From Geminicoccaceae bacterium (GTDB lineage: Bacteria; Pseudomonadota; Alphaproteobacteria; Geminicoccales; Geminicoccaceae), in assembly GCA_025062095.1 (NCBI GenBank), contig JANXAZ010000023.1, positions 1-53,877 on the forward strand: a DNA stretch of 53,877 nucleotides, in the 5' to 3' direction. The position numbers and the translations under genes were made by a program. Of the stretch, positions 1 through 53,877 are shown one piece after another. The stretch's first letter is position 1. Every line of letters begins with the position of its first letter. The notes under the pieces were generated by a model. The model did no database searches, was not told the DNA's origin, and saw only the letters and a list, made by a program, of their open reading frames with translations.

Positions 1-193
1 CCGCTCCCCCAGCACCGCATTCCGCCACCGCGCGGACCCGCACGCCGTGCGCCCTTCGTTCCCGACTGCTTGCGACCGCGCGCGGAAGAGGATCTTTCGC
101 GTTTTCCGGGCCACCGGCGAAACACGTTCGCGGCCGGCCGCGCGAGAGCCTCTCCGCGCACAGCGCGAACCGCGATCGGCCGCGATCGCGAAC

Positions 194-217
194 GGCGCAC
201 CCGCCGTCGGGTGCGCC
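194..217. other. Perfect 10-bp hairpin upstream of the Cys-rich peptide gene
   Basis: Arms GGCGCACCCG (194-203) and CGGGTGCGCC (208-217) pair perfectly around a 4-base loop. No T-run follows on either strand, so a classical intrinsic terminator is not supported. It ends 58 bases before the start of the small peptide gene and could be a leader hairpin, the terminator of a gene left of the window, or an operator. Nothing else was recognised in bases 1-275. Confidence 0.4.
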
Positions 218-275
218 CGGCTGCCGCGCGCCCCGCACCCGGGCGTGCTTCGCATCGATCGAGGGGAGAACCGCG

Positions 276-497
276 ATGCGTCTGCTCTTGTTGCTCGTCT
301 CGCTCGTCTCGGCGCCCCAGGCGGTCCACGGCGCGCTCGCGAGTGCGCGCGAGCAATGTGCGCTCTCGGGCCGCTCGGAGATCCTCCTCGCCCAGACGAA
401 TTGCGGCCCTTGTCAGACCTCGGGGCCGAACAAAGGCAAAAAGCGCTGCTGCGAGCTCGTCGGCGGGGACTGGATCTGCCGCTGGGTCCAATGCTGA
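276..497 (+). CDS. Small secreted cysteine-rich peptide (unknown function)
   Basis: 73 codons from ATG 276, with a good ribosome site (GAGGGGAG, about 7 bases upstream). Residues 1 to about 20 form a signal peptide: MR, a run of five leucines, then a small-residue cleavage region near VHGALA. The mature part of about 50 residues carries seven cysteines (28, 43, 46, 58, 59, 68, 73) in the pattern C-x14-C-x2-C-x11-CC-x8-C-x4-C, and is basic around GPNKGKKR. A CC pair flanked by spaced cysteines recalls disulfide-stabilised mini-proteins, but I recognise no family. It lies alone, converging on iolE. Signal peptide, ribosome site and cysteine spacing argue for a real gene; periplasmic or secreted location is inferred. 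Confidence 0.6.
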   Translation: MRLLLLLVSLVSAPQAVHGALASAREQCALSGRSEILLAQTNCGPCQTSGPNKGKKRCCELVGGDWICRWVQC

Positions 498-572
498 GGA
501 CCGGCTCTGCGCGGAACGTTCCGGCCCGCGCGCAGCGCCCGCGTTCGCGCGAGCGCGTCCCGTCCCAGTCGC

Positions 573-1496
573 TCAGCTCTCGATCCGCACCCCGGCCTCG
601 GCACAAGCCTTCTGCAGCGCCTCGATCCCCATCCGGGCGTAGGCGAGCGGTTCGGCCTTCTTCGGATCCTGCTCGGCTTCGACCACGAGCCAGCCGCGAT
701 AGCCGAATTCGGCGAGGAGCCGGCCGAGGAGCGCGAAATCGACGCAGCCCTGCGGATCGCCCGGGGTGGTGAAGACGCCTTCGATCACGCCTTTCAAGAA
801 GCTCCAGCGCCGGGCGCGGAGCCGATCGAGCACTTCGGCGCGGACGTTCTTGGCGTGGACGTGCTTGATGCGCGCGGCGTGGCGACGGAAGGTGCCTTCG
901 AGATCGCCGCCCGCGACGGTCAGATGGCCGGTATCGAAGAGAAGGCTCACGCTCGTATCGGTATTGGCCATCAACAGATCGATCTCGGCTTCGGTCTCGA
1001 CCACCGTCCCCACGTGGTGGTGGAAGACCATCGGGCATTCTTCGGATACCAGCCAATCCGCGAGCTTGGTGAGCTTCTCGCCGTAGCGCCGCAGATCGTC
1101 CGGTTCGAGCCGGGGACGCTCGGCTACCGGAACGTCGATCTTGTTCTGCACCGTCCCGGTGGTTTCGGCATAAACGAGGACGGGGCATCCCATCTCTTGC
1201 AGAAGGCGCAGATGCGACGCCATGCGCTTCTTTTCGCGGTCGACGTCGAGCTCGAGGAGCCGGCCCGAGAACCAGCCGGAGATCAGCGCGAGTCCGTGAT
1301 CTTCGAGCAGCGGTCGCAAAAGTTTGGGGTCTTCGGGAAATTTCCCTCCCTTTTCGATACCGGAATAACCCGCCAGCCGGGCTTCGGAAAGACAGCGCTC
1401 GAGCGGGATGTCGCCGCCGAGTTCGGGCAGATCGTCGTTCGACCAGCCGATCGGATTGATGCCCAGCCGCACGCGCGCTTCGGGCTCGTCGGCCAT
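573..1496 (-). CDS. iolE: Inosose dehydratase (2-keto-myo-inositol dehydratase)
   Basis: A 307-residue TIM-barrel protein of the sugar-phosphate isomerase/epimerase (AP endonuclease 2-like) fold. IolE dehydrates 2-keto-myo-inositol to 3D-trihydroxycyclohexane-1,2-dione, the second step of myo-inositol breakdown. The opening GINPIGWSNDDLPELGG is characteristic of IolE. Likely metal-site segments are visible at FDTGHLTVAGGD, KHVHAKNVR and LVVEAEQDP. ATG 1496 lies two bases after the iolD stop, so the two genes are almost certainly co-transcribed and translationally coupled. Full length for the family; identification is strong. Confidence 0.93.
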   Translation of the reverse strand: MADEPEARVRLGINPIGWSNDDLPELGGDIPLERCLSEARLAGYSGIEKGGKFPEDPKLLRPLLEDHGLALISGWFSGRLLELDVDREKKRMASHLRLLQEMGCPVLVYAETTGTVQNKIDVPVAERPRLEPDDLRRYGEKLTKLADWLVSEECPMVFHHHVGTVVETEAEIDLLMANTDTSVSLLFDTGHLTVAGGDLEGTFRRHAARIKHVHAKNVRAEVLDRLRARRWSFLKGVIEGVFTTPGDPQGCVDFALLGRLLAEFGYRGWLVVEAEQDPKKAEPLAYARMGIEALQKACAEAGVRIES

Positions 1497-1498
1497 GG

Positions 1499-3346
1499 TC
1501 ACACTCCCACGCGCTGCCGGCGCTTGCCGGCGCGATGCCGAGCATAGGCCTCTTCGACCTCCCGGCGCGCGCTCACCTCGGGCGTGCCGCACTCCCAGAA
1601 GGCGTCGTTGCCCTCGGTCCAGTCGCGCGCCGCCACCTCGACGTGGATCACCGCCGTGCGGTCCGCCGCCTTGGCGCGTCGGAAGGCGTCCTCGAGTTCG
1701 CCGATCCCGCGCGCGCGGATTCCGATCGCGCCCATGGCTTCGGCGTGCTTGGCGAAGTCCACGCGGACGAGCTCGCCCGCCCGCCTCGTGTCTTCGAGCT
1801 GGTTGTTGAAGGAGGGAATGCCCTTGGCCCGCTGCAACCGGTCGATCACCGCGTATCCGCCGTTGTCGCAGACGACGACGATCAATTTGTGCCCGGTGAG
1901 CACGGAGGAATAGATCTCCGAGTTCATCATGAGATAGCTGCCGTCGCCCACCATGACGATCACGTCGCGCGAGGGATCGGCCATCTTCGCCCCGAGCCCG
2001 CCCGCGATCTCGTAACCCATGCAGGAGAAGCCGAACTCGCAGTCGAAGGTGCCGGGTGTCTTGACCCGCCAACACATGCACAGCTCGCCGGGCAGCCCGC
2101 CGGCGGCGGTGAGCACGAGATCGCGCGGCTCGGCGAGCCGATTGACGGCGCCGATGACCTGGGCGTAGCTCGGCACTTCCGCGTTCGTCGGTCGCGTGCG
2201 CTCGTCGACGAAGGCGTTCCACTCGGCGTAGTATTGCCGCGCGCGCGCGAGCCATTCCTCCGGTGCCCGCCAGGAGCCCAGAGCCGCGTCGAGCTCTTCG
2301 AGGCTCGCCAGGGCGTCGCCGACCACGGCGAGCGCGCGGTGCTTGACGGCATCGAAGCGGGCGGCGTTGATCGCCACCAACCGCGCATCCGGATCGAACA
2401 GCGTCCAGGACGCGGTGGTGAAGTCCTGAAGCCGCGTTCCGACCGCGAGCAGAAGATCGGCTTCCGCCGCCAGGCGGTTGGCGGAAAACGAGCCCAATAT
2501 CCCGATCGGCCCGACGTTGTTGGGATGATCGTGGACGAGAATGCCGCGCCCGGCGATCGTCTCGGCGACGGGAAGAGCCCGCTTTTCGGCGAAAGCGGCG
2601 AGAAAAGCCTCGGCCTCGCTGTAGCGCACGCCCCCGCCGGCGATCACGAGCGGACGGCGCGCGCTCGCCAGGGCGGATGCCGCGCGCGCGAGCGCGCCCC
2701 GATCGGGCCGGGGGCGCGGCGGCTCGTGGACCGCGGGCTCGAAGAAGCGGGCGGGATAGTCGAAGGCTTCGCCCTGGGCGTCCTGGCACAGACCCAAGAA
2801 GGCCGGGCCGCAGTCGGCCGGGTCGAGCATCGTGGCGAGGGCCTGGGGAAGCGCCGCGAGGATCTGCTCCGGTCGGGTGATGCGATCCCAATAGCGCGCG
2901 ACCGGCTTGAAAGCGTCGTTCACGCTCACCGTCGGATCGTGGAAGGTCTCGACTTGCTGCAGCACCGGATCCGGCGCCCGGCTCGCGAAATAATCCCCGG
3001 CGAGGATCAGGATCGGCAGGCGGTTCGTGTGGCCGACGCCGGCCGCGGTGACCATGTTCGCCGCCCCGGGGCCGATCGAGGACGTCGCGACCATGATCTG
3101 GCGGCGCCGCTTGGCCTTGGCGAAACCGAGGGCGGCCAAGGCCATGCTCTGCTCGTTCTGGCCCCGCCAGGTGGGAAGCTCGTCCTTGACCGCCTCGAGC
3201 GCCTCGGAAAGACAGGTCACGTTGCCGTGACCGAAGATCGCGAACACCCCCGCAAACAGCGGCACCTCGCGCCCGTCGATGCGCGTTCGCTGGGCCAGAA
3301 GCCAGCGCACGAGCGCTTGCGCCGTGGTCAGACGCACGGTTCGCAT
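1499..3346 (-). CDS. iolD: 3D-(3,5/4)-trihydroxycyclohexane-1,2-dione acylhydrolase
   Basis: A 615-residue thiamine-diphosphate enzyme that opens the ring of trihydroxycyclohexanedione to 5-deoxy-glucuronate, the third step of inositol catabolism. The ThDP-activating glutamate sits in RGQNEQSMALA (about residue 63). The ThDP/Mg motif GDGSYLMMNSEI is near residue 465, followed by NGGYAVIDRLQ. The central domain (LVIAGGGVRYSEAE onward) is the usual non-catalytic Rossmann-like domain. ATG 3346 is preceded by GGGGAGGGA. It leads a leftward iolD-iolE unit and diverges from iolG across 447 bases. Confidence 0.95.
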   Translation of the reverse strand: MRTVRLTTAQALVRWLLAQRTRIDGREVPLFAGVFAIFGHGNVTCLSEALEAVKDELPTWRGQNEQSMALAALGFAKAKRRRQIMVATSSIGPGAANMVTAAGVGHTNRLPILILAGDYFASRAPDPVLQQVETFHDPTVSVNDAFKPVARYWDRITRPEQILAALPQALATMLDPADCGPAFLGLCQDAQGEAFDYPARFFEPAVHEPPRPRPDRGALARAASALASARRPLVIAGGGVRYSEAEAFLAAFAEKRALPVAETIAGRGILVHDHPNNVGPIGILGSFSANRLAAEADLLLAVGTRLQDFTTASWTLFDPDARLVAINAARFDAVKHRALAVVGDALASLEELDAALGSWRAPEEWLARARQYYAEWNAFVDERTRPTNAEVPSYAQVIGAVNRLAEPRDLVLTAAGGLPGELCMCWRVKTPGTFDCEFGFSCMGYEIAGGLGAKMADPSRDVIVMVGDGSYLMMNSEIYSSVLTGHKLIVVVCDNGGYAVIDRLQRAKGIPSFNNQLEDTRRAGELVRVDFAKHAEAMGAIGIRARGIGELEDAFRRAKAADRTAVIHVEVAARDWTEGNDAFWECGTPEVSARREVEEAYARHRAGKRRQRVGV

Positions 3347-3793
3347 CCGCGTCCCTCCCCGCTCCCCGGGCCGGACCTTACCGCCCGCCGCGTCCCGGAC
3401 AAGGCGGCCGGTCCGGTTTCCCCGCCCTCTTCGCGCGGCGCTCGGACCCCGCGATCGCCCTCTCCGGCGCCGGCCGATCCCGCCCGGGGTCGGGGCCGGT
3501 CTCGCGCCGCCACGGGGATCGCGCGGAACGAGGGCCGCACCGCGTCGCCCGCGCGCGGCGGCCGCGCTCCTCGCACCGCACACCGACGGGCCCGCCGGTC
3601 TTCGGATCCCTCGCGCCGGAAGGACGTACCCGCCGCGGGGGCTCGCGCGGCGCTCGCGTCGGCGGCGATCGGCCGGAAGCGGGCTCGCCGGTCGCTCGTG
3701 GACGGCGTCGACGGTCGCGGCCCGGCACGCGCGCTCGCGCCTTTACCGCGCCGGCGCGATCGGCTCGACTGGCGGCGCTCGGGGGAGGCGACG
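3347..3793. promoter_or_regulatory. Divergent iolD / iolG intergenic region
   Basis: A 447-base, very GC-rich spacer between two divergent inositol genes, so it must hold both promoters. I found no convincing -35/-10 pair and no clear palindromic operator for an RpiR-type (IolR-like) or LacI-type repressor. No coding frame here has a ribosome site or recognisable sequence. Its role as a control region is inferred from gene orientation only. Confidence 0.4.
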
Positions 3794-4789
3794 ATGCTGC
3801 GCATCGCACTTTTCGGCTGTGGACGGATCGGACGGATGCACGCCGGTTACGTACGGGCGCATCCGCGCGCGCAACTCGCCTGGGTCTTCGACGTCCATCG
3901 CCCGGCCGCCGAGGCGGTGGCGGCCGAGACCGGGGCGCGGGTCGCGGAGACGGTCGAAGAGGCGCTCGCCGATCCCTCGGTGGGGGCGGTGCTCATCGCC
4001 AGCTCCACCGACACCCACGTCGATCTCCTCACCCGCAGCGCGCGTGCGGGCAAGGCCGTCTTCTGCGAGAAGCCGATCGATCTCGACATCCGCAAGGTGG
4101 ACGCCTGCTGGGAAGCGGTCCGGGATCTCGGCGTGCCGATCCAGATCGGCTTCAACCGTCGCTTCGATCCCTCCTTCGCGAGCCTCGCGCGACGCGCTCG
4201 TGCGGGCGAGATCGGAGAAGTCCGCCAGGTGATCATCACCTCCCGCGACCCCGACGTCCCCTCCGACGAGTACATGAAGGTCGCGGGCGGTCTTTTGCGC
4301 GACATGACGATCCACGATTTCGACATGGCGCGTTTTCTGTTGCCCGAGGAGCCGGTCGCCGTCTTCGCGGTCGCATCCGCCCTCGTCGACGAGCGCGTGC
4401 GGCGGCTCGGCGAGCACGACACGGCGACCGTGGTGCTCGCCACCGCCTCGGGCAAGCAAGCGGTGATCACGAATTACCGCCGCGCCGTGTACGGCTACGA
4501 CCAGAGGATCGAGGTCGTCGGCGAAAAAGGCATGTTGCGGGCGGAGAACCGCCATCCGACCACGGTGGAGGCGTGGACGGCGGAACGCACCCGCGCCCGC
4601 GACCCCGTGCTGCCCTTCTTCGTCGAACGCTACCGCGAGGCCTATGCCGCCGAGCTCGACGCCTTCGTGCGCGCGGTGCTCGACGGCGAACCGGTGCCGG
4701 TGACCTTCGAGGACGGCCGCGCGGCGCTCAGGCTCGCCGATGCGGCCTACGAATCGCTCGCCACCGGTCGCCTCGTCCGGCTCGCCTGA
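3794..4789 (+). CDS. iolG: Inositol 2-dehydrogenase, Gfo/Idh/MocA family
   Basis: 331 residues. IolG oxidises myo-inositol to 2-keto-myo-inositol with NAD+, the first step of the pathway that IolE and IolD continue. An N-terminal Rossmann motif (LFGCGRIGRMHAG, residues 6-18) is followed by the catalytic lysine in EKP (K93). Asp170 and His174 in RDMTIHDFDM match the Asp/His pair of the B. subtilis enzyme. ATG 3794 has GGGGGAGG about six bases upstream. Other Gfo/Idh/MocA sugar dehydrogenases look alike, but the divergent iolDE neighbours favour inositol. The rest of an iol set (iolB, iolC, iolA, transporter) is not in the window. Confidence 0.88.
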   Translation: MLRIALFGCGRIGRMHAGYVRAHPRAQLAWVFDVHRPAAEAVAAETGARVAETVEEALADPSVGAVLIASSTDTHVDLLTRSARAGKAVFCEKPIDLDIRKVDACWEAVRDLGVPIQIGFNRRFDPSFASLARRARAGEIGEVRQVIITSRDPDVPSDEYMKVAGGLLRDMTIHDFDMARFLLPEEPVAVFAVASALVDERVRRLGEHDTATVVLATASGKQAVITNYRRAVYGYDQRIEVVGEKGMLRAENRHPTTVEAWTAERTRARDPVLPFFVERYREAYAAELDAFVRAVLDGEPVPVTFEDGRAALRLADAAYESLATGRLVRLA

Positions 4790-5455
4790 TCGCCCCCGCG
4801 CTCGGCGCCCGGCCCGCGCACCCCTCCGACCCCTCCGTCCGGCCCGGAGCCGGGGACGCGGCTCGCACCGGCGGAAGCGTCCTTTCGCCGGCGCGCGCTT
4901 TCCGGCGCGAGAGCCGGCGCCCGCGTCGAGCGCGCGAGCCCGCGGGCGGCACGATCGTCCCCGAGCCTTCTCTCGCTCGGCGCGCAGCGCATCGCGCGCG
5001 GGGCTCGACCGTGCTTCGGGCTCGCTCCACGGGCTCGTCCTCGGCCTCGGGCACCGGTCGGTGATCGTTAGCGCCCCCTCGGCGGCGCGTCGTTCTCCTC
5101 GGTCCTCGCCGGTCCGTTCCCATCGCCCGCTCGGAGGGCTCGATTCCGAAGACGAAGCGCTCGCGGCGGCTGCTTCCGGTGTCCGGGGTTTTCGGTCTTT
5201 CCCGCGCTCGTCGCCGTGCGGTCGCGGAGCGATCGGTGGGAGGAGCGCGCTCCGCCTCGGTTGCGCGGTCCTCTCCGCCGCGCGCCGGCTCCGTTGTTTT
5301 TCCCGCCGCTTCGGACGCTCGCGCGCGAACGTGCGCGGGCGCGACCGTGCGCGGTGCGAGCCGCTTCGCCGCCCTTTGCGTTCTCGCGGACTCCGTGCGG
5401 GGAAGGCGGTCTCGCGACACCGGCGGGGCGCGCCCGCGCCGCCCGGCGCGTCGGT
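4790..5455. other. 666-base stretch without a credible gene
   Basis: Lies between the stop of iolG and the stop of the leftward motE. Several long open frames exist on both strands, but they are Arg/Pro/Ser-rich, lack ribosome sites and show no family motif, as expected from very GC-rich non-coding DNA. A stem-loop with arms near 4836-4843 and 4849-4858 lies 47 bases after iolG and may help end its transcript. No tRNA or other structured RNA was recognised. Confidence 0.5.
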
Positions 5456-6160
5456 TCAGGGCGGCTTGGGAAGCGGAGTGGGCTGCGCGAGGGCGGCGGT
5501 GAGCTGCTTGGCCTTGACCGGATCCATCGCGGCCATGATCGCGGCGAGCTTCGCTTCGCGGATGCGGCGGGCGACCGGGATCAGGACGTCGAGCGCGAGC
5601 TGGTCGAAGACTTGCGCCGCGCTCTTCGCCTTCATCGCTTCGTAGGTCTTCACGAGCTGGGCGAGCTTCGCCTCGTCTTCGGCGCGGATCGCGGCCAGGA
5701 GCCGCTCGAGCTCTTTGTTGAGCTGGGCGAGCCGGGCGAGCTGTTCGCGCGCGCGCGCCTCCACCGCGGCCGCGGCGGCTTCGCGCAGCGCGAGCTCTTG
5801 CTCGCGGCGGTCGAGCTCTTTCGCGCGTTCGGCGAGTTCGGCCGCGACATCGGCGAGCTTGTCGGGCGAGCGCACGGGCCCGGCGGCCGGCTCGATCGCC
5901 GGCGCCGCCTCCGCTTCCTGCGCGGACGCCGGGGCCGCGTCGCCGCCCGCGGCGCCCTCGGAGATCCGCCCCGGTTCGCGCCCCGCAGCCACTTCCGCTT
6001 CGTGCGCGACCGAGGCCGCGAAGGTCTGGACGAAAGCGGGTGCGCGCAGGGCCGCGAGCGAGAGGGCGAGCACCGCGGTCGCGAGCATCGACGCGCCCGC
6101 GGACGGAAAGCCCCGCGATCCGGAAAAGACGGCACGGAGCCGAGCGAGGGCGGGCGACAC
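5456..6160 (-). CDS. motE: MotE-type flagellar motility protein
   Basis: 234 residues. One membrane segment (about residues 24-44) anchors a periplasmic part with an Ala/Glu/Pro-rich linker. A strong coiled coil follows (about 105-165, with ERAKELDRREQELALRE), then a C-terminal domain (VARRIREAKLAAIMAAMDP) like the MgtE-N-type domain of alphaproteobacterial MotE. MotE is known as a periplasmic chaperone for the motor protein MotC in rhizobia; the exact role here is inferred. GTG 6160 follows the upstream stop by four bases. It is the last gene of fliL-fliM-DUF6468-motE. Confidence 0.75.
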   Translation of the reverse strand: MSPALARLRAVFSGSRGFPSAGASMLATAVLALSLAALRAPAFVQTFAASVAHEAEVAAGREPGRISEGAAGGDAAPASAQEAEAAPAIEPAAGPVRSPDKLADVAAELAERAKELDRREQELALREAAAAAVEARAREQLARLAQLNKELERLLAAIRAEDEAKLAQLVKTYEAMKAKSAAQVFDQLALDVLIPVARRIREAKLAAIMAAMDPVKAKQLTAALAQPTPLPKPP

Positions 6161-6164
6161 GGGA

Positions 6165-6650
6165 TCACCGCAGCTTCTTGAGCGCCTCGAGGAGATCGCC
6201 CGAGCCCGCTCGCGCCGATGGCGGCTCCGCCGTCCGCGCGGTTCCTTCGACCGTCGCCGGAGCGCTCTCGCGCCGTTCGCCGCAGGATGGTTGGCGCATG
6301 TCCCGAGCGGTGCGCAACTCGGCCACGATGCGCGCCCCCTGGCCGACCATCTCCTCGAGCCTGCGCAGGATCCGACCGCCGCCTTCGACGGTACGGTCGA
6401 GCTCCTGGCGCTGGGCGAGCGCTTTCTTCTCCTGCTCGGCCCAAGAAGCCGCGGCCTCGGCGCCGGCCGCTCTGAGCTCTTCGACCGCCCGTTCGGCGCG
6501 CGCGGTGGCCCGTCCCAGCGCTTCGAGAAAGGCGGCGAGCTCCTCGCGGTCGGCGCGCAGCGCGTGCAGTCGGCGGAAGACGAGCGCGCACCACACCGAA
6601 GTGACGACCAGAAGCGGAACCAACAACAGTTCGATCGCGCTTCCGATCAT
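6165..6650 (-). CDS. DUF6468 flagellar-cluster membrane protein
   Basis: 161 residues. One N-terminal membrane helix (about 4-24, IELLLVPLLVVTSVW) is followed by a basic RRLHALRADRE stretch and a long amphipathic coiled coil (about 35-115). The tail is disordered and ends LLEALKKLR. This layout and its place between fliM and motE match the uncharacterised DUF6468 family of alphaproteobacterial flagellar loci. ATG 6650 lies four bases after the fliM stop. A motor-related or scaffolding role is inferred from context only. Confidence 0.7.
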   Translation of the reverse strand: MIGSAIELLLVPLLVVTSVWCALVFRRLHALRADREELAAFLEALGRATARAERAVEELRAAGAEAAASWAEQEKKALAQRQELDRTVEGGGRILRRLEEMVGQGARIVAELRTARDMRQPSCGERRESAPATVEGTARTAEPPSARAGSGDLLEALKKLR

Positions 6651-6654
6651 CGTC

Positions 6655-7725
6655 TCATTCCTCCCCTTCGCGGCCGAGCCGCCGCTCGATCTTGACCGAG
6701 ACGCGATCCCCCCGGCGGCCGAGCCGGCCCTCGAACAGGGGCAGGTCTCCGCAGCGCAGGATCACCGGGCATTCGGCCGGTACGTCGAGACACAGGGTCG
6801 CGCCGACCTCGAGCGCGAGGATCTCGCGCAAGGGCACCCTCCGCTCGGGGAGGACGGCTTCGAGCTCGATCTCGCTGGCTCGGAGCTCGCGCGCGAGATG
6901 CCGTTCCCAGACGGGGTCGTGCCCGAAACCCTCGCCGGGGAACTCCTGCGCGAGCTCTTCGCGAACGGGCTCGAGGGTGGCCCGCGGCAGGAGCAGCTCG
7001 AGGCGGCCGCCGCGGCCGCCCGCCGCGACGAGCAGCGGACAGAGCACGCAGGCGTCGCTCGCGCGCGCGATCGTGACGAAGCGGGGATCGGTCTCGATCC
7101 GCTCGAAGACGAACTCGACCCGCGCGATCGGGGCGAAGGCAGCGCCGAGTTCGGCGAGCACGGCGCGGATCGGGCGCTCGAGCAGGACCGCCTCGATCTC
7201 GGTGCAGGCCCGCCCGTGCACGGGCGTGCTCGTGCGCAGCGCCCGCCCTCCGAGCAACAGATCGACGACGGTATAGGCCAAGCCGTGATCGACGGTGAGG
7301 AGACCGGAGCGGTCCCAGGGCACGGCCCGGAAGATCGCGATCACCGCCGGGCGCGGCAGGTTCGCGAGATGATCCCCGAACCGCCGCGCGGCGAGCGGCT
7401 CGGCCCGGATCTCCACCGGCTCGGGCAGGACGCGGCGCAGGCTCGCGGGAAGCGCCCGGCTCCAGCGCTCGAGCAGGGCCTCCAGGACCGGCATGCGCGC
7501 GTAGCGCGACGCACCGCCCGCGAGCAGCGCGCGCACACCCCGCGCGGGGCGACCGCCGCGCAGCCGGTCGCGACCGAGGAGGGTGCTGCGCTCGGCGTCG
7601 CTCAAGAGACCCGCTTCGGCGCCGAGGGTCGCGCCCGGCGCCTCCGACGCCGCCTCGCGCCAATCGAGCCCGAGTTCGCCCGTGGCGGCGCCGGAAGCAC
7701 CCTGCACCACGCTCGTCCCGTTCAC
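6655..7725 (-). CDS. fliM: Flagellar motor switch protein FliM
   Basis: FliM joins FliG and FliN in the C-ring and binds phospho-CheY to reverse rotation. About residues 55-260 match the FliM middle domain (YARMPVLEALLERW, IFRAVPWDRSGLLTVDHGLAYTV, LLLGG). The C-terminal 80 residues match the SpoA/FliN-like domain (EVGATLCLDVPAECPVILRCGDLPLFEG). I chose GTG 7725, ten bases after the fliL stop and behind GAGGGG, giving 356 residues; an upstream ATG at 7776 would overlap fliL by 41 bases. The usual N-terminal CheY-binding LSQxEIDALL is not at the start: only a weak LSDAERSTLLG occurs at residues 41-51. Confidence 0.85.
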   Translation of the reverse strand: MNGTSVVQGASGAATGELGLDWREAASEAPGATLGAEAGLLSDAERSTLLGRDRLRGGRPARGVRALLAGGASRYARMPVLEALLERWSRALPASLRRVLPEPVEIRAEPLAARRFGDHLANLPRPAVIAIFRAVPWDRSGLLTVDHGLAYTVVDLLLGGRALRTSTPVHGRACTEIEAVLLERPIRAVLAELGAAFAPIARVEFVFERIETDPRFVTIARASDACVLCPLLVAAGGRGGRLELLLPRATLEPVREELAQEFPGEGFGHDPVWERHLARELRASEIELEAVLPERRVPLREILALEVGATLCLDVPAECPVILRCGDLPLFEGRLGRRGDRVSVKIERRLGREGEE

Positions 7726-7735
7726 CTTCGGCCCC

Positions 7736-8272
7736 TCATTGCACCAAGATTTCTTTGAACAGAACGTCGACGACACGCGCCGGCGCGATCGCTTGATTGA
7801 TGCGCGCCAGCAGTTCTTCCTTGAGCGTCAACATGCCTTGCGAGCCCTCGATCTCTTCGGGCTCCAGGGCACGCAAATAGAGTTGGAACCCGTCCATGAT
7901 CCGTGGCGTGAACTGTTTGACCTGTTCGGCGGTGCGGGCATCGGCGACCTCGAGTGCGACCTTCAGGCGCAAAAAGCGCGTCCGTTTGCTCTGCGATTTC
8001 AAATTGACGAGGATGTCGGGAAGATCGACGAAGGCGACTTGCGGTGGCGGAGGATTCGCCTCCGGCCGGTGATTCTTGTCCGCTTCGCTCTGGGCCGCGG
8101 GCGCGGCGGCCTCGCCCCGTTTGCCGAACAACCCCGCGAACCACGCTGCGGTCGCACCGCCGCCCAGAAGAACGAACAGCGCCGCGGCCGCGAGGACGAG
8201 CTTCGAACGCCCGCCCTTGCCGGAGCCGGCCTCGGCCCCTTCTCCCGCCTTTTTCTGGGTGTTCGCCGCCAT
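7736..8272 (-). CDS. fliL: Flagellar basal-body protein FliL
   Basis: 178 residues. A short cytoplasmic tail is followed by one membrane helix (about 25-47), a Pro-rich linker, and the FliL periplasmic domain with FVDLPDILVNLKS and the conserved end ARVVDVLFKEILVQ. FliL rings associate with the stator and help maintain torque. First gene of the leftward fliL-fliM-DUF6468-motE unit, divergent from flgF over 230 bases. Full length and strongly supported. Confidence 0.9.
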   Translation of the reverse strand: MAANTQKKAGEGAEAGSGKGGRSKLVLAAAALFVLLGGGATAAWFAGLFGKRGEAAAPAAQSEADKNHRPEANPPPPQVAFVDLPDILVNLKSQSKRTRFLRLKVALEVADARTAEQVKQFTPRIMDGFQLYLRALEPEEIEGSQGMLTLKEELLARINQAIAPARVVDVLFKEILVQ

Positions 8273-8459
8273 CTCCAGCCTCGCTCATGCCTCGGGCGGG
8301 CGACCGCACCCGCCGCGCGCCTTTCTTAGCCTCCGGCTGGTTAGCGAAAGGTTGACGCGGCGCGCGCGTTCCCGGGCGGCAATTCGTGCCGGGCAAGCCC
8401 TGCCGGGATCACGGCGGCGCATCCCGGCGCAGCCGTTCCGAGCGGCGTTCCGGCGCGTT

Positions 8460-8474
8460 TGGCACCGCGGTTGC
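8460..8474 (+). promoter_or_regulatory. Sigma-54 (-24/-12) promoter of flgFGAH
   Basis: TGGCAC (8460-8465), five bases, then TTGC (8471-8474) fits the RpoN consensus TGGCAC-N5-TTGC exactly, with GG at -24 and GC at -12 correctly spaced. Transcription should start about 12 bases downstream, near 8486. The flgF ribosome site (GGAGGTGAGGG, about 8488-8498) and ATG 8503 follow directly, giving a very short leader. Sigma-54 control of rod, ring and hook genes is well known in several bacteria and requires an AAA+ activator such as FlbD or FleQ, which is not in this window. Confidence 0.8.
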
Positions 8475-8502
8475 GAGAACGGCCGGCGGAGGTGAGGGTC
8501 CG

Positions 8503-9225
8503 ATGGACACGACGTCGTACGTCGCCTTGAGCCGACAGGTGGCGCTCGAGCGGGCGATGACGGTCATCGCCAACAATCTCGCCAATCTCGGCACGACCGG
8601 GTTCAAGGCCGAGCGGATGCTCTTCGCGACCGTGCTCGAGCGGGCGGGCGAGCCGGGTCGGGTGGCCTTCGTCCAAGACGTCGCCACCGTGCGCGACGAC
8701 ACGCAGGGTGCGCTGCGCGTCACCGGCGGACCGCTCGATCTCGCCATTCAGGGCGAGGGTTTCTTCACCGTGCGCACCGCGGCCGGCGAGCGCTACACCC
8801 GCGCCGGACAGCTGCGCCGCGACGCCTCGGGGGCGCTCGTCACCGCCCTCGGACACGAGCTCCTCGACGAAGGCGGCCAGCCCGTCGTCCTGCCGCCCGA
8901 AGAGACGGCACCGCGCATCGCCGCCGACGGCACGATCAGCGGCACGAGCGGCGTGCTCGGGCGGATCCGCCTCGTGCGTTTCGCCGATCCCGCCTCCCTG
9001 AGGCTCGAGGGCGAGGGACTTTACGCGAGCGAGGCGCCCCCGATTCCCGGAGCGCCCGGGGCGATCGTCCAAGGCGCCCTCGAAGAATCGAACGTCAAAG
9101 GCGTGCTCGAGCTCGCCCGCATGATCGAGGTCACGCGCGCCTTCGAAGGAACCCAGAAGATGCTCGAGACCCACCACGAACTCGTCCGCAAGGCGATCGA
9201 GCGGATCGCCGACACGACGGCCTGA
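8503..9225 (+). CDS. flgF: Flagellar proximal rod protein FlgF
   Basis: 240 residues. The N-terminal rod motif ANNLANLGTTGFKAE and the C-terminal EESNVKGVLELARMIEVTRAFEG-type helix are hallmarks of rod/hook proteins, with LDLAIQGEGFFTV between. FlgF forms part of the proximal rod and is exported by the flagellar type III apparatus. ATG 8503 has a strong GGAGGTGAGGG site. First gene of the flgF-flgG-flgA-flgH unit under the sigma-54 promoter. Confidence 0.93.
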   Translation: MDTTSYVALSRQVALERAMTVIANNLANLGTTGFKAERMLFATVLERAGEPGRVAFVQDVATVRDDTQGALRVTGGPLDLAIQGEGFFTVRTAAGERYTRAGQLRRDASGALVTALGHELLDEGGQPVVLPPEETAPRIAADGTISGTSGVLGRIRLVRFADPASLRLEGEGLYASEAPPIPGAPGAIVQGALEESNVKGVLELARMIEVTRAFEGTQKMLETHHELVRKAIERIADTTA

Positions 9226-9268
9226 TCGGCCGCACGAGCGGAGCCGAACCGAGGAGGATGAGCCCGCG

Positions 9269-10054
9269 ATGCGATCGCTCGCCGTAGCCGCGACCGGCAT
9301 GCTGGCCCAACAGCTCGCCGTCGAAGTCATCTCCAACAACATCGCCAACATGACGACCACCGGCTTCAAGCGCGCGCGGCCGGAGTTCCAGGATCTCCTC
9401 TATCAGAGCGAGCGGCGCTCGGGTGCCGCGACCTCCGACGCCGGCACGCTCGTGCCCGCGGGCGTGCAGCTCGGCCTCGGGGTCAAGGCCGCGGCCGTGT
9501 ACCGCATCCACGACCAGGGCAGTCTCGTGAGCACCGAGAACCGCCTCGACCTCGCGATCCAGGGCGCGGGTTTCTTCGTGGTCGAAACCCCGGAGGGCGA
9601 GCCGGCCTACACCCGCTCGGGCAATTTCCAGCTCAGTCCGCAAGGGATCGTGGTCACGCCGGACGGCTATCCGGTGAGCCCCGGCATCACCATTCCGGCC
9701 GAAGCGATCGAGGTGGCGATCAGCCCCACGGGGATCGTCTCGGTCAAGCTCCCGGGGCAGACGAACATGGTCCAGGTGGGCCAGCTGCAGCTGGCCACCT
9801 TCGTCAACCCGGCCGGGCTCGAGGCGATCGGCTCCAACCTCTTCCTCGAGACCGAGGCCTCGGGTCCGGCGATCACCGGCACCCCCGGCGCGGAGGGTTT
9901 CGGGACCGTGCTCCAGGGCTTTCTCGAGAGCTCGAACGTCAACGCCGTCCACGAGATCACCCAGCTCATCACCGCCCAGCGGGCCTACGACATGAACTCC
10001 AAGGTCATCCAGGCCTCCGACGAGATGATGAGCACCGTCACCCGGTTGCGCTGA
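9269..10054 (+). CDS. flgG: Flagellar distal rod protein FlgG
   Basis: 261 residues, the usual FlgG length. It begins MRSLAVAATGMLAQQ, has the N-terminal SNNIANMTTTGFKRA motif, the central LDLAIQGAGFFVV core, and the C-terminal ESSNVNAVHEITQLITAQRAYDMNSKV helix that packs the rod. It assembles the distal rod through the P and L rings. ATG 9269 follows flgF by 43 bases, with GAGGATGAG upstream. Strong identification. Confidence 0.96.
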   Translation: MRSLAVAATGMLAQQLAVEVISNNIANMTTTGFKRARPEFQDLLYQSERRSGAATSDAGTLVPAGVQLGLGVKAAAVYRIHDQGSLVSTENRLDLAIQGAGFFVVETPEGEPAYTRSGNFQLSPQGIVVTPDGYPVSPGITIPAEAIEVAISPTGIVSVKLPGQTNMVQVGQLQLATFVNPAGLEAIGSNLFLETEASGPAITGTPGAEGFGTVLQGFLESSNVNAVHEITQLITAQRAYDMNSKVIQASDEMMSTVTRLR

Positions 10055-10062
10055 GGACCGCC

Positions 10063-10806
10063 GTGCGCCCTCGCCCGCTCGCCTTCCTCGCCGTCGTCCT
10101 GAGCGCGCTCGGCGCCGCCGCGTCTTCGGCGGCCGAGCTCGTGCTCGCCGCCCGCGAGCCCCTCGCGCGCGGTGCGCTCGTCGCCCTTCTCGAGGGGGCG
10201 CTGCCCCCGGCGGGAGAGGGTCGGCGCCTGGTCCCGGTGGTGACGTCCCCGGCGCTTCCGCTCGCCAATCCGGCCGACCGGCCGGTCACGGTCGCGCTCG
10301 ACGGCCTGATCGTCGACGAAGCGCGACGACGGTTCCGGGGCGAGCTCGTCGTCCGGATCGAGGGCCGGGTGACGGGGGCGGTCCCGATCGAGGGACGGCT
10401 GCAGGCCCTGGTCGCGGTGCCGGTGCCGAGCCGACCCGTGCGCGAGGGCGAGCTCCTCGAACCCGCCGCGCTCGCCACCGCTTGGGTCGCGGAAGACGCG
10501 GTCCGCCCCGAGGTCCTGCTCGATCCCGCTTCCGCAATCGGGCGCGAGGCGGCGCGGCCCCTGCCGGCCGGGCGACCGATCCGCGAGAGCGATCTCCGCG
10601 CCCCGCGCGCGGTGCGCAAAGGCGAGGTCGTCACCCTCGTCTACGCGCGGGGTCCGATCGAGATCGTCACCCTCGGCCGGGCGCTCGTCGACGCCGGGCG
10701 CGGCGAGCCCGTGCGCGCGGTCAATCTGGCGAGCGAACGGCCGGTGCGCGGCATCGCGGTCGACCGCAAGCTCGTGCGCGTCGGGCCCGTGGAGAACCTG
10801 CCGTGA
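10063..10806 (+). CDS. flgA: Flagellar P-ring assembly chaperone FlgA
   Basis: 247 residues from GTG 10063, eight bases after flgG. A Sec signal peptide (about 1-24, ending ASSAAE) directs it to the periplasm. The C-terminal half is an SAF/ChapFlgA domain (VPVPSRPVREGELLE, EAARPLPAGRPIRESDLRAPRAVRKGEVV). FlgA helps FlgI form the P ring. Its stop shares bases with the flgH start. The partner gene flgI is not in the window. Confidence 0.9.
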   Translation: MRPRPLAFLAVVLSALGAAASSAAELVLAAREPLARGALVALLEGALPPAGEGRRLVPVVTSPALPLANPADRPVTVALDGLIVDEARRRFRGELVVRIEGRVTGAVPIEGRLQALVAVPVPSRPVREGELLEPAALATAWVAEDAVRPEVLLDPASAIGREAARPLPAGRPIRESDLRAPRAVRKGEVVTLVYARGPIEIVTLGRALVDAGRGEPVRAVNLASERPVRGIAVDRKLVRVGPVENLP

Positions 10807-11576
10807 CCCGCTCGGGCGGACGGACGACGGTGCGGCCGGTCGCGGCCCTCCTCGTCTTGTCGGCCGCGCTCGCGAGCTCGGGCTGCACGATCGGCGAACG
10901 GCTCGCCGAAGTCGGCCGAGCCCCCAAGCTCGAGCGTCCGGGCGATCCCACCGAACGGCCGGGGTGGCGGCCGGTGCGCATGCCCATGCCCGAGCCCGAA
11001 CCGCAGATCGCCGCCGGGCCGAATTCGCTCTGGCGCTCGGGAGCGCGCGGCTTCTTCCGCGACCAGCGCGCGCGCCGGGTGGGCGACATCCTCACGATCA
11101 ACGTCACGATCAACGACAAGGCGGAGCTCTCGAACACGAGCCGACGCTCGCGCTCCAACCGCGACCGGTTCGGCCTTCCGAACTTCTTCGGCCTCGAGAA
11201 CAAGCTGCCCAAGGTCTTGCCCGCCCCGATCGATCCCGCGAGCCTGGTGGATGCCGACAGCTCGATGCTCAACCGCGGCCTGGGCGAGACCGAACGCGAG
11301 GAGACGATCCGGCTCGACGTCGCCGCCGTGGTCACCCAAGTGCTTCCCAACGGCAATCTCGTCGTCGAGGGCCGGCAAGAAGTGCGCGTGAACTTCGAGG
11401 TGCGCGAGGTGGTGATCGCCGGTGTCGTGCGCCCCGAAGACATCACCCCCAAGAACACGGTGTCGCACGACAGGATCGCCGAGCTCCGGGTTTCCTACGG
11501 CGGTCGCGGCCAGCTCACCGACGTCCAGCAGCCGCGCTACGGCGCCCAGGTCCTCGACATCCTCCTGCCCTACTGA
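10803..11576 (+). CDS. flgH: Flagellar L-ring lipoprotein FlgH
   Basis: 257 residues from GTG 10803, overlapping the flgA stop (GTGA). A lipoprotein signal ends at the lipobox ASSGC (about residue 25). The L-ring domain carries [25 protein letters not shown], a conserved [11 protein letters not shown] segment, and the C-terminal [26 protein letters not shown]. FlgH forms the outer-membrane bushing around the rod. Last gene of the sigma-54-driven unit. Confidence 0.94.
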
Positions 11577-11691
11577 GCCTCGGGGCGTCGCCGGCAACTT
11601 TCGCCTCGGCGCGGCCCGAGGGCGGTGCCGGCCGGTCCGACGCGCACGGGCGATCGGAACGCCGTCCGCGGCGGGGCTTTCGTCCCGCGCG

Positions 11692-12399
11692 TCACTCGCG
11701 CGCCGGCCGCCCGAGCCCGCTCAGACCGGGGATCCAGGAGACGAAACCGCGCAGACGACCGGCGAAACGGCCGATGTTGAGCGCGTCCTCGATCCGCCGG
11801 TCCAAAAAGGCCCAGGTCGCGCGGCAGCCCTCGCTCTCGTCCTCGAGCCAGAACAGCGTGGTCGAGAGCAGCACGGCGGCGAGCGTGGCCCGGCGGGTGT
11901 AATAATCGAGGCCGGAATCGGCCTCCGGCGGGAGGCCGACCGCCTGCCAGATGCGATCGAGCGTGGTCCAGAAGGCTTTGCCCGCCTCGAGCCAGTTCCC
12001 CGGCAGGCCGCGGGCGGCGAGCGCCCGCCGCACCGCCTCCCGGTGCGGGGCCAGGGCCTCGAGCCGGGCGCGTACGAGCCGCGCGATGCGCCGGCGTACC
12101 GGGAGGCGCTGGAGCTCCTCGGCCGGACAGGCCTCCAACATCTTGCGATCGGCCCAGTCGTCGAGCCAGGCGAGGAGACTGTCGCCGCCCTGCGGGAAGA
12201 GCCGGCGCGCCGTCGCCCGATCGATCCCGGCGTCGTCGGCTCCCGCCCGCAGCGCTCGATCGGACCAACCGTCGAAGGCGACGTGCGCGAGCGCCGCCTC
12301 CAAGATCCGATCGCGTTGTTCCCGGCGCGCGCGCAACGCTTCTCCGTCCATGGCTCCTCCGCGGGCCCGTCCCGGTTCCCGAGCGTCGATCTTCGCCAT
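11692..12399 (-). CDS. COQ9 family protein (ubiquinone biosynthesis accessory)
   Basis: 235 residues. The N-terminal helices ([25 protein letters not shown]) give a TetR-like fold, and the C-terminal half ([48 protein letters not shown]) matches COQ9. COQ9 is a lipid-binding partner of the COQ7 hydroxylase in mitochondria; the bacterial role in ubiquinone synthesis is inferred from the family. I chose ATG 12399 because GGAGG lies seven bases upstream; ATG 12351 has a site only three bases away. Monocistronic, converging on flgH and divergent from rpsU, an arrangement I recall from other alphaproteobacteria. Confidence 0.85.
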
Positions 12400-12708
12400 T
12401 GCCCGGCCTCCGCGCCCGAGCGCAGAGACCGCGGCGCGTCCCGCCGTCGGGCACGTCCCTCGCGCCGCCGCCGGGCGAACGACGCGGCGGTCGGTGAGGT
12501 CCGGCCGCGGGCGCCCCCGAACGATCGCCCGAACGCGTCCTGCGGCCAAGAGCCACCGCGGCGCGCGACGCGGAACCGCGAACGCGGTCGCGGGCCGCGC
12601 TTGGCGGCAGGAACCGGCGATGATACATCAAGGGTGCGCGCTCCCCCCCTCGGGGAGGGCGGGTTGGTATTCGTCCCGTGCGTCGGGCCAACGAGAGGAG
12701 GAGTTGCC
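12400..12708. promoter_or_regulatory. Divergent coq9-like / rpsU spacer (309 bases)
   Basis: Holds the control regions of both flanking genes. For rpsU, TTGGCG at 12601-12606 followed 17 bases later by TACATC is a weak promoter candidate. A GC-rich inverted repeat near 12642-12659 (CCCCCC, GGGGAGGG) could form a leader hairpin. A very strong AGAGGAGGAG ribosome site at 12694-12703 serves rpsU. No gene was recognised. Confidence 0.35.
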
Positions 12709-12915
12709 CTGATCGAGGTACAGGTTCGCGACAACAACATCGATCAAGCCCTTCGGGCGCTGAAGAAAAAGATGCAGCGGGAGGGCCTTTATCGGCAGAT
12801 GCGGATGCGGCGCCACTACGAGAAGCCTTCCGAGCGCCGGGCGCGCGAGCGCGCCGAAGCCATTCGCCGCTATCGCAAGATGCTCAAGAAGAAGGCCGAG
12901 CGCGACGAGCTCTGA
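12709..12915 (+). CDS. rpsU: 30S ribosomal protein S21 (apparent CTG start)
   Basis: About 68 residues, with the S21 core [21 protein letters not shown] and the basic tail [16 protein letters not shown]21 sits on the small-subunit platform and aids initiation. The ribosome site AGAGGAGGAG (12694-12703) points to initiation at CTG 12709 (Leu-Ile-Glu-Val-Gln-Val) or ATC 12712. No ATG, GTG or TTG is in frame at a sensible distance; the nearest in-frame start is TTG 12664, which would add 15 residues foreign to S21. Non-AUG initiation, a sequencing error, or the TTG extension are the options. Identity is certain, start is not. Confidence 0.88.
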
Positions 12916-12935
12916 GTCGCGAGATCGCTTGCGAC
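12916..12935 (+). terminator. Possible rpsU terminator hairpin
   Basis: GTCGCGAG (12916-12923) pairs with CTTGCGAC (12928-12935) across a four-base loop, with one G-T wobble, directly after the rpsU stop. No T-run follows, so it would be an atypical terminator or an RNA-stabilising 3' hairpin. Confidence 0.35.
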
Positions 12936-12986
12936 GAGGCCGGTGCGCGACGCCCCGTGACCGCTCCCCGGCGCGCGGGTCGTGGC

Positions 12987-13001
12987 GCGACGTAACGTCG
13001 C
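12987..13001. promoter_or_regulatory. Palindrome upstream of the ABC importer operon
   Basis: GCGACGT and ACGTCGC form a perfect 7-bp inverted repeat around a single A, about 98 bases before the binding-protein start. Size and position suit a dimeric repressor operator, but no regulator gene lies nearby and a chance palindrome in GC-rich DNA cannot be excluded. Confidence 0.3.
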
Positions 13002-13098
13002 CGCCCCTGCGCGCGGAACGGTGATCGCGCGTTCTCGCAGTTGCGAAACCGCGCAGAAGCGCGAGAAAAAGGCGCGCTGGTCACGGTGGAGGGGATCG

Positions 13099-14259
13099 AT
13101 GCCGATCGTTCGCCGGAGCGTCCTCGCGCAGCTGGCCGCCGCGCCCGTGCTTCTCGCCGCCGGACGTCTGCGGGCCCAGGCCCGCGCGGTGAAGGTCGGG
13201 GCGGTCCTGCCGTTCTCGGGCGGGCTCGAATTGTTCGGTGAGCAGGCCCGACTCGGGCTCGAGCTCGCCGCGGCCGAGATCAACGCCAAGGGCGGGATCC
13301 TCGGCCGTCCGGTCGAGATCCTGTTCGAGGACGACAAGACCGACCCCAAGACCGCGGTCGAAAAGGCGAGCCGGCTCGTCACCCGGGACGAAGTCGTCGC
13401 CATTTTCGGCCCGATCACTTCGAGCAATCGCGACGCCATGGCTCCGACCATGGCCCGCGCGCGTACTCCTTTGCTGTACGCCACCAATTACGAAGGCGGG
13501 GCGTGTGGGCGTTATCTCTTCGTCTTCAACACCGTCCCCAACCAGGAGCTCGCCAAGCTTCTGCCCTATTTGTTCAAGAACAAGGGCCAGAGCTTCTACT
13601 TCTTCGGCGCCGATTACGTGTGGCCGCAGAAGATGTTCCAGCACGCCGAGAAAATCGTCGCCGCGCTCGGCGGCAAGGTGCTGGGCCGCGAGCTCACGCC
13701 CTTCGGGGTCAAAGAATTCGCACCGGTGATCCGGCGGATCGAGGCGAGCGGCGCGAAAGTGCTCTTGTTCGCGCTTCCCGGAGCGGACGGCATCACCTTC
13801 ATCCGCCAGGCCGAAGATTTGGGTCTGCTCAAAAAGCTCACGGTCGGCTTCCTCGGCTTCTCGGAAGCTTATCTCGGAGCCTTCGGGCCCGGTAAGGGCC
13901 AGGACATGTACGTCGCGGTGCCCTTCGTCGCCTCCTCCGAGGCCACCGGCCCCAGAGAGTTCGTGGCCCGCATCCGCGCGCGCGCCGGCCGCGACGCGGT
14001 CGTCTCCCATTACGTGATGACCCACTGGCTCGCCCTCACCGCCATGGCCCGCGCGCTCGAGAAGGTGGGCCGGATCGACCGCGAGGCGGTGGTCGAGGGC
14101 CTCGAAGGCCTCACCGTGGAAGCGCCCACCGGTCCGGTGACGATCGGCGCCAAGGACCACCACGTCACGCTCGCCATGTTCCTCGCCAGGACGCAGGGCG
14201 ATCAGCTCGTGACGGTAGAAGCGCTCGGCCCGATCGCCCCCGAGTCGGGTTGCGCGTGA
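13099..14259 (+). CDS. ABC importer substrate-binding protein (branched-chain amino acid/urea/amide type)
   Basis: 386 residues of the periplasmic-binding-protein type 1 family (Leu/Ile/Val-binding, UrtA, AmiC). The N-terminus MPIVRRSVLAQLAAAPVLLAAG has two arginines before a hydrophobic stretch and may be a Tat signal ending near LRAQA. The mature start VKVGAVLPFSGGLELFGEQ and AAAEINAKGGILGRPVEILFEDDKTDP are typical of the family. ATG 13099 has GGAGGGG upstream. First gene of a five-gene importer with two ATPases and two permeases. Substrate cannot be read from sequence. Confidence 0.85.
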   Translation: MPIVRRSVLAQLAAAPVLLAAGRLRAQARAVKVGAVLPFSGGLELFGEQARLGLELAAAEINAKGGILGRPVEILFEDDKTDPKTAVEKASRLVTRDEVVAIFGPITSSNRDAMAPTMARARTPLLYATNYEGGACGRYLFVFNTVPNQELAKLLPYLFKNKGQSFYFFGADYVWPQKMFQHAEKIVAALGGKVLGRELTPFGVKEFAPVIRRIEASGAKVLLFALPGADGITFIRQAEDLGLLKKLTVGFLGFSEAYLGAFGPGKGQDMYVAVPFVASSEATGPREFVARIRARAGRDAVVSHYVMTHWLALTAMARALEKVGRIDREAVVEGLEGLTVEAPTGPVTIGAKDHHVTLAMFLARTQGDQLVTVEALGPIAPESGCA

Positions 14260-14283
14260 GCGCGGGGACGAAAGCCGGGTTCC

Positions 14284-14997
14284 TTGGAGGCGCCGCTTCT
14301 CGACGTCCGCAACCTGGTCAAAGGCTTCGGCGGCGTTCTCGCCGTCGCCGGGGCTTCGCTCAGCCTGGATCGGGGCGAGGTGCTCGCGCTCATCGGCCCC
14401 AACGGCTGCGGCAAGACCACGCTCTTCAACCTCGTCACCGGGATCGAGCGGCCCGATGCCGGGGTCATCCGCTTCGCCGGCCGGGACATCACCGGTCTGC
14501 CGCCGCAGCGGATCGCTCGGCTCGGCATCGGCCGCACCTTCCAGGTCCCGGGAGTGTTCGCGAGCGCGAGCGTGCGCGAGAACCTCGCCGTCGCCGCCGC
14601 GGCGGCGCGGCGGCCGCTTTCCGAGGTCGCCCCGATGCTCGCCTGGGCGGGCCTCGAGCGTTGGGCCGAAGAGCCGGCGGGGGAGTTGCCGCACGGGCTG
14701 CAGCAGCGCCTCGAGCTCGCCATGGTCGTCCTCCAGCGGCCGCGCCTGCTCCTCCTCGACGAGCCCACCGCCGGATGGGAAGCGGGCGAGAGCCGAGCCG
14801 CGGCGATCGCGATCCGCAGACTCGCGCTGCAGACCGGTGCGGCCGTGCTCGTGGTCGAGCACGATCTCGCCTTCGTGCGCGCCCTGGGCGCGGAAGTGGC
14901 GGTGATGCTGCGGGGCCGGATCGTGGTCCGCGGGCCCTACGGCCGGGTCGCCGCCGATCCCGAGGTACGCGCCGCCTATCTCGGGAGCCGCGCCTGA
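14284..14997 (+). CDS. ABC importer ATPase, LivG/UrtD type
   Basis: 237 residues. Walker A is GPNGCGKTT (about residues 39-47), Walker B LLLLDEPTAG, switch histidine VVEHDL. The signature is LPHGLQQR instead of LSGGQ, resembling the LSHGQ of UrtD-type subunits. TTG 14284 is the chosen start (Met-Glu-Ala-Pro); no better in-frame start was found. It energises import together with the next ATPase. The TGATG junction at 14995-14999 couples the two. Confidence 0.87.
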   Translation: MEAPLLDVRNLVKGFGGVLAVAGASLSLDRGEVLALIGPNGCGKTTLFNLVTGIERPDAGVIRFAGRDITGLPPQRIARLGIGRTFQVPGVFASASVRENLAVAAAAARRPLSEVAPMLAWAGLERWAEEPAGELPHGLQQRLELAMVVLQRPRLLLLDEPTAGWEAGESRAAAIAIRRLALQTGAAVLVVEHDLAFVRALGAEVAVMLRGRIVVRGPYGRVAADPEVRAAYLGSRA

Positions 14998-15695
14998 TGC
15001 TCGCCCTCACCGGCTTCGCGGCCGGCTGGCACCGCGGCGTGCCGGCGGTTCAAGACGTCGATCTCGAGCTCGCCGAGGGTCGCGTGCTCGCCGTCCTCGG
15101 CCGCAACGGCGCCGGGAAGACCACCCTCGTCAAGGGGGTGCTCGGGCTCGCGCCCTGGCGCAGCGGGATCGTCCGCCTGGACGGGCGCCGCATCGACGGC
15201 TGGCGGCCGGAACGGATCGCGCGCGCCGGCATCGGCTTCGTGCCCCAAGGCCGCGGCGTCTTCCCGGGGCTCACGGTGGAGGAGAACCTGCGCCTGGGCG
15301 CGCTCGGCAGCGGTCGCCGCCGGCCCGAGCCCGCCCTCCTCGCCCGCTTCCCGCACCTGTTCGAGCGGCGCGATCGCCCGGCCGAAGCCCTCTCGGGAGG
15401 CGAGCAGCGGCAGCTGTCGATCCTGCGCGCGCTCGCCGGACGCCCGCGCTTTCTTCTCCTCGACGAGCCGAGCGAGGGCGTCCAGCCGACGATCGTCGAG
15501 GCCGTCGCCGCCTTGCTGCTCGAGCTCGTCGAGGTCGATCGGCTCGGGATCCTCTTGGTCGAGCAGGACCTCGATCTCGTCCTGCGCGTCGCGCACGAGT
15601 GCCTCGTGCTCGAGGACGGCCGACCGGTCGACTGGTTTTCGGCCGCCGAGCTCGCCGCCCGGCCCCAACGGGTCGAACACTACCTCGGGCTCTAG
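14997..15695 (+). CDS. ABC importer ATPase, LivF/UrtE type
   Basis: 232 residues. Walker A GRNGAGKTT, signature LSGGEQRQL, Walker B FLLLDEPSEGVQP, switch LLVEQDL. The PSEGVQP sequence after Walker B is typical of LivF/UrtE. ATG 14997 overlaps the previous stop by one base. It pairs with the upstream LivG-like subunit at the membrane. Confidence 0.9.
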   Translation: MLALTGFAAGWHRGVPAVQDVDLELAEGRVLAVLGRNGAGKTTLVKGVLGLAPWRSGIVRLDGRRIDGWRPERIARAGIGFVPQGRGVFPGLTVEENLRLGALGSGRRRPEPALLARFPHLFERRDRPAEALSGGEQRQLSILRALAGRPRFLLLDEPSEGVQPTIVEAVAALLLELVEVDRLGILLVEQDLDLVLRVAHECLVLEDGRPVDWFSAAELAARPQRVEHYLGL

Positions 15696-15700
15696 TGTCG

Positions 15701-16558
15701 ATGCTCGCCGATCTCGCCCTGGTCTTGCTCGATACCGCGAACCGGGTGCTCACCTTGCTGCTCGTCGCCCTCGGTCTCGCCGTCACCTTCGGGCTCATGG
15801 GTATCGTCAATCTCGCCCACGGCGAGTTCTTCTTGCTCGGCGCTTACGCCCATGTCGCCCTCGAGCGGCTCGGGCTCGGCTTCTGGTGGGGCTTGCTGCT
15901 CGCGCCCGTGTTCGTCGGTGCCGCCGGCTGGATCCTCGAAGTGGTCGTGATCCGGCGCATCCAGGACCGCCCCCTCGACAGTCTGGTGGCGACCTGGGGT
16001 GTGGGGCTGGCGATCAAGCAGGCCGTCGTGCTGCTGTTCGGACCCGCTTCCCATACCGTCGCCCCCCCGTTCGCGACCACCGTGGCCATCGCCGGCACGA
16101 GCTATCCCGTCTATCGGCTGTTCGTGATGGCGCTCGCCCTCGCCGCGACCGGTCTCACGATCCTGTTGCTCCTGCGCACGCCCTTCGGGCTCATGGTCCG
16201 CGGAACGGTCGCCGACCGCGGTCTCGCCGCGGCCACCGGCCTGCCCGTGCGGCGGCTCGACGCTCTCGCCTTCGCCTATGGATCGGCCCTCGCCGGGCTC
16301 GCCGGTGCCGCCACCGCGCCCCTCATGAGCGTCGATCCGCAGATGGGCGTGGGCTTCCTGCTTCCGGCGTTCTTGTCCGTCCTCGTCGCTCCTGCGAGCG
16401 GCGCGTTCGGCACGGTGGTCGGGGCCGCGGTCGTCGGCGGCTCGGAATCGCTCGCGGCCACCGTCGTCTCGCCGGTCGTCGCCCAGCTCCTCGTTCTCGC
16501 CGGGGCGGTGCTGCTCCTGCGCCTCGCCGCCGGCCGGCGCTACGGGCGCGAGCGATGA
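15701..16558 (+). CDS. ABC importer permease, LivH/UrtB type
   Basis: About 285 residues with eight or so membrane segments. FGLMGIVNLAHGEFFLLGAY near residue 30 is the LivH/UrtB signature, and GSALAGLAGAATAPLM is the coupling region. ATG 15701 was chosen; GTG 15695, overlapping the preceding TAG, is an equally possible coupled start adding two residues. Its stop overlaps the next start as ATGA. Confidence 0.88.
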   Translation: MLADLALVLLDTANRVLTLLLVALGLAVTFGLMGIVNLAHGEFFLLGAYAHVALERLGLGFWWGLLLAPVFVGAAGWILEVVVIRRIQDRPLDSLVATWGVGLAIKQAVVLLFGPASHTVAPPFATTVAIAGTSYPVYRLFVMALALAATGLTILLLLRTPFGLMVRGTVADRGLAAATGLPVRRLDALAFAYGSALAGLAGAATAPLMSVDPQMGVGFLLPAFLSVLVAPASGAFGTVVGAAVVGGSESLAATVVSPVVAQLLVLAGAVLLLRLAAGRRYGRER

Positions 16559-17571
16559 GCCGCGAGCCGCCGCTTCCCGCGCTCGTCTTCTGGGCGGTGC
16601 TCGGCCTCGCGCCGCTCGTCGCCCCCGGCTGGCTTCTCGCCCAGCTCGCCCAGCACCTCGGCTACGGCCTGCTCGCGCTCAGCCTCGCCTGGGTGTGGGG
16701 CCAGGCGGGTCTGCTCTCCTTCTGCCAGGCGCTGTTCTTCGGCTCCGGCGCTTACCTCTTCGCATTGCTCGCCCTCGGGCGCATCCCGGGTCTTCCCGAT
16801 TCCCCCTGGCTCGGTCTTCTCTGCGCTCCGCTCTTTTCCGCGCTTCTGGCCTTTCTTCTCGGACTCGCCCTGCTTTCGGCGCGCATCGGCAGCGGTGCGG
16901 CCTGGGCGGTCATGACGCTCGTGCTCGGGGTGATCGCCGAGCGCGTGGCGGTCACGAGCCCCTGGCTCGGGGGCTCCAACGGCCTCGTGGGCGTCCCGCC
17001 CCTGGCCGTGCCCTGGCCGTCCGGCACCTTCGAGCTCGTCGATCCCCTTCCGCTCTATCTTCTCCTGTTCGCTGCGACCGCGCTCGTCCATCTCGCGCTC
17101 GCCCGCCACATCGCTTCACCCGCGGGCGCGCTCGTCCGCGCCGTACGCGACGACGCCCTGCGCGCGGCGCATCTCGGCATCGACCCCTTGCGCCTGCGCC
17201 TGTTCGTGTTCACCGGCGCGGCCGCGATCGCCGGGCTCGGAGGCGGCCTGTTCGCCGCGCAGTTCGGCTTCGTCGCCCCGCCCCTTCTCGGACTGGGCCT
17301 TTCCACCGAGGCCCTGGTCTGGGTCGCGGTGGGCGGCCGCGGCTCGCCCTTGGCCGCCCTCGTCGGCACCCTCGTCGTCAAGGGGGTGGAAGAGCTCCTG
17401 GGCCGCTGGCTGGAGGCGTGGTGGCCGCTCGCCATGGGGCTCGTCGTGGTCGCGGTCGTGCTCGCTTTCCCGGCCGGGCTCGTGGGCGGCCTGCTCGCCC
17501 GCCGCGGCCGCCCGGTCCCCGCGGACGTCGCGGGCGGAGCGCGCCGCGCCGCGGTGCGCACGTCCTCTTAG
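16555..17571 (+). CDS. ABC importer permease, LivM/UrtC type
   Basis: 338 residues, about nine membrane segments. GQAGLLSFCQALFFGSGAY is the LivM-type signature and VRDDALRAAHLGID the cytoplasmic coupling loop, followed by GAAAIAGLGGGLFAAQFG. ATG 16555 overlaps the upstream stop. It is the last gene of the importer and ends in a 4-base overlap with the convergent DUF4332 gene. Confidence 0.88.
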   Translation: MSREPPLPALVFWAVLGLAPLVAPGWLLAQLAQHLGYGLLALSLAWVWGQAGLLSFCQALFFGSGAYLFALLALGRIPGLPDSPWLGLLCAPLFSALLAFLLGLALLSARIGSGAAWAVMTLVLGVIAERVAVTSPWLGGSNGLVGVPPLAVPWPSGTFELVDPLPLYLLLFAATALVHLALARHIASPAGALVRAVRDDALRAAHLGIDPLRLRLFVFTGAAAIAGLGGGLFAAQFGFVAPPLLGLGLSTEALVWVAVGGRGSPLAALVGTLVVKGVEELLGRWLEAWWPLAMGLVVVAVVLAFPAGLVGGLLARRGRPVPADVAGGARRAAVRTSS

Positions 17572-18044
17572 GTCTCGAGGAGGAGCGGAAGGGCGCGGGC
17601 CTGGGCGATCCAGTCCGCGACCTCTTCCGGGGTGGGAGCTCGGCGCGCGAGCCGTTCCTCCTCGTTGAGCCGCTTGAGGGCGGCGTGCAGCGCTCGGGGG
17701 TCCTGACGAGCGAGCGCGCGCACCTCGCGGATCCCGAGGTCTTCGAGCATCATCCCGAAGACCGCGCCGACGCCTTTGACGCGCGCGAGATCGGCGCGCT
17801 GGACCAGACGCAACAAGAGCTCCGGATCGATGCCGGTGCGCGCGGCGAGCCGCTCGCGCGCTTGCGCTTTTCCCGCTTCGGCCAACAAGCGCTCGCAGGT
17901 GTTGATCCCCACCCGCTTGAGCGCCATCCGCGCGGCCACCGGCACGCCGCGCAGCTTGCTGATCGGAAACGCGGGCGCCCTTTCGCGCTTCCGCCCGCCG
18001 CCGCTCGCGCCTCCGACGGTTCGAAGCTCGGTTGCGATGACCAT
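17568..18044 (-). CDS. DUF4332 helix-hairpin-helix protein
   Basis: 158 residues. Helix-hairpin-helix-like repeats are visible (MALKRVGINTCERLLAEAGK, LARVKGVGAVFGMMLEDLGI), as in the DUF4332/pathogenicity-locus family, whose biochemical role is unknown. ATG 18044 lies three bases after TATAAG, which could be a -10 element giving a nearly leaderless message, although no matching -35 is visible. A TTG at 18089 would add 15 residues. DNA binding is suggested by the fold only. Confidence 0.65.
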   Translation of the reverse strand: MVIATELRTVGGASGGGRKRERAPAFPISKLRGVPVAARMALKRVGINTCERLLAEAGKAQARERLAARTGIDPELLLRLVQRADLARVKGVGAVFGMMLEDLGIREVRALARQDPRALHAALKRLNEEERLARRAPTPEEVADWIAQARALPLLLET

Positions 18045-18226
18045 AGTCTTATACCCCGGACAGAATGCAAGGCACTCTCCTCGGGGCAAGTCGCGTGCCG
18101 GCTCCGCACCTTCTCGTTAAGGCATTGAAAAAACAAAGATGTTCGTGGGCGCGCGGAATCCCGCGCGGGCGCCCGCCGGCCGAGCTGTCAAATCTTCCGA
18201 CGCGTCCGAAACTCGGCTTCGTTCGC

Positions 18227-18697
18227 TCAGCGGTAGGGTGCCAGCGCCCGATCGAGCGCGACCGCGAGCTCGCGGCATTCGTCCGCGTTCAGAAACGCCC
18301 CGATCCGCAGCCGCCGCCCGTGCGAGCGCAGCCACAGCCGCACCGAGGCGGGGTCGGGCTCCTCGAGCTGCACGCGCACCCAATAAGGCTCGAAGCGCAC
18401 GCACTCTTCCCGACCGTCGGGGTCGATGCGGCTGACCCACAGCCCGCTGCGGTCGAGGCGGATCTCCTCGCGCAGGCGCGCCCGGCGGCGGACGACGCGG
18501 GTGGCGAGGACGAGCAACAGCACGTCGAGCCCCAAAAAGCCGGTCACCGGCCACGCGCCCAGGAGCGCGAAGACGCATCCCAGCGCTCCGCTCACCGCGG
18601 CGAAGGCGAGGAGCACGATCGCCGCCCCGTATGGACCGAGCGAACGGTTCGGGTAGAGGACGGCGCGGAAGGGCGGCGGCGCGGACGATTCCGTCAT
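18227..18697 (-). CDS. DUF2244 membrane protein
   Basis: 156 residues with two closely spaced membrane helices (about 25-45 and 49-68, AAIVLLAFAAVSGALGCVF then GFLGLDVLLLVLATRVV). A cytoplasmic beta-rich domain follows, with GLWVSRIDPDGRE and FEPYWVRVQLEE and the end FLNADECRELAVALDRAL. This matches the alphaproteobacterial DUF2244 family, function unknown. ATG 18697 is divergent from nth, only 38 bases away. Confidence 0.8.
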   Translation of the reverse strand: MTESSAPPPFRAVLYPNRSLGPYGAAIVLLAFAAVSGALGCVFALLGAWPVTGFLGLDVLLLVLATRVVRRRARLREEIRLDRSGLWVSRIDPDGREECVRFEPYWVRVQLEEPDPASVRLWLRSHGRRLRIGAFLNADECRELAVALDRALAPYR

Positions 18698-18735
18698 GGG
18701 ATCTCGCGCTGGCTGGCTCGTGCGGACGACAATCT

Positions 18736-19443
18736 ATGGCACCACGAACAGCGCGTCCAACGCCCGCGCCGACGGCGCCGGAGAGCGAACGCCGGGCGCG
18801 CGCGGAGGCGATCTTCGCGCGCCTTTCCGCCGCGCGCCCCGATCCGCACACCGAGCTCGTCTACAAAGACCCCTTCACGCTTCTGGTGGCGGTGGTCCTC
18901 TCCGCCCAGGCCACCGACAAGGCGGTCAACAAGGCGACCGAGCGGCTGTTCGCCGTCGCCCCCACCCCGCGCGCGCTCCTCGCGCTGGGCGAGGAACGGT
19001 TGCGCGAGTACGTGAAGTCCTTGGGCTTCTTCCGCAACAAGGCGAAGAACCTGATCGCGCTTTCGCGCGCGATCGTCGAGGAACACGGTGGCGAGGTGCC
19101 GCGTGCGCGCGAGGCGCTCGAGCGCCTGCCCGGGGTGGGGCGCAAGACCGCCAACGTGGTCCTCAACGAAGCGTTCGGCGAGCCCACGATCGCGGTCGAC
19201 ACCCACGTCTTCCGCGTCGCCAACCGCACCGGGATCGCCCCCGGCAAGACGCCGCTCGAAGTCGAAAAGAAGCTCCTCGAGGTCACCCCCGAACGCTTCC
19301 GCAAGGGCGCGCACCACTGGCTCATCCTGCACGGCCGCTACGTCTGCAAGGCGCGCAAGCCCGCCTGCGATCGCTGTCCGATCAGCGATCTCTGCGATTA
19401 TTACCGAACCACGGCGGCGAAGGAGGCGGGCAAGGGATCGTAG
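18736..19443 (+). CDS. nth: Endonuclease III (DNA glycosylase/AP lyase)
   Basis: 235 residues. Removes oxidised pyrimidines in base-excision repair and cleaves the abasic site. The helix-hairpin-helix LPGVGRKTANVV carries the catalytic lysine and AVDTHVFRVANR the catalytic aspartate. The 4Fe-4S ligands follow C-x6-C-x2-C-x5-C (VCKARKPACDRCPISDLC). ATG 18736 has no clear ribosome site, so the start is less certain than the identity. Its last 43 bases overlap the convergent sulfatase gene. Confidence 0.94.
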   Translation: MAPRTARPTPAPTAPESERRARAEAIFARLSAARPDPHTELVYKDPFTLLVAVVLSAQATDKAVNKATERLFAVAPTPRALLALGEERLREYVKSLGFFRNKAKNLIALSRAIVEEHGGEVPRAREALERLPGVGRKTANVVLNEAFGEPTIAVDTHVFRVANRTGIAPGKTPLEVEKKLLEVTPERFRKGAHHWLILHGRYVCKARKPACDRCPISDLCDYYRTTAAKEAGKGS

Positions 19444-20945
19444 CGCCCGCGCGGTCCGCGCGCGCTCAGCCGACAGCCCGAGAGCCGCTTGTCGACCGCC
19501 CGCGCGCGCAGATCCAGCATCGCCCGCATCATCGCCACGAGCTCGCCGCGCACCGCGACGTCGTCGACCCGGTTGCGCGTCCAGGCCGGATCCGCGGCGT
19601 GATCGACGAGGAGCGGTTCCAGCCCCTGGAAATGCCCGTAGGCCCAGCGCGGGCCGAAGAGCACCGCCGCTCCGCTCTCCTCCGCGCCGAGACCCAGCCG
19701 CGCCGCGACGCCCGGCTCCTCCCCGTCGCGGAAATCGATCTCCCAAAAAACGGCGTTTCTACCGCAGGTCGGTTGGTCGCCTGTAAGGAAAACCGACAAC
19801 GACCGTCCGTCGCATTGGAGGGGAACGGGGAGGCCGAGCCGCTCCAGGATCGTGGGCAAGAGATCGACGTGCTCGGTGAAGGTCCGCACCACCCGGCCGT
19901 GGCTCGCGCAAGCCCGCGGATCGCGCAAGATCGCGGGGACGTGGAAGGCGGCGGGGAAGAACGCGCCTTTGCCCAGAAGCCAGTGGTCGCCCAAGAACTC
20001 GCCGTGGTCGCTCGTGACGAGGACGAGCGTGCGGTCCCATTCCCCGCGCCGGCGGACGGCGTCCAACACCCTCCCGATGTGGTGGTCGACCTCGGCCACG
20101 AGCCCGGCGTAGAGCGCGCGCAACCGCGCCACCGTGCGGGCATCGAGGTCGGCCGGCCCCTTGCCTCGAAGACCGGGGTCGAGGGAGCCCTTGAACGGCG
20201 TCTCGAGCCAAGCGGCGACGAGCGGGTGCGCCCTCGCCTGCTCGGCCGGGGTCGCGGCGCGCACCGGCGGCCGGGTCCGCCTCGGATCGACGCGCGCGAA
20301 CCAGGGCTCGGCGGCGATCCAGGGAGGATGGGGTTTGACGAGCGAGAGATGCAGCGCCCAGGGACGGCTTTTCGGCCGCCGCTCGAGCCAGGCCAGCGCC
20401 TCGTCGACGAGAAACGCCGTCTCGCTGTCCTCGGCCCGCCAGGGCGCGGGCTCGAACCAGGATCGATCGTAGGCTTCCTCGATCGTCATCCGGCCGTAGC
20501 CGCGGCGGGCCAGACGGTCGAGCCAGGGCTCGGCCGCCTCGGGCAACACCAGGCCCACGCGAAAACCGGGCAGCACGCCCTCCCACGAGCGCAGCCGCGG
20601 ATCCTCGGGGGGCAGGACGCGCGGATCGGCGCTCGTATCCGTGTAACCGAACAGCGTGGGCTCGTAGCCGGCCTTCTCGAGCTCGAGGGCGATCGTGCTG
20701 AGCGTGGCATCGAGCGGCGTGCCGTTGGTCACCGAGCGGTGGTTGAAGAGGTAACGGCCGGTATAGAGCGACGCCCGCGCCGGGCCGCAGGGGCTCGCCT
20801 GACCGAAATGGCGCGTGAACACCGTCGCCTCCCGAGCGAGCTCGGCGAGCCGGGGCGTCGGGACCGGGCCCTCGCCGTCGAGGTCGAGGTGATCGGCGCG
20901 CCACTGGTCGGCGGTGATCAAGAGCAGGTTGAAAGGGCGCTCCAC
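19401..20945 (-). CDS. Sulfatase-fold hydrolase (arylsulfatase / phosphonate monoester hydrolase type)
   Basis: 514 residues of the alkaline-phosphatase/sulfatase superfamily. The N-terminal LLLITADQWRADHLD provides metal-binding aspartate. SPCGPARASLYTGRY is the formylglycine motif (C-x-P/A-x-R), so the cysteine would be converted by a formylglycine-generating enzyme, not present here. VTSDHGEFLGDH is the second metal site. GTG 20945 follows GGAG by seven bases and gives the family-typical N-terminus. Substrate may be a sulfate, phosphonate or phosphate ester; no signal peptide is seen, suggesting cytoplasm. Divergent from the M20 peptidase. Confidence 0.82.
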   Translation of the reverse strand: MERPFNLLLITADQWRADHLDLDGEGPVPTPRLAELAREATVFTRHFGQASPCGPARASLYTGRYLFNHRSVTNGTPLDATLSTIALELEKAGYEPTLFGYTDTSADPRVLPPEDPRLRSWEGVLPGFRVGLVLPEAAEPWLDRLARRGYGRMTIEEAYDRSWFEPAPWRAEDSETAFLVDEALAWLERRPKSRPWALHLSLVKPHPPWIAAEPWFARVDPRRTRPPVRAATPAEQARAHPLVAAWLETPFKGSLDPGLRGKGPADLDARTVARLRALYAGLVAEVDHHIGRVLDAVRRRGEWDRTLVLVTSDHGEFLGDHWLLGKGAFFPAAFHVPAILRDPRACASHGRVVRTFTEHVDLLPTILERLGLPVPLQCDGRSLSVFLTGDQPTCGRNAVFWEIDFRDGEEPGVAARLGLGAEESGAAVLFGPRWAYGHFQGLEPLLVDHAADPAWTRNRVDDVAVRGELVAMMRAMLDLRARAVDKRLSGCRLSARGPRGRYDPLPASFAAVVR

Positions 20946-21016
20946 CGTTTCGCTCCGGGACTTGAGCGCGCGCTCGCGCGGCGGCAGGCTCGCCGAAGAC
21001 GTCGCGGAGGATGCCC

Positions 21017-22417
21017 ATGTCGGATCTCGCGGTCGAGCCGGTCCTAGGGTTCTTGGAGCGGAACTTCGACGCTTCGGTCGCACGCTTGTGCGACCTCTTG
21101 CGCATCCCTTCGGTCGGCACGGATCCGGCCTTCGCCGAGGACACCCGCCGCGCCGCCCTCTGGCTCGTCGAGCGGTTGCGCGCGATCGGTCTGCGAGCCG
21201 AGCTCCGGCCCACCGCCGGCATGCCGATCGTCGTCGCCCACGATCCGGACGCGCCGCGCGGGGCGCCGCACCTCCTCTATTACGGCCATTACGACGTCCA
21301 GCCGCCGGATCCTCTGGCCGAATGGGTCGATCCGCCGTTCGCGCCGGTGATCCGCGAGGGCCCGCACGGCAAACGCGTGGTCGCGCGCGGAGCCGTCGAC
21401 GACAAGGGCCAGCTCATGACCTGGCTCGAGGCGATCGCTGCCTGGAAGGCGGTGCACGGCCGGCTGCCGGTGCGCGTTTCCGTGCTCGTCGAAGGCGAGG
21501 AGGAGAGCGCCTCCGCGAACCTCGAGCCTTTCTTGCGCGCCAACGCCGAGGAGCTGCGGGCGGATGTCTGCGTGATCTCGGATACCGGCATGCTCGGGGT
21601 CGACGAGCCGGCGATCACCATCATGCTGCGCGGGATCGCCTATTGCGAGCTCAGGGTGCGCGGGCCCTCGCGCGATCTCCATTCCGGCATGTACGGTGGT
21701 GCCGCCCCGAACCCGATCCACGCCCTGTGCCGCTTCCTCGCCGCCCTTCACGACGAGGAGGGCCGCATCGCCCTTCCCGGCTTCTACGCTCGGGTGGTCG
21801 AACCCGAGCCCGAGATCCGCGCGCAGTGGACCCGCATCCCCTTCGACGAGAAGGGCTTTCTCGAGAGCGCCGGGCTCGCGCGGGCGGTCGGGGAGGCGGG
21901 ACGGAGCACGCTCGAGCGGCTGTGGGCGAGGCCTTCGTGCGACGTCAACGGGATCTGGGGCGGCTACACCGGGGAGGGCTCGAAGACCGTGATCCCGGCG
22001 CGAGCGGCGGCCAAGCTCTCCTTCCGCCTCGTCCCCGACCAGGATCCCCAGGAGGTCATCGAGCAGCTGCGCGCCTTTCTGGCCGCGCGGATCCCGCCCG
22101 ATTATCACTGGGAACTCGTGCCCATGGGTACCGGCCGTCCGATCCGCGTGCCCGCGGATTCGTCGTTCGTGGCCGCGGCGCGGCGGGCGCTCGCGCGGGT
22201 CTTCGGCAAAGAGCCGGCGCTGGTCGGTTGCGGCGGCTCGATCCCGGTGGTGGCGACGATCAAGGAACGGCTGGGAATGGATTCGCTGCTTCTGGGCTTC
22301 GGGCTCGACGACGACCGTCCGCACGGGCCCAACGAGAAGTTCGAGCTCCTGTGCTATTTGCGCGGTCAGCTCGCGCACGCGGCGCTCCTGGCCGAAGCGG
22401 CGAGGGCGCGGGCCTGA
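21017..22417 (+). CDS. M20 family metallopeptidase (dipeptidase/carboxypeptidase type)
   Basis: 466 residues. The zinc-binding LLYYGHYDVQPPD (first His/Asp), GAVDDKGQ (bridging Asp), VEGEEESAS (catalytic and metal Glu) and SDTG provide the M20 active site. The lid domain contains LHSGMYGG and the final metal-site region GFGLDDDRPHGPNEKF. This arrangement matches bacterial M20 dipeptidases. ATG 21017 has CGGAGG six bases upstream; ATG 21011 abuts that site and is less likely. Peptide substrate unknown. Confidence 0.88.
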   Translation: MSDLAVEPVLGFLERNFDASVARLCDLLRIPSVGTDPAFAEDTRRAALWLVERLRAIGLRAELRPTAGMPIVVAHDPDAPRGAPHLLYYGHYDVQPPDPLAEWVDPPFAPVIREGPHGKRVVARGAVDDKGQLMTWLEAIAAWKAVHGRLPVRVSVLVEGEEESASANLEPFLRANAEELRADVCVISDTGMLGVDEPAITIMLRGIAYCELRVRGPSRDLHSGMYGGAAPNPIHALCRFLAALHDEEGRIALPGFYARVVEPEPEIRAQWTRIPFDEKGFLESAGLARAVGEAGRSTLERLWARPSCDVNGIWGGYTGEGSKTVIPARAAAKLSFRLVPDQDPQEVIEQLRAFLAARIPPDYHWELVPMGTGRPIRVPADSSFVAAARRALARVFGKEPALVGCGGSIPVVATIKERLGMDSLLLGFGLDDDRPHGPNEKFELLCYLRGQLAHAALLAEAARARA

Positions 22418-22430
22418 GACGGCCCTGCGG

Positions 22431-22693
22431 TCACGAGCCCGCAGAAGGCTGGACCACCGCGCGTCCCTCGTTCAGTAGGTTGATCATTTCCCGAGCAATG
22501 AACAACTTCGGTTGAAGCGCGCCGGCACGTGCCGCAAGGTTCGACACTCGACGAGACGATCGACGTGCCTCTGGGCCGCCCTTTGAGCAACTTTGTTCAC
22601 ATCTCCTACGATCGGGACTGACAGGACCGGCAAGCAAAACAAATAGTCGAGGAGCTCGGCCGGCTGCGCAGATGACCTCGCCGCCGCCAGCCT
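22431..22693 (-). pseudogene. Fic-family protein, C-terminal remnant with frameshift
   Basis: Reading leftward from about 22693, one frame gives RLAAARSSAQPAELLDYLF, then PVLSVPIVGDVNKVAQR, then RHVDRLVECRTLRHVPARFNR. This looks like the C-terminal winged helix of Fic proteins, with its LF-x-P and LVE-x-G-x-LRE pattern. That frame then diverges and stops at 22484. From about 22510 the next frame continues with KLFIAREMINLLNEG, the usual Fic ending, and stops at 22431. One base is lost or gained near 22505-22510. The catalytic HPFxDGNGR region is absent upstream, so this is a truncated, frameshifted relic rather than an active AMP-transferase. Confidence 0.6.
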
Positions 22694-23185
22694 CGTGAGA
22701 TTTCGCGTTCCGCGATCTTGTTCGGCGAGGCGTCGACGGTCTGGCGGTCCCTTCGGATCTCCCGGCGCATCTTCGGAAGCTCGGATGCGACGACTTCCGG
22801 GTTTCCAAACGGCACGATTTCGCGTTCGGTTCCGCCTGCCTGCGAAACGGCTCGTCGATCGCGGTGAGCGTGCTTTTCGAGCGCGACGCGGCGCTCGATT
22901 CTCGGTTCGCGAGGAGGAGAACCACGAGACGACGGTTCGCTGTGCGGCCCGGGAACCCGCCGAGCTGAACCGGGAGGCGCGCGGTCTCGTCGAGGAGGAG
23001 CCGAACCGGCCGCGCGTGATCTCGGGCGGAAAACGTTCCGGCACGAAGGCCGGGGGACCCCTCGCGATCGAGGCCCGTTTTCCGGTCGGCGCTAGGAGGA
23101 TGCGACCCGAGTATCAACCGCCGACCCGGGATCGTACCGAACGCGGGAAAAGGACGATCCGGCCGGCGCGATCGGCCCCTCTCCC
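22694..23185. other. Lower-GC stretch without a recognisable gene
   Basis: About 490 bases between the Fic remnant and the ychF stop. Base composition is visibly less GC-rich than the flanks. Short frames such as a leftward one beginning NPEVVASELPKMRRE (about 22815) have no family I recognise. It may be decayed accessory DNA continuous with the Fic remnant. Confidence 0.4.
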
Positions 23186-24283
23186 TCACACATTGAACCG
23201 GAAGTGGCACACGTCGCCGTCGCGGATGCGGTATTCGCGCCCCTCGAGCCGCATCCGCCCCGCCTCCTTCGCCCCCTGCTCGCCCCCGAAGCGGACGTAG
23301 TCCTCGAAGGCCACCACCTCCGCGCAGATGAAGCCGCGCGCGAAGTCGGAATGGATCGTCCCCGCCGCCTCCACCGCCGTCGCCCCTTCCGGCACGGTCC
23401 AGGCGCGCGCCTCCTTGGGCCCGGCGGTGAAGAAGGTGATCAGCCCCAACAGCGCGTAGCCGGCGCGGATGACCTTGGCGAGCCCCGGCTCGTCGAGCCC
23501 GAGCGCCTCGAGATAGGCCTTGCGCTCCTCGGGTTCGAGCCCGGCGAGTTCGGCTTCGATCGCCGCCGAGATCAGCACGCAGCCCGCCCCCTGGCGTTCG
23601 GCCATCGCCGCCACCGCCGCGCTCCACCGGTTGCCGCCGGCCGCCGCCTCTTCCTCGACGTTGCACACGTAGAGCACCGGCTTGGCGGTGAGGAGGTGGA
23701 AGGTTTTGACGAGCGCGCGCTCGTCTGCGTCGAGAGGGACCGCGCGGGCGGGGGTTCCCGCTTCCATGGCCGGGGCGAGCTTCTCGAGCAGCGCGAGCTT
23801 GGCGAGGGCTTCGGGATCGCGCCCGCGCGCACGCCGCGCGAGCCCCTCCTTCTGCCGCTCGAGGCTCTCGAGGTCGGCGAGCAGGAGCTCGGTCTCGACG
23901 AGCTCCGCGTCGCGCAGCGGATCCACCCGGCCCTCGACGTGGCTCACGTCGGGATGCTCGAAACAGCGGAGCACGTGCAGGATCGCGTCGACCTCGCGGA
24001 TCGCCGCCAAGAAGCGGTTGCCGAGGCCCTCGCCGCGGGAAGCGCCGCGCACGAGCCCGGCGATGTCCCGGATCTCGAGCTGGGCGGGCACGATCCGCGC
24101 CGAGCGCGCGAGCCGGGCCAGCGTCTCGAGCCGGCGATCGGGCACCGGCACGCGGCCGATGTTGGGCTCGATCGTGCAGAACGGATAATTGGCGGCGGCG
24201 GCCGCGGCCGAGGCAGTGAGCGCGTTGAAGAGCGTGGACTTGCCGACGTTCGGCAGGCCCACGATGCCGCAGGCGAAGCCCAT
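23186..24283 (-). CDS. ychF: Ribosome-associated ATPase YchF (Obg family)
   Basis: 365 residues. P-loop GLPNVGKSTLFNALT (about 9-23), switch region DIAGLVRGASRGEGLGNRFL, and NVEE in place of the GTPase NKxD, which fits the ATP preference of YchF/OLA1. A coiled-coil insert (LLADLESLERQKEG) and C-terminal TGS domain (AEVVAFEDYVRFGGEQGAKEAGRMRLEG) complete the protein. It starts one base after the pth stop. Roles in stress response and ribosome binding are family knowledge. Confidence 0.95.
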   Translation of the reverse strand: MGFACGIVGLPNVGKSTLFNALTASAAAAAANYPFCTIEPNIGRVPVPDRRLETLARLARSARIVPAQLEIRDIAGLVRGASRGEGLGNRFLAAIREVDAILHVLRCFEHPDVSHVEGRVDPLRDAELVETELLLADLESLERQKEGLARRARGRDPEALAKLALLEKLAPAMEAGTPARAVPLDADERALVKTFHLLTAKPVLYVCNVEEEAAAGGNRWSAAVAAMAERQGAGCVLISAAIEAELAGLEPEERKAYLEALGLDEPGLAKVIRAGYALLGLITFFTAGPKEARAWTVPEGATAVEAAGTIHSDFARGFICAEVVAFEDYVRFGGEQGAKEAGRMRLEGREYRIRDGDVCHFRFNV

Positions 24284-24284
24284 C

Positions 24285-24899
24285 TCAGCCCGCTCCGCCC
24301 GCGCCGGGCCGGCCGCGGCGCTCTTCCGTTTCGCGGGTCGCGAGAGTCACCTTGTTCATGAATCCCGAATCGTCGCCGCGGGCGAGCAGGGGCGCCGCTT
24401 CGGCGATCGCGTCCAACAGCCGCTCGAGCCACGGCCGCTCGCTCTTGGCGAAGTCCGAGAGCACGTGGGCGACGACTTTCTCCTTCTGCCCGGGATGGCC
24501 GATGCCGATGCGCACCCGCTTGAAATCGGCGCTGCCCAGGCAATCGCGGATCGAGCGCAAGCCGTTGTGACCGGCCACCCCGCCGCCGAGCTTCACCCGC
24601 ACCTTGCCGGGGGCGAGGTCGAGTTCGTCGTGGAAGACCACGAGCTCGGAAAGCGGCAAGCCGAAGAAGCGCACGGCGGCCGCCACCGACCGCCCGCTCT
24701 CGTTCATGTAGGTTTCTGGCTCGAGGATCGCCACCTTCTCGCCGTCGAGGAAGCCCTCGCTCCAACGCCCCCGGAACTTGGACCGAAAAGGCGGGAAGAG
24801 GGCGCGCGCGGCGATCCGCTCGACCGCCATGAAGCCCACGTTGTGGCGGTTGAAGGCGTATTCGGGCCCGGGATTGCCGAGCCCCACGAAGAGCTTCAA
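24285..24899 (-). CDS. pth: Peptidyl-tRNA hydrolase
   Basis: 204 residues. It releases tRNA from stalled peptidyl-tRNA. [21 protein letters not shown] holds the conserved Asn9 and catalytic His19; PETYMNESG and [13 protein letters not shown] hold the remaining active-site Asn and Asp, with [13 protein letters not shown] downstream. Co-directional with rplY upstream and ychF downstream, a common order. The ribosome-related grouping suggests co-expression. Confidence 0.95.
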
Positions 24900-24914
24900 C
24901 GGCCGCGCCCGGGC

Positions 24915-25514
24915 TCAGGCCGGAGCCTGCTGGCCGGCCGGCGGCGCCTCGGCCACCGTCGGCGGGACGATCGAGGCGATCGTGAAATCGCGCTCGGTCG
25001 AACGCGGCCGCACGCCCTCGGGCAAGACGACGTGGCGGATGTGGATCGAATCGCCGATGTCGAAGCCCTTGAGGTCGGCCACGATCTCGCTCGGGATCGC
25101 ATCCGCCGGGCAGACGAGCTCGATCTCGCGGCGCACGACGTTGAGCACGCCCCCGCGCTTGAGCCCCGGGCATTCGGCCTCGTTGACGAAGCGCACCGGT
25201 ACCGCGACGGTGACCCGCGCCCCCGCGCCGGCGCGCACGAAATCCACGTGCAGCGGCCGATCGGTCACCGGGTGGAGCTGTGCTTCGCGCGGCAGCACGT
25301 GCTCGATCCGATCGCCGAGGTCGATGTCGAGCACGGTCGAGAAGAAGCGCGGCTGCTGCATCGCGTGCAGGAGCTGCTTGGCGTCGATGGCGATCTTGAG
25401 CGGCGGCTCCTTGCCGCCGTAGACGATCGCCGGGATCTTGCCGGCCCGGCGCACCGCGCGCGCCGCTCCTTTGCCGCTGCGCTCGCGCACTTCCCCTCTG
25501 AGTACGGTCACCAT
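24915..25514 (-). CDS. rplY: 50S ribosomal protein L25/general stress protein Ctc
   Basis: 199 residues, the long Ctc form. The N-terminal L25 domain (GKGAARAVRRAGKIPAIVYGG, then HVLPREAQLHPVTDRPLHVDF) binds 5S rRNA. The C-terminal beta domain includes VLNVVRREIELVCPADAIP and SIHIRHVVLPEGV, ending in an Ala/Pro-rich tail. ATG 25514 lies 54 bases downstream of the prs stop. Strong identification. Confidence 0.94.
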   Translation of the reverse strand: MVTVLRGEVRERSGKGAARAVRRAGKIPAIVYGGKEPPLKIAIDAKQLLHAMQQPRFFSTVLDIDLGDRIEHVLPREAQLHPVTDRPLHVDFVRAGAGARVTVAVPVRFVNEAECPGLKRGGVLNVVRREIELVCPADAIPSEIVADLKGFDIGDSIHIRHVVLPEGVRPRSTERDFTIASIVPPTVAEAPPAGQQAPA

Positions 25515-25568
25515 CGCGATGTCCTCCGTCCCTCCGCTGCGCGGGTCGTCCCGCCCGGACAGACCGAT

Positions 25569-26501
25569 CTAATCGAACAGACTCGAAACCGAGCTTTCGC
25601 TCGAGATTCGCGCGATCGCTTCGCCCATCAAGGGAGCGATCGACAGCACCCGGATCTTGTCGGTCACCCGCACCGCCTCGGAGGGCTTGATGCTGTCGGT
25701 GATCACGAGCTTCTCGAGCGGCGAGGCGACGATGCGCGCCACCGCCCCGGCCGAGAGCACGCCGTGGGTGACATAGGCCTCGACCGACACCGCCCCCGCC
25801 TTGAGGAGCGCTTCCGCGGCGTTGCACAGCGTGCCGCCGGAATCGACGATGTCGTCGACGATGATGCAGCGCATCCCGCGCACGTCGCCGATGACGTTCA
25901 TCACCTCCGACACCCCGGCGCGCTCGCGGCGCTTGTCGATGATGGCCAGACCGACGTCAAGGCGCTTGGCGAAGCCCCGCGCGCGCGCCACCCCGCCCAC
26001 GTCCGGGCTCACGATCATGAGGTTCTCGGTGCCGTGCCGCTCGAGGATGTCGGGCACCATGAGCGGGGTGGAGAAGAGATTGTCGACGGGAATGTCGAAG
26101 AAGCCCTGGATCTGCCCCGCGTGGAGTTCCATGGTGAGCACGCGCGAGGCCCCGGCCACGGTGATGAGATTGGCGACGAGCTTGGCCGAGATCGGCGTGC
26201 GCGGCCCGGGCTTCCGGTCCTGCCGCGCGTAGCCGAAATAGGGGATGACGGCGGTGATCCGCCGGGCCGAAGCGCGCTTCAGGGCGTCGATGATGATCAA
26301 GAGCTCCATGAGATTGTCGTTGGCGGGATAGCTCGTCGGCTGAACGATGAAGCAGTCCTCGCCGCGGACGTTCTCGTGGATCTCGACGAACACCTCCATG
26401 TCGGCGAAGCGGTGGACCGTGGCCTTGGTGAGGTCCACCCGGAGATAGGCGGCGATCGCTTCGGCCAGCGGCCGGTTGGCGTTGCCGGCAATCAGCTTCA
26501 T
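25569..26501 (-). CDS. prs: Ribose-phosphate pyrophosphokinase
   Basis: 310 residues. Makes PRPP from ribose-5-phosphate and ATP, feeding purine, pyrimidine, histidine and NAD synthesis. [20 protein letters not shown] is the N-terminal signature, GYARQDRK the ATP-binding flexible region, and [14 protein letters not shown] the PRPP-binding loop. ATG 26501. It heads the leftward prs-rplY-pth-ychF group. Confidence 0.97.
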
Positions 26502-26601
26502 GGGCGTTGTCCGGGAGGGGGTCCGCGCGCGGCCGGGCTTCTATCAGCCGCGACCGGCCCCGGCAATCCTCGCGGGCGAAAGCACCGGCCGGTTCCTCAC
26601 C

Positions 26602-27168
26602 TCACTCCTCCGAAAGCGGCACGCCCTCGTACACCGCCGCGAGGGGAAGCTCGATCGCGAGCTCGGGCAGGGGCAGGACCGCGTCCGGCCCTTCCGCCGC
26701 CTCCTCGTCGACCCAGAAGCCTTCGCGTCGGCGCATGAGATCGATGCGCATGCGGTCGGGATGGACGTAGAGGACCGCGCGCAGGCTCGGGATGCTCTGG
26801 TAGGCCAGCCGCTTGCGCGTGAGGTCGAAGGCCGCGGTGGACGGGGAGAGCACTTCGACCACGAGGACGGGATCCGCCACCTGCGTGGCGCGCGGATCGC
26901 CGGGCCCGCAGCGCACGAAGACATCGGGATACATCACGTCCCCGCGCGGGGAGACGACCTTGAGGTTCGAGCCGTGCACGGTGCAGGGCGAGCCGCGCAG
27001 CCGAAGGCTCAGCTCGGTGGCGATCCGGATCGCGAGCTGGTCGTGGGCGAGGGTGCCCCCGGCCATCATCCGCACGACGCCGCCCACCCGCTCGAAGCGC
27101 TCCGGCCGCGCGTTCTCCCAGGCCAAGAACCCTTCGAGCGAGAGATCCTCTTTGCGCACCTCGCTCAC
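26602..27168 (-). CDS. Uma2 family (DUF820) putative endonuclease, copy 1
   Basis: 188 residues of the Uma2/DUF820 family, a PD-(D/E)XK-type nuclease fold common in cyanobacteria and some proteobacteria; biological role not established. Likely active-site elements are MYPDVFV (Asp), VLVVEVLSPST (Glu) and LTRKRLAYQ (Lys). GTG 27168 overlaps the stop of copy 2 (GTGA), so the two are coupled. Large blocks are base-for-base identical to copy 2, with differences limited to a few patches. Confidence 0.8.
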   Translation of the reverse strand: MSEVRKEDLSLEGFLAWENARPERFERVGGVVRMMAGGTLAHDQLAIRIATELSLRLRGSPCTVHGSNLKVVSPRGDVMYPDVFVRCGPGDPRATQVADPVLVVEVLSPSTAAFDLTRKRLAYQSIPSLRAVLYVHPDRMRIDLMRRREGFWVDEEAAEGPDAVLPLPELAIELPLAAVYEGVPLSEE

Positions 27169-27776
27169 GGCTCGCTCCCCGAGGCGTTGCGCCCCGACAT
27201 CGAAGGCTCCTCGGCCTCCGGCAGCGGCACACCTTCGTAGACGGCGGCGAGGGGAAGCTCGATCGCGAGCTCGGGCAGGGGCAGGACCGCGTCCGGCCCT
27301 TCCGCCGCCTCCTCGTCGACCCAGAAGCCTTCGCGTCGGCGCATGAGATCGATGCGCATGCGGTCGGGATGGACGTAGAGGACCGCGCGCAGGCTCGGGA
27401 TGCTCTGGTAGGCCAGCCGCTTGCGCGTGAGGTCGAAGGCCGCGGTGGAAGGCGAGAGGACCTCGACCGCGAGCACGGGATCGTCGACGGCGGTCGCGCC
27501 GCGCCGAGCCGGGCCGCAGCGCACGAAGACATCGGGATACATCACGTCCCCGCGCGGGGAGACGACCTTGAGGTTCGAGCCGTGCACGGTGCAGGGCGAG
27601 CCGCGCAGCCGCAGATGGAGCTCGCTTGCGAGGTTGATCGCAATCTGGTCGTGCTCTGCGGTGCCCCCGGCCATCATCCGCACGACACCGCCCACCCGCT
27701 CGAAGCGCTCCGGCCGCGCGTTCTCCCAGGCCAAGAACCCTTCGAGCGAGAGATCCTCTTTGCGCACCTCGGCCAT
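27165..27776 (-). CDS. Uma2 family (DUF820) putative endonuclease, copy 2
   Basis: 203 residues, the upstream member of a tandem pair. Same layout as copy 1: VRKEDLSLEGFLAWENARPE, MYPDVFV, VLAVEVLSPST, LTRKRLAYQ. It differs in AEHDQIAINLASELHL, in ARRGATAVDDP, and in a longer tail (EAEEPSMSGRNASGSEP). ATG 27776 has GGAGAAGG three bases upstream. Nuclease activity is a family prediction only. Confidence 0.8.
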   Translation of the reverse strand: MAEVRKEDLSLEGFLAWENARPERFERVGGVVRMMAGGTAEHDQIAINLASELHLRLRGSPCTVHGSNLKVVSPRGDVMYPDVFVRCGPARRGATAVDDPVLAVEVLSPSTAAFDLTRKRLAYQSIPSLRAVLYVHPDRMRIDLMRRREGFWVDEEAAEGPDAVLPLPELAIELPLAAVYEGVPLPEAEEPSMSGRNASGSEP

Positions 27777-27948
27777 CGGCCTTCTCCGCACCCTCATCAT
27801 GCCACGGGCGCGGCCGCCGAGCCAGGCGCCCCCCGACGGACGCTTCTCGCGCGCCCGCGCGGCCCGTCGCGGTAAAGCCGCTCCGATCGCCTTTTTTCCC
27901 GAGAGCGCGCGCGGAGGCGGAGGAAGTCCCGTGCCGCCGCCGCGGGCG

Positions 27949-29658
27949 TCACGCCTCTCTGCCGTTCGCGCGCAAGACGCGGAAATCGCAGCCCTGCGGG
28001 GCCTGGAGGATCTCTTCGTGCCACAGCCGCGCCCAGCCGCGCTCGGGCGGAGGCGGCGGCCGCCAGGCCTCGCGCCGACGCGCGAGCTCCTCGGCTTCGA
28101 CGAGAAGATCGAGCCGGCGCTCGCGGACCGAGAGGCGGATGCGATCGCCCGTGCGCGCGAGGGCCAAGGGCCCGCCGGAGGCGGCATCGGGGGCCACGTG
28201 CAGGATCACGGTCCCGAAAGCGGTCCCCGACATGCGCGCGTCCGAGATCCGCACCATGTCCTTCACCCCGGCGCGGGCGAGCTTCTTGGGGATCGGCAGA
28301 TAGCCGGCCTCCGGCATGCGCGCGGGCGAAGCGGGGCCGGCGTTCTTGAGGACGAGGACGTCGGAAGGCGCCACGTCGAGTTCGGGATCGTCGATCCGCC
28401 GGGCGAGGTCTTCGAGGCTCTCGAACACCACCGCCCGGCCCTCGTGTTCGAAGAGCTCCGGGCTGGCGGCGGCGCGCTTGAGGACGGCGCCTTCGGGGGC
28501 GAGCGTCCCGAACAGAGCGACGAGTCCGCCGCGGGGGGCGATCGGATCGGAAAGCGGTCGGATGATCTCCCGGTCGACGGGCTCGCGCGCGGGCTCGGCC
28601 AGGACCGCACCGAGCGTGCGCCCGTCGATCGTCGGCGCGTCGAGGTGCAGAAGGGGGGCGAGTTCGCGCAGAAGCGCCGGCATCCCGCCGGCGGCGTGGA
28701 AGTCTTCCATGTAGCCCCGACCCGTGGGCTTGAGGTCCACGAGCACGGGGGTCTCCTCCGAGAGCGCGTCGAGCCGGCGCAAGGAGAAGGGAAGGCCGAG
28801 CCGTCCCGCGATCGCGGCGAGATGGATCACCGCGTTGGTCGACCCCGAGAGGGCGAGGAGCACGCGCATCGCGTTCTCGAGGTTCTTCTCGGTCACGATC
28901 GCGCGGATCGTGCGCCCGCTGCCCGGAAGGGCGGCGGCGAGCGCTCCCGTGGCCTCGGCGATGCGCAGCCGATCGGCGTGCACGGCGGGGACGGCGGCGG
29001 ATCCGGGAAGAGCGAGGCCCATCGCCTCGGCCAGACAGGCCATGGTGGAGGCCGTGCCCATCACCCCGCAGGTGCCGGCGGTGACCGCGAGCCGCCCTTC
29101 GATCGTCCGGATTTCCTCCGCGTCGAGCTCCCCCGCGCGGTAGCGCGCCCAGAAGCGCCGGCAATCCGTGCAGGCCGAGAGCCGTTCGCCGCGGTACCGG
29201 CCGGTGAGCATGGGGCCCACGACGAGTACGACCGCGGGCACCTCCGCCGAGGCCGCCCCCATGAGCTGGGCCGGGACCGTCTTGTCGCAGCCGCCCACGA
29301 GGACCACCGCGTCGAGCGGCTGGGCGCGGATCATCTCCTCGACGTCGATGGCCATGAGGTTGCGCAAGAAGAGCGAGGTCGGGAACAGATAGGGCTCGCC
29401 CAGGGAGATCGTCGGGAAGGCGAGCGGCAGCGCCCCGGCGGCGAGGGCGCCGCGGCGCACCGCCTCGACGAGCTCGCCCATCGTGCGATGGCAGGTGTTG
29501 AGCTCGGAAGGACTGGTCACGATGCCCACGATCGGCCGCTCGAGCACGGCCTCCGAGAAGCCCATCGAGCGGATGAAGGAGCGGCGCAGGAAGAGCGCGA
29601 ATTCCGGATCGCCGTACTGCGTGAGGCCCCGTCGCAACCCTCGTTGTGGTTCGGTCAC
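27949..29658 (-). CDS. IlvD/Edd family dehydratase, sugar-acid type
   Basis: 569 residues. Cysteines 56 (SELNTCHRTMGE), 124 (VGGCDKTVPA) and 197 (TAGTCGVMG) are the predicted [2Fe-2S] ligands, and Lys126 in CDK is the usual carbamylated Mg ligand. RISDARMSGTAFG near the C-terminus carries the catalytic serine. The cysteine spacing (68 and 73 residues) is, from memory, that of L-arabinonate dehydratase from Rhizobium, so an aldonate dehydratase is more likely than dihydroxyacid dehydratase (ilvD). No sugar transporter or aldolase lies beside it. Divergent from rfbF. Confidence 0.85.
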   Translation of the reverse strand: MTEPQRGLRRGLTQYGDPEFALFLRRSFIRSMGFSEAVLERPIVGIVTSPSELNTCHRTMGELVEAVRRGALAAGALPLAFPTISLGEPYLFPTSLFLRNLMAIDVEEMIRAQPLDAVVLVGGCDKTVPAQLMGAASAEVPAVVLVVGPMLTGRYRGERLSACTDCRRFWARYRAGELDAEEIRTIEGRLAVTAGTCGVMGTASTMACLAEAMGLALPGSAAVPAVHADRLRIAEATGALAAALPGSGRTIRAIVTEKNLENAMRVLLALSGSTNAVIHLAAIAGRLGLPFSLRRLDALSEETPVLVDLKPTGRGYMEDFHAAGGMPALLRELAPLLHLDAPTIDGRTLGAVLAEPAREPVDREIIRPLSDPIAPRGGLVALFGTLAPEGAVLKRAAASPELFEHEGRAVVFESLEDLARRIDDPELDVAPSDVLVLKNAGPASPARMPEAGYLPIPKKLARAGVKDMVRISDARMSGTAFGTVILHVAPDAASGGPLALARTGDRIRLSVRERRLDLLVEAEELARRREAWRPPPPPERGWARLWHEEILQAPQGCDFRVLRANGREA

Positions 29659-29822
29659 GGCATCCCTCCCTCGCGCCCGCCGCCCGCGACGCGCGGCCGC
29701 GGAGCGCCGCGGATGCGGTTGATGCGCCGCCCCCGCGGGCTTTACGGATTGGTAGGCTTTTTCGTGGAAGAGGAGAAGCGCCGGCGCGTCGGGCGCGGGG
29801 CGAGAAGCGCGGGATCGGAGCG

Positions 29823-30590
29823 GTGAAAGTCGGGATTCTGGCGGGCGGGGTCGGCTCGCGTCTTTCCGAGGAGACGGTGCTCAAGCCCAAGCCGATGGTC
29901 GAGATCGGCGGCAGGCCGATCCTGTGGCACATCATGATGCATTACGCTGCCTACGGCTACAAGAATTTCGTCATCGCCCTCGGGTACAAGGGCGAAGTCA
30001 TCAAGCGTTACATGGCGGATTATTGCGCGCTCGAGAGCGACATGACCGTCGATCTCGGCAGCGGCGCGATCCAACTCCACCGCCACCACAGCCAGGACTG
30101 GAAGGTGGAGCTCATCGACACCGGCTTGCACACCGGCACGGGCGGCCGCATCAAGCGCCTGGTGCCGTACATGGGCGGGGAGACGTTCTTCTTGACCTGG
30201 GGCGACGGCGTCTCGACGGTGAACCTGCGCGAGCTCCTCGCCTTCCACAAGCGCCACGGCAAGATCGCCACGGTGACCGCGGTCCATCCGCCCCCGCGCT
30301 TCGGCCGCCTCGACCTCGACGGCGACCGGGTCGTGCGCTTCAGCGAGAAACCGCTCGAGGAGGGATGGATCAACGGCGCCTTCTTCGTCCTCGAGCCGCG
30401 AGTCGCGGACTACATCGAGGACGATTCGACCATGTTCGAGCAGGGGCCGCTGCAGCGCCTGGCCGAAGAGGGCCAGCTCATGGCCTTCCGCCACGAGGGC
30501 TTCTGGCAGTGCATGGACACGCTGCGCGACAAGGTGCGACTCGAGCAGATGTGGGAATCGGGCCGCGCCCCGTGGAAGATCTGGGATTGA
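29823..30590 (+). CDS. rfbF: Glucose-1-phosphate cytidylyltransferase
   Basis: 255 residues. Makes CDP-glucose from CTP and glucose-1-phosphate, the entry to CDP-deoxysugars. VGILAGGVGSRLSEETVLKPKP is the nucleotidyltransferase signature, ending with the catalytic lysine region; HTGTGGRIKRL, WGDGVSTVNL and WINGAFFVLEP are conserved in RfbF. GTG 29823 is the chosen start. First of four rightward genes for a modified nucleotide sugar. Confidence 0.9.
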   Translation: MKVGILAGGVGSRLSEETVLKPKPMVEIGGRPILWHIMMHYAAYGYKNFVIALGYKGEVIKRYMADYCALESDMTVDLGSGAIQLHRHHSQDWKVELIDTGLHTGTGGRIKRLVPYMGGETFFLTWGDGVSTVNLRELLAFHKRHGKIATVTAVHPPPRFGRLDLDGDRVVRFSEKPLEEGWINGAFFVLEPRVADYIEDDSTMFEQGPLQRLAEEGQLMAFRHEGFWQCMDTLRDKVRLEQMWESGRAPWKIWD

Positions 30591-30633
30591 CGAGCGCGGA
30601 TCCGGGATCGGAGGACGCGGGCGGAGCGGGATC

Positions 30634-31662
30634 GTGAAGGTTCTCTTGACCGGTGCCGACGGCTACGTCGGCCGGGTGCTCTGGCGGCTGTTGCGCGAGC
30701 GGGGACATCGCGTCGTCGCCCTCGATTCGGGTCTCTTTGCGGGCTGCGCCCTGGGGCCCGAGCCGGAAGAGCCGATCGATCTGCGGATCGACCTGCGCGC
30801 GATCGCGCGCCGGCACCTCGAAGGGTTCGACGCCGTCCTGCACCTCGCCGGTATCTCCAACGATCCCTTGGGCGATCTCGATCCCGCGGTCACCTTCGCG
30901 ATCAACCACGAGGCCTCGGTGCGCCTCGCCCGGCTGGCCAAAGAAGCCGGGGTGGAGCGGTTCGTCTTCGCCTCTTCCTGTTCGGCCTACGGGGCCGCGG
31001 GCGACGCCATTCTCGACGAGGAGGCTCCGTTCAACCCCGTGACCCCGTACGCGGAGAGCAAGATCCGGGTCGAGCGCGATCTCTCGGCCCTCGCCGACGA
31101 CCGTTTCTCGCCGACCTTTTTGCGCGCGGCCACGGCGTACGGCTTCGCGCCGCGTTTGCGCGGCGATCTCGTGGTCAACAACCTCCTCGGCTACGCCTTC
31201 GCCACCGGACGGGTGTTGATCAAATCCGACGGTTCTCCCTGGCGGCCGCTCGTGCACGTCGAAGACATGGCCGCGGCCTTCGTGGCCGCCCTCGAAGCCC
31301 CGCGCGAGCGGATCCACGCCCAGGCCTTCAACGTCGGCCGCGACGAGGACAACTGGCGGGTGCGCGATCTCGCCGAGATGGTCGAGGCCGCCGTCCCCGG
31401 CGCGCGCATCGTCTACGCCCCCGGCGGCGGGCCCGATCGCCGCAACTATCGCGTGAGCTTCGCCAAGATCCGCGAACGGTTGCCCGCCTTCCGGCCGCGC
31501 TGGACGGTGCGAACGGGCATCTCGGCGCTCAAAGAAGCTTACGAGCGCTTCGGGCTCACCCTCGCCGATCTCGAGGGCGGCAAGCTCGTGCGTCTCGCGC
31601 GCATCAAGGAACTCCTGGCCGCGGGCCGGCTCGACCGGAATCTCGCGTGGAAGGCGGCATGA
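30634..31662 (+). CDS. Extended SDR: NDP-sugar epimerase/reductase
   Basis: 342 residues from GTG 30634. The NAD(P) motif is LLTGADGYVGRVL (about 4-16), and the catalytic Tyr/Lys are in TPYAESKIRVE. The residues before the active site read SSCSAYG, not the S/T-D-E of 4,6-dehydratases, so it should not be the CDP-glucose 4,6-dehydratase itself; epimerase, reductase or C4 ketoreductase is likelier. VHVEDMAAAFVAAL and AFNVGRDEDNWRVRDLAEMV are typical SDR C-terminal features. Overlaps the next start as ATGA. Confidence 0.8.
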   Translation: MKVLLTGADGYVGRVLWRLLRERGHRVVALDSGLFAGCALGPEPEEPIDLRIDLRAIARRHLEGFDAVLHLAGISNDPLGDLDPAVTFAINHEASVRLARLAKEAGVERFVFASSCSAYGAAGDAILDEEAPFNPVTPYAESKIRVERDLSALADDRFSPTFLRAATAYGFAPRLRGDLVVNNLLGYAFATGRVLIKSDGSPWRPLVHVEDMAAAFVAALEAPRERIHAQAFNVGRDEDNWRVRDLAEMVEAAVPGARIVYAPGGGPDRRNYRVSFAKIRERLPAFRPRWTVRTGISALKEAYERFGLTLADLEGGKLVRLARIKELLAAGRLDRNLAWKAA

Positions 31663-32882
31663 GCAGGATCACGAGTTGTCGTTCTTGTGCGAAAGACGAA
31701 CTGCTCCCCGTTCTCTCCCTCGGCGCGCTGCCGCTCTCCGACGGCTTTCTCGCTCCCGAAGACCTCGATCGGCCCGAGCCGCGCTATCCGCTCGACGTCG
31801 TCTTCTGTCCCGCTTGCGGCCTCGTCCAGATCCTGGACACGGTCCCTCCCGAAGTCCTCTTCGGCCACGACTACCCCTATTTTTCTTCGGTCTCGCAGAC
31901 GCTCCTCGAACACACGCGCCGCCACGTCGCCGAGCGGCTGCCCGAGCTGCCCGAGAACGCCTTCGTCCTCGAGATCGCTTCCAACGACGGCTATCTCTTG
32001 CAGTTCTACCGGCGCGCGGGCGTGCGCTGCCTCGGTATCGATCCCGCCCCGGGGCCGGTGGCCGCCGCGCGCGCCAAGGGGATCGAGACGATCCGCGCCT
32101 TCTTCGACCGCGGCCTGGCCGAGACCCTCGCGCGCGACGGGCTGCGGGCGGATCTCGTGCACGCCAACAACGTCCTCGCCCACGTCGCCGACGCCCACGG
32201 CTTCCTCGACGGCATCCGTTTGGTCCTCGCGGACGACGGCCGCGCGGTGATCGAGGTCCCCTATTTGCGCGATCTCGTCGACAAGCTCGCCTTCGACACC
32301 ATCTACCACGAGCATCTGTGCTATTTCTCGGTGCACGCGGTGGAGCGACTGGCCCGGCCGCACGGATTGTTCCTCGTGCGCGTCGAGCGCGTACCCGTCC
32401 ACGGCGGCTCGTTGCGGCTGTTCTTCGCCAAAAAGGACCGCAAGGACGCGACCGTGGATGCGATCCTGGCCGAAGAGAAGGCGATCGGGCTCGATCGCTT
32501 CGCCTATTGCGCCGGCTTCGCCGCGCGCGTGGAACGGCTGCGGGCGGATCTGCGCGCCCTCCTCGAAGACCTCGTGCGCGCGGGAGCGCGCGTCGCGGCC
32601 TACGGTGCCGCCGCCAAAGGCACGATCCTCTTGAACGCGTGCGGGCTGGGGCGCGAGCTCGTGGCCTGGGTCGCGGACAAGAACCCCTTCAAGCAGGGCC
32701 GCTTCGTTCCCGGTGTGCGCCTGCCCGTCGTCCCTCCCTCGCGCATCCTCGAGGACATGCCGGATTATCTTCTGATCCTGCCCTGGAACATCGAAGCCGA
32801 GATCGTCGCCCAAGAAGCCCTTTATCGCGAACGCGGCGGCCGCTTCGTCGTGCCCGTGCCTTCCCCGCGCGTCCTCGCATGA
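31659..32882 (+). CDS. NDP-sugar C-methyltransferase, TylC3/TcaB9 type (first copy)
   Basis: 407 residues in the three-part TylC3 layout. A zinc-binding N-terminus (CRSC near 7-10, CPAC near 50-53) precedes a SAM domain (FVLEIASNDGYLLQFYRRAG). The catalytic-type YHEHLCYF follows, then a C-terminal domain with AAYGAAAKGTILLNACG. Family members methylate C3 of 4-keto-deoxysugars using SAM. ATG 31659 overlaps the SDR stop and its own stop overlaps the next start. Sugar acceptor is unknown. Confidence 0.85.
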   Translation: MSRITSCRSCAKDELLPVLSLGALPLSDGFLAPEDLDRPEPRYPLDVVFCPACGLVQILDTVPPEVLFGHDYPYFSSVSQTLLEHTRRHVAERLPELPENAFVLEIASNDGYLLQFYRRAGVRCLGIDPAPGPVAAARAKGIETIRAFFDRGLAETLARDGLRADLVHANNVLAHVADAHGFLDGIRLVLADDGRAVIEVPYLRDLVDKLAFDTIYHEHLCYFSVHAVERLARPHGLFLVRVERVPVHGGSLRLFFAKKDRKDATVDAILAEEKAIGLDRFAYCAGFAARVERLRADLRALLEDLVRAGARVAAYGAAAKGTILLNACGLGRELVAWVADKNPFKQGRFVPGVRLPVVPPSRILEDMPDYLLILPWNIEAEIVAQEALYRERGGRFVVPVPSPRVLA

Positions 32883-34063
32883 GCCGCGTCGACGCCTGTC
32901 CCGCCTGCGGCGGCCGCGCGCTCTCGCCGGTCTGGCGCGTGGCCTCGGTTCCCGTCCATTCCTGCCTTCTTCTGGACAGCGAAGCACAGGCGCGCGCGTT
33001 CCCGCGCGGCGAGCTCGACCTGCGCTTCTGCGAGGACTGCGGCTTTCTCTTCAACGCCGCCTTCGATCCCGCCTGCCAGCACTATTCCCCGGCCTACGAA
33101 GAGACCCAGGCCTTCTCCCCGCGCTTCGTGCGCTTCCTCGCCGAACTGTGCGAGGATCAGGCGCGCAAATACGCGCTTTCCGATCGGTTCGTGCTCGAGA
33201 TCGGCTGCGGCAAGGGCGAGTTCCTGCTCGCTCTTTCCGAGCGCACGGGCTGCCGCGGGATCGGCGTCGATCCCGGCTTCCGCCCCGAGCGGCTGGCGTC
33301 GCCCGCGCTGTCCCGCCTCACCTTCGTGCGCGATTTCTACGGGCCGCACTGGGCTTCGCTCGCCCCCGATTACCTCGCCTGCCGGCACACGCTCGAGCAC
33401 ATCGGTCCGGTCGCCGAATTCCTCGCCGCGATCCGCGCCACGCTCGGCGATCGCCCCGACACGGTGGTGATGTTCGAGCTGCCCGACCTGCGCCGCATCC
33501 TCCTCGAGCGGGCGTTCTGGGACCTCTATTACGAACACGCGAGCTATTTCACCGCCGGCTCGCTCGCCCGACTGTTCCGACGCACGGGCTTTTCCGTCCT
33601 CGCGCTCTGGCGCTGTTACGACGACCAGTATCTCGTCCTCGAGGCCCGGCCGTCGCGCACCGCCGACGGACCACTGCCCCCGCTCGCCGAGGATCTCGAG
33701 GAGACGCGCGCGCTCGTGGCCGCCTTCCGCACCGGCGTCGCGACCAAGATCGAGCGCTTGCGCGCGCGGCTCGCCGCCTGGCGCGGGAAAGGCGAGACGA
33801 TCGCGATCTGGGGGTCGGGCTCGAAGGCCGTCGCGTTCCTCGCCGTGCTCGGGCTCGGCGCGGAGATCGCCCTTCTCGTCGACGTCAACCCGCACAAATG
33901 GGGGCGCTACGTGGCCGGCACCGGGCACCGCATCGCGAGCCCCGAGGAGCTCGCGGCGCTGCGTCCGGACGTGGTCCTGGTCATGAATCCGATCTACACG
34001 GAGGAGATCGGCCGCGCGCTCGCCGCCCGCGGCCTGTCCCCGCTCCTCGTGCCGATGCGCTGA
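32879..34063 (+). CDS. NDP-sugar methyltransferase, TylC3-like (second, divergent copy)
   Basis: 394 residues, same layout as its neighbour but clearly diverged. CPACGG and CEDCG bind zinc, VLEIGCGKGEFLLALSERTG is the SAM motif, and YYEHASYFT replaces the YHEHLCYF active-site segment. IAIWGSGSKAVAFLAVLGLG opens the C-terminal domain. ATG 32879 overlaps the preceding stop. Two successive methyltransferases suggest a doubly methylated or branched sugar, or a non-sugar second target. Last gene of the unit. Confidence 0.78.
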   Translation: MSRVDACPACGGRALSPVWRVASVPVHSCLLLDSEAQARAFPRGELDLRFCEDCGFLFNAAFDPACQHYSPAYEETQAFSPRFVRFLAELCEDQARKYALSDRFVLEIGCGKGEFLLALSERTGCRGIGVDPGFRPERLASPALSRLTFVRDFYGPHWASLAPDYLACRHTLEHIGPVAEFLAAIRATLGDRPDTVVMFELPDLRRILLERAFWDLYYEHASYFTAGSLARLFRRTGFSVLALWRCYDDQYLVLEARPSRTADGPLPPLAEDLEETRALVAAFRTGVATKIERLRARLAAWRGKGETIAIWGSGSKAVAFLAVLGLGAEIALLVDVNPHKWGRYVAGTGHRIASPEELAALRPDVVLVMNPIYTEEIGRALAARGLSPLLVPMR

Positions 34064-34100
34064 TCGGGCGGCCGGCGCGCCGGCATCCCGTTGCCAATGA

Positions 34101-34117
34101 TCTGGAACGCTTCCAAA
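34101..34117. promoter_or_regulatory. Irr-box-like operator before mbfA
   Basis: TCTGGAACGCTTCCAAA matches the iron-control element TTTAGAA-N3-TTCTAAA at 11 of 14 fixed positions and contains the palindrome TGGAA-CGC-TTCCA. A possible -35 (TTGCCA, 34091-34096) sits just upstream, so binding here would block the promoter. Irr repression of mbfA in low iron is established in Agrobacterium and Bradyrhizobium; the site here is by pattern only. Confidence 0.6.
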
Positions 34118-34169
34118 CTCGTAAAGGGGAGCGGGCCCGGTCGACCGGGCGCGACAGACGAGAGGAACG

Positions 34170-35150
34170 ATGCTCGGCTTCGCCCTGCGTCCGCAGAAGC
34201 GGTTCACCGATCTTTCCGAGCGCGAGATCCTGGCGCTCGCCATCACCCTCGAGGAAGAAGACGGCCGTATCTACCGCGACTACGCGGAAGGTCTGCGCGA
34301 GCATTATCCGGCCACCGCCAAGATCTTCGAGGAGATGGCCGAGGAGGAGAGCGAGCACCGGCGCAGGCTGATCGAGCTCTATCGGCAGAAGTTCGGCGAG
34401 CACATCCCGCTCGTGCGCCGCGAGGACATCCGCGGTTTCGTCCGTCGCAAGCCGATCTGGCTCACCCGCCCGCTCGGGCTGGAGGCGGTGCGCCGGCAAG
34501 CGGCCGAGATCGAGGCCGAGACCGGCAACTTCTACCGCAAGGCGGCGCAGCACGTGACCGACGCCAGCATCCGCAAACTCCTCGTCGATCTCGCGGAAAC
34601 CGAGCAGGAGCACGTCGCCTTGGCCGAGCAGCTGGAGCGCGTGCACGCGGGCGGCGAGCGCGGCAAGGAAGAGGTCGAGCACGCACGGCGGCGCTTCGTC
34701 CTGCAGTTCGTCCAGCCCGGGTTGGCCGGGCTCATGGACGGCTCGGTGAGCACGCTCGCCCCGCTCTTCGCCGCCGCCATGGCCACCGGCAACAGTTGGG
34801 AGACCTTTCTCGTCGGCGTCGCCGCCTCGGTGGGCGCGGGGATCTCGATGGGCTTCGCCGAGGCGCTCTCCGACGACGGGGCGCTCACCGGGCGCGGCAC
34901 GCCCTGGGTGCGCGGCACGGTGTGCGGCGGTATGACCACCCTCGGCGGTCTCGGCCACACCCTGCCCTATCTCATCCCCGACTTCTGGGTGGCGACGACG
35001 CTCGCCGTCCTCATCGTGCTCGTCGAGCTGTGGGCGATCGCCTGGATCCGGGCGCGCTACATGGACACGCCCTTCCTGCAGGCGGCGTTCCAGGTCGTGG
35101 TCGGCGGTTTCCTCGTGTTCCTGGCCGGGATCGTGATCGGTTCGGCTTAG
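34170..35150 (+). CDS. mbfA: Membrane-bound ferritin/iron exporter MbfA (Er-VIT1)
   Basis: 326 residues. The N-terminal half is a ferritin-like four-helix domain with [43 protein letters not shown] and [12 protein letters not shown], holding two E-x-x-H iron pairs. The C-terminal half is a VIT1/CCC1-like membrane domain (about 175-326, five helices) with [19 protein letters not shown] and [16 protein letters not shown]. MbfA exports iron and protects against iron and peroxide stress. ATG 34170 follows AGAGGAACG. Confidence 0.92.
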
Positions 35151-35170
35151 CCGCGCGGGCGCTCGCGCGG
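35151..35170. terminator. Bidirectional hairpin between mbfA and erpA
   Basis: CCGCGCG (35151-35157) and CGCGCGG (35164-35170) form a perfect 7-bp stem with a 6-base loop. It fills almost the whole gap between two convergent stop codons. No T-run flanks it, so termination may rely on the stem or on Rho; symmetry would serve both strands. Confidence 0.5.
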
Positions 35171-35172
35171 CC

Positions 35173-35523
35173 TCAGATCGCGAAGCTGTTGCCGCAGCCG
35201 CAGCTGCTCGTCGCGTTGGGATTGCTCACCCGGAAATAAGCACCGGTCAGATCGTCGACGAAATCGAGCTCCGCTCCCAAGAGATACATCAAGGACAAAC
35301 CGTCGATCGCCACCTCGGCGCCGTCCTTGCGCACGAGCACGTCGTCCGGGAACGACCGGTCGTCGAGCGAGAATTCGTAGCGGAAGCCCGAACAGCCGCC
35401 GCCCGCCACCGCCAAGCGCAGCTTGAGGTTCGGGCGGCCCTCGCGGGCCACGAGCTCCTTGATCCGCCGCGCCGCCGCCTCGGTCACCCGGATCGGATCG
35501 GGGCGACCCTTGATCTCCGCCAT
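35173..35523 (-). CDS. erpA: A-type iron-sulfur carrier protein ErpA/IscA
   Basis: 116 residues. The three conserved cysteines are Cys44 (GGGCSGF), Cys108 and Cys110 (SCGCGNSF), which bind an Fe-S cluster for delivery to apoproteins. The sequence LRLAVAGGGCSGFRYEFSLDD fits ErpA/IscA. It stands alone, away from any suf or isc operon and next to dgt, an arrangement common in alphaproteobacteria. ATG 35523. Proximity to iron gene mbfA may be coincidental. Confidence 0.92.
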   Translation of the reverse strand: MAEIKGRPDPIRVTEAAARRIKELVAREGRPNLKLRLAVAGGGCSGFRYEFSLDDRSFPDDVLVRKDGAEVAIDGLSLMYLLGAELDFVDDLTGAYFRVSNPNATSSCGCGNSFAI

Positions 35524-35555
35524 ACCCTACCCCTATGCTGCTCGTACTTGCCCCA

Positions 35556-35585
35556 ATGATCTGAGAGCCGAGCCGCGCTTGTCAA
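35556..35585 (-). promoter_or_regulatory. Probable erpA promoter
   Basis: On the minus strand a perfect TTGACA (-35, 35585 to 35580) is followed after 18 bases by GATCAT (35561 to 35556), a 4-of-6 match to TATAAT. The start ATG lies about 33 bases downstream of the -10. No IscR-type palindrome was seen. Confidence 0.5.
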
Positions 35586-35631
35586 ACCGGCCTCGGAAGG
35601 TCGTCCTCGTCCGGGCACGGAGAAGGCTTCG

Positions 35632-36786
35632 ATGCGGCTGAACCTCGCGCCCTGGGCCTGCCGGCCCGAGACGAGCCTCGGCCGCGCGGTCCCCGAGCCG
35701 GAAAGTCCCTATCGCAGCTGCTACCAGCGCGATCGCGACCGTATCGTGCATTCCACCGCCTTTCGCCGCCTCGAGTACAAGACCCAGGTCTTCGCCCATT
35801 TCGAAGGCGATCACTACCGCACGCGCCTCACCCACAGCCTCGAGGTGGCCCAGATCGCCCGCACCCTCGCCCGCGCGCTCTCCGTCGACGAGGACCTCGC
35901 CGAGGCCATCGCGCTCGCCCACGATCTCGGCCATTCCGCCTTCGGCCACGCCGGCGAGCGCGCGCTCGACGCCGCCCTCGCCGCCTGGGGCGGCTTCGAC
36001 CACAATCTCCAGACCTTCCGCATCGTCACCGAGCTCGAGCAGCGCTACGCGCGTTTCGACGGGCTCAATCTGACCTTCGAGACGCTCGAGGGCGTGGTCA
36101 AGCACAACGGCCCCGCCCGCGCGCCCTTCCCCGAACCGATCGCGCGTCACCCGCTGGCCCGGGTGATCGACCTCGAGAGCCAACCGACGGTCGAAGCCCA
36201 GGTCGCCGCGATCGCCGACGACGTCGCCTACTGCTCCCACGACGTCGACGACGGCTTGCGCGCGGGCTTCTTCGCCCTCGAGGAGCTGGCGCCCCTGCCC
36301 CTGTTCGGCTCTCTCGTGCGCTCGGTTTTGGAGAGCTATCCGGGACTCGAACCCGCCCGGCTCGCCCACGAGACCCATCGGCGCCTGATCGACGCCATGG
36401 TCGGCGATCTCGTGGTCGAGGCCCGGCGCCGGCTGCAGGCCGCCGATCCCTCCTCGCCCGATGCCGTGCGCGCTCTCCCCGAGCCGGTGCTCGCCTTCTC
36501 GCCGGCGATGGCGGAGGCGGTCGCCTGCCTGCGCAATTTTCTCGCAGAACGCGTCTACAAACACTATAAGGTCAACCGCATGGCAAGAAAGGCGGAGCGT
36601 CTGGTGACCGAACTCGTCCGCGCCTTCCTCGAAGCGCCTTCCTGCCTGCCCGATCGCTGGCGCGAGCGGGCCACCGATCCCGCGAGCACGGCGGCGGCGG
36701 TGCGCGATTACGTCGCCGGGATGACCGACCGCTACGCCGTCGACGAGTACGACCGGCTCTTCCGCATGGAGCGGGATCGGCCATGA
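35632..36786 (+). CDS. dgt: Deoxyguanosinetriphosphate triphosphohydrolase-like protein
   Basis: 384 residues of the HD-domain family. [15 protein letters not shown] is the characteristic start; [14 protein letters not shown] supplies the first His and [11 protein letters not shown] the HD pair; [11 protein letters not shown] supplies the last Asp. The enzyme hydrolyses dGTP (or dNTPs) to the nucleoside and triphosphate. Its stop overlaps the argS start (ATGA), opening the compact dgt-argS-SPOR-nagZ operon. Confidence 0.93.
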
Positions 36787-38531
36787 GCGCCTTCGCGCGC
36801 CTCGCCGCTCTCGTCCGCGCCGCTCTCGCGCGGCTGCAGGAGCGAGGGGAACTCCCGCGCGATCTCTCCTTCGATGCCGTGGTCGTCGAACCGCCGCGCG
36901 ATCCCGCCCACGGCGAGGCGGCCACCAACGCCGCGCTTCTCCTCGCCAAGCCGGCGGGCAAGCCGCCGATGGAGCTCGCGCGCGCCCTCGCGGCGGCTCT
37001 GGCCCGCGAGCCCGAGGTGGTCGCCGCCCGCGCCGCCCCGCCCGGCTTCGTCAACCTCGACCTCGATCCGGATTTCTGGCGCGCCGAGATCCGCGCCGCG
37101 CTCGAGGCCGGAACCGACTACGGCCGGCTCGACCTCGGCCGCGGGCGGCCCGTGAACGTCGAATACTGCTCGGCCAATCCCACGGGGCCGCTGCACGTCG
37201 GCCACGGCCGCGGCACGGTGGTCGGCGACGCGCTCGCCAATCTCCTCGCGCACATGGGCTACCGGGTCACGCGCGAATACTACGTCAACGACGCCGGCGC
37301 GCAGATCGAGGCCCTCGCCCGCTCCGTCCACCTCCGCTACCGCGAGGCTCTGGGCGAACCCATCGGCTCGTTCCCGGAAGGTCTCTATCCCGGCGAGTAC
37401 CTCGTCCCCGTCGGGCGCGCCCTCGCCGAGCGCTACGGCGACCGCTACCGCACCGCCCCCGAGAGCGAATGGCTCGATCTGTTCGGCCGCGAGGCGGTGG
37501 CGGCGATGCTCGCGCGCATCCGAGAGGACCTCGCGGCGCTCGGGGTCCGGCACGACGTCTTCACGAGCGAGCGGGCCCTCGTCGAAGCGGGCAAGGTCGA
37601 GGAGGCGCTCGACTTCTTGAAGTCCAAGGGCCTTCTGTACACCGGCACCCTGCCGGCGCCCAAGGGCAAGCCGATCGAGGACTGGGAGCCGGTCCCCCAG
37701 CTCCTGTTCAAGGCCACCGCCTTCGGCGACGACACCGATCGACCGCTCAAGCGCTCGACCGGCCATTGGACCTATTTCGCCGCCGACATCGCCTATCACC
37801 TCGACAAGTGGCGGCGCGGCTTCGACTGGATGATCGACGTCTGGGGGGCGGATCACGCCGGCTACGTCAAGCGTCTGCAGGCCGCGGTCAAGGCCTTCTC
37901 CGACGGCGCCGCCACCTTGGACGTGCGCCTGTGCCAGCTCGTCAACCTCTTGGACGGCGGCAAGCCTCTGCGGATGAGCAAACGCGCCGGGCGCATCGTC
38001 ACCCTCCGCGACGTCGTCGAGGAAGTGGGCAAGGACGTCTTCCGTTTCGTCATGCTCACCCGCAAGAACGACGCGCCCTTGGACTTCGATCTCGTCGCGG
38101 TGACCGAGCAGTCCAAGGACAACCCGGTCTTCTACGTCCAATACGCGCACGCGCGCATCTGCTCGGTCTTCCGTCACGCCCGAGAGCAGGGCTTTCCGAC
38201 CGCGCGCGAGGAGCTCGTGCGCGCCCCGCTCGAGCGGCTCTCGGATCCCGCCGAGCTCGCGCTCGTGCGCGCGCTCGCGCTCTGGCCGCGCTGTCTCGAG
38301 CAGGCGGCGCGGCACGGCGAGCCCCACCGCCTCGCCTTCTTCCTCGTCGATCTCGCGGGTCTGTTCCACGCTCTGTGGACCAAGGGCAAGGAGCATCCCG
38401 AGCTGCGCTTTCTCGTCGCCGAGGACCGGCCGCTCGCGTTGGCCCGGCTCGCGTTGCTCGCCGCCGTGCGCACCGTGATCGCCGCCGGGCTCGGCATCAT
38501 CGGAGTCCAGCCGGTGGAAGAGCTCGGCTGA
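36783..38531 (+). CDS. argS: Arginyl-tRNA synthetase
   Basis: 582 residues, class I synthetase. An N-terminal Add-1 domain (about 1-110) precedes the HIGH motif as [12 protein letters not shown] (near residue 140). The KMSKS equivalent is PLRMSKRAG (about residue 398), and a C-terminal DALR anticodon-binding domain includes [15 protein letters not shown]. It charges tRNA-Arg in the cytoplasm. ATG 36783 overlaps dgt. Confidence 0.97.
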
Positions 38532-38553
38532 GGCCGATCGGACGAGGTGCACC

Positions 38554-39483
38554 ATGGCGAGCATCCACGAGACGCTGGGGGCGAGCGGAAGCGAGGTCCC
38601 CAAGGTCGTGGCCGAGGACCCCCCGCGACGCGGCTTCGCCCGTCGCTTCGCGTTACCGTTCGCCTTTCTCGCCGTCTTCGGACTGTTCGCCCTCGTCGTG
38701 GTCGGCGCCTGGCAGGACTATCTCGCGCCTTCCGGCGAACCGCCGCTCGTCCGCGCCCCCCCGGGGCCGATCAAGCGTCCGCCCGACACACCCGGTGCCG
38801 TGGACACGCAGAGCGAAGGCGCGGCCGCGCTCGCCGCCGGCCAACCTCCGCCCCCGCGCATCGAGCGCATCCTGCCCCGCGACCCCCCGCCCCCCAAGAC
38901 CCTCGCCGAGGCCGACCCCGGCCTCGTCGCCCCGCCGCCCGCTTCCTCCGCGCCGGCCGAGGCGAAGCCGGCCCTCCCGCACGGCCTCGGGGCACCGGTC
39001 GCGGGCGCGAACGGGCCCGCGCGCGCGACGGCCGCGACCGCGCTCGCCGAAGGCCCCGGGGAAGCCTACACCCCGCCCGCGAACACCGCCCCGCCCCCGG
39101 CCGCCGCGTCGAGCCCCGCGCCCGCGCCGCTTCCCGTCGCCGGCCGGGCGGGGGCCGAGTCCGGCGCCGCGCGGGCGCCCTCCGCGAACGCGTCCGCGCC
39201 CGCCGGGACCGCGCGGGCGAGCGGTCCCGCCGGCCCCTGGGGCGTGCAGATCGCCGCGGTGAGCTCGCGCGAGGCGGCCGAGCGCGGCTGGCGCGCCCTT
39301 CTCGCCCGCTACCCCGATGTTCTCGGGCCGCTGCAGCCGCGGGTCGAGGAGCTCAGGCTCGCCAACGGCTCCACCCTCTATCGCCTGCAGGGCGTCGGCC
39401 TCGGCGACCGCGAGGCGGCGGCGCGGGTGTGCGCGCGGCTGCGCGCGGGCGGAGAGCAGTGCTTCGTCGTGGGCGCGCGGTGA
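38554..39483 (+). CDS. SPOR-domain membrane protein
   Basis: 309 residues. A cytoplasmic N-terminus is followed by one membrane helix (about 33-53), a long Pro/Ala-rich periplasmic linker (about 60-225), and a C-terminal SPOR domain (about 228-309, GPWGVQIAAVSSREAAERGW to GGEQCFVVGA). SPOR domains bind denuded peptidoglycan at the septum, so a cell-division role is likely. In this position between argS and nagZ the same architecture recurs in alphaproteobacteria. Its stop overlaps nagZ (GTGA). Confidence 0.85.
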   Translation: MASIHETLGASGSEVPKVVAEDPPRRGFARRFALPFAFLAVFGLFALVVVGAWQDYLAPSGEPPLVRAPPGPIKRPPDTPGAVDTQSEGAAALAAGQPPPPRIERILPRDPPPPKTLAEADPGLVAPPPASSAPAEAKPALPHGLGAPVAGANGPARATAATALAEGPGEAYTPPANTAPPPAAASSPAPAPLPVAGRAGAESGAARAPSANASAPAGTARASGPAGPWGVQIAAVSSREAAERGWRALLARYPDVLGPLQPRVEELRLANGSTLYRLQGVGLGDREAAARVCARLRAGGEQCFVVGAR

Positions 39484-40496
39484 TCCCCCCGCGCCCCTGC
39501 GTGGTCGGCGTCTCGGGCCCCGCGCTGTCCCCCGAGGAAGCGGCGCTGTTCGCCCGCCTGCCGCCCGCGGGAGTGATCCTCTTCGCCCGCAACGTCCGCG
39601 ATCGCGGCCAGCTGCGCCGGCTCGTCGCCGATCTGCGCACCGCCTGCCGCCCTTGGCCGATTCTCGTGATGGTCGATCAGGAGGGCGGCCGGGTCCAGCG
39701 GCTGCGCCCGCCCGAATGGCGCGCGCTCCCTCCGGCCGCCGCGATCGGCGCGCTCGCGCGCCGCGATCCCGATCGGGGCGCGCGGGCGGCCTGGCTCGCG
39801 GGCCGGCTCGTCGCCTGCGATCTCGCGGAAGTCGGGATCGACGTGGCGGTCGCTCCCGTGCTCGATCTGGCGCTGCCCGAGACCACGGAGGCGATCGGCG
39901 ATCGCGCCTTCGCTTCCGATCCCGAACTCGTCGGCCGGCTCGGCCGTGCCTTCCTCGCGGGTTTGCGCGCGGGCGGGGCGCTGGGGGTGATCAAGCATCT
40001 GCCCGGGCACGGCCGCGCCCGGCTCGACAGCCACCGCACCCTTCCGCGCGTCGCCGCCGCGCGCGCGGAGCTCGCCCGCACCGACTTCCGTCCGTTCCGG
40101 GATTGTGCTTTCGCGCCGCTCGGCATGACCGCGCACCTGCTCTACGAAGACATCGATCCCGAGCGTCCCGCCACGCTGTCCCCCCGGGTCGTCGCGGAGA
40201 TCGTCCGGGGCGCGATCGGCTTTCGCGGCGTGCTCCTGAGCGACGATCTCGAGATGGGCGCTCTTTCTGGCCCCCTGCTCGCGCGCGCCCGCGCCGCGCT
40301 CGCTGCCGGGTGCGATCTCGTCCTCGCCGCCTCGGGCGAGCTCGCCCGCAACCGCGCCCTCCTCGAAGGGCTGCCGCCCGTGGACGAGGTGCTGGGCGCG
40401 CGGCTGCGGGCCCTGCTCGACCGGCCCGCGCCCGAGCTTCCCTTCGATCCCGAGGCGGGAGCGGCCGAGCTCGCCGCGCTCGTCGGCCGGGGCTGA
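39480..40496 (+). CDS. nagZ: Beta-N-acetylhexosaminidase (cell-wall recycling)
   Basis: 338 residues, glycoside hydrolase family 3, single-domain. VMVDQEGGRVQRLRPP, the KHLPGHGRARLDSH loop with the acid/base Asp-His pair, and LLSDDLEMGAL with the nucleophile Asp are the NagZ hallmarks. It removes GlcNAc from anhydro-muropeptides in the cytoplasm. GTG 39480 overlaps the SPOR-gene stop. Confidence 0.93.
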   Translation: MIPPRPCVVGVSGPALSPEEAALFARLPPAGVILFARNVRDRGQLRRLVADLRTACRPWPILVMVDQEGGRVQRLRPPEWRALPPAAAIGALARRDPDRGARAAWLAGRLVACDLAEVGIDVAVAPVLDLALPETTEAIGDRAFASDPELVGRLGRAFLAGLRAGGALGVIKHLPGHGRARLDSHRTLPRVAAARAELARTDFRPFRDCAFAPLGMTAHLLYEDIDPERPATLSPRVVAEIVRGAIGFRGVLLSDDLEMGALSGPLLARARAALAAGCDLVLAASGELARNRALLEGLPPVDEVLGARLRALLDRPAPELPFDPEAGAAELAALVGRG

Positions 40497-40499
40497 GCG

Positions 40500-41198
40500 A
40501 TGATCGACTTCGCCGCCCTGGGCCATACGCTTTCCGTCTGGCTCCTTCCCGTGCTCCTCGCGATCACCCTGCACGAAGCCGCGCACGGCTGGGCGGCCGA
40601 CAAGCTCGGCGACGACACCGCTCGCCGCCTCGGACGGGTCACCGTCAATCCCCTCGCGCACGTCGATCCCTTCGGCACCGTCCTCGTCCCCGGAGCGCTC
40701 GTCCTTCTGGGATCTCCTTTCGTCTTCGGCTGGGCCAAGCCGGTGCCGGTGGCCTTTCATCGCCTGCGCCGTCCCAAGCGCGACATGGTCCTCGTGGCCG
40801 CGGCGGGTCCGGCCGTGAACCTCGTGCAGGCGGTCGTCGCCGCCTGGGCCATGCACCTCACCGATCTGTTGCCCCCGCGCCTGGGAGAATGGGTGCACGC
40901 GAACTGCAACAACGCCGTGTTCGCGAACATCTTCCTCGCCGCCTTCAACCTCCTGCCCCTTCCCCCTCTCGACGGCGGCCGGATCCTCACGGGGCTGTTG
41001 CCGCTGCCTTTCGCGCGCGTCTTCGCCCGTCTCGAACGGGTGGGGCTCGTGGTGCTCCTGCTTCTCGCGGTGATCGTCCCGCTTCTCGCGCGCGAGCTCG
41101 GCTTCGCCTTCAACCCGCTTCTCGCCGTGCTCATGCCTCTCGCCGAGCTCTTGTTCCGTCTCGTGCTCGCGCTCGGCTTGTGGTGGGACGGCCCGTGA
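40500..41198 (+). CDS. Site-2 protease family (M50) membrane metalloprotease
   Basis: 232 residues, about five to six membrane segments. ITLHEAAHGWAADKLGD contains the HExxH zinc motif, and FNLLPLPPLDGGRI the third ligand Asp. The small YwhC-like M50B type lacks a PDZ domain, unlike RseP. Its physiological substrate is unknown. It lies between nagZ and scpA and overlaps scpA (GTGA). Confidence 0.88.
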   Translation: MIDFAALGHTLSVWLLPVLLAITLHEAAHGWAADKLGDDTARRLGRVTVNPLAHVDPFGTVLVPGALVLLGSPFVFGWAKPVPVAFHRLRRPKRDMVLVAAAGPAVNLVQAVVAAWAMHLTDLLPPRLGEWVHANCNNAVFANIFLAAFNLLPLPPLDGGRILTGLLPLPFARVFARLERVGLVVLLLLAVIVPLLARELGFAFNPLLAVLMPLAELLFRLVLALGLWWDGP

Positions 41199-41929
41199 GC
41201 CTGACCCCGGCGCTCGCCTTCGCCGTCCGGCTCGAGGGCTTCGAGGGGCCGCTCGAGCTCCTGCTCGAGCTCGCCCGCGCCCAGAAGGTCGACCTCGCGC
41301 GGATCTCGGTGGTGGCGCTCGTCGACCAGTATCTCGCCTGGCTCGAGCGGGCCAAGGCCGAGCGGCTGGCGCTCGCCGCCGAATATCTCGTCATGGCCGC
41401 CTGGCTCGCCTGGCTCAAGTCGCGGCTGCTGTTGCCCGCGCAAGCGCGCGAGCGGGCGCCGGCGGAAGAGGCGGAATGCGCCCTGCGCGCTCGGCTCGCG
41501 CAGCTCGAGGCGATCCGCGCCGCCGCCGCCTGGCTCGAGGCGCGCCCGCGGCTCGGGCGCGAGCGGCTCGCGCGCGGCGCCCCCGAGCCCCTTCCCGAAC
41601 GCCTGCGGCCGCGCTGGACCGCGAGCCTGGGCGATCTCTTGGCCGCCGCCGCGCGCCTCGCCGCCCGCCGGGCGCCCGAGCGGCTGCGCCTCGAGCGCCC
41701 GGCGCTGGTGACCGTCGAGGCCATGCTCGAGCGCCACGCCCGCGACCTCGTCGGCCGCGAATGGCGCGAGCTCGTCTCCTTCCTGCCGCCCGGGCCGGCC
41801 TCCGCCCTCGAGCGGCGGGCGGCCTTCGCCTCCGCGCTCCTCGCCGCGCTCGAGCTCGCCCGCCGCGGCGCCCTCGAGCTCGAGCAAGGCGTCGCTTTCG
41901 GTCCGATCTTCGTGCGCAAACGCCCATGA
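41195..41929 (+). CDS. scpA: Segregation and condensation protein A
   Basis: 244 residues. The N-terminal FEGPLELLLELARAQKVDLARISVVALVDQYL is the kleisin signature that binds SMC; LAAEYLVMAAWLAWLKSRLLLP follows. The C-terminal end is a winged helix (RRGALELEQGVAFGPIFVRK). ScpA bridges SMC heads with ScpB to organise chromosomes. GTG 41195 overlaps the protease stop. Confidence 0.94.
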   Translation: MSLTPALAFAVRLEGFEGPLELLLELARAQKVDLARISVVALVDQYLAWLERAKAERLALAAEYLVMAAWLAWLKSRLLLPAQARERAPAEEAECALRARLAQLEAIRAAAAWLEARPRLGRERLARGAPEPLPERLRPRWTASLGDLLAAAARLAARRAPERLRLERPALVTVEAMLERHARDLVGREWRELVSFLPPGPASALERRAAFASALLAALELARRGALELEQGVAFGPIFVRKRP

Positions 41930-42528
41930 GCGAGCGCGCGCTCTCCGATCCCGAACCGAGCGGCGCGGAGCCCGTCGGCGGCGCGGGCGACGCCGCCGCG
42001 GTCGATCCCGTGGCGCTCCTCGAGGCCTATCTCTTCGCCGCTCCCGAACCGGTGGAAGAACGCGAGCTCCAGCTCCTCCTCGGCGCGCAGCTGCGCGTCG
42101 CGGACGTGCTCGCCGAGCTCGCCCGCGTCCTTTCCGGCCGCGGGATCCGGCTCGAGCGACAGGGTCGGCGCTGGGCGTTGCGCACCGCTCCCGAGCTCGC
42201 TCCGCGTCTCGTGCGCCTGCGCCGCCCCGTGCGGCGGCTGTCCAAGGCCGCCCTCGAGACCCTCGCCGTCGTCGCCTGGCGGCAGCCCGTCACCCGCGCC
42301 GAGATCGAGGCGATCCGCGGCGTCTCGCTCTCCCCGGGGACGCTCGAGCTCCTCGTCGAGCTCGGCTGGGTGGCGCCCGCGGGCAGGCGCGAAGCGCCCG
42401 GCCGGCCGGTGGAATGGGCGACCACCCCTGCTTTTCTCGATGCCTTCGGCCTTTCCTCGCTCGCCGATCTGCCGCCGCTCGAGGAGCTCGCCGCGGGCGA
42501 TCTTTTCAACCCCGCCGCCGATCACTAG
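41926..42528 (+). CDS. scpB: Segregation and condensation protein B
   Basis: 200 residues with two winged helices. VALLEAYLFAAPEPVEERELQLLLG is the first, and KAALETLAVVAWRQPVTRAEIEAIRGVS with the second recognition region is the signature. The end (TTPAFLDAFGLSSLADLPPLEEL) is diagnostic. Dimerises and binds ScpA. ATG 41926 overlaps scpA (ATGA). Confidence 0.94.
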   Translation: MSERALSDPEPSGAEPVGGAGDAAAVDPVALLEAYLFAAPEPVEERELQLLLGAQLRVADVLAELARVLSGRGIRLERQGRRWALRTAPELAPRLVRLRRPVRRLSKAALETLAVVAWRQPVTRAEIEAIRGVSLSPGTLELLVELGWVAPAGRREAPGRPVEWATTPAFLDAFGLSSLADLPPLEELAAGDLFNPAADH

Positions 42529-42567
42529 ATGCCTCGGTGGCCGCGCGTGCGGCGCAGCGGAGACGGA

Positions 42568-43653
42568 ATGGCGACGGCTGCGACCCTCGCCCGCGAGCCG
42601 CGCCGGCAGGGTCTGCGGGTCGTCGGGCTCTCGCACCGCTACGGTCCGCGGCGGGTGATCGAGAGAATCGACCTCGACGTCCCGCCCGGGGAGGTGCACT
42701 GTCTCGTGGGCCCTTCGGGCTGCGGCAAGACGACGATCCTGCGGCTGATCGCCGGGCTCGAGCCGTTGCAAGAGGGCGAGATCGCGATCGGCGGGCGGCT
42801 CGTGGCGCGCCCCGGCTTCGCCGTGCCTCCCGAGCGCCGGCGGGTCGGCCTCATGTTCCAGGACTTCGCCCTCTTCCCGCACCTCTCGGTGGCCGAGAAC
42901 GTCGCTTTCGGCCTCGCCGATCGCCCGCGCCCCGAGCGCGCGGCGCGGGTGCGCGACCTCTTGCGCCGGGTGGGGATGGAGCGCTTCGCCGAGGTCTATC
43001 CGCACACCCTCTCCGGGGGCGAGCAGCAGCGCGTGGCCCTCGCCCGGGCGCTCGCGCCTTCCCCCGATCTCATGCTCCTCGACGAGGCCTTCTCGGCCCT
43101 CGATACGACCTTGCGGGCCCAGATCCGCGAGGAGACGATCGCCATTCTCAAAGAGACCGGGACACCCACGCTCCTCGTCACCCACGACGCGGAAGAAGCG
43201 GTGCGCGTGGGCGACCGCATCCACGCCATGGAAGGCGGCCGCATCGTCCAGAGCGGCACCGCGGCCGAGCTCTACGCCCGCCCGGCCGATCTCTTCGTCG
43301 CCGGCTTCTTCGGCCCCGTGAACCGCTTCCGCGCCCGCGTCGCGGACGGGACGGCGGCGACACCGCTCGGGGCCGTCCCGGCACCGGGTCACGCGCCCGG
43401 AAGCGCGGTCGAGGTGGTGGTGCGGCCGGAAGGACTCGAGCTCGCGCGCGCCCGGCCGCAGGCGGCGGTGCGCGCGATCGTGGTCGAGCGCCGGGATCTC
43501 GGTCCGTTGCATCTCCTGCAGCTGCGCCTGGCCGACGGCACGCTCGTCAAGGTGCGCAAGCTGCAGCCCCTGGCGATCGCACCGGGCGAGGAGGTCGAAG
43601 TCCGGCTCGACCCGGCGCACGTCTTCGTCTACCCCTCGGCGGGCGAGGGCTGA
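42568..43653 (+). CDS. ABC transporter ATPase, FbpC/PotA type, orphan
   Basis: 361 residues. Walker A GPSGCGKTT, Q-loop FQDFALFPHLSVAENVAFG, signature LSGGEQQRVALARAL, Walker B LMLLDEAFSALD, switch VTHDAEEAVRVGD, and a C-terminal TOBE domain (about 255-361). Such ATPases power iron(III), polyamine, thiamine or sulfate importers. No permease or binding protein accompanies it. ATG 42568 follows GGAG by five bases; ATG 42529, abutting the scpB stop, is an alternative. It occupies the place of tatA in the usual gene order. Confidence 0.85.
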   Translation: MATAATLAREPRRQGLRVVGLSHRYGPRRVIERIDLDVPPGEVHCLVGPSGCGKTTILRLIAGLEPLQEGEIAIGGRLVARPGFAVPPERRRVGLMFQDFALFPHLSVAENVAFGLADRPRPERAARVRDLLRRVGMERFAEVYPHTLSGGEQQRVALARALAPSPDLMLLDEAFSALDTTLRAQIREETIAILKETGTPTLLVTHDAEEAVRVGDRIHAMEGGRIVQSGTAAELYARPADLFVAGFFGPVNRFRARVADGTAATPLGAVPAPGHAPGSAVEVVVRPEGLELARARPQAAVRAIVVERRDLGPLHLLQLRLADGTLVKVRKLQPLAIAPGEEVEVRLDPAHVFVYPSAGEG

Positions 43654-43741
43654 GCCGGGCCGCGGTTGCGCGGGCGTGATGCTTTTGCCACATTGCCGGG
43701 CCGGTCCCGAGGCGCGGTGCCGGCCGGGCGGAGTTGGGCGC

Positions 43742-44200
43742 ATGTTCGATCTCGGCTGGTCGGAGATGCTGGTCATCCTCGTGGTGGCCCTTATCGTCAT
43801 CGGCCCCAAGGACCTGCCCAAGGTGGCGCGCCAGATCGGGCGCTGGACGGCGAAGGCGCGGGCGATGGCGCGCGAGTTCCAGCGCTCCTTCGACGAGATG
43901 GCGCGCGAGGCCGAGCTCGAAGAGCTCAAGAGCAGTTTGCAGAAGGTCAACCCGCACCATCTCTCGCAGACCATCCGCGAGACCATCGACCCCAAAGGCG
44001 AGCTCGATCGGCTCGGGCGCGAGCTCGACATCCGCGAGGATCTTGAGCGCGTCGACCGCCCGTCGCCCGTCGCGTCGCCGCCCGCCGGCGCGCAACCCTC
44101 CCCCGAGAACCCGCGCGCCGAGAGCGGCGGGACGGAGGCGGCGCTCGCGACCGCGACCCCCGCCGCGCCCGCCGCCGAGAAGATCCAGGAGCGCAGCTGA
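43742..44200 (+). CDS. tatB: Sec-independent protein translocase TatB
   Basis: 152 residues. MFDLGWSEMLVILVVALIVIGPKDLP is the TatB membrane helix and hinge (glutamate at 8, GPKDLP). An amphipathic helix (KVARQIGRWTAKARAMAREF) and a long charged, then Ala/Pro-rich, tail follow. TatB forms the signal-recognition complex with TatC for folded twin-arginine cargo. The first residues separate it from TatA. No tatA gene is found on either side. ATG 43742. Confidence 0.92.
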   Translation: MFDLGWSEMLVILVVALIVIGPKDLPKVARQIGRWTAKARAMAREFQRSFDEMAREAELEELKSSLQKVNPHHLSQTIRETIDPKGELDRLGRELDIREDLERVDRPSPVASPPAGAQPSPENPRAESGGTEAALATATPAAPAAEKIQERS

Positions 44201-44203
44201 GCC

Positions 44204-45031
44204 ATGCCCTGGCTCAAGGACATCGACGATCGCGAAATGCCGCTGCTCGATCACCTGATCGAGCTGCGCAACCGCATCATGTACGCGGTGATCGCGCTTC
44301 TGATCGGCTTCGTGGTCTGTTGGTTCTTCGCCGAGCCCATCTATCGCTTCCTGGTGCGTCCTTTGGCGGACGTTTACGAGCAGTTGGGCTACCACGACCG
44401 GCGGATGATCTACACCGGCCTCACCGAGGCCTTCTTCACCTATCTCAAGGTCGCTTTCTTCGCCGGCGCTTTCGTGAGCTTTCCCTTCGTCGCCGCGCAA
44501 GCTTGGCTGTTCATCGCTCCCGGTCTCTATCGGCACGAGAAAGAAGCGCTCTTGCCGTTCCTGATCGCCACCCCGGTGTTGTTCTTTCTGGGCGGCGCTT
44601 TCGTCTATTATTTCGTCTTTCCGGCGGCTTGGCGATTCTTCCTGAGCTTCGAGACGCTCAACCCCGATCCCGGTTCGCTGCCCATCCAGCTCGAAGCGCG
44701 CGTGGGCGAATATCTCGATCTCGTCATGAAGCTCATCTTCGCCTTCGGCATCGGCTTCCAGTTGCCGGTGGCGCTCACGCTCATGGGCCGGGTGGGGATC
44801 GTCACCGCCGACGGGCTCGCCAAGGGCCGACGCTACGCGATCGTGGGCGTGTTCGTCTTCGCCGCGATCATCACCCCGCCCGATGTCATCAGCCAGATCG
44901 GCCTCGCCATTCCCCTGATCGCGCTCTACGAGGTCTCGATCTGGCTCGTGCGCTTGATCGAAAAGCGCAAGGCCGCGCGCGAAGCGCGCGAGGCCGCGGC
45001 CGCGACCACCGCCGTCCAGCGCAGCGATTGA
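44204..45031 (+). CDS. tatC: Sec-independent protein translocase TatC
   Basis: 275 residues, six membrane helices. The N-terminal PLLDHLIELRNRIMYAV carries the conserved Glu/Arg region that recognises the twin-arginine motif. Further conserved segments include FVSFPFVAAQAWLFIAPGLY, ATPVLFFLGGAFVYYFVFP and FAAIITPPDVISQ. It follows tatB by three bases. Confidence 0.96.
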   Translation: MPWLKDIDDREMPLLDHLIELRNRIMYAVIALLIGFVVCWFFAEPIYRFLVRPLADVYEQLGYHDRRMIYTGLTEAFFTYLKVAFFAGAFVSFPFVAAQAWLFIAPGLYRHEKEALLPFLIATPVLFFLGGAFVYYFVFPAAWRFFLSFETLNPDPGSLPIQLEARVGEYLDLVMKLIFAFGIGFQLPVALTLMGRVGIVTADGLAKGRRYAIVGVFVFAAIITPPDVISQIGLAIPLIALYEVSIWLVRLIEKRKAAREAREAAAATTAVQRSD

Positions 45032-45094
45032 CAGGCGCGCCGCGCTCCTTTTTGCCTGCCCCGCGTCCCGCTCGTCCAACCGAGGCTCTCGGCC

Positions 45095-46369
45095 GTGCAC
45101 GATCTGCGCTGGCTCCGCGAGAACGCCGCGGCGTTCGATCGCTCGCTCGCCCGCCGCGGCCTGCCGCCCGCCGCCTCGGCGATCCTCGCCGTCGACGAGG
45201 AGCGCCGGGCGCTCGAGACGCGGCTGCAGGAACAGCAAGCCGAGCGCAACCGCATCTCCCGGGAAATCGGCGAGCGCAAGCGCAAAGGCGAGCCCGTCGA
45301 CGAGCTTCTCGCCCGCGTCGCGGCCCTCAAGGACGAGGTCAAGACGGGCGAGGAGCATCTGCGCGAGCTCCAGGCCCGGCTCGAGCAGCTCCTCGCGAGC
45401 TATCCCGCGGTTCTGGCCGAGGACGTCCCCGACGGTCCGGACGAGCGCGCCAACCGGGTCGTGCGCGTGGTCGGCCGCCCGCGCGCCTTCTCCTTTTCGC
45501 CCAAGCCCCACGACGAGCTCGGCGCGCGGCTGGGCATGGATTTCGAGCGCGCCGCCAAGCTCAGCGGCGCGCGTTTCGTCCTCTTGCGCGGCCAGCTCGC
45601 CCGGCTCGAGCGCGCGCTCGCCGCCTTCATGCTCGATCTGCAGACCAAAGAGCACGGTTATCTCGAGGTCTCCCCGCCTTATCTCGTGCGCGATCCGGCG
45701 CTCTTCGGCACCGGCCAGCTGCCCAAGTTCGCCGCCGACCTCTTCCGCACCGATTCCGGCCATTGGCTCATCCCCACGGCGGAAGTGCCGCTCACTAATC
45801 TCGTCGCCGACGAGATCCTCGCCGAAGCCGATCTGCCGCTGCGGTTCACCGCCTGCACCCCCTGTTTCCGCTCCGAGGCCGGCGCCGCGGGCAAGGACAC
45901 CCGCGGCATGATCCGCCAGCACCAGTTCCTCAAAGTCGAGCTCGTGAGCATCACCACCCCCGAGCAATCGGCGGCCGAGCACGAGCGCATGACGGCCTGC
46001 GCGGAAGAGGTGCTCAAGCGCTTGGAGCTGCCTTACCGCGTGGTCCTGTTGTGCAGCGGCGACACCGGCTTCGCCTCGACCAAGACCTACGACATCGAGG
46101 TCTGGCTACCGGGCCAGGGGGTCTATCGCGAGATCTCTTCCTGCTCGAACTGCGGCGATTTTCAGGCGCGGCGGATGGGAGCTCGCTACCGCCCCGAAGG
46201 ATCCAAGACCACGCGCTTCGTCCACACGCTCAACGGCTCGGGCCTCGCGATCGGCCGCACGCTCATCGCGCTCCTCGAGAATTTCCAGGAAGCCGACGGC
46301 TCGGTCCGCCTCCCCGGTGCGCTCGTCCCCTACATGGACGGCATCGACCGGCTCGAGCCGGAGGACTGA
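45095..46369 (+). CDS. serS: Seryl-tRNA synthetase
   Basis: 424 residues, class II. An N-terminal tRNA-binding coiled coil (about 30-105) precedes the catalytic core. Motif 2 is near [26 protein letters not shown] and motif 3 near [19 protein letters not shown] 45095 gives the usual [11 protein letters not shown] start. Encoded after tatC and before surE, as in many alphaproteobacteria. Confidence 0.97.
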
Positions 46370-46370
46370 G

Positions 46371-47147
46371 GTGCGCATCCTCGTCACCAACGACGACGGC
46401 ATCAACGCCCACGGCCTCAGACTCCTGGAGCAGATCGCCCGAACCCTCACCGACGACGTGTGGGTCGTGGCGCCGGAGACCAACCAGAGCGGCGCCGGCC
46501 ATTCCCTCACGCTGCGGCGCCCCTTGCGCTGGCGCAAGATCTCCGAGCGCCACATGGCGGTCGACGGCACCCCCACCGATGCGGTGCTCCTCGCGATCCA
46601 GAAGCTGATCCCGCCGCCCAAACCCGATCTCGTGCTCTCCGGCATCAACCACGGCGCGAACCTGGCCGAGGACGTGACCTATTCGGGAACCATCGCCGCG
46701 GCCATGGAGGCGGCGCTGTTCGGCATCCCGGCGATCGCGCTCTCGCAAGTGGCGCGCGACCGCCACAAGATCAAATGGGCGACGAGCGAGCGCTGGGCAC
46801 CGGACCTGTTGCGCCGGCTCACCCGGCTCGACTGGCCCGAGGACGTGCTCCTCAACATCAATTTCCCCGACGTCCCGGCCAAGAAGGTCAAAGGCGTCAA
46901 GATCACCCGCCAGGGGAAGAAGAAGCTGGGCGATCACCTCGTCGAGCGGGTCGATCCCCGCGGCGAGCCCTACATCTGGATCGGCCTCCTCAAAGAGACC
47001 CGCCCGCCCGAGCCGGGGACCGATCTCGCCGCCGTCGCCGAAGGCTGGATCTCGGTCACCCCCATCCATCTCGACATGACCCACCGCCCGCTGTTCCGGC
47101 AGCTCGCGACCGTGCTCGGGCTCGCGGAACGCGCGGAAGCTTCTTGA
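46371..47147 (+). CDS. surE: 5'-nucleotidase SurE
   Basis: 258 residues. RILVTNDDGINAHGL holds the metal-binding Asp-Asp, APETNQSGAGHSLTL the Ser and Asn, and SGINHGANLAEDVTYSGTIAAAMEA the conserved second signature. SurE dephosphorylates nucleoside monophosphates and is linked to stationary-phase survival. GTG 46371 is one base after the serS stop. The usual next gene, pcm, is absent. Confidence 0.95.
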   Translation: MRILVTNDDGINAHGLRLLEQIARTLTDDVWVVAPETNQSGAGHSLTLRRPLRWRKISERHMAVDGTPTDAVLLAIQKLIPPPKPDLVLSGINHGANLAEDVTYSGTIAAAMEAALFGIPAIALSQVARDRHKIKWATSERWAPDLLRRLTRLDWPEDVLLNINFPDVPAKKVKGVKITRQGKKKLGDHLVERVDPRGEPYIWIGLLKETRPPEPGTDLAAVAEGWISVTPIHLDMTHRPLFRQLATVLGLAERAEAS

Positions 47148-47179
47148 TCCGTGCGAAGATCTTTCGTTAAATAGGCGGC

Positions 47180-48199
47180 ATGAAAGGCTTCTTCCGCGTC
47201 GTGGCTCGCTCGCTCGCGCTCGCCGGCGGCCTCGCGCTCGCCGCCTGCACCGTCTACCAGCCCGTGCAGCCGGCACCCGGCGAGAGCTGGGCGGAGGCGC
47301 GCGCCCGGGCCAAGGCGCGCGAGACCTCGACGCTGTTCCGCAGCCATCGGGTCGCGCGGGGCGAGACGCTCGCGCAGGTCGCGCGCGCCTACGGCGTCTC
47401 CGAGAGCGAGATCGCCGCCGCCAATCGGCGCGATGCGCGCACGCCTTTGCGCCCGGGCGAGGTGCTCGCCATTCCCGAGCGTTCGTCTCCCGCACCGAGC
47501 GCGACCGCCGCGGGCGAGGTGCGCGTGGCCGCGCTCCCTCCGCCCGAGGGCGAGCGCGGCGCGGGCACGGGCGGCGGGCCGTGGTCCTGGCTCGAGAGCC
47601 TCGGGCTCGGCGGCGGCCGCGCTTCCGCCCCCGCCGCTTCGTCGCCGCCGACGGGCGGCGAGACCGGCACCGAGCCACCGGTCGCCGCCACCGCGACGCC
47701 GGCGCGCACGGCGAACCGCGGAAGCGATCCGGAAGCGCTCGAGCGCGCGCAGAAGACCCCGCCGCCGCTTTCCGGCCGCGGCTTCCTGTGGCCCGTGGCG
47801 GGACGGATCGTCAGCGGCTTCGGCGACAAGCCCGACGGGAGACGCAACGACGGCATCAACATCGCCGCGCGCAAGGGCACGCCCGTCAAAGCGGCGGAGA
47901 ACGGCGTCGTCGTCTACGCGGGCGATGCGATCCCCGGCTTCGGCAACCTCGTCCTCGTCCGCCACGCCGAAGGCTGGACCACGGCTTATGCCCATCTCGA
48001 CGCGATCCTCGTGCGCGTGGGCGATCGGGTGCAGCGCGGCCAACCCCTGGGACGGGTGGGCGAGACCGGCGACGTGAAGTCGGCGCAGCTGCACTTCGAG
48101 CTGCGCCGCGGCCGCGAGCCGGTCGATCCGCGCCCGCACCTGGTCGATCCCGGCGTCGAGGTGGCGGCGCGGCCGCTTCCGCGCGCGCCCGGCGGCTGA
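47180..48199 (+). CDS. NlpD-like LysM/LytM lipoprotein with degenerate active site
   Basis: 339 residues. A lipoprotein signal ends at LAAC (about residue 22). A LysM peptidoglycan-binding domain follows (HRVARGETLAQVARAYGVSESEI to LRPGEVLAIP), then an Ala/Gly/Pro linker and a C-terminal LytM/M23 domain (about 195-330). The zinc-site residues are altered: NDGINIAA replaces HxGxDIAA and AQLHFE replaces HxHFE. This resembles E. coli NlpD, which activates amidases rather than cutting peptidoglycan. A division or septum-splitting role is inferred. Confidence 0.85.
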   Translation: MKGFFRVVARSLALAGGLALAACTVYQPVQPAPGESWAEARARAKARETSTLFRSHRVARGETLAQVARAYGVSESEIAAANRRDARTPLRPGEVLAIPERSSPAPSATAAGEVRVAALPPPEGERGAGTGGGPWSWLESLGLGGGRASAPAASSPPTGGETGTEPPVAATATPARTANRGSDPEALERAQKTPPPLSGRGFLWPVAGRIVSGFGDKPDGRRNDGINIAARKGTPVKAAENGVVVYAGDAIPGFGNLVLVRHAEGWTTAYAHLDAILVRVGDRVQRGQPLGRVGETGDVKSAQLHFELRRGREPVDPRPHLVDPGVEVAARPLPRAPGG

Positions 48200-48217
48200 G
48201 CCGGGCGCGGGCTCAGC
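48195..48217. terminator. Bidirectional hairpin between nlpD-like gene and ABC permease
   Basis: GCTGAGCC (48195-48202) pairs perfectly with GGCTCAGC (48210-48217) across a 7-base loop, overlapping both convergent stop codons. No T-run is present. It probably ends or stabilises both transcripts. Confidence 0.45.
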
Positions 48218-48998
48218 GCCACGCGAGAAGGCGTCGTTCGAGCGCGCCGAGCCCGGCGCCGATCGCCACGCCCAGAACCGACAAGAGCACGACCCCGGCC
48301 AAGAGCCGATCGGCGCGCATGAGATGGCCGGCTTGGAGCACGAGCGCCCCGATCCCGTACTCGGCGCCGATCATCTCCGCCGCGGTCAAGAGCACGAGCG
48401 CGATCGAGGACGAGATCCGCGCTCCGGCGAAGATCCCGGGAAGCGCCCCGGGCAGGATCACCTTGAGCACGATCGCCCGGTTCGGAAGGTCGAAGGATTG
48501 GGCCATGCGGATCAGGCTCCGGGGGATCTGATCGACCCCGGAGGCGGTGGACAGCGCGACCGGGAAGAAGGTCCCCAGGGCGATCGTGGCGAGCTTGGGG
48601 GCCTCCCCGATCCCCAGCCACAAGATCAGGAGCGGAAGAAGAGCGATCTTGGGCACGGGGAACAGCGCCGAGACCAGGGGCAAGCCGACCGAGCGGGCGA
48701 GACTCGAGACGCCGATCGCCAGGCCCGCGAGCACCCCGCACAGCATCCCGATCGCCCAGCCCCCCGCGAGCCGGCCGAGGCTCGCGCGCAGATGCGCGAG
48801 AAGCTCGCCCGAAAGCGCCATCTCGGCGAGCACCGCGAGCACCCGGCTCGGTGCCGGCAAGGCGAAGGGCGAGACGAGCCCGGCGCGGCAGACCGCCTCC
48901 CACGCCGCGAACACGCAAACCGCCGTCACCGCACCGGCCCCGGGCAGCCGGCGCGGCGCGAAGCCGCGGGCGCGCAAGCGGACCTCGCGCGCGCTCAC
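48213..48998 (-). CDS. ABC importer permease, SsuC/TauC type
   Basis: 261 residues, about six membrane segments. FFPVALSTASGVDQIPRSLIRMAQSFDLP and VILPGALPGIFAGARISSSIALVLL contain the EAA-type coupling loop typical of nitrate/sulfonate/taurine permeases. GTG 48998 overlaps the ATPase stop (GTGA). Last gene of a three-gene leftward importer. Confidence 0.88.
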   Translation of the reverse strand: MSAREVRLRARGFAPRRLPGAGAVTAVCVFAAWEAVCRAGLVSPFALPAPSRVLAVLAEMALSGELLAHLRASLGRLAGGWAIGMLCGVLAGLAIGVSSLARSVGLPLVSALFPVPKIALLPLLILWLGIGEAPKLATIALGTFFPVALSTASGVDQIPRSLIRMAQSFDLPNRAIVLKVILPGALPGIFAGARISSSIALVLLTAAEMIGAEYGIGALVLQAGHLMRADRLLAGVVLLSVLGVAIGAGLGALERRLLAWR

Positions 48999-49756
48999 GG
49001 CGGCCCCTCGGTCTGCGCGCGCCGCGCGTCCTCGCGCAACAACGCCCAGAGCTCGCCTCTGAGGCGGGCGAGCACGGGGACGGCTTCGGGGCGGTTGCGC
49101 TCGCGCGCCGGGACGGGCACGGCGATCTCGGCGCGGATCCGTCCCGGCCGGGCGGAGAGCAGGATCACCCGATCGGCGACCCGCACCGCTTCCTCGAGAT
49201 TGTGGGTGACCCAGACGAGGGTGGCGCCTTCGGTCAGGCCCAAGATGTCCTCGAGCAGAAGCTCGCGGGTCTGCGCATCGAGGGCGGAGAGCGGCTCGTC
49301 GAGCAGCAAGACGCCGGGTTCGACGACGAGGGCGCGGGCGATCCCCACCCGCTGGCGCATCCCGCCCGAAAGCTCGCGCGGAAACCGCCCGGCGAAGTCG
49401 GAAAGTCCGGTGCGCGCGAGCGCCGCTCCTACGCGCGCGCGGATCTCGGTCCGCGGCAGTCGGCCCTCGAGCGGCAGGGCGACGTTGCCCGCGACCGTGC
49501 GCCACGGCAAAAGCGCGAAGTCCTGAAAGACATAGGCCACGGGGACGATCGAACCCGAAGGCGCCTCGCCTTCGAACCACACCCGCCCGCCGCTCGGCCG
49601 CAACAGCCCGCCCAGGATCGCGAGGAGCGTGGATTTCCCGCACCCCGAAGGCCCCACGATCGCGAGACGCTCGCCCGCTTCGACCACGAGGTCGAGCGGT
49701 CCGAGCGCCGCGAGTCCGTCGTAGGCGTGCGCCAGGTTTCGCGCCCTCAGCCGCAC
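48995..49756 (-). CDS. ABC importer ATPase, SsuB/TauB type
   Basis: 253 residues. Walker A GPSGCGKSTLL, FQDFALLPWRTVAGNVALPL (the PW after the Q-loop is typical of this family), signature LSGGMRQRVGIARAL, Walker B VLLLDEPLSALD, and VTHNLEEAVRVADRV. GTG 49756 lies four bases after the binding-protein stop. Confidence 0.9.
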   Translation of the reverse strand: MRLRARNLAHAYDGLAALGPLDLVVEAGERLAIVGPSGCGKSTLLAILGGLLRPSGGRVWFEGEAPSGSIVPVAYVFQDFALLPWRTVAGNVALPLEGRLPRTEIRARVGAALARTGLSDFAGRFPRELSGGMRQRVGIARALVVEPGVLLLDEPLSALDAQTRELLLEDILGLTEGATLVWVTHNLEEAVRVADRVILLSARPGRIRAEIAVPVPARERNRPEAVPVLARLRGELWALLREDARRAQTEGPP

Positions 49757-49760
49757 GAGC

Positions 49761-50779
49761 TCAACGCGGCAGGTTGAAATGCCCGGAAATGAAGCTCAAA
49801 TCGATGAAACGCGCCGGGTCCACGGACGCGTCGACGAGCTTTTCTTCTTTGAGAAGCGCCACCTGCTCGTAAACGTTGCCGACGTCGAGCCTTCCTTCGG
49901 GATCGATATACGGTGCTCCCGCTTTGATCGCTTCCGGTGTGGCCTGAGTGTATTTGGCGATGATCGCGATCACGGGTTCGGCATCGGCTTCGAAGATCCG
50001 TTTCCCTCCGGCGTCGCGCTTGTTCATCACCGCGTGATAGTCCCGCGCCCCTTTCTGGTAGGCGCGCACGAAGGCCTCGACCACACCGCGGCGGCGCTCG
50101 ACGTTGCGGGTGGAGGTGAAGAGCCCGCCCAGAGCGTAAGGCGTCCACTCGTGCACCCAGCCGATGAGCTCGGCTTCGCCGGCGCGGTCGAGCTCGGTGG
50201 CGATGTGTCCGGGCAGGATCGCTGCGTCGACCTGCCCGGTCTTGAGCGCCGCCTGCATGTTCTGGAGCGTCTCGAGCGGCACCATGCGGATGGTCTTCGT
50301 CTCGACCCCGAGCTTGCGGGCGAGCAGCCCGGCCATGATGTGGAAGCTCGAGCCGTGTTGGGTGATCGCGAGGCTCCTGCCCGGGAGCTTCTCGGGGCCG
50401 GTGAGACCGTTGGCGAAGGCGGCGTTGGACGCGAGATAGGCGGAGAAGTCGAAGCCCGGTTCTTCGCGGCTCTGCGCGCCGATCACCTTGAGCGCGCCCT
50501 GACCGGCGAGGTTGAAGAACCCGGCGGTGAAGGCGGTGACCCCGAAATCCGCCTCCCCGGCCGCGACCGCCACGGCTACCGGTTGCGCCGCGCGGAAGAA
50601 GACGAGCTCCGCGTCCAGCCCCTCCTCGCGGTAATAACCCCGCTCCTGGGCGATGAAGAGCGGCGCGGAAGAAACGAGGGTCAAGGCGGCGATCTCGATC
50701 TTCCCGCGGCCAGCGCACCACCGTGCACGAGCGCCGCGAAGATCCCGACCGAAAGGACGAGCGCGCGCGAGACGGTCAC
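49761..50779 (-). pseudogene. SsuA/NMT1-like binding protein gene with one-base frameshift
   Basis: GTG 50779, behind GGGGAGGGG, opens a perfect signal peptide (VTVSRALVLSVGIFAALVHG, then GALA). That frame stops after only 32 codons. The mature protein (KIEIAALTLVSSAPLFIAQERG to ISGHFNLPR, about 314 residues) lies in the next frame with no start codon of its own. Adding one base in the GGG at 50703-50705 fuses them as ALA-AGKIEIAAL. Either a homopolymer sequencing error or a genuine inactivating deletion. The intact product would bind a sulfonate-, nitrate- or pyrimidine-like solute for the two downstream transporter genes. Confidence 0.8.
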
Positions 50780-50812
50780 GGATTTCCCCTCCCCTTGCGA
50801 CGGGCCGACACT

Positions 50813-51346
50813 CTAGCGCGCGCCTTCGACGGATCCAGAACCCGCCGACGGTTCGGCGATGCGCGCGTCCACCACCCCGCCCGCGAGGCGGACGAGCTCG
50901 GCGAAGCTCGTGGGAAACACCGCGCGGGGATGACCGGCCGCCGCCCAGAGCACGGGAAACCGCGCGAGACTCGCATCGACGACACAGGGCAGAGGCTCGG
51001 GATGACCGAGCGGGGCCACCCCGCCGATCGCGAAGCCGGTCACGGCGCGCACGGTTTCCGGATCGGCGCGGACCACGGGGCCGTGCAGGCCCGAAGCGGG
51101 GCCGAGGGCCTCGGGGCGGCAGCGCCGGTCGCCCGCCACGAGGGCCAGGACCGGCCGGTCGCCCACGAGGAAGAGGAGCGATTTGACGATCTGCCCCGGC
51201 GCCACCCCGAGCGCGCGCGCCGCCTCTTCCGCCGTGCGCGCCGAGGCGTCGAGGAAGATCGGCCGTCCCGCCGCCCCCGCCGCCTCGAGGTCGGCGCGCA
51301 CGCGTTCCACGGCGGGATGCGTCGGCGGCCTCGCGCTTCCGGCCAC
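50813..51346 (-). CDS. YbaK/EbsC (ProX-like) aminoacyl-tRNA deacylase-like protein
   Basis: 177 residues. TAEEAARALGVAPGQIVKSLLFLVGDRPVLALVAGD contains the conserved lysine of YbaK-type domains; VTGFAIGGVAPLGHPEPLPCVVD and VFPTSFAELVRLAGG complete the fold. Family members clear mischarged Cys- or Ala-tRNA, but many stand-alone members are uncharacterised. GTG 51346 follows the glutathione transferase stop by three bases, so the two are likely co-transcribed. Confidence 0.85.
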   Translation of the reverse strand: MAGSARPPTHPAVERVRADLEAAGAAGRPIFLDASARTAEEAARALGVAPGQIVKSLLFLVGDRPVLALVAGDRRCRPEALGPASGLHGPVVRADPETVRAVTGFAIGGVAPLGHPEPLPCVVDASLARFPVLWAAAGHPRAVFPTSFAELVRLAGGVVDARIAEPSAGSGSVEGAR

Positions 51347-51349
51347 GGC

Positions 51350-51988
51350 TCAAAGGGGCGGCAGCTGGATGGTGGCACCGATCGCCGGCACGTCGTAGCC
51401 GCGCTGTACCGCCGGCCGCTCGGCGACGGCGCGGAACCACCGCGCGACGTTCGGATACTCCTTCCAGTCGATCTGGTGCCACTCCCAGCGCGCGACCCAG
51501 GGGAACGTGGCGATATCGGCGATCGTGTATTCCTGTCCCGCGAGATAGGGCACCTCGCCCAACCTACGGTTCATGACGCCGTAGAGCCGCTTGGTCTCCT
51601 CGTGATAGCGCTGCTCCGCGTAAGGCGCCTTGCCCGGGTTGAAGCGCAAGAAATGGTGCAGCTGGCCGAACATCGGCCCCACGGAGGCGACCTGGAAGAA
51701 CAGCCATTCGAGGGTGGCGATCCGCTTGGGCCGATCGAGCGGCAGGAACTTGCCCGTCTTTTCGGCCAGATAAATCAGAATCGCGCCCGATTCGAAGACG
51801 CTCTGGCCGTTGTTGCGATCGACGATCGCCGGGATCTTGTTGTTCGGACTGATTTTCAGAAACGACGGCTCGAACTGCTGGCCGCGGTTGATGTCCACGG
51901 GGTGCACGGTATAGGGCAGGCCGCACTCCTCGAGCATGATCGAGATCTTGCGACCGTTGGGCGTGGACCAGGTATAAAGATCGATCAT
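51350..51988 (-). CDS. Glutathione transferase-like disulfide reductase, YfcG type
   Basis: 212 residues. MIDLYTWSTPNGRKISIMLEE matches the nu-class YfcG start; Thr9 and Asn11 are the active-site residues in place of Tyr/Ser/Cys. FLKISPNNKIPAIVD is the glutathione-binding loop and FESGAILIYLAEKTG follows. The C-terminal helical domain includes YTIADIATFPWVARW. Probable glutathione-dependent disulfide-bond reductase in the cytoplasm. ATG 51988. Confidence 0.9.
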   Translation of the reverse strand: MIDLYTWSTPNGRKISIMLEECGLPYTVHPVDINRGQQFEPSFLKISPNNKIPAIVDRNNGQSVFESGAILIYLAEKTGKFLPLDRPKRIATLEWLFFQVASVGPMFGQLHHFLRFNPGKAPYAEQRYHEETKRLYGVMNRRLGEVPYLAGQEYTIADIATFPWVARWEWHQIDWKEYPNVARWFRAVAERPAVQRGYDVPAIGATIQLPPL

Positions 51989-52120
51989 CGTTTCCTTCCC
52001 TCGGGCTCGCCCGACTTCCTAGCGAGCCCCGCGGCCGCGGCGAAGGGGCCGCGCGCGGACCCCCCTTCTGCACGCGCGCGCATCGTGGCAGCGGATCCGC
52101 GTCGTCCGCGGGAGGTGGCG

Positions 52121-53095
52121 ATGAACGAAGCGGTCCTGTTCGGCATGGCCGCGGCTTACGAGGAGTCGATCCGCGCCGCGCTGCGCACCCCCTGGCGGCT
52201 CCTCCCCGTGCCCGAGGATGCCGCGGCCGAGGCGGGCGCCGCCTTCGCCCGGGCGCGCGCGCTCGTGACCACCCGCTTCGACCGCTCCTTTCCGCTCGGC
52301 TCGGGGCTCGAGCTGTTGCAGGTGGCGGGAGCCGGCCTCGATGCCGTCGATCTCGACGCCGTCCCGGCGCGGGTCGCGGTGTGCAACGCCTACGGCCACG
52401 AGGAAGGCATGGCGGAATACGTGGTCCTGGCGATCCTCGCCTGGCGCCATCGTCTTTTCGCCATGGTCGAGAGCTTCCGCGCCGGGAGCTGGCGCTTTTC
52501 CGGCCACGCCCACGGCCCGCCCCACCAGGAGGCGGCGGGCGCCGTGGTCGGGATCGTCGGCCTCGGTCGGCTCGGGCGGGCGATCGCGGACAAGGCCGCG
52601 GCCCTCGGCATGGAGGTCCTCGCCTGCAACCGCACGCCGCGCACCCATCCCGCGGTGCGCGCCTTCTACTCCTGGGAGCGCCTCGACGAACTCCTGCCGC
52701 GGGTCGACTTCCTCGTCCTCGCCTGCGCCCTCGACGCCGCGACGCGCGGGCTTTTCGACGCCGACCGCCTCGCGCGGCTGCGCCCGCAGGCGGTGCTCGT
52801 CAACGTCGCGCGCGGCCCGCTCTGCGTGGAGGCCGATCTCTTCGCCGCCCTGAAGGAAAAGCGCATCGCCGGGGCGGTGCTCGACGTCTGGTGGCGCTAT
52901 CCGAGCCCGGCCGACCCCGCGCCGCGGCCTTCCGCCTATCCCTTCCACGAGCTCGACAACGTGATCCTCACGCCGCACGCCTCGGCCTGGACCGAGGGCC
53001 TCTTCCGCCGCCGCGGGGCCCAGATCGCCCACAATCTCGATGCCCTCGCCACGGGGCAGCCCTTGATCAACCTCGTCCGCGCCCCCATGAGCTGA
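52121..53095 (+). CDS. D-2-hydroxyacid dehydrogenase family protein
   Basis: 324 residues. The NAD-binding GIVGLGRLGRAIADKAAALGMEV (about 145-167) and NVARGPLCVEADLFAALKE with the substrate-binding Arg are clear, as is TPHASAW with the catalytic His. The segment that normally reads DVFxxEP reads LDVWWRYPSP, so the usual Glu of the Arg-Glu-His triad is not evident. Activity on a 2-hydroxyacid is therefore uncertain. ATG 52121 follows GGAGG by five bases. Monocistronic, divergent from the glutathione transferase gene. Confidence 0.85.
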   Translation: MNEAVLFGMAAAYEESIRAALRTPWRLLPVPEDAAAEAGAAFARARALVTTRFDRSFPLGSGLELLQVAGAGLDAVDLDAVPARVAVCNAYGHEEGMAEYVVLAILAWRHRLFAMVESFRAGSWRFSGHAHGPPHQEAAGAVVGIVGLGRLGRAIADKAAALGMEVLACNRTPRTHPAVRAFYSWERLDELLPRVDFLVLACALDAATRGLFDADRLARLRPQAVLVNVARGPLCVEADLFAALKEKRIAGAVLDVWWRYPSPADPAPRPSAYPFHELDNVILTPHASAWTEGLFRRRGAQIAHNLDALATGQPLINLVRAPMS

Positions 53096-53460
53096 GATCT
53101 CGAGCGCCGGTCGCACCGCGCTTCGCAGCCGCGAAAACGAGCGAGGACGAGCATCGTGCGCGCAACCCGGCTCCGGACCGCGATCGCGGACGTGGCACCC
53201 GGCCCCCGGCCGCCGGAAGCGGGCGGCGACGGCCGGCGCGGCCCGTCCCTTCGCGCCCGCGCGGTTCCGGCCGGGCTCGTCGTCGCGGGCGCGGGCCCGC
53301 GCTTCCTCCGCGCCGCCGCGCGCCGCGGCCGGTGGACGGCCCGGTGTCGGGAGGCGACCCGCGAGGGGGTCGTTGCGGTCGATGCGGGCTCGCGATCCCG
53401 ACCGCGCGCCCGCGCCCTCCACCCGCCTCCGCGCCCCTCCGTGTTCCGCGCTCGCCGGCC
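53096..53460. other. 365-base spacer before the CrcB-like gene
   Basis: GC-rich spacer with no convincing gene. A rightward open frame from GTG 53156 has no family resemblance and a composition of Arg/Ala/Pro typical of non-coding GC-rich DNA. No fluoride riboswitch (GGCGATGG and distal GATGACNCC elements) was found ahead of the crcB-like gene. Confidence 0.4.
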
Positions 53461-53829
53461 TTGCTCGAGCTCCCGAGTCTGATCGTCGGTTGCTTTCTCG
53501 GCGGGATCGCGCGCTACGCGGTCTCGGGTGCGGTCGCGCGCCGGATCGGCGAGACCTTTCCTTGGGGTACGCTCGTCGTGAACCTCTCCGGGGCGTTCGC
53601 GATCGGCCTGCTCGCCCGCGCTCCCGTCCTCGGCGATGCGGGTGCGCGCGCAGCGCTGCTGACGGGCTTTCTGGGCTGTTACACGACGGTCTCGTCGCTC
53701 GCTCTGCAGACCCTCTTCCTTTGGCGTGCGCGCGAGTGGAAGCGCGCGCTCCTCAACCTTTCGGGCTCGGCTCTTCTCGGCTTCGCCGCCTGCGGGCTCG
53801 GGCTCGCCCTCGGCGAACGGCTCTGGTGA
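53461..53829 (+). CDS. crcB: CrcB/Fluc family membrane protein with altered Phe box
   Basis: About 122 residues with four membrane helices. LIVGCFLGGIARYAVS, FPWGTLVVNLSGAFAIGLL (conserved pore Asn) and LLTGFLGCYTTVSSLALQ identify the CrcB fluoride-channel family. The family motif GxxTTFSTFS here reads GCYTTVSSLA, so both Phe-box phenylalanines are replaced (Val and Leu). TTG 53461 is the only in-frame start near the first helix and lacks a clear ribosome site. It may form a heterodimer with another CrcB or be diverged in function. Another gene may follow beyond the window end. Confidence 0.8.
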   Translation: MLELPSLIVGCFLGGIARYAVSGAVARRIGETFPWGTLVVNLSGAFAIGLLARAPVLGDAGARAALLTGFLGCYTTVSSLALQTLFLWRAREWKRALLNLSGSALLGFAACGLGLALGERLW

Positions 53830-53877
53830 CGACCTCTCCCCGCGCGTCCGCGCTCGCGCTCGCGTTCTGGGTGGGAG

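Follow-up and report, generated by a model that had tools for sequence, protein, structure and literature searches.

Two divergent flagellar gene units meet at an intergenic region in the 53,877-base stretch of DNA analysed here (the window), and upstream of one of them, which begins with flgF, stands an exact match to the sigma-54 consensus. The locus raises the question of whether this match is a promoter, which regulator would act on it, and whether the two units fall into different regulatory classes. In Caulobacter, CtrA drives the early flagellar genes, and FlbD, FliX and RpoN drive the rod, ring, hook and flagellin genes via ftr sites (PMC3930126, PMC3096577, PMC7064773, PMC6180460). 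Judged by its sequence context, 8460-8474 very probably holds the -24/-12 element of an FlbD/FliX-type class III flagellar promoter.

Results

Genes on both sides of the intergenic region

The region lies between a rod and ring gene unit and a unit that opens with fliL:

6165 to 6650, - strand, DUF6468 protein of the fliL-fliM unit (PF20072)
6655 to 7776, - strand, fliM, motor switch (PF02154, PF01052; start as called, the true start may be further in)
7736 to 8272, - strand, fliL, first gene of the divergent unit (PF03748, 78.8 bits, cut-off 24.6)
8503 to 9225, + strand, flgF, proximal rod protein (TIGR02490, 197.5 bits, cut-off 178.5)
9269 to 10054, + strand, flgG, distal rod protein (TIGR02488, 367.2 bits, cut-off 252.75)
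10063 to 10806, + strand, flgA, P-ring chaperone (TIGR03170, 102.2 bits, cut-off 54.65)
10803 to 11576, + strand, flgH, L-ring protein (NF001305, 310.2 bits, cut-off 255)

The nearest FlgF relatives, at 69-74% identity, come from genomes of uncultured organisms, titled Geminicoccaceae in two cases and Alphaproteobacteria in one. A scan of 8200-12000 for housekeeping promoters of the E. coli type, which may miss alphaproteobacterial promoters, returned none, and the three terminator-like matches in the same interval (1.5 expected) all lie within flgF and flgG. No FlgE was found in the window genome by a search through the shared Flg_bbr_C domain only, and fliF was likewise not found (PF01514), the genome being listed as 99.57% complete. 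The contig carrying fliN, flbD and flhA (C78) opens at base 1 inside an open ORF, so we read the missing fliF as probably an assembly gap at that contig edge.

An exact sigma-54 element precedes flgF

Two features lie directly upstream of the flgF start:

8460 to 8474, + strand, sigma-54 -24/-12 element TGGCACCGCGGTTGC of the flgFGAH operon, exact TGGCAC-N5-TTGC
8488 to 8492, + strand, Shine-Dalgarno-like GGAGG of flgF, read from the sequence and inside the predicted leader

The initial annotation had described a perfect RpoN consensus at this position, and the element is indeed the single exact match in the window; shuffled windows held 0.05 matches on average, with at least one in 5 of 100 shuffles. 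Allowing two mismatches gave 22 matches in the window against 34 expected, so weaker matches to the motif carry no meaning. Across the window genome (3.30 Mb, 143 contigs), the exact motif occurs twice, against three times for its reversed control, the second occurrence (C99:62652) falling within a mechanically called ORF of 1,009 codons. Exactness alone is therefore not significant, and what counts is position and conservation. Exact-motif counts were dropped as evidence, both for this motif and for the palindrome described below, since neither exceeded its reversed control genome-wide. As to position, the -12 C at 8474 is 28 bases 5′ of the flgF ATG (8503), and none of 200 shuffles of the 250 bases 5′ of flgF scored as high as this site. 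A -24/-12 element 5′ of a late flagellar operon, the feature that marks the class of FlbD/FliX sigma-54 promoters, is thus found at flgF.

Assuming that transcription starts near 8486, 12 bases after the -12 element, the flgF leader would be about 17 nt long. This had been called unusually short, which the comparison with relatives does not support: the gap from the -12 element to the start codon is 26-35 bases in 8 of the 16 site-bearing relatives introduced below, half of them thus having similar gaps, and 47-89 bases in the other 8. In the fla2 system of R. sphaeroides, transcription starts 12-33 bases from the start codon (PMC6180460).

The flgF site occurs together with FliX and upstream palindromes

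Among 80 relative loci, 55 (L024-L077 and L090) were taken as alphaproteobacterial by record title, L045 being titled Proteobacteria, and 54 were testable; L050, with only 78 bases upstream, was left uncounted. A sigma-54 score of at least 19 (of 20.8), a threshold set after the scores had been seen and with 18.6 (L049) the next lower value, was reached before flgF in 16 of the 54, at 26-89 bases 5′ of the flgF start, and 38 are without such a site. We searched for FliX in 50 relative genomes, 49 of them testable, and found it in 15 of 16 site-bearing and 0 of 33 site-less relatives, counts that kinship inflates, since many site-less relatives carry names of the Rhodobacterales or Hyphomonas type and the co-occurrence therefore represents few independent events. 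The one exception, L029, has the flgF site without a FliX match. A palindrome of at least 9/10 stands within 260 bases upstream in 13 of the 16 site-bearing relatives versus 1 of the 38 site-less ones; at L025, L032 and L064 the site is present and palindromes reach 7-8/10 only.

The 25 loci left out, which belong to other classes or phyla by title, were scored afterwards with the same weights. Seven reach 19, of which L083 alone also carries a 9/10 palindrome. A -24/-12 site upstream of flgF hence occurs beyond the class, and the palindrome is seen among the 25 only at L083. This locus, labelled Terriglobia, resembles the alphaproteobacterial ones, its flgF being preceded by a divergent fliL, a palindrome of 9/10 and a sigma-54 site that is perfect, and it may be a misbinned alphaproteobacterial relative.

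Paired palindromes are candidate enhancers

Upstream of the sigma-54 element, two palindromes overlap by one base:

8377 to 8391, + strand, perfect palindrome CGGCA-N5-TGCCG, proposed distal half of an FlbD (ftr-type) enhancer
8391 to 8405, + strand, overlapping near-palindrome GGGCAAGCCCTGCCG (9/10), proposed proximal FlbD site

They lie 68 and 54 bases 5′ of the -24 element, and a 10/10 palindrome, the test applied to 8377-8391, was reached in 1 of 1000 shuffles. The likeness to Caulobacter ftr is one of paired upstream position; in Caulobacter, the sites bound by FlbD have been mapped in other work (named in PMC12421884). On its own, CGGCA-N5-TGCCG is not enriched in the genome (16 exact matches, 28 for the reversed control). 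Fifteen of the 16 exact palindromes were examined, and only those at flgF, flgI and fliC have both another near-copy no more than 60 bases away and a strong sigma-54 site, scoring at least 19, no more than 160 bases away. Before fliC stand two palindromes of 9-10/10 and a sigma-54-like site scoring 19.5 of 20.8, and before flgI three palindromes of 9-10/10 and a site scoring 19.6. At flgI, both the site and the palindromes run into the beginning of the called fliX ORF; since Pfam matches this ORF only from residue 59, the first 58 residues being without a match, the true fliX start may be further in.

The genome encodes RpoN, an FlbD-like activator, FliX and CtrA

A genome without rpoN had been named in advance as grounds for rejecting the promoter, which does not apply here: RpoN is encoded (PF04552, 211.3 bits), in a frame containing ARRTVAKYRE, which we take to be the RpoN box. 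The sigma-54 activator domain has six matches in the genome, four of them strong, and one of the four is an FlbD-like protein encoded between fliN and flhA. Among the NCBIfam families it matches FlbD best, along almost its whole length, at 694.7 bits and so below the cut-off of 750. The ATPase carries a Walker A motif and GAFTGA, the significance of which for such activators is described in PMC12421884. By eye, the receiver appears to be without the usual acidic pair and lysine, and the Caulobacter FlbD receiver is likewise said to be without key residues (PMC3096577). FliX is recognised by Pfam (PF10768, 96.7 bits, cut-off 25) and falls below its NCBIfam equivalog cut-off (82.4 of 175); its gene is divergent from flgI. 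CtrA is encoded as well (NF045991, 378.3 bits, cut-off 350), next to a fliI-like ORF in which FliI was recognised by eye. The genome check proposed by the initial annotation, for FlbD/FleQ activators and upstream enhancer sites, has thus turned up both an FlbD-like protein and enhancer-like palindromes.

Two further genes were seen in the course of this search. A PEP-CTERM-type sigma-54 response regulator on C69 (L018:9347-12726, - strand) has a GAF-domain kinase upstream, so that the genome may contain an EPS or sorting system. On C78, an FlhF-like GTPase gene, below the NCBIfam cut-off, follows flhA (L017:4543-5472, + strand); polar flagellates of the Alphaproteobacteria include a group described as lacking FlhF/FlhG (PMC7064773).

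Across the class, a palindrome and sigma-54 composite is linked to late flagellar genes

A composite pattern was set after the relatives had been seen: CGGCA-N5-TGCCG, then 45-75 bases, then TGGCAC-N6-TGC. Of 385 class genomes, 51 contain it, with 58 matches in all, and its reversed control gave 4. FliX is present in 49 of the 51 composite-bearing versus 159 of the 334 composite-less genomes, which means that 159 FliX-bearing genomes are without the strict composite. The downstream gene was read at 30 of the 58 loci, one being the window's own, and at 24 it exceeds the Pfam cut-off for a flagellar protein: 12 FlgF, 4 FlgE (the FlgF/FlgE split being made by size and sequence reading), 5 flagellins, 2 FliK and 1 rod-binding protein. 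The last of these, at L150, raised the count from 23 to 24 of 30; there the longest-ORF rule gave the wrong ORF, and the nearer one was sought post hoc. With a flagellar gene downstream at 24 of the 30 loci, we read the composite as a mark of late flagellar genes, and the window site as one instance of it.

The six loci that are non-flagellar by Pfam are L137, L139, L142, L151, L162 and L164. At L139 the downstream gene has no family match, and at L162 no plausible downstream gene was found, its genome (G250) having no FliX match. In one genome a GGDEF diguanylate cyclase follows the composite (L137:725-1471, - strand), which suggests a c-di-GMP enzyme within the late flagellar class. The proteins directly after the composite at L142:1596-2315, L151:128-1471 (- strand) and L164:384-1475 (- strand) have a common domain, NPLQH...YR..TGD, of up to 83 aa, with about 39-59% identity over 32-83 residues. 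These proteins, from three genomes, have no Pfam or NCBIfam match and are candidates for an undescribed late flagellar family. At L145 and L146, flagellin genes begin about 205 bases from the -12 element, a gap that implies long leaders.

The divergent fliL unit

No sigma-54 site was found on the fliL strand in 8273-8502, as the initial annotation had held, the best score of 15.5 (of 20.8) being comparable with that of the runner-up sites on the flgF strand (15.6). One candidate for another kind of control lies in the same region:

8341 to 8355, no strand assigned, CtrA-like box TTAG-N7-TTGA, proposed for the fliL promoter (6/8 to TTAA-N7-TTAA)

The box, which matches only 6 of 8 letters of the consensus given in PMC6180460 and PMC4287350, has a p of about 0.013 by shuffling. 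The three nearest relatives have a similar box 116-122 bases upstream of the -24 element (p 0.003-0.043; the distance in the window is 119), but for 7 of the 16 site-bearing relatives the best-scoring box does not stand out from shuffled sequence (p above 0.2). CtrA likely controls fliL, to judge by these features. The suggestion that the two units belong to different classes accordingly stands in part: fliL is without a sigma-54 site and CtrA is encoded, and the box at fliL is weak, if similarly placed in the nearest relatives.

The palindrome pair might in addition be a two-way switch, at which bound FlbD would activate flgF and repress fliL, an addition we regard as rather unlikely. Placed between the two promoters, the pair is 21 bases away from the CtrA-like box, and in Caulobacter ftr4 is the site through which FlbD represses an early gene, fliF (PMC3930126); against this, the pair does not overlap the box.

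Discussion

The window most resembles the class III/IV promoters of Caulobacter crescentus, with a -24/-12 element before rod and ring genes, paired upstream elements, late gene content, and activator and FliX genes in the genome. It differs from that system in having an FlhF-like GTPase gene after flhA and no clear IHF site in 8273-8502, where the best candidate matches 11 of 13 positions, 4 of them free, and overlaps the CtrA-like box. The fliL side is like CtrA class II promoters (Caulobacter; R. sphaeroides fliL2p) in that fliL opens an early unit, CtrA is encoded and a box resembling TTAA-N7-TTAA, here 6/8 only, lies between the divergent genes. In R. sphaeroides, however, one CtrA site serves both fliL2 and fliF2 (PMC6180460), whereas here a sigma-54 site stands before the partner, flgF. 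The FlrC/FleR/FlgR-type hierarchies of other polar flagellates likewise place rod genes under sigma-54 control once the export gate is assembled, but those use kinase-response regulator pairs (PMC7064773) in place of an FlbD-like protein with FliX. The picture from Methylosinus sporium 5, another alphaproteobacterium, counts against a sigma-54 reading of flgF: mapped starts there place an unnamed motif before flgF and other flagellar genes, and the RpoN motifs told of are those of nitrogen genes (PMC12403871).

It is very improbable that the element is a chance match and that flgF is read from a CtrA or housekeeping promoter, as in Rhodobacterales. The exact motif is indeed at chance level genome-wide, 38 of the 54 testable relatives are without the site, and R. 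sphaeroides fla2 uses CtrA, its RpoN proteins having no role by the authors' unpublished results (PMC6180460). Yet the position of the site is conserved in 16 relatives, the paired palindromes 5′ of it argue against chance, the same composite precedes flagellar genes across the class, and the housekeeping scan, which may miss alphaproteobacterial promoters, was empty. A start of flgF at GTG 8386, where its mechanical ORF opens, would place the element within coding sequence and is scarcely credible, since the codon aligned to 8503 is ATG in 48 of the 55 relatives and the GGAGG at 8488-8492 fits a start at 8503.

If the promoter is of the sigma-54 type, its activator could be one other than the FlbD-like protein, either the C69 regulator, which exceeds the PEP-CTERM response regulator cut-off (TIGR02915, 653.9 bits, cut-off 502.6), or one of two on C56 without family assignment. 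The six activator-domain matches, four of them strong, leave room for this, but we consider it improbable: the FlbD-like gene sits among flagellar genes, FliX and the flgF site co-occur in relatives, and among the 15 examined palindromes a pair with a strong sigma-54 site was found at flagellar promoters only. A sigma-54 promoter for flgFGAH, as the initial annotation had proposed, is supported by the conservation of the site, RpoN, the FlbD-like activator, FliX and the upstream palindromes.

We therefore favour the FlbD/FliX-type promoter and propose that RpoN-RNA polymerase would wait at 8460-8474 in a closed complex and that the FlbD-type AAA+ activator, presumably gated by FliX, would bind the palindromes at 8377-8405, about 55-70 bases upstream. 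The complex would open once the early flagellar base is built, with transcription starting near 8486, so that flgF, flgG, flgA and flgH (rod, P-ring chaperone and L-ring) would be made late. The fliL-fliM genes would form an early class II unit without a sigma-54 site, probably driven by CtrA. The elements, their conservation, the RpoN, FlbD-like, FliX and CtrA genes, and the class-wide linkage to late flagellar genes are found directly. The marked site looks like a real conserved switch for late rod and ring genes and, since the control scheme is already known from Caulobacter, is mostly ordinary.

We tentatively consider it possible that the composite addresses FlbD-controlled late flagellar genes throughout the class, with enough specificity to name new ones such as those of the NPLQH proteins, and that the palindrome pair in the window may also switch off fliL. 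No paper on a class-wide FlbD motif was found by title among the literature matches listed, in which older work is thinly covered, and we claim no priority; nor did a paper on flagellar control in the Geminicoccaceae group appear by title among the matches listed. As a sequence rule, the composite allows late flagellar genes to be located throughout the class with no need for experiments. For the organism, the analysis places the early-to-late flagellar switch of Caulobacter in a Geminicoccaceae-like genome, and in the relatives examined the absence of the site tracks the absence of FliX, a pointer to the lineages in which the hierarchy may have undergone rewiring.
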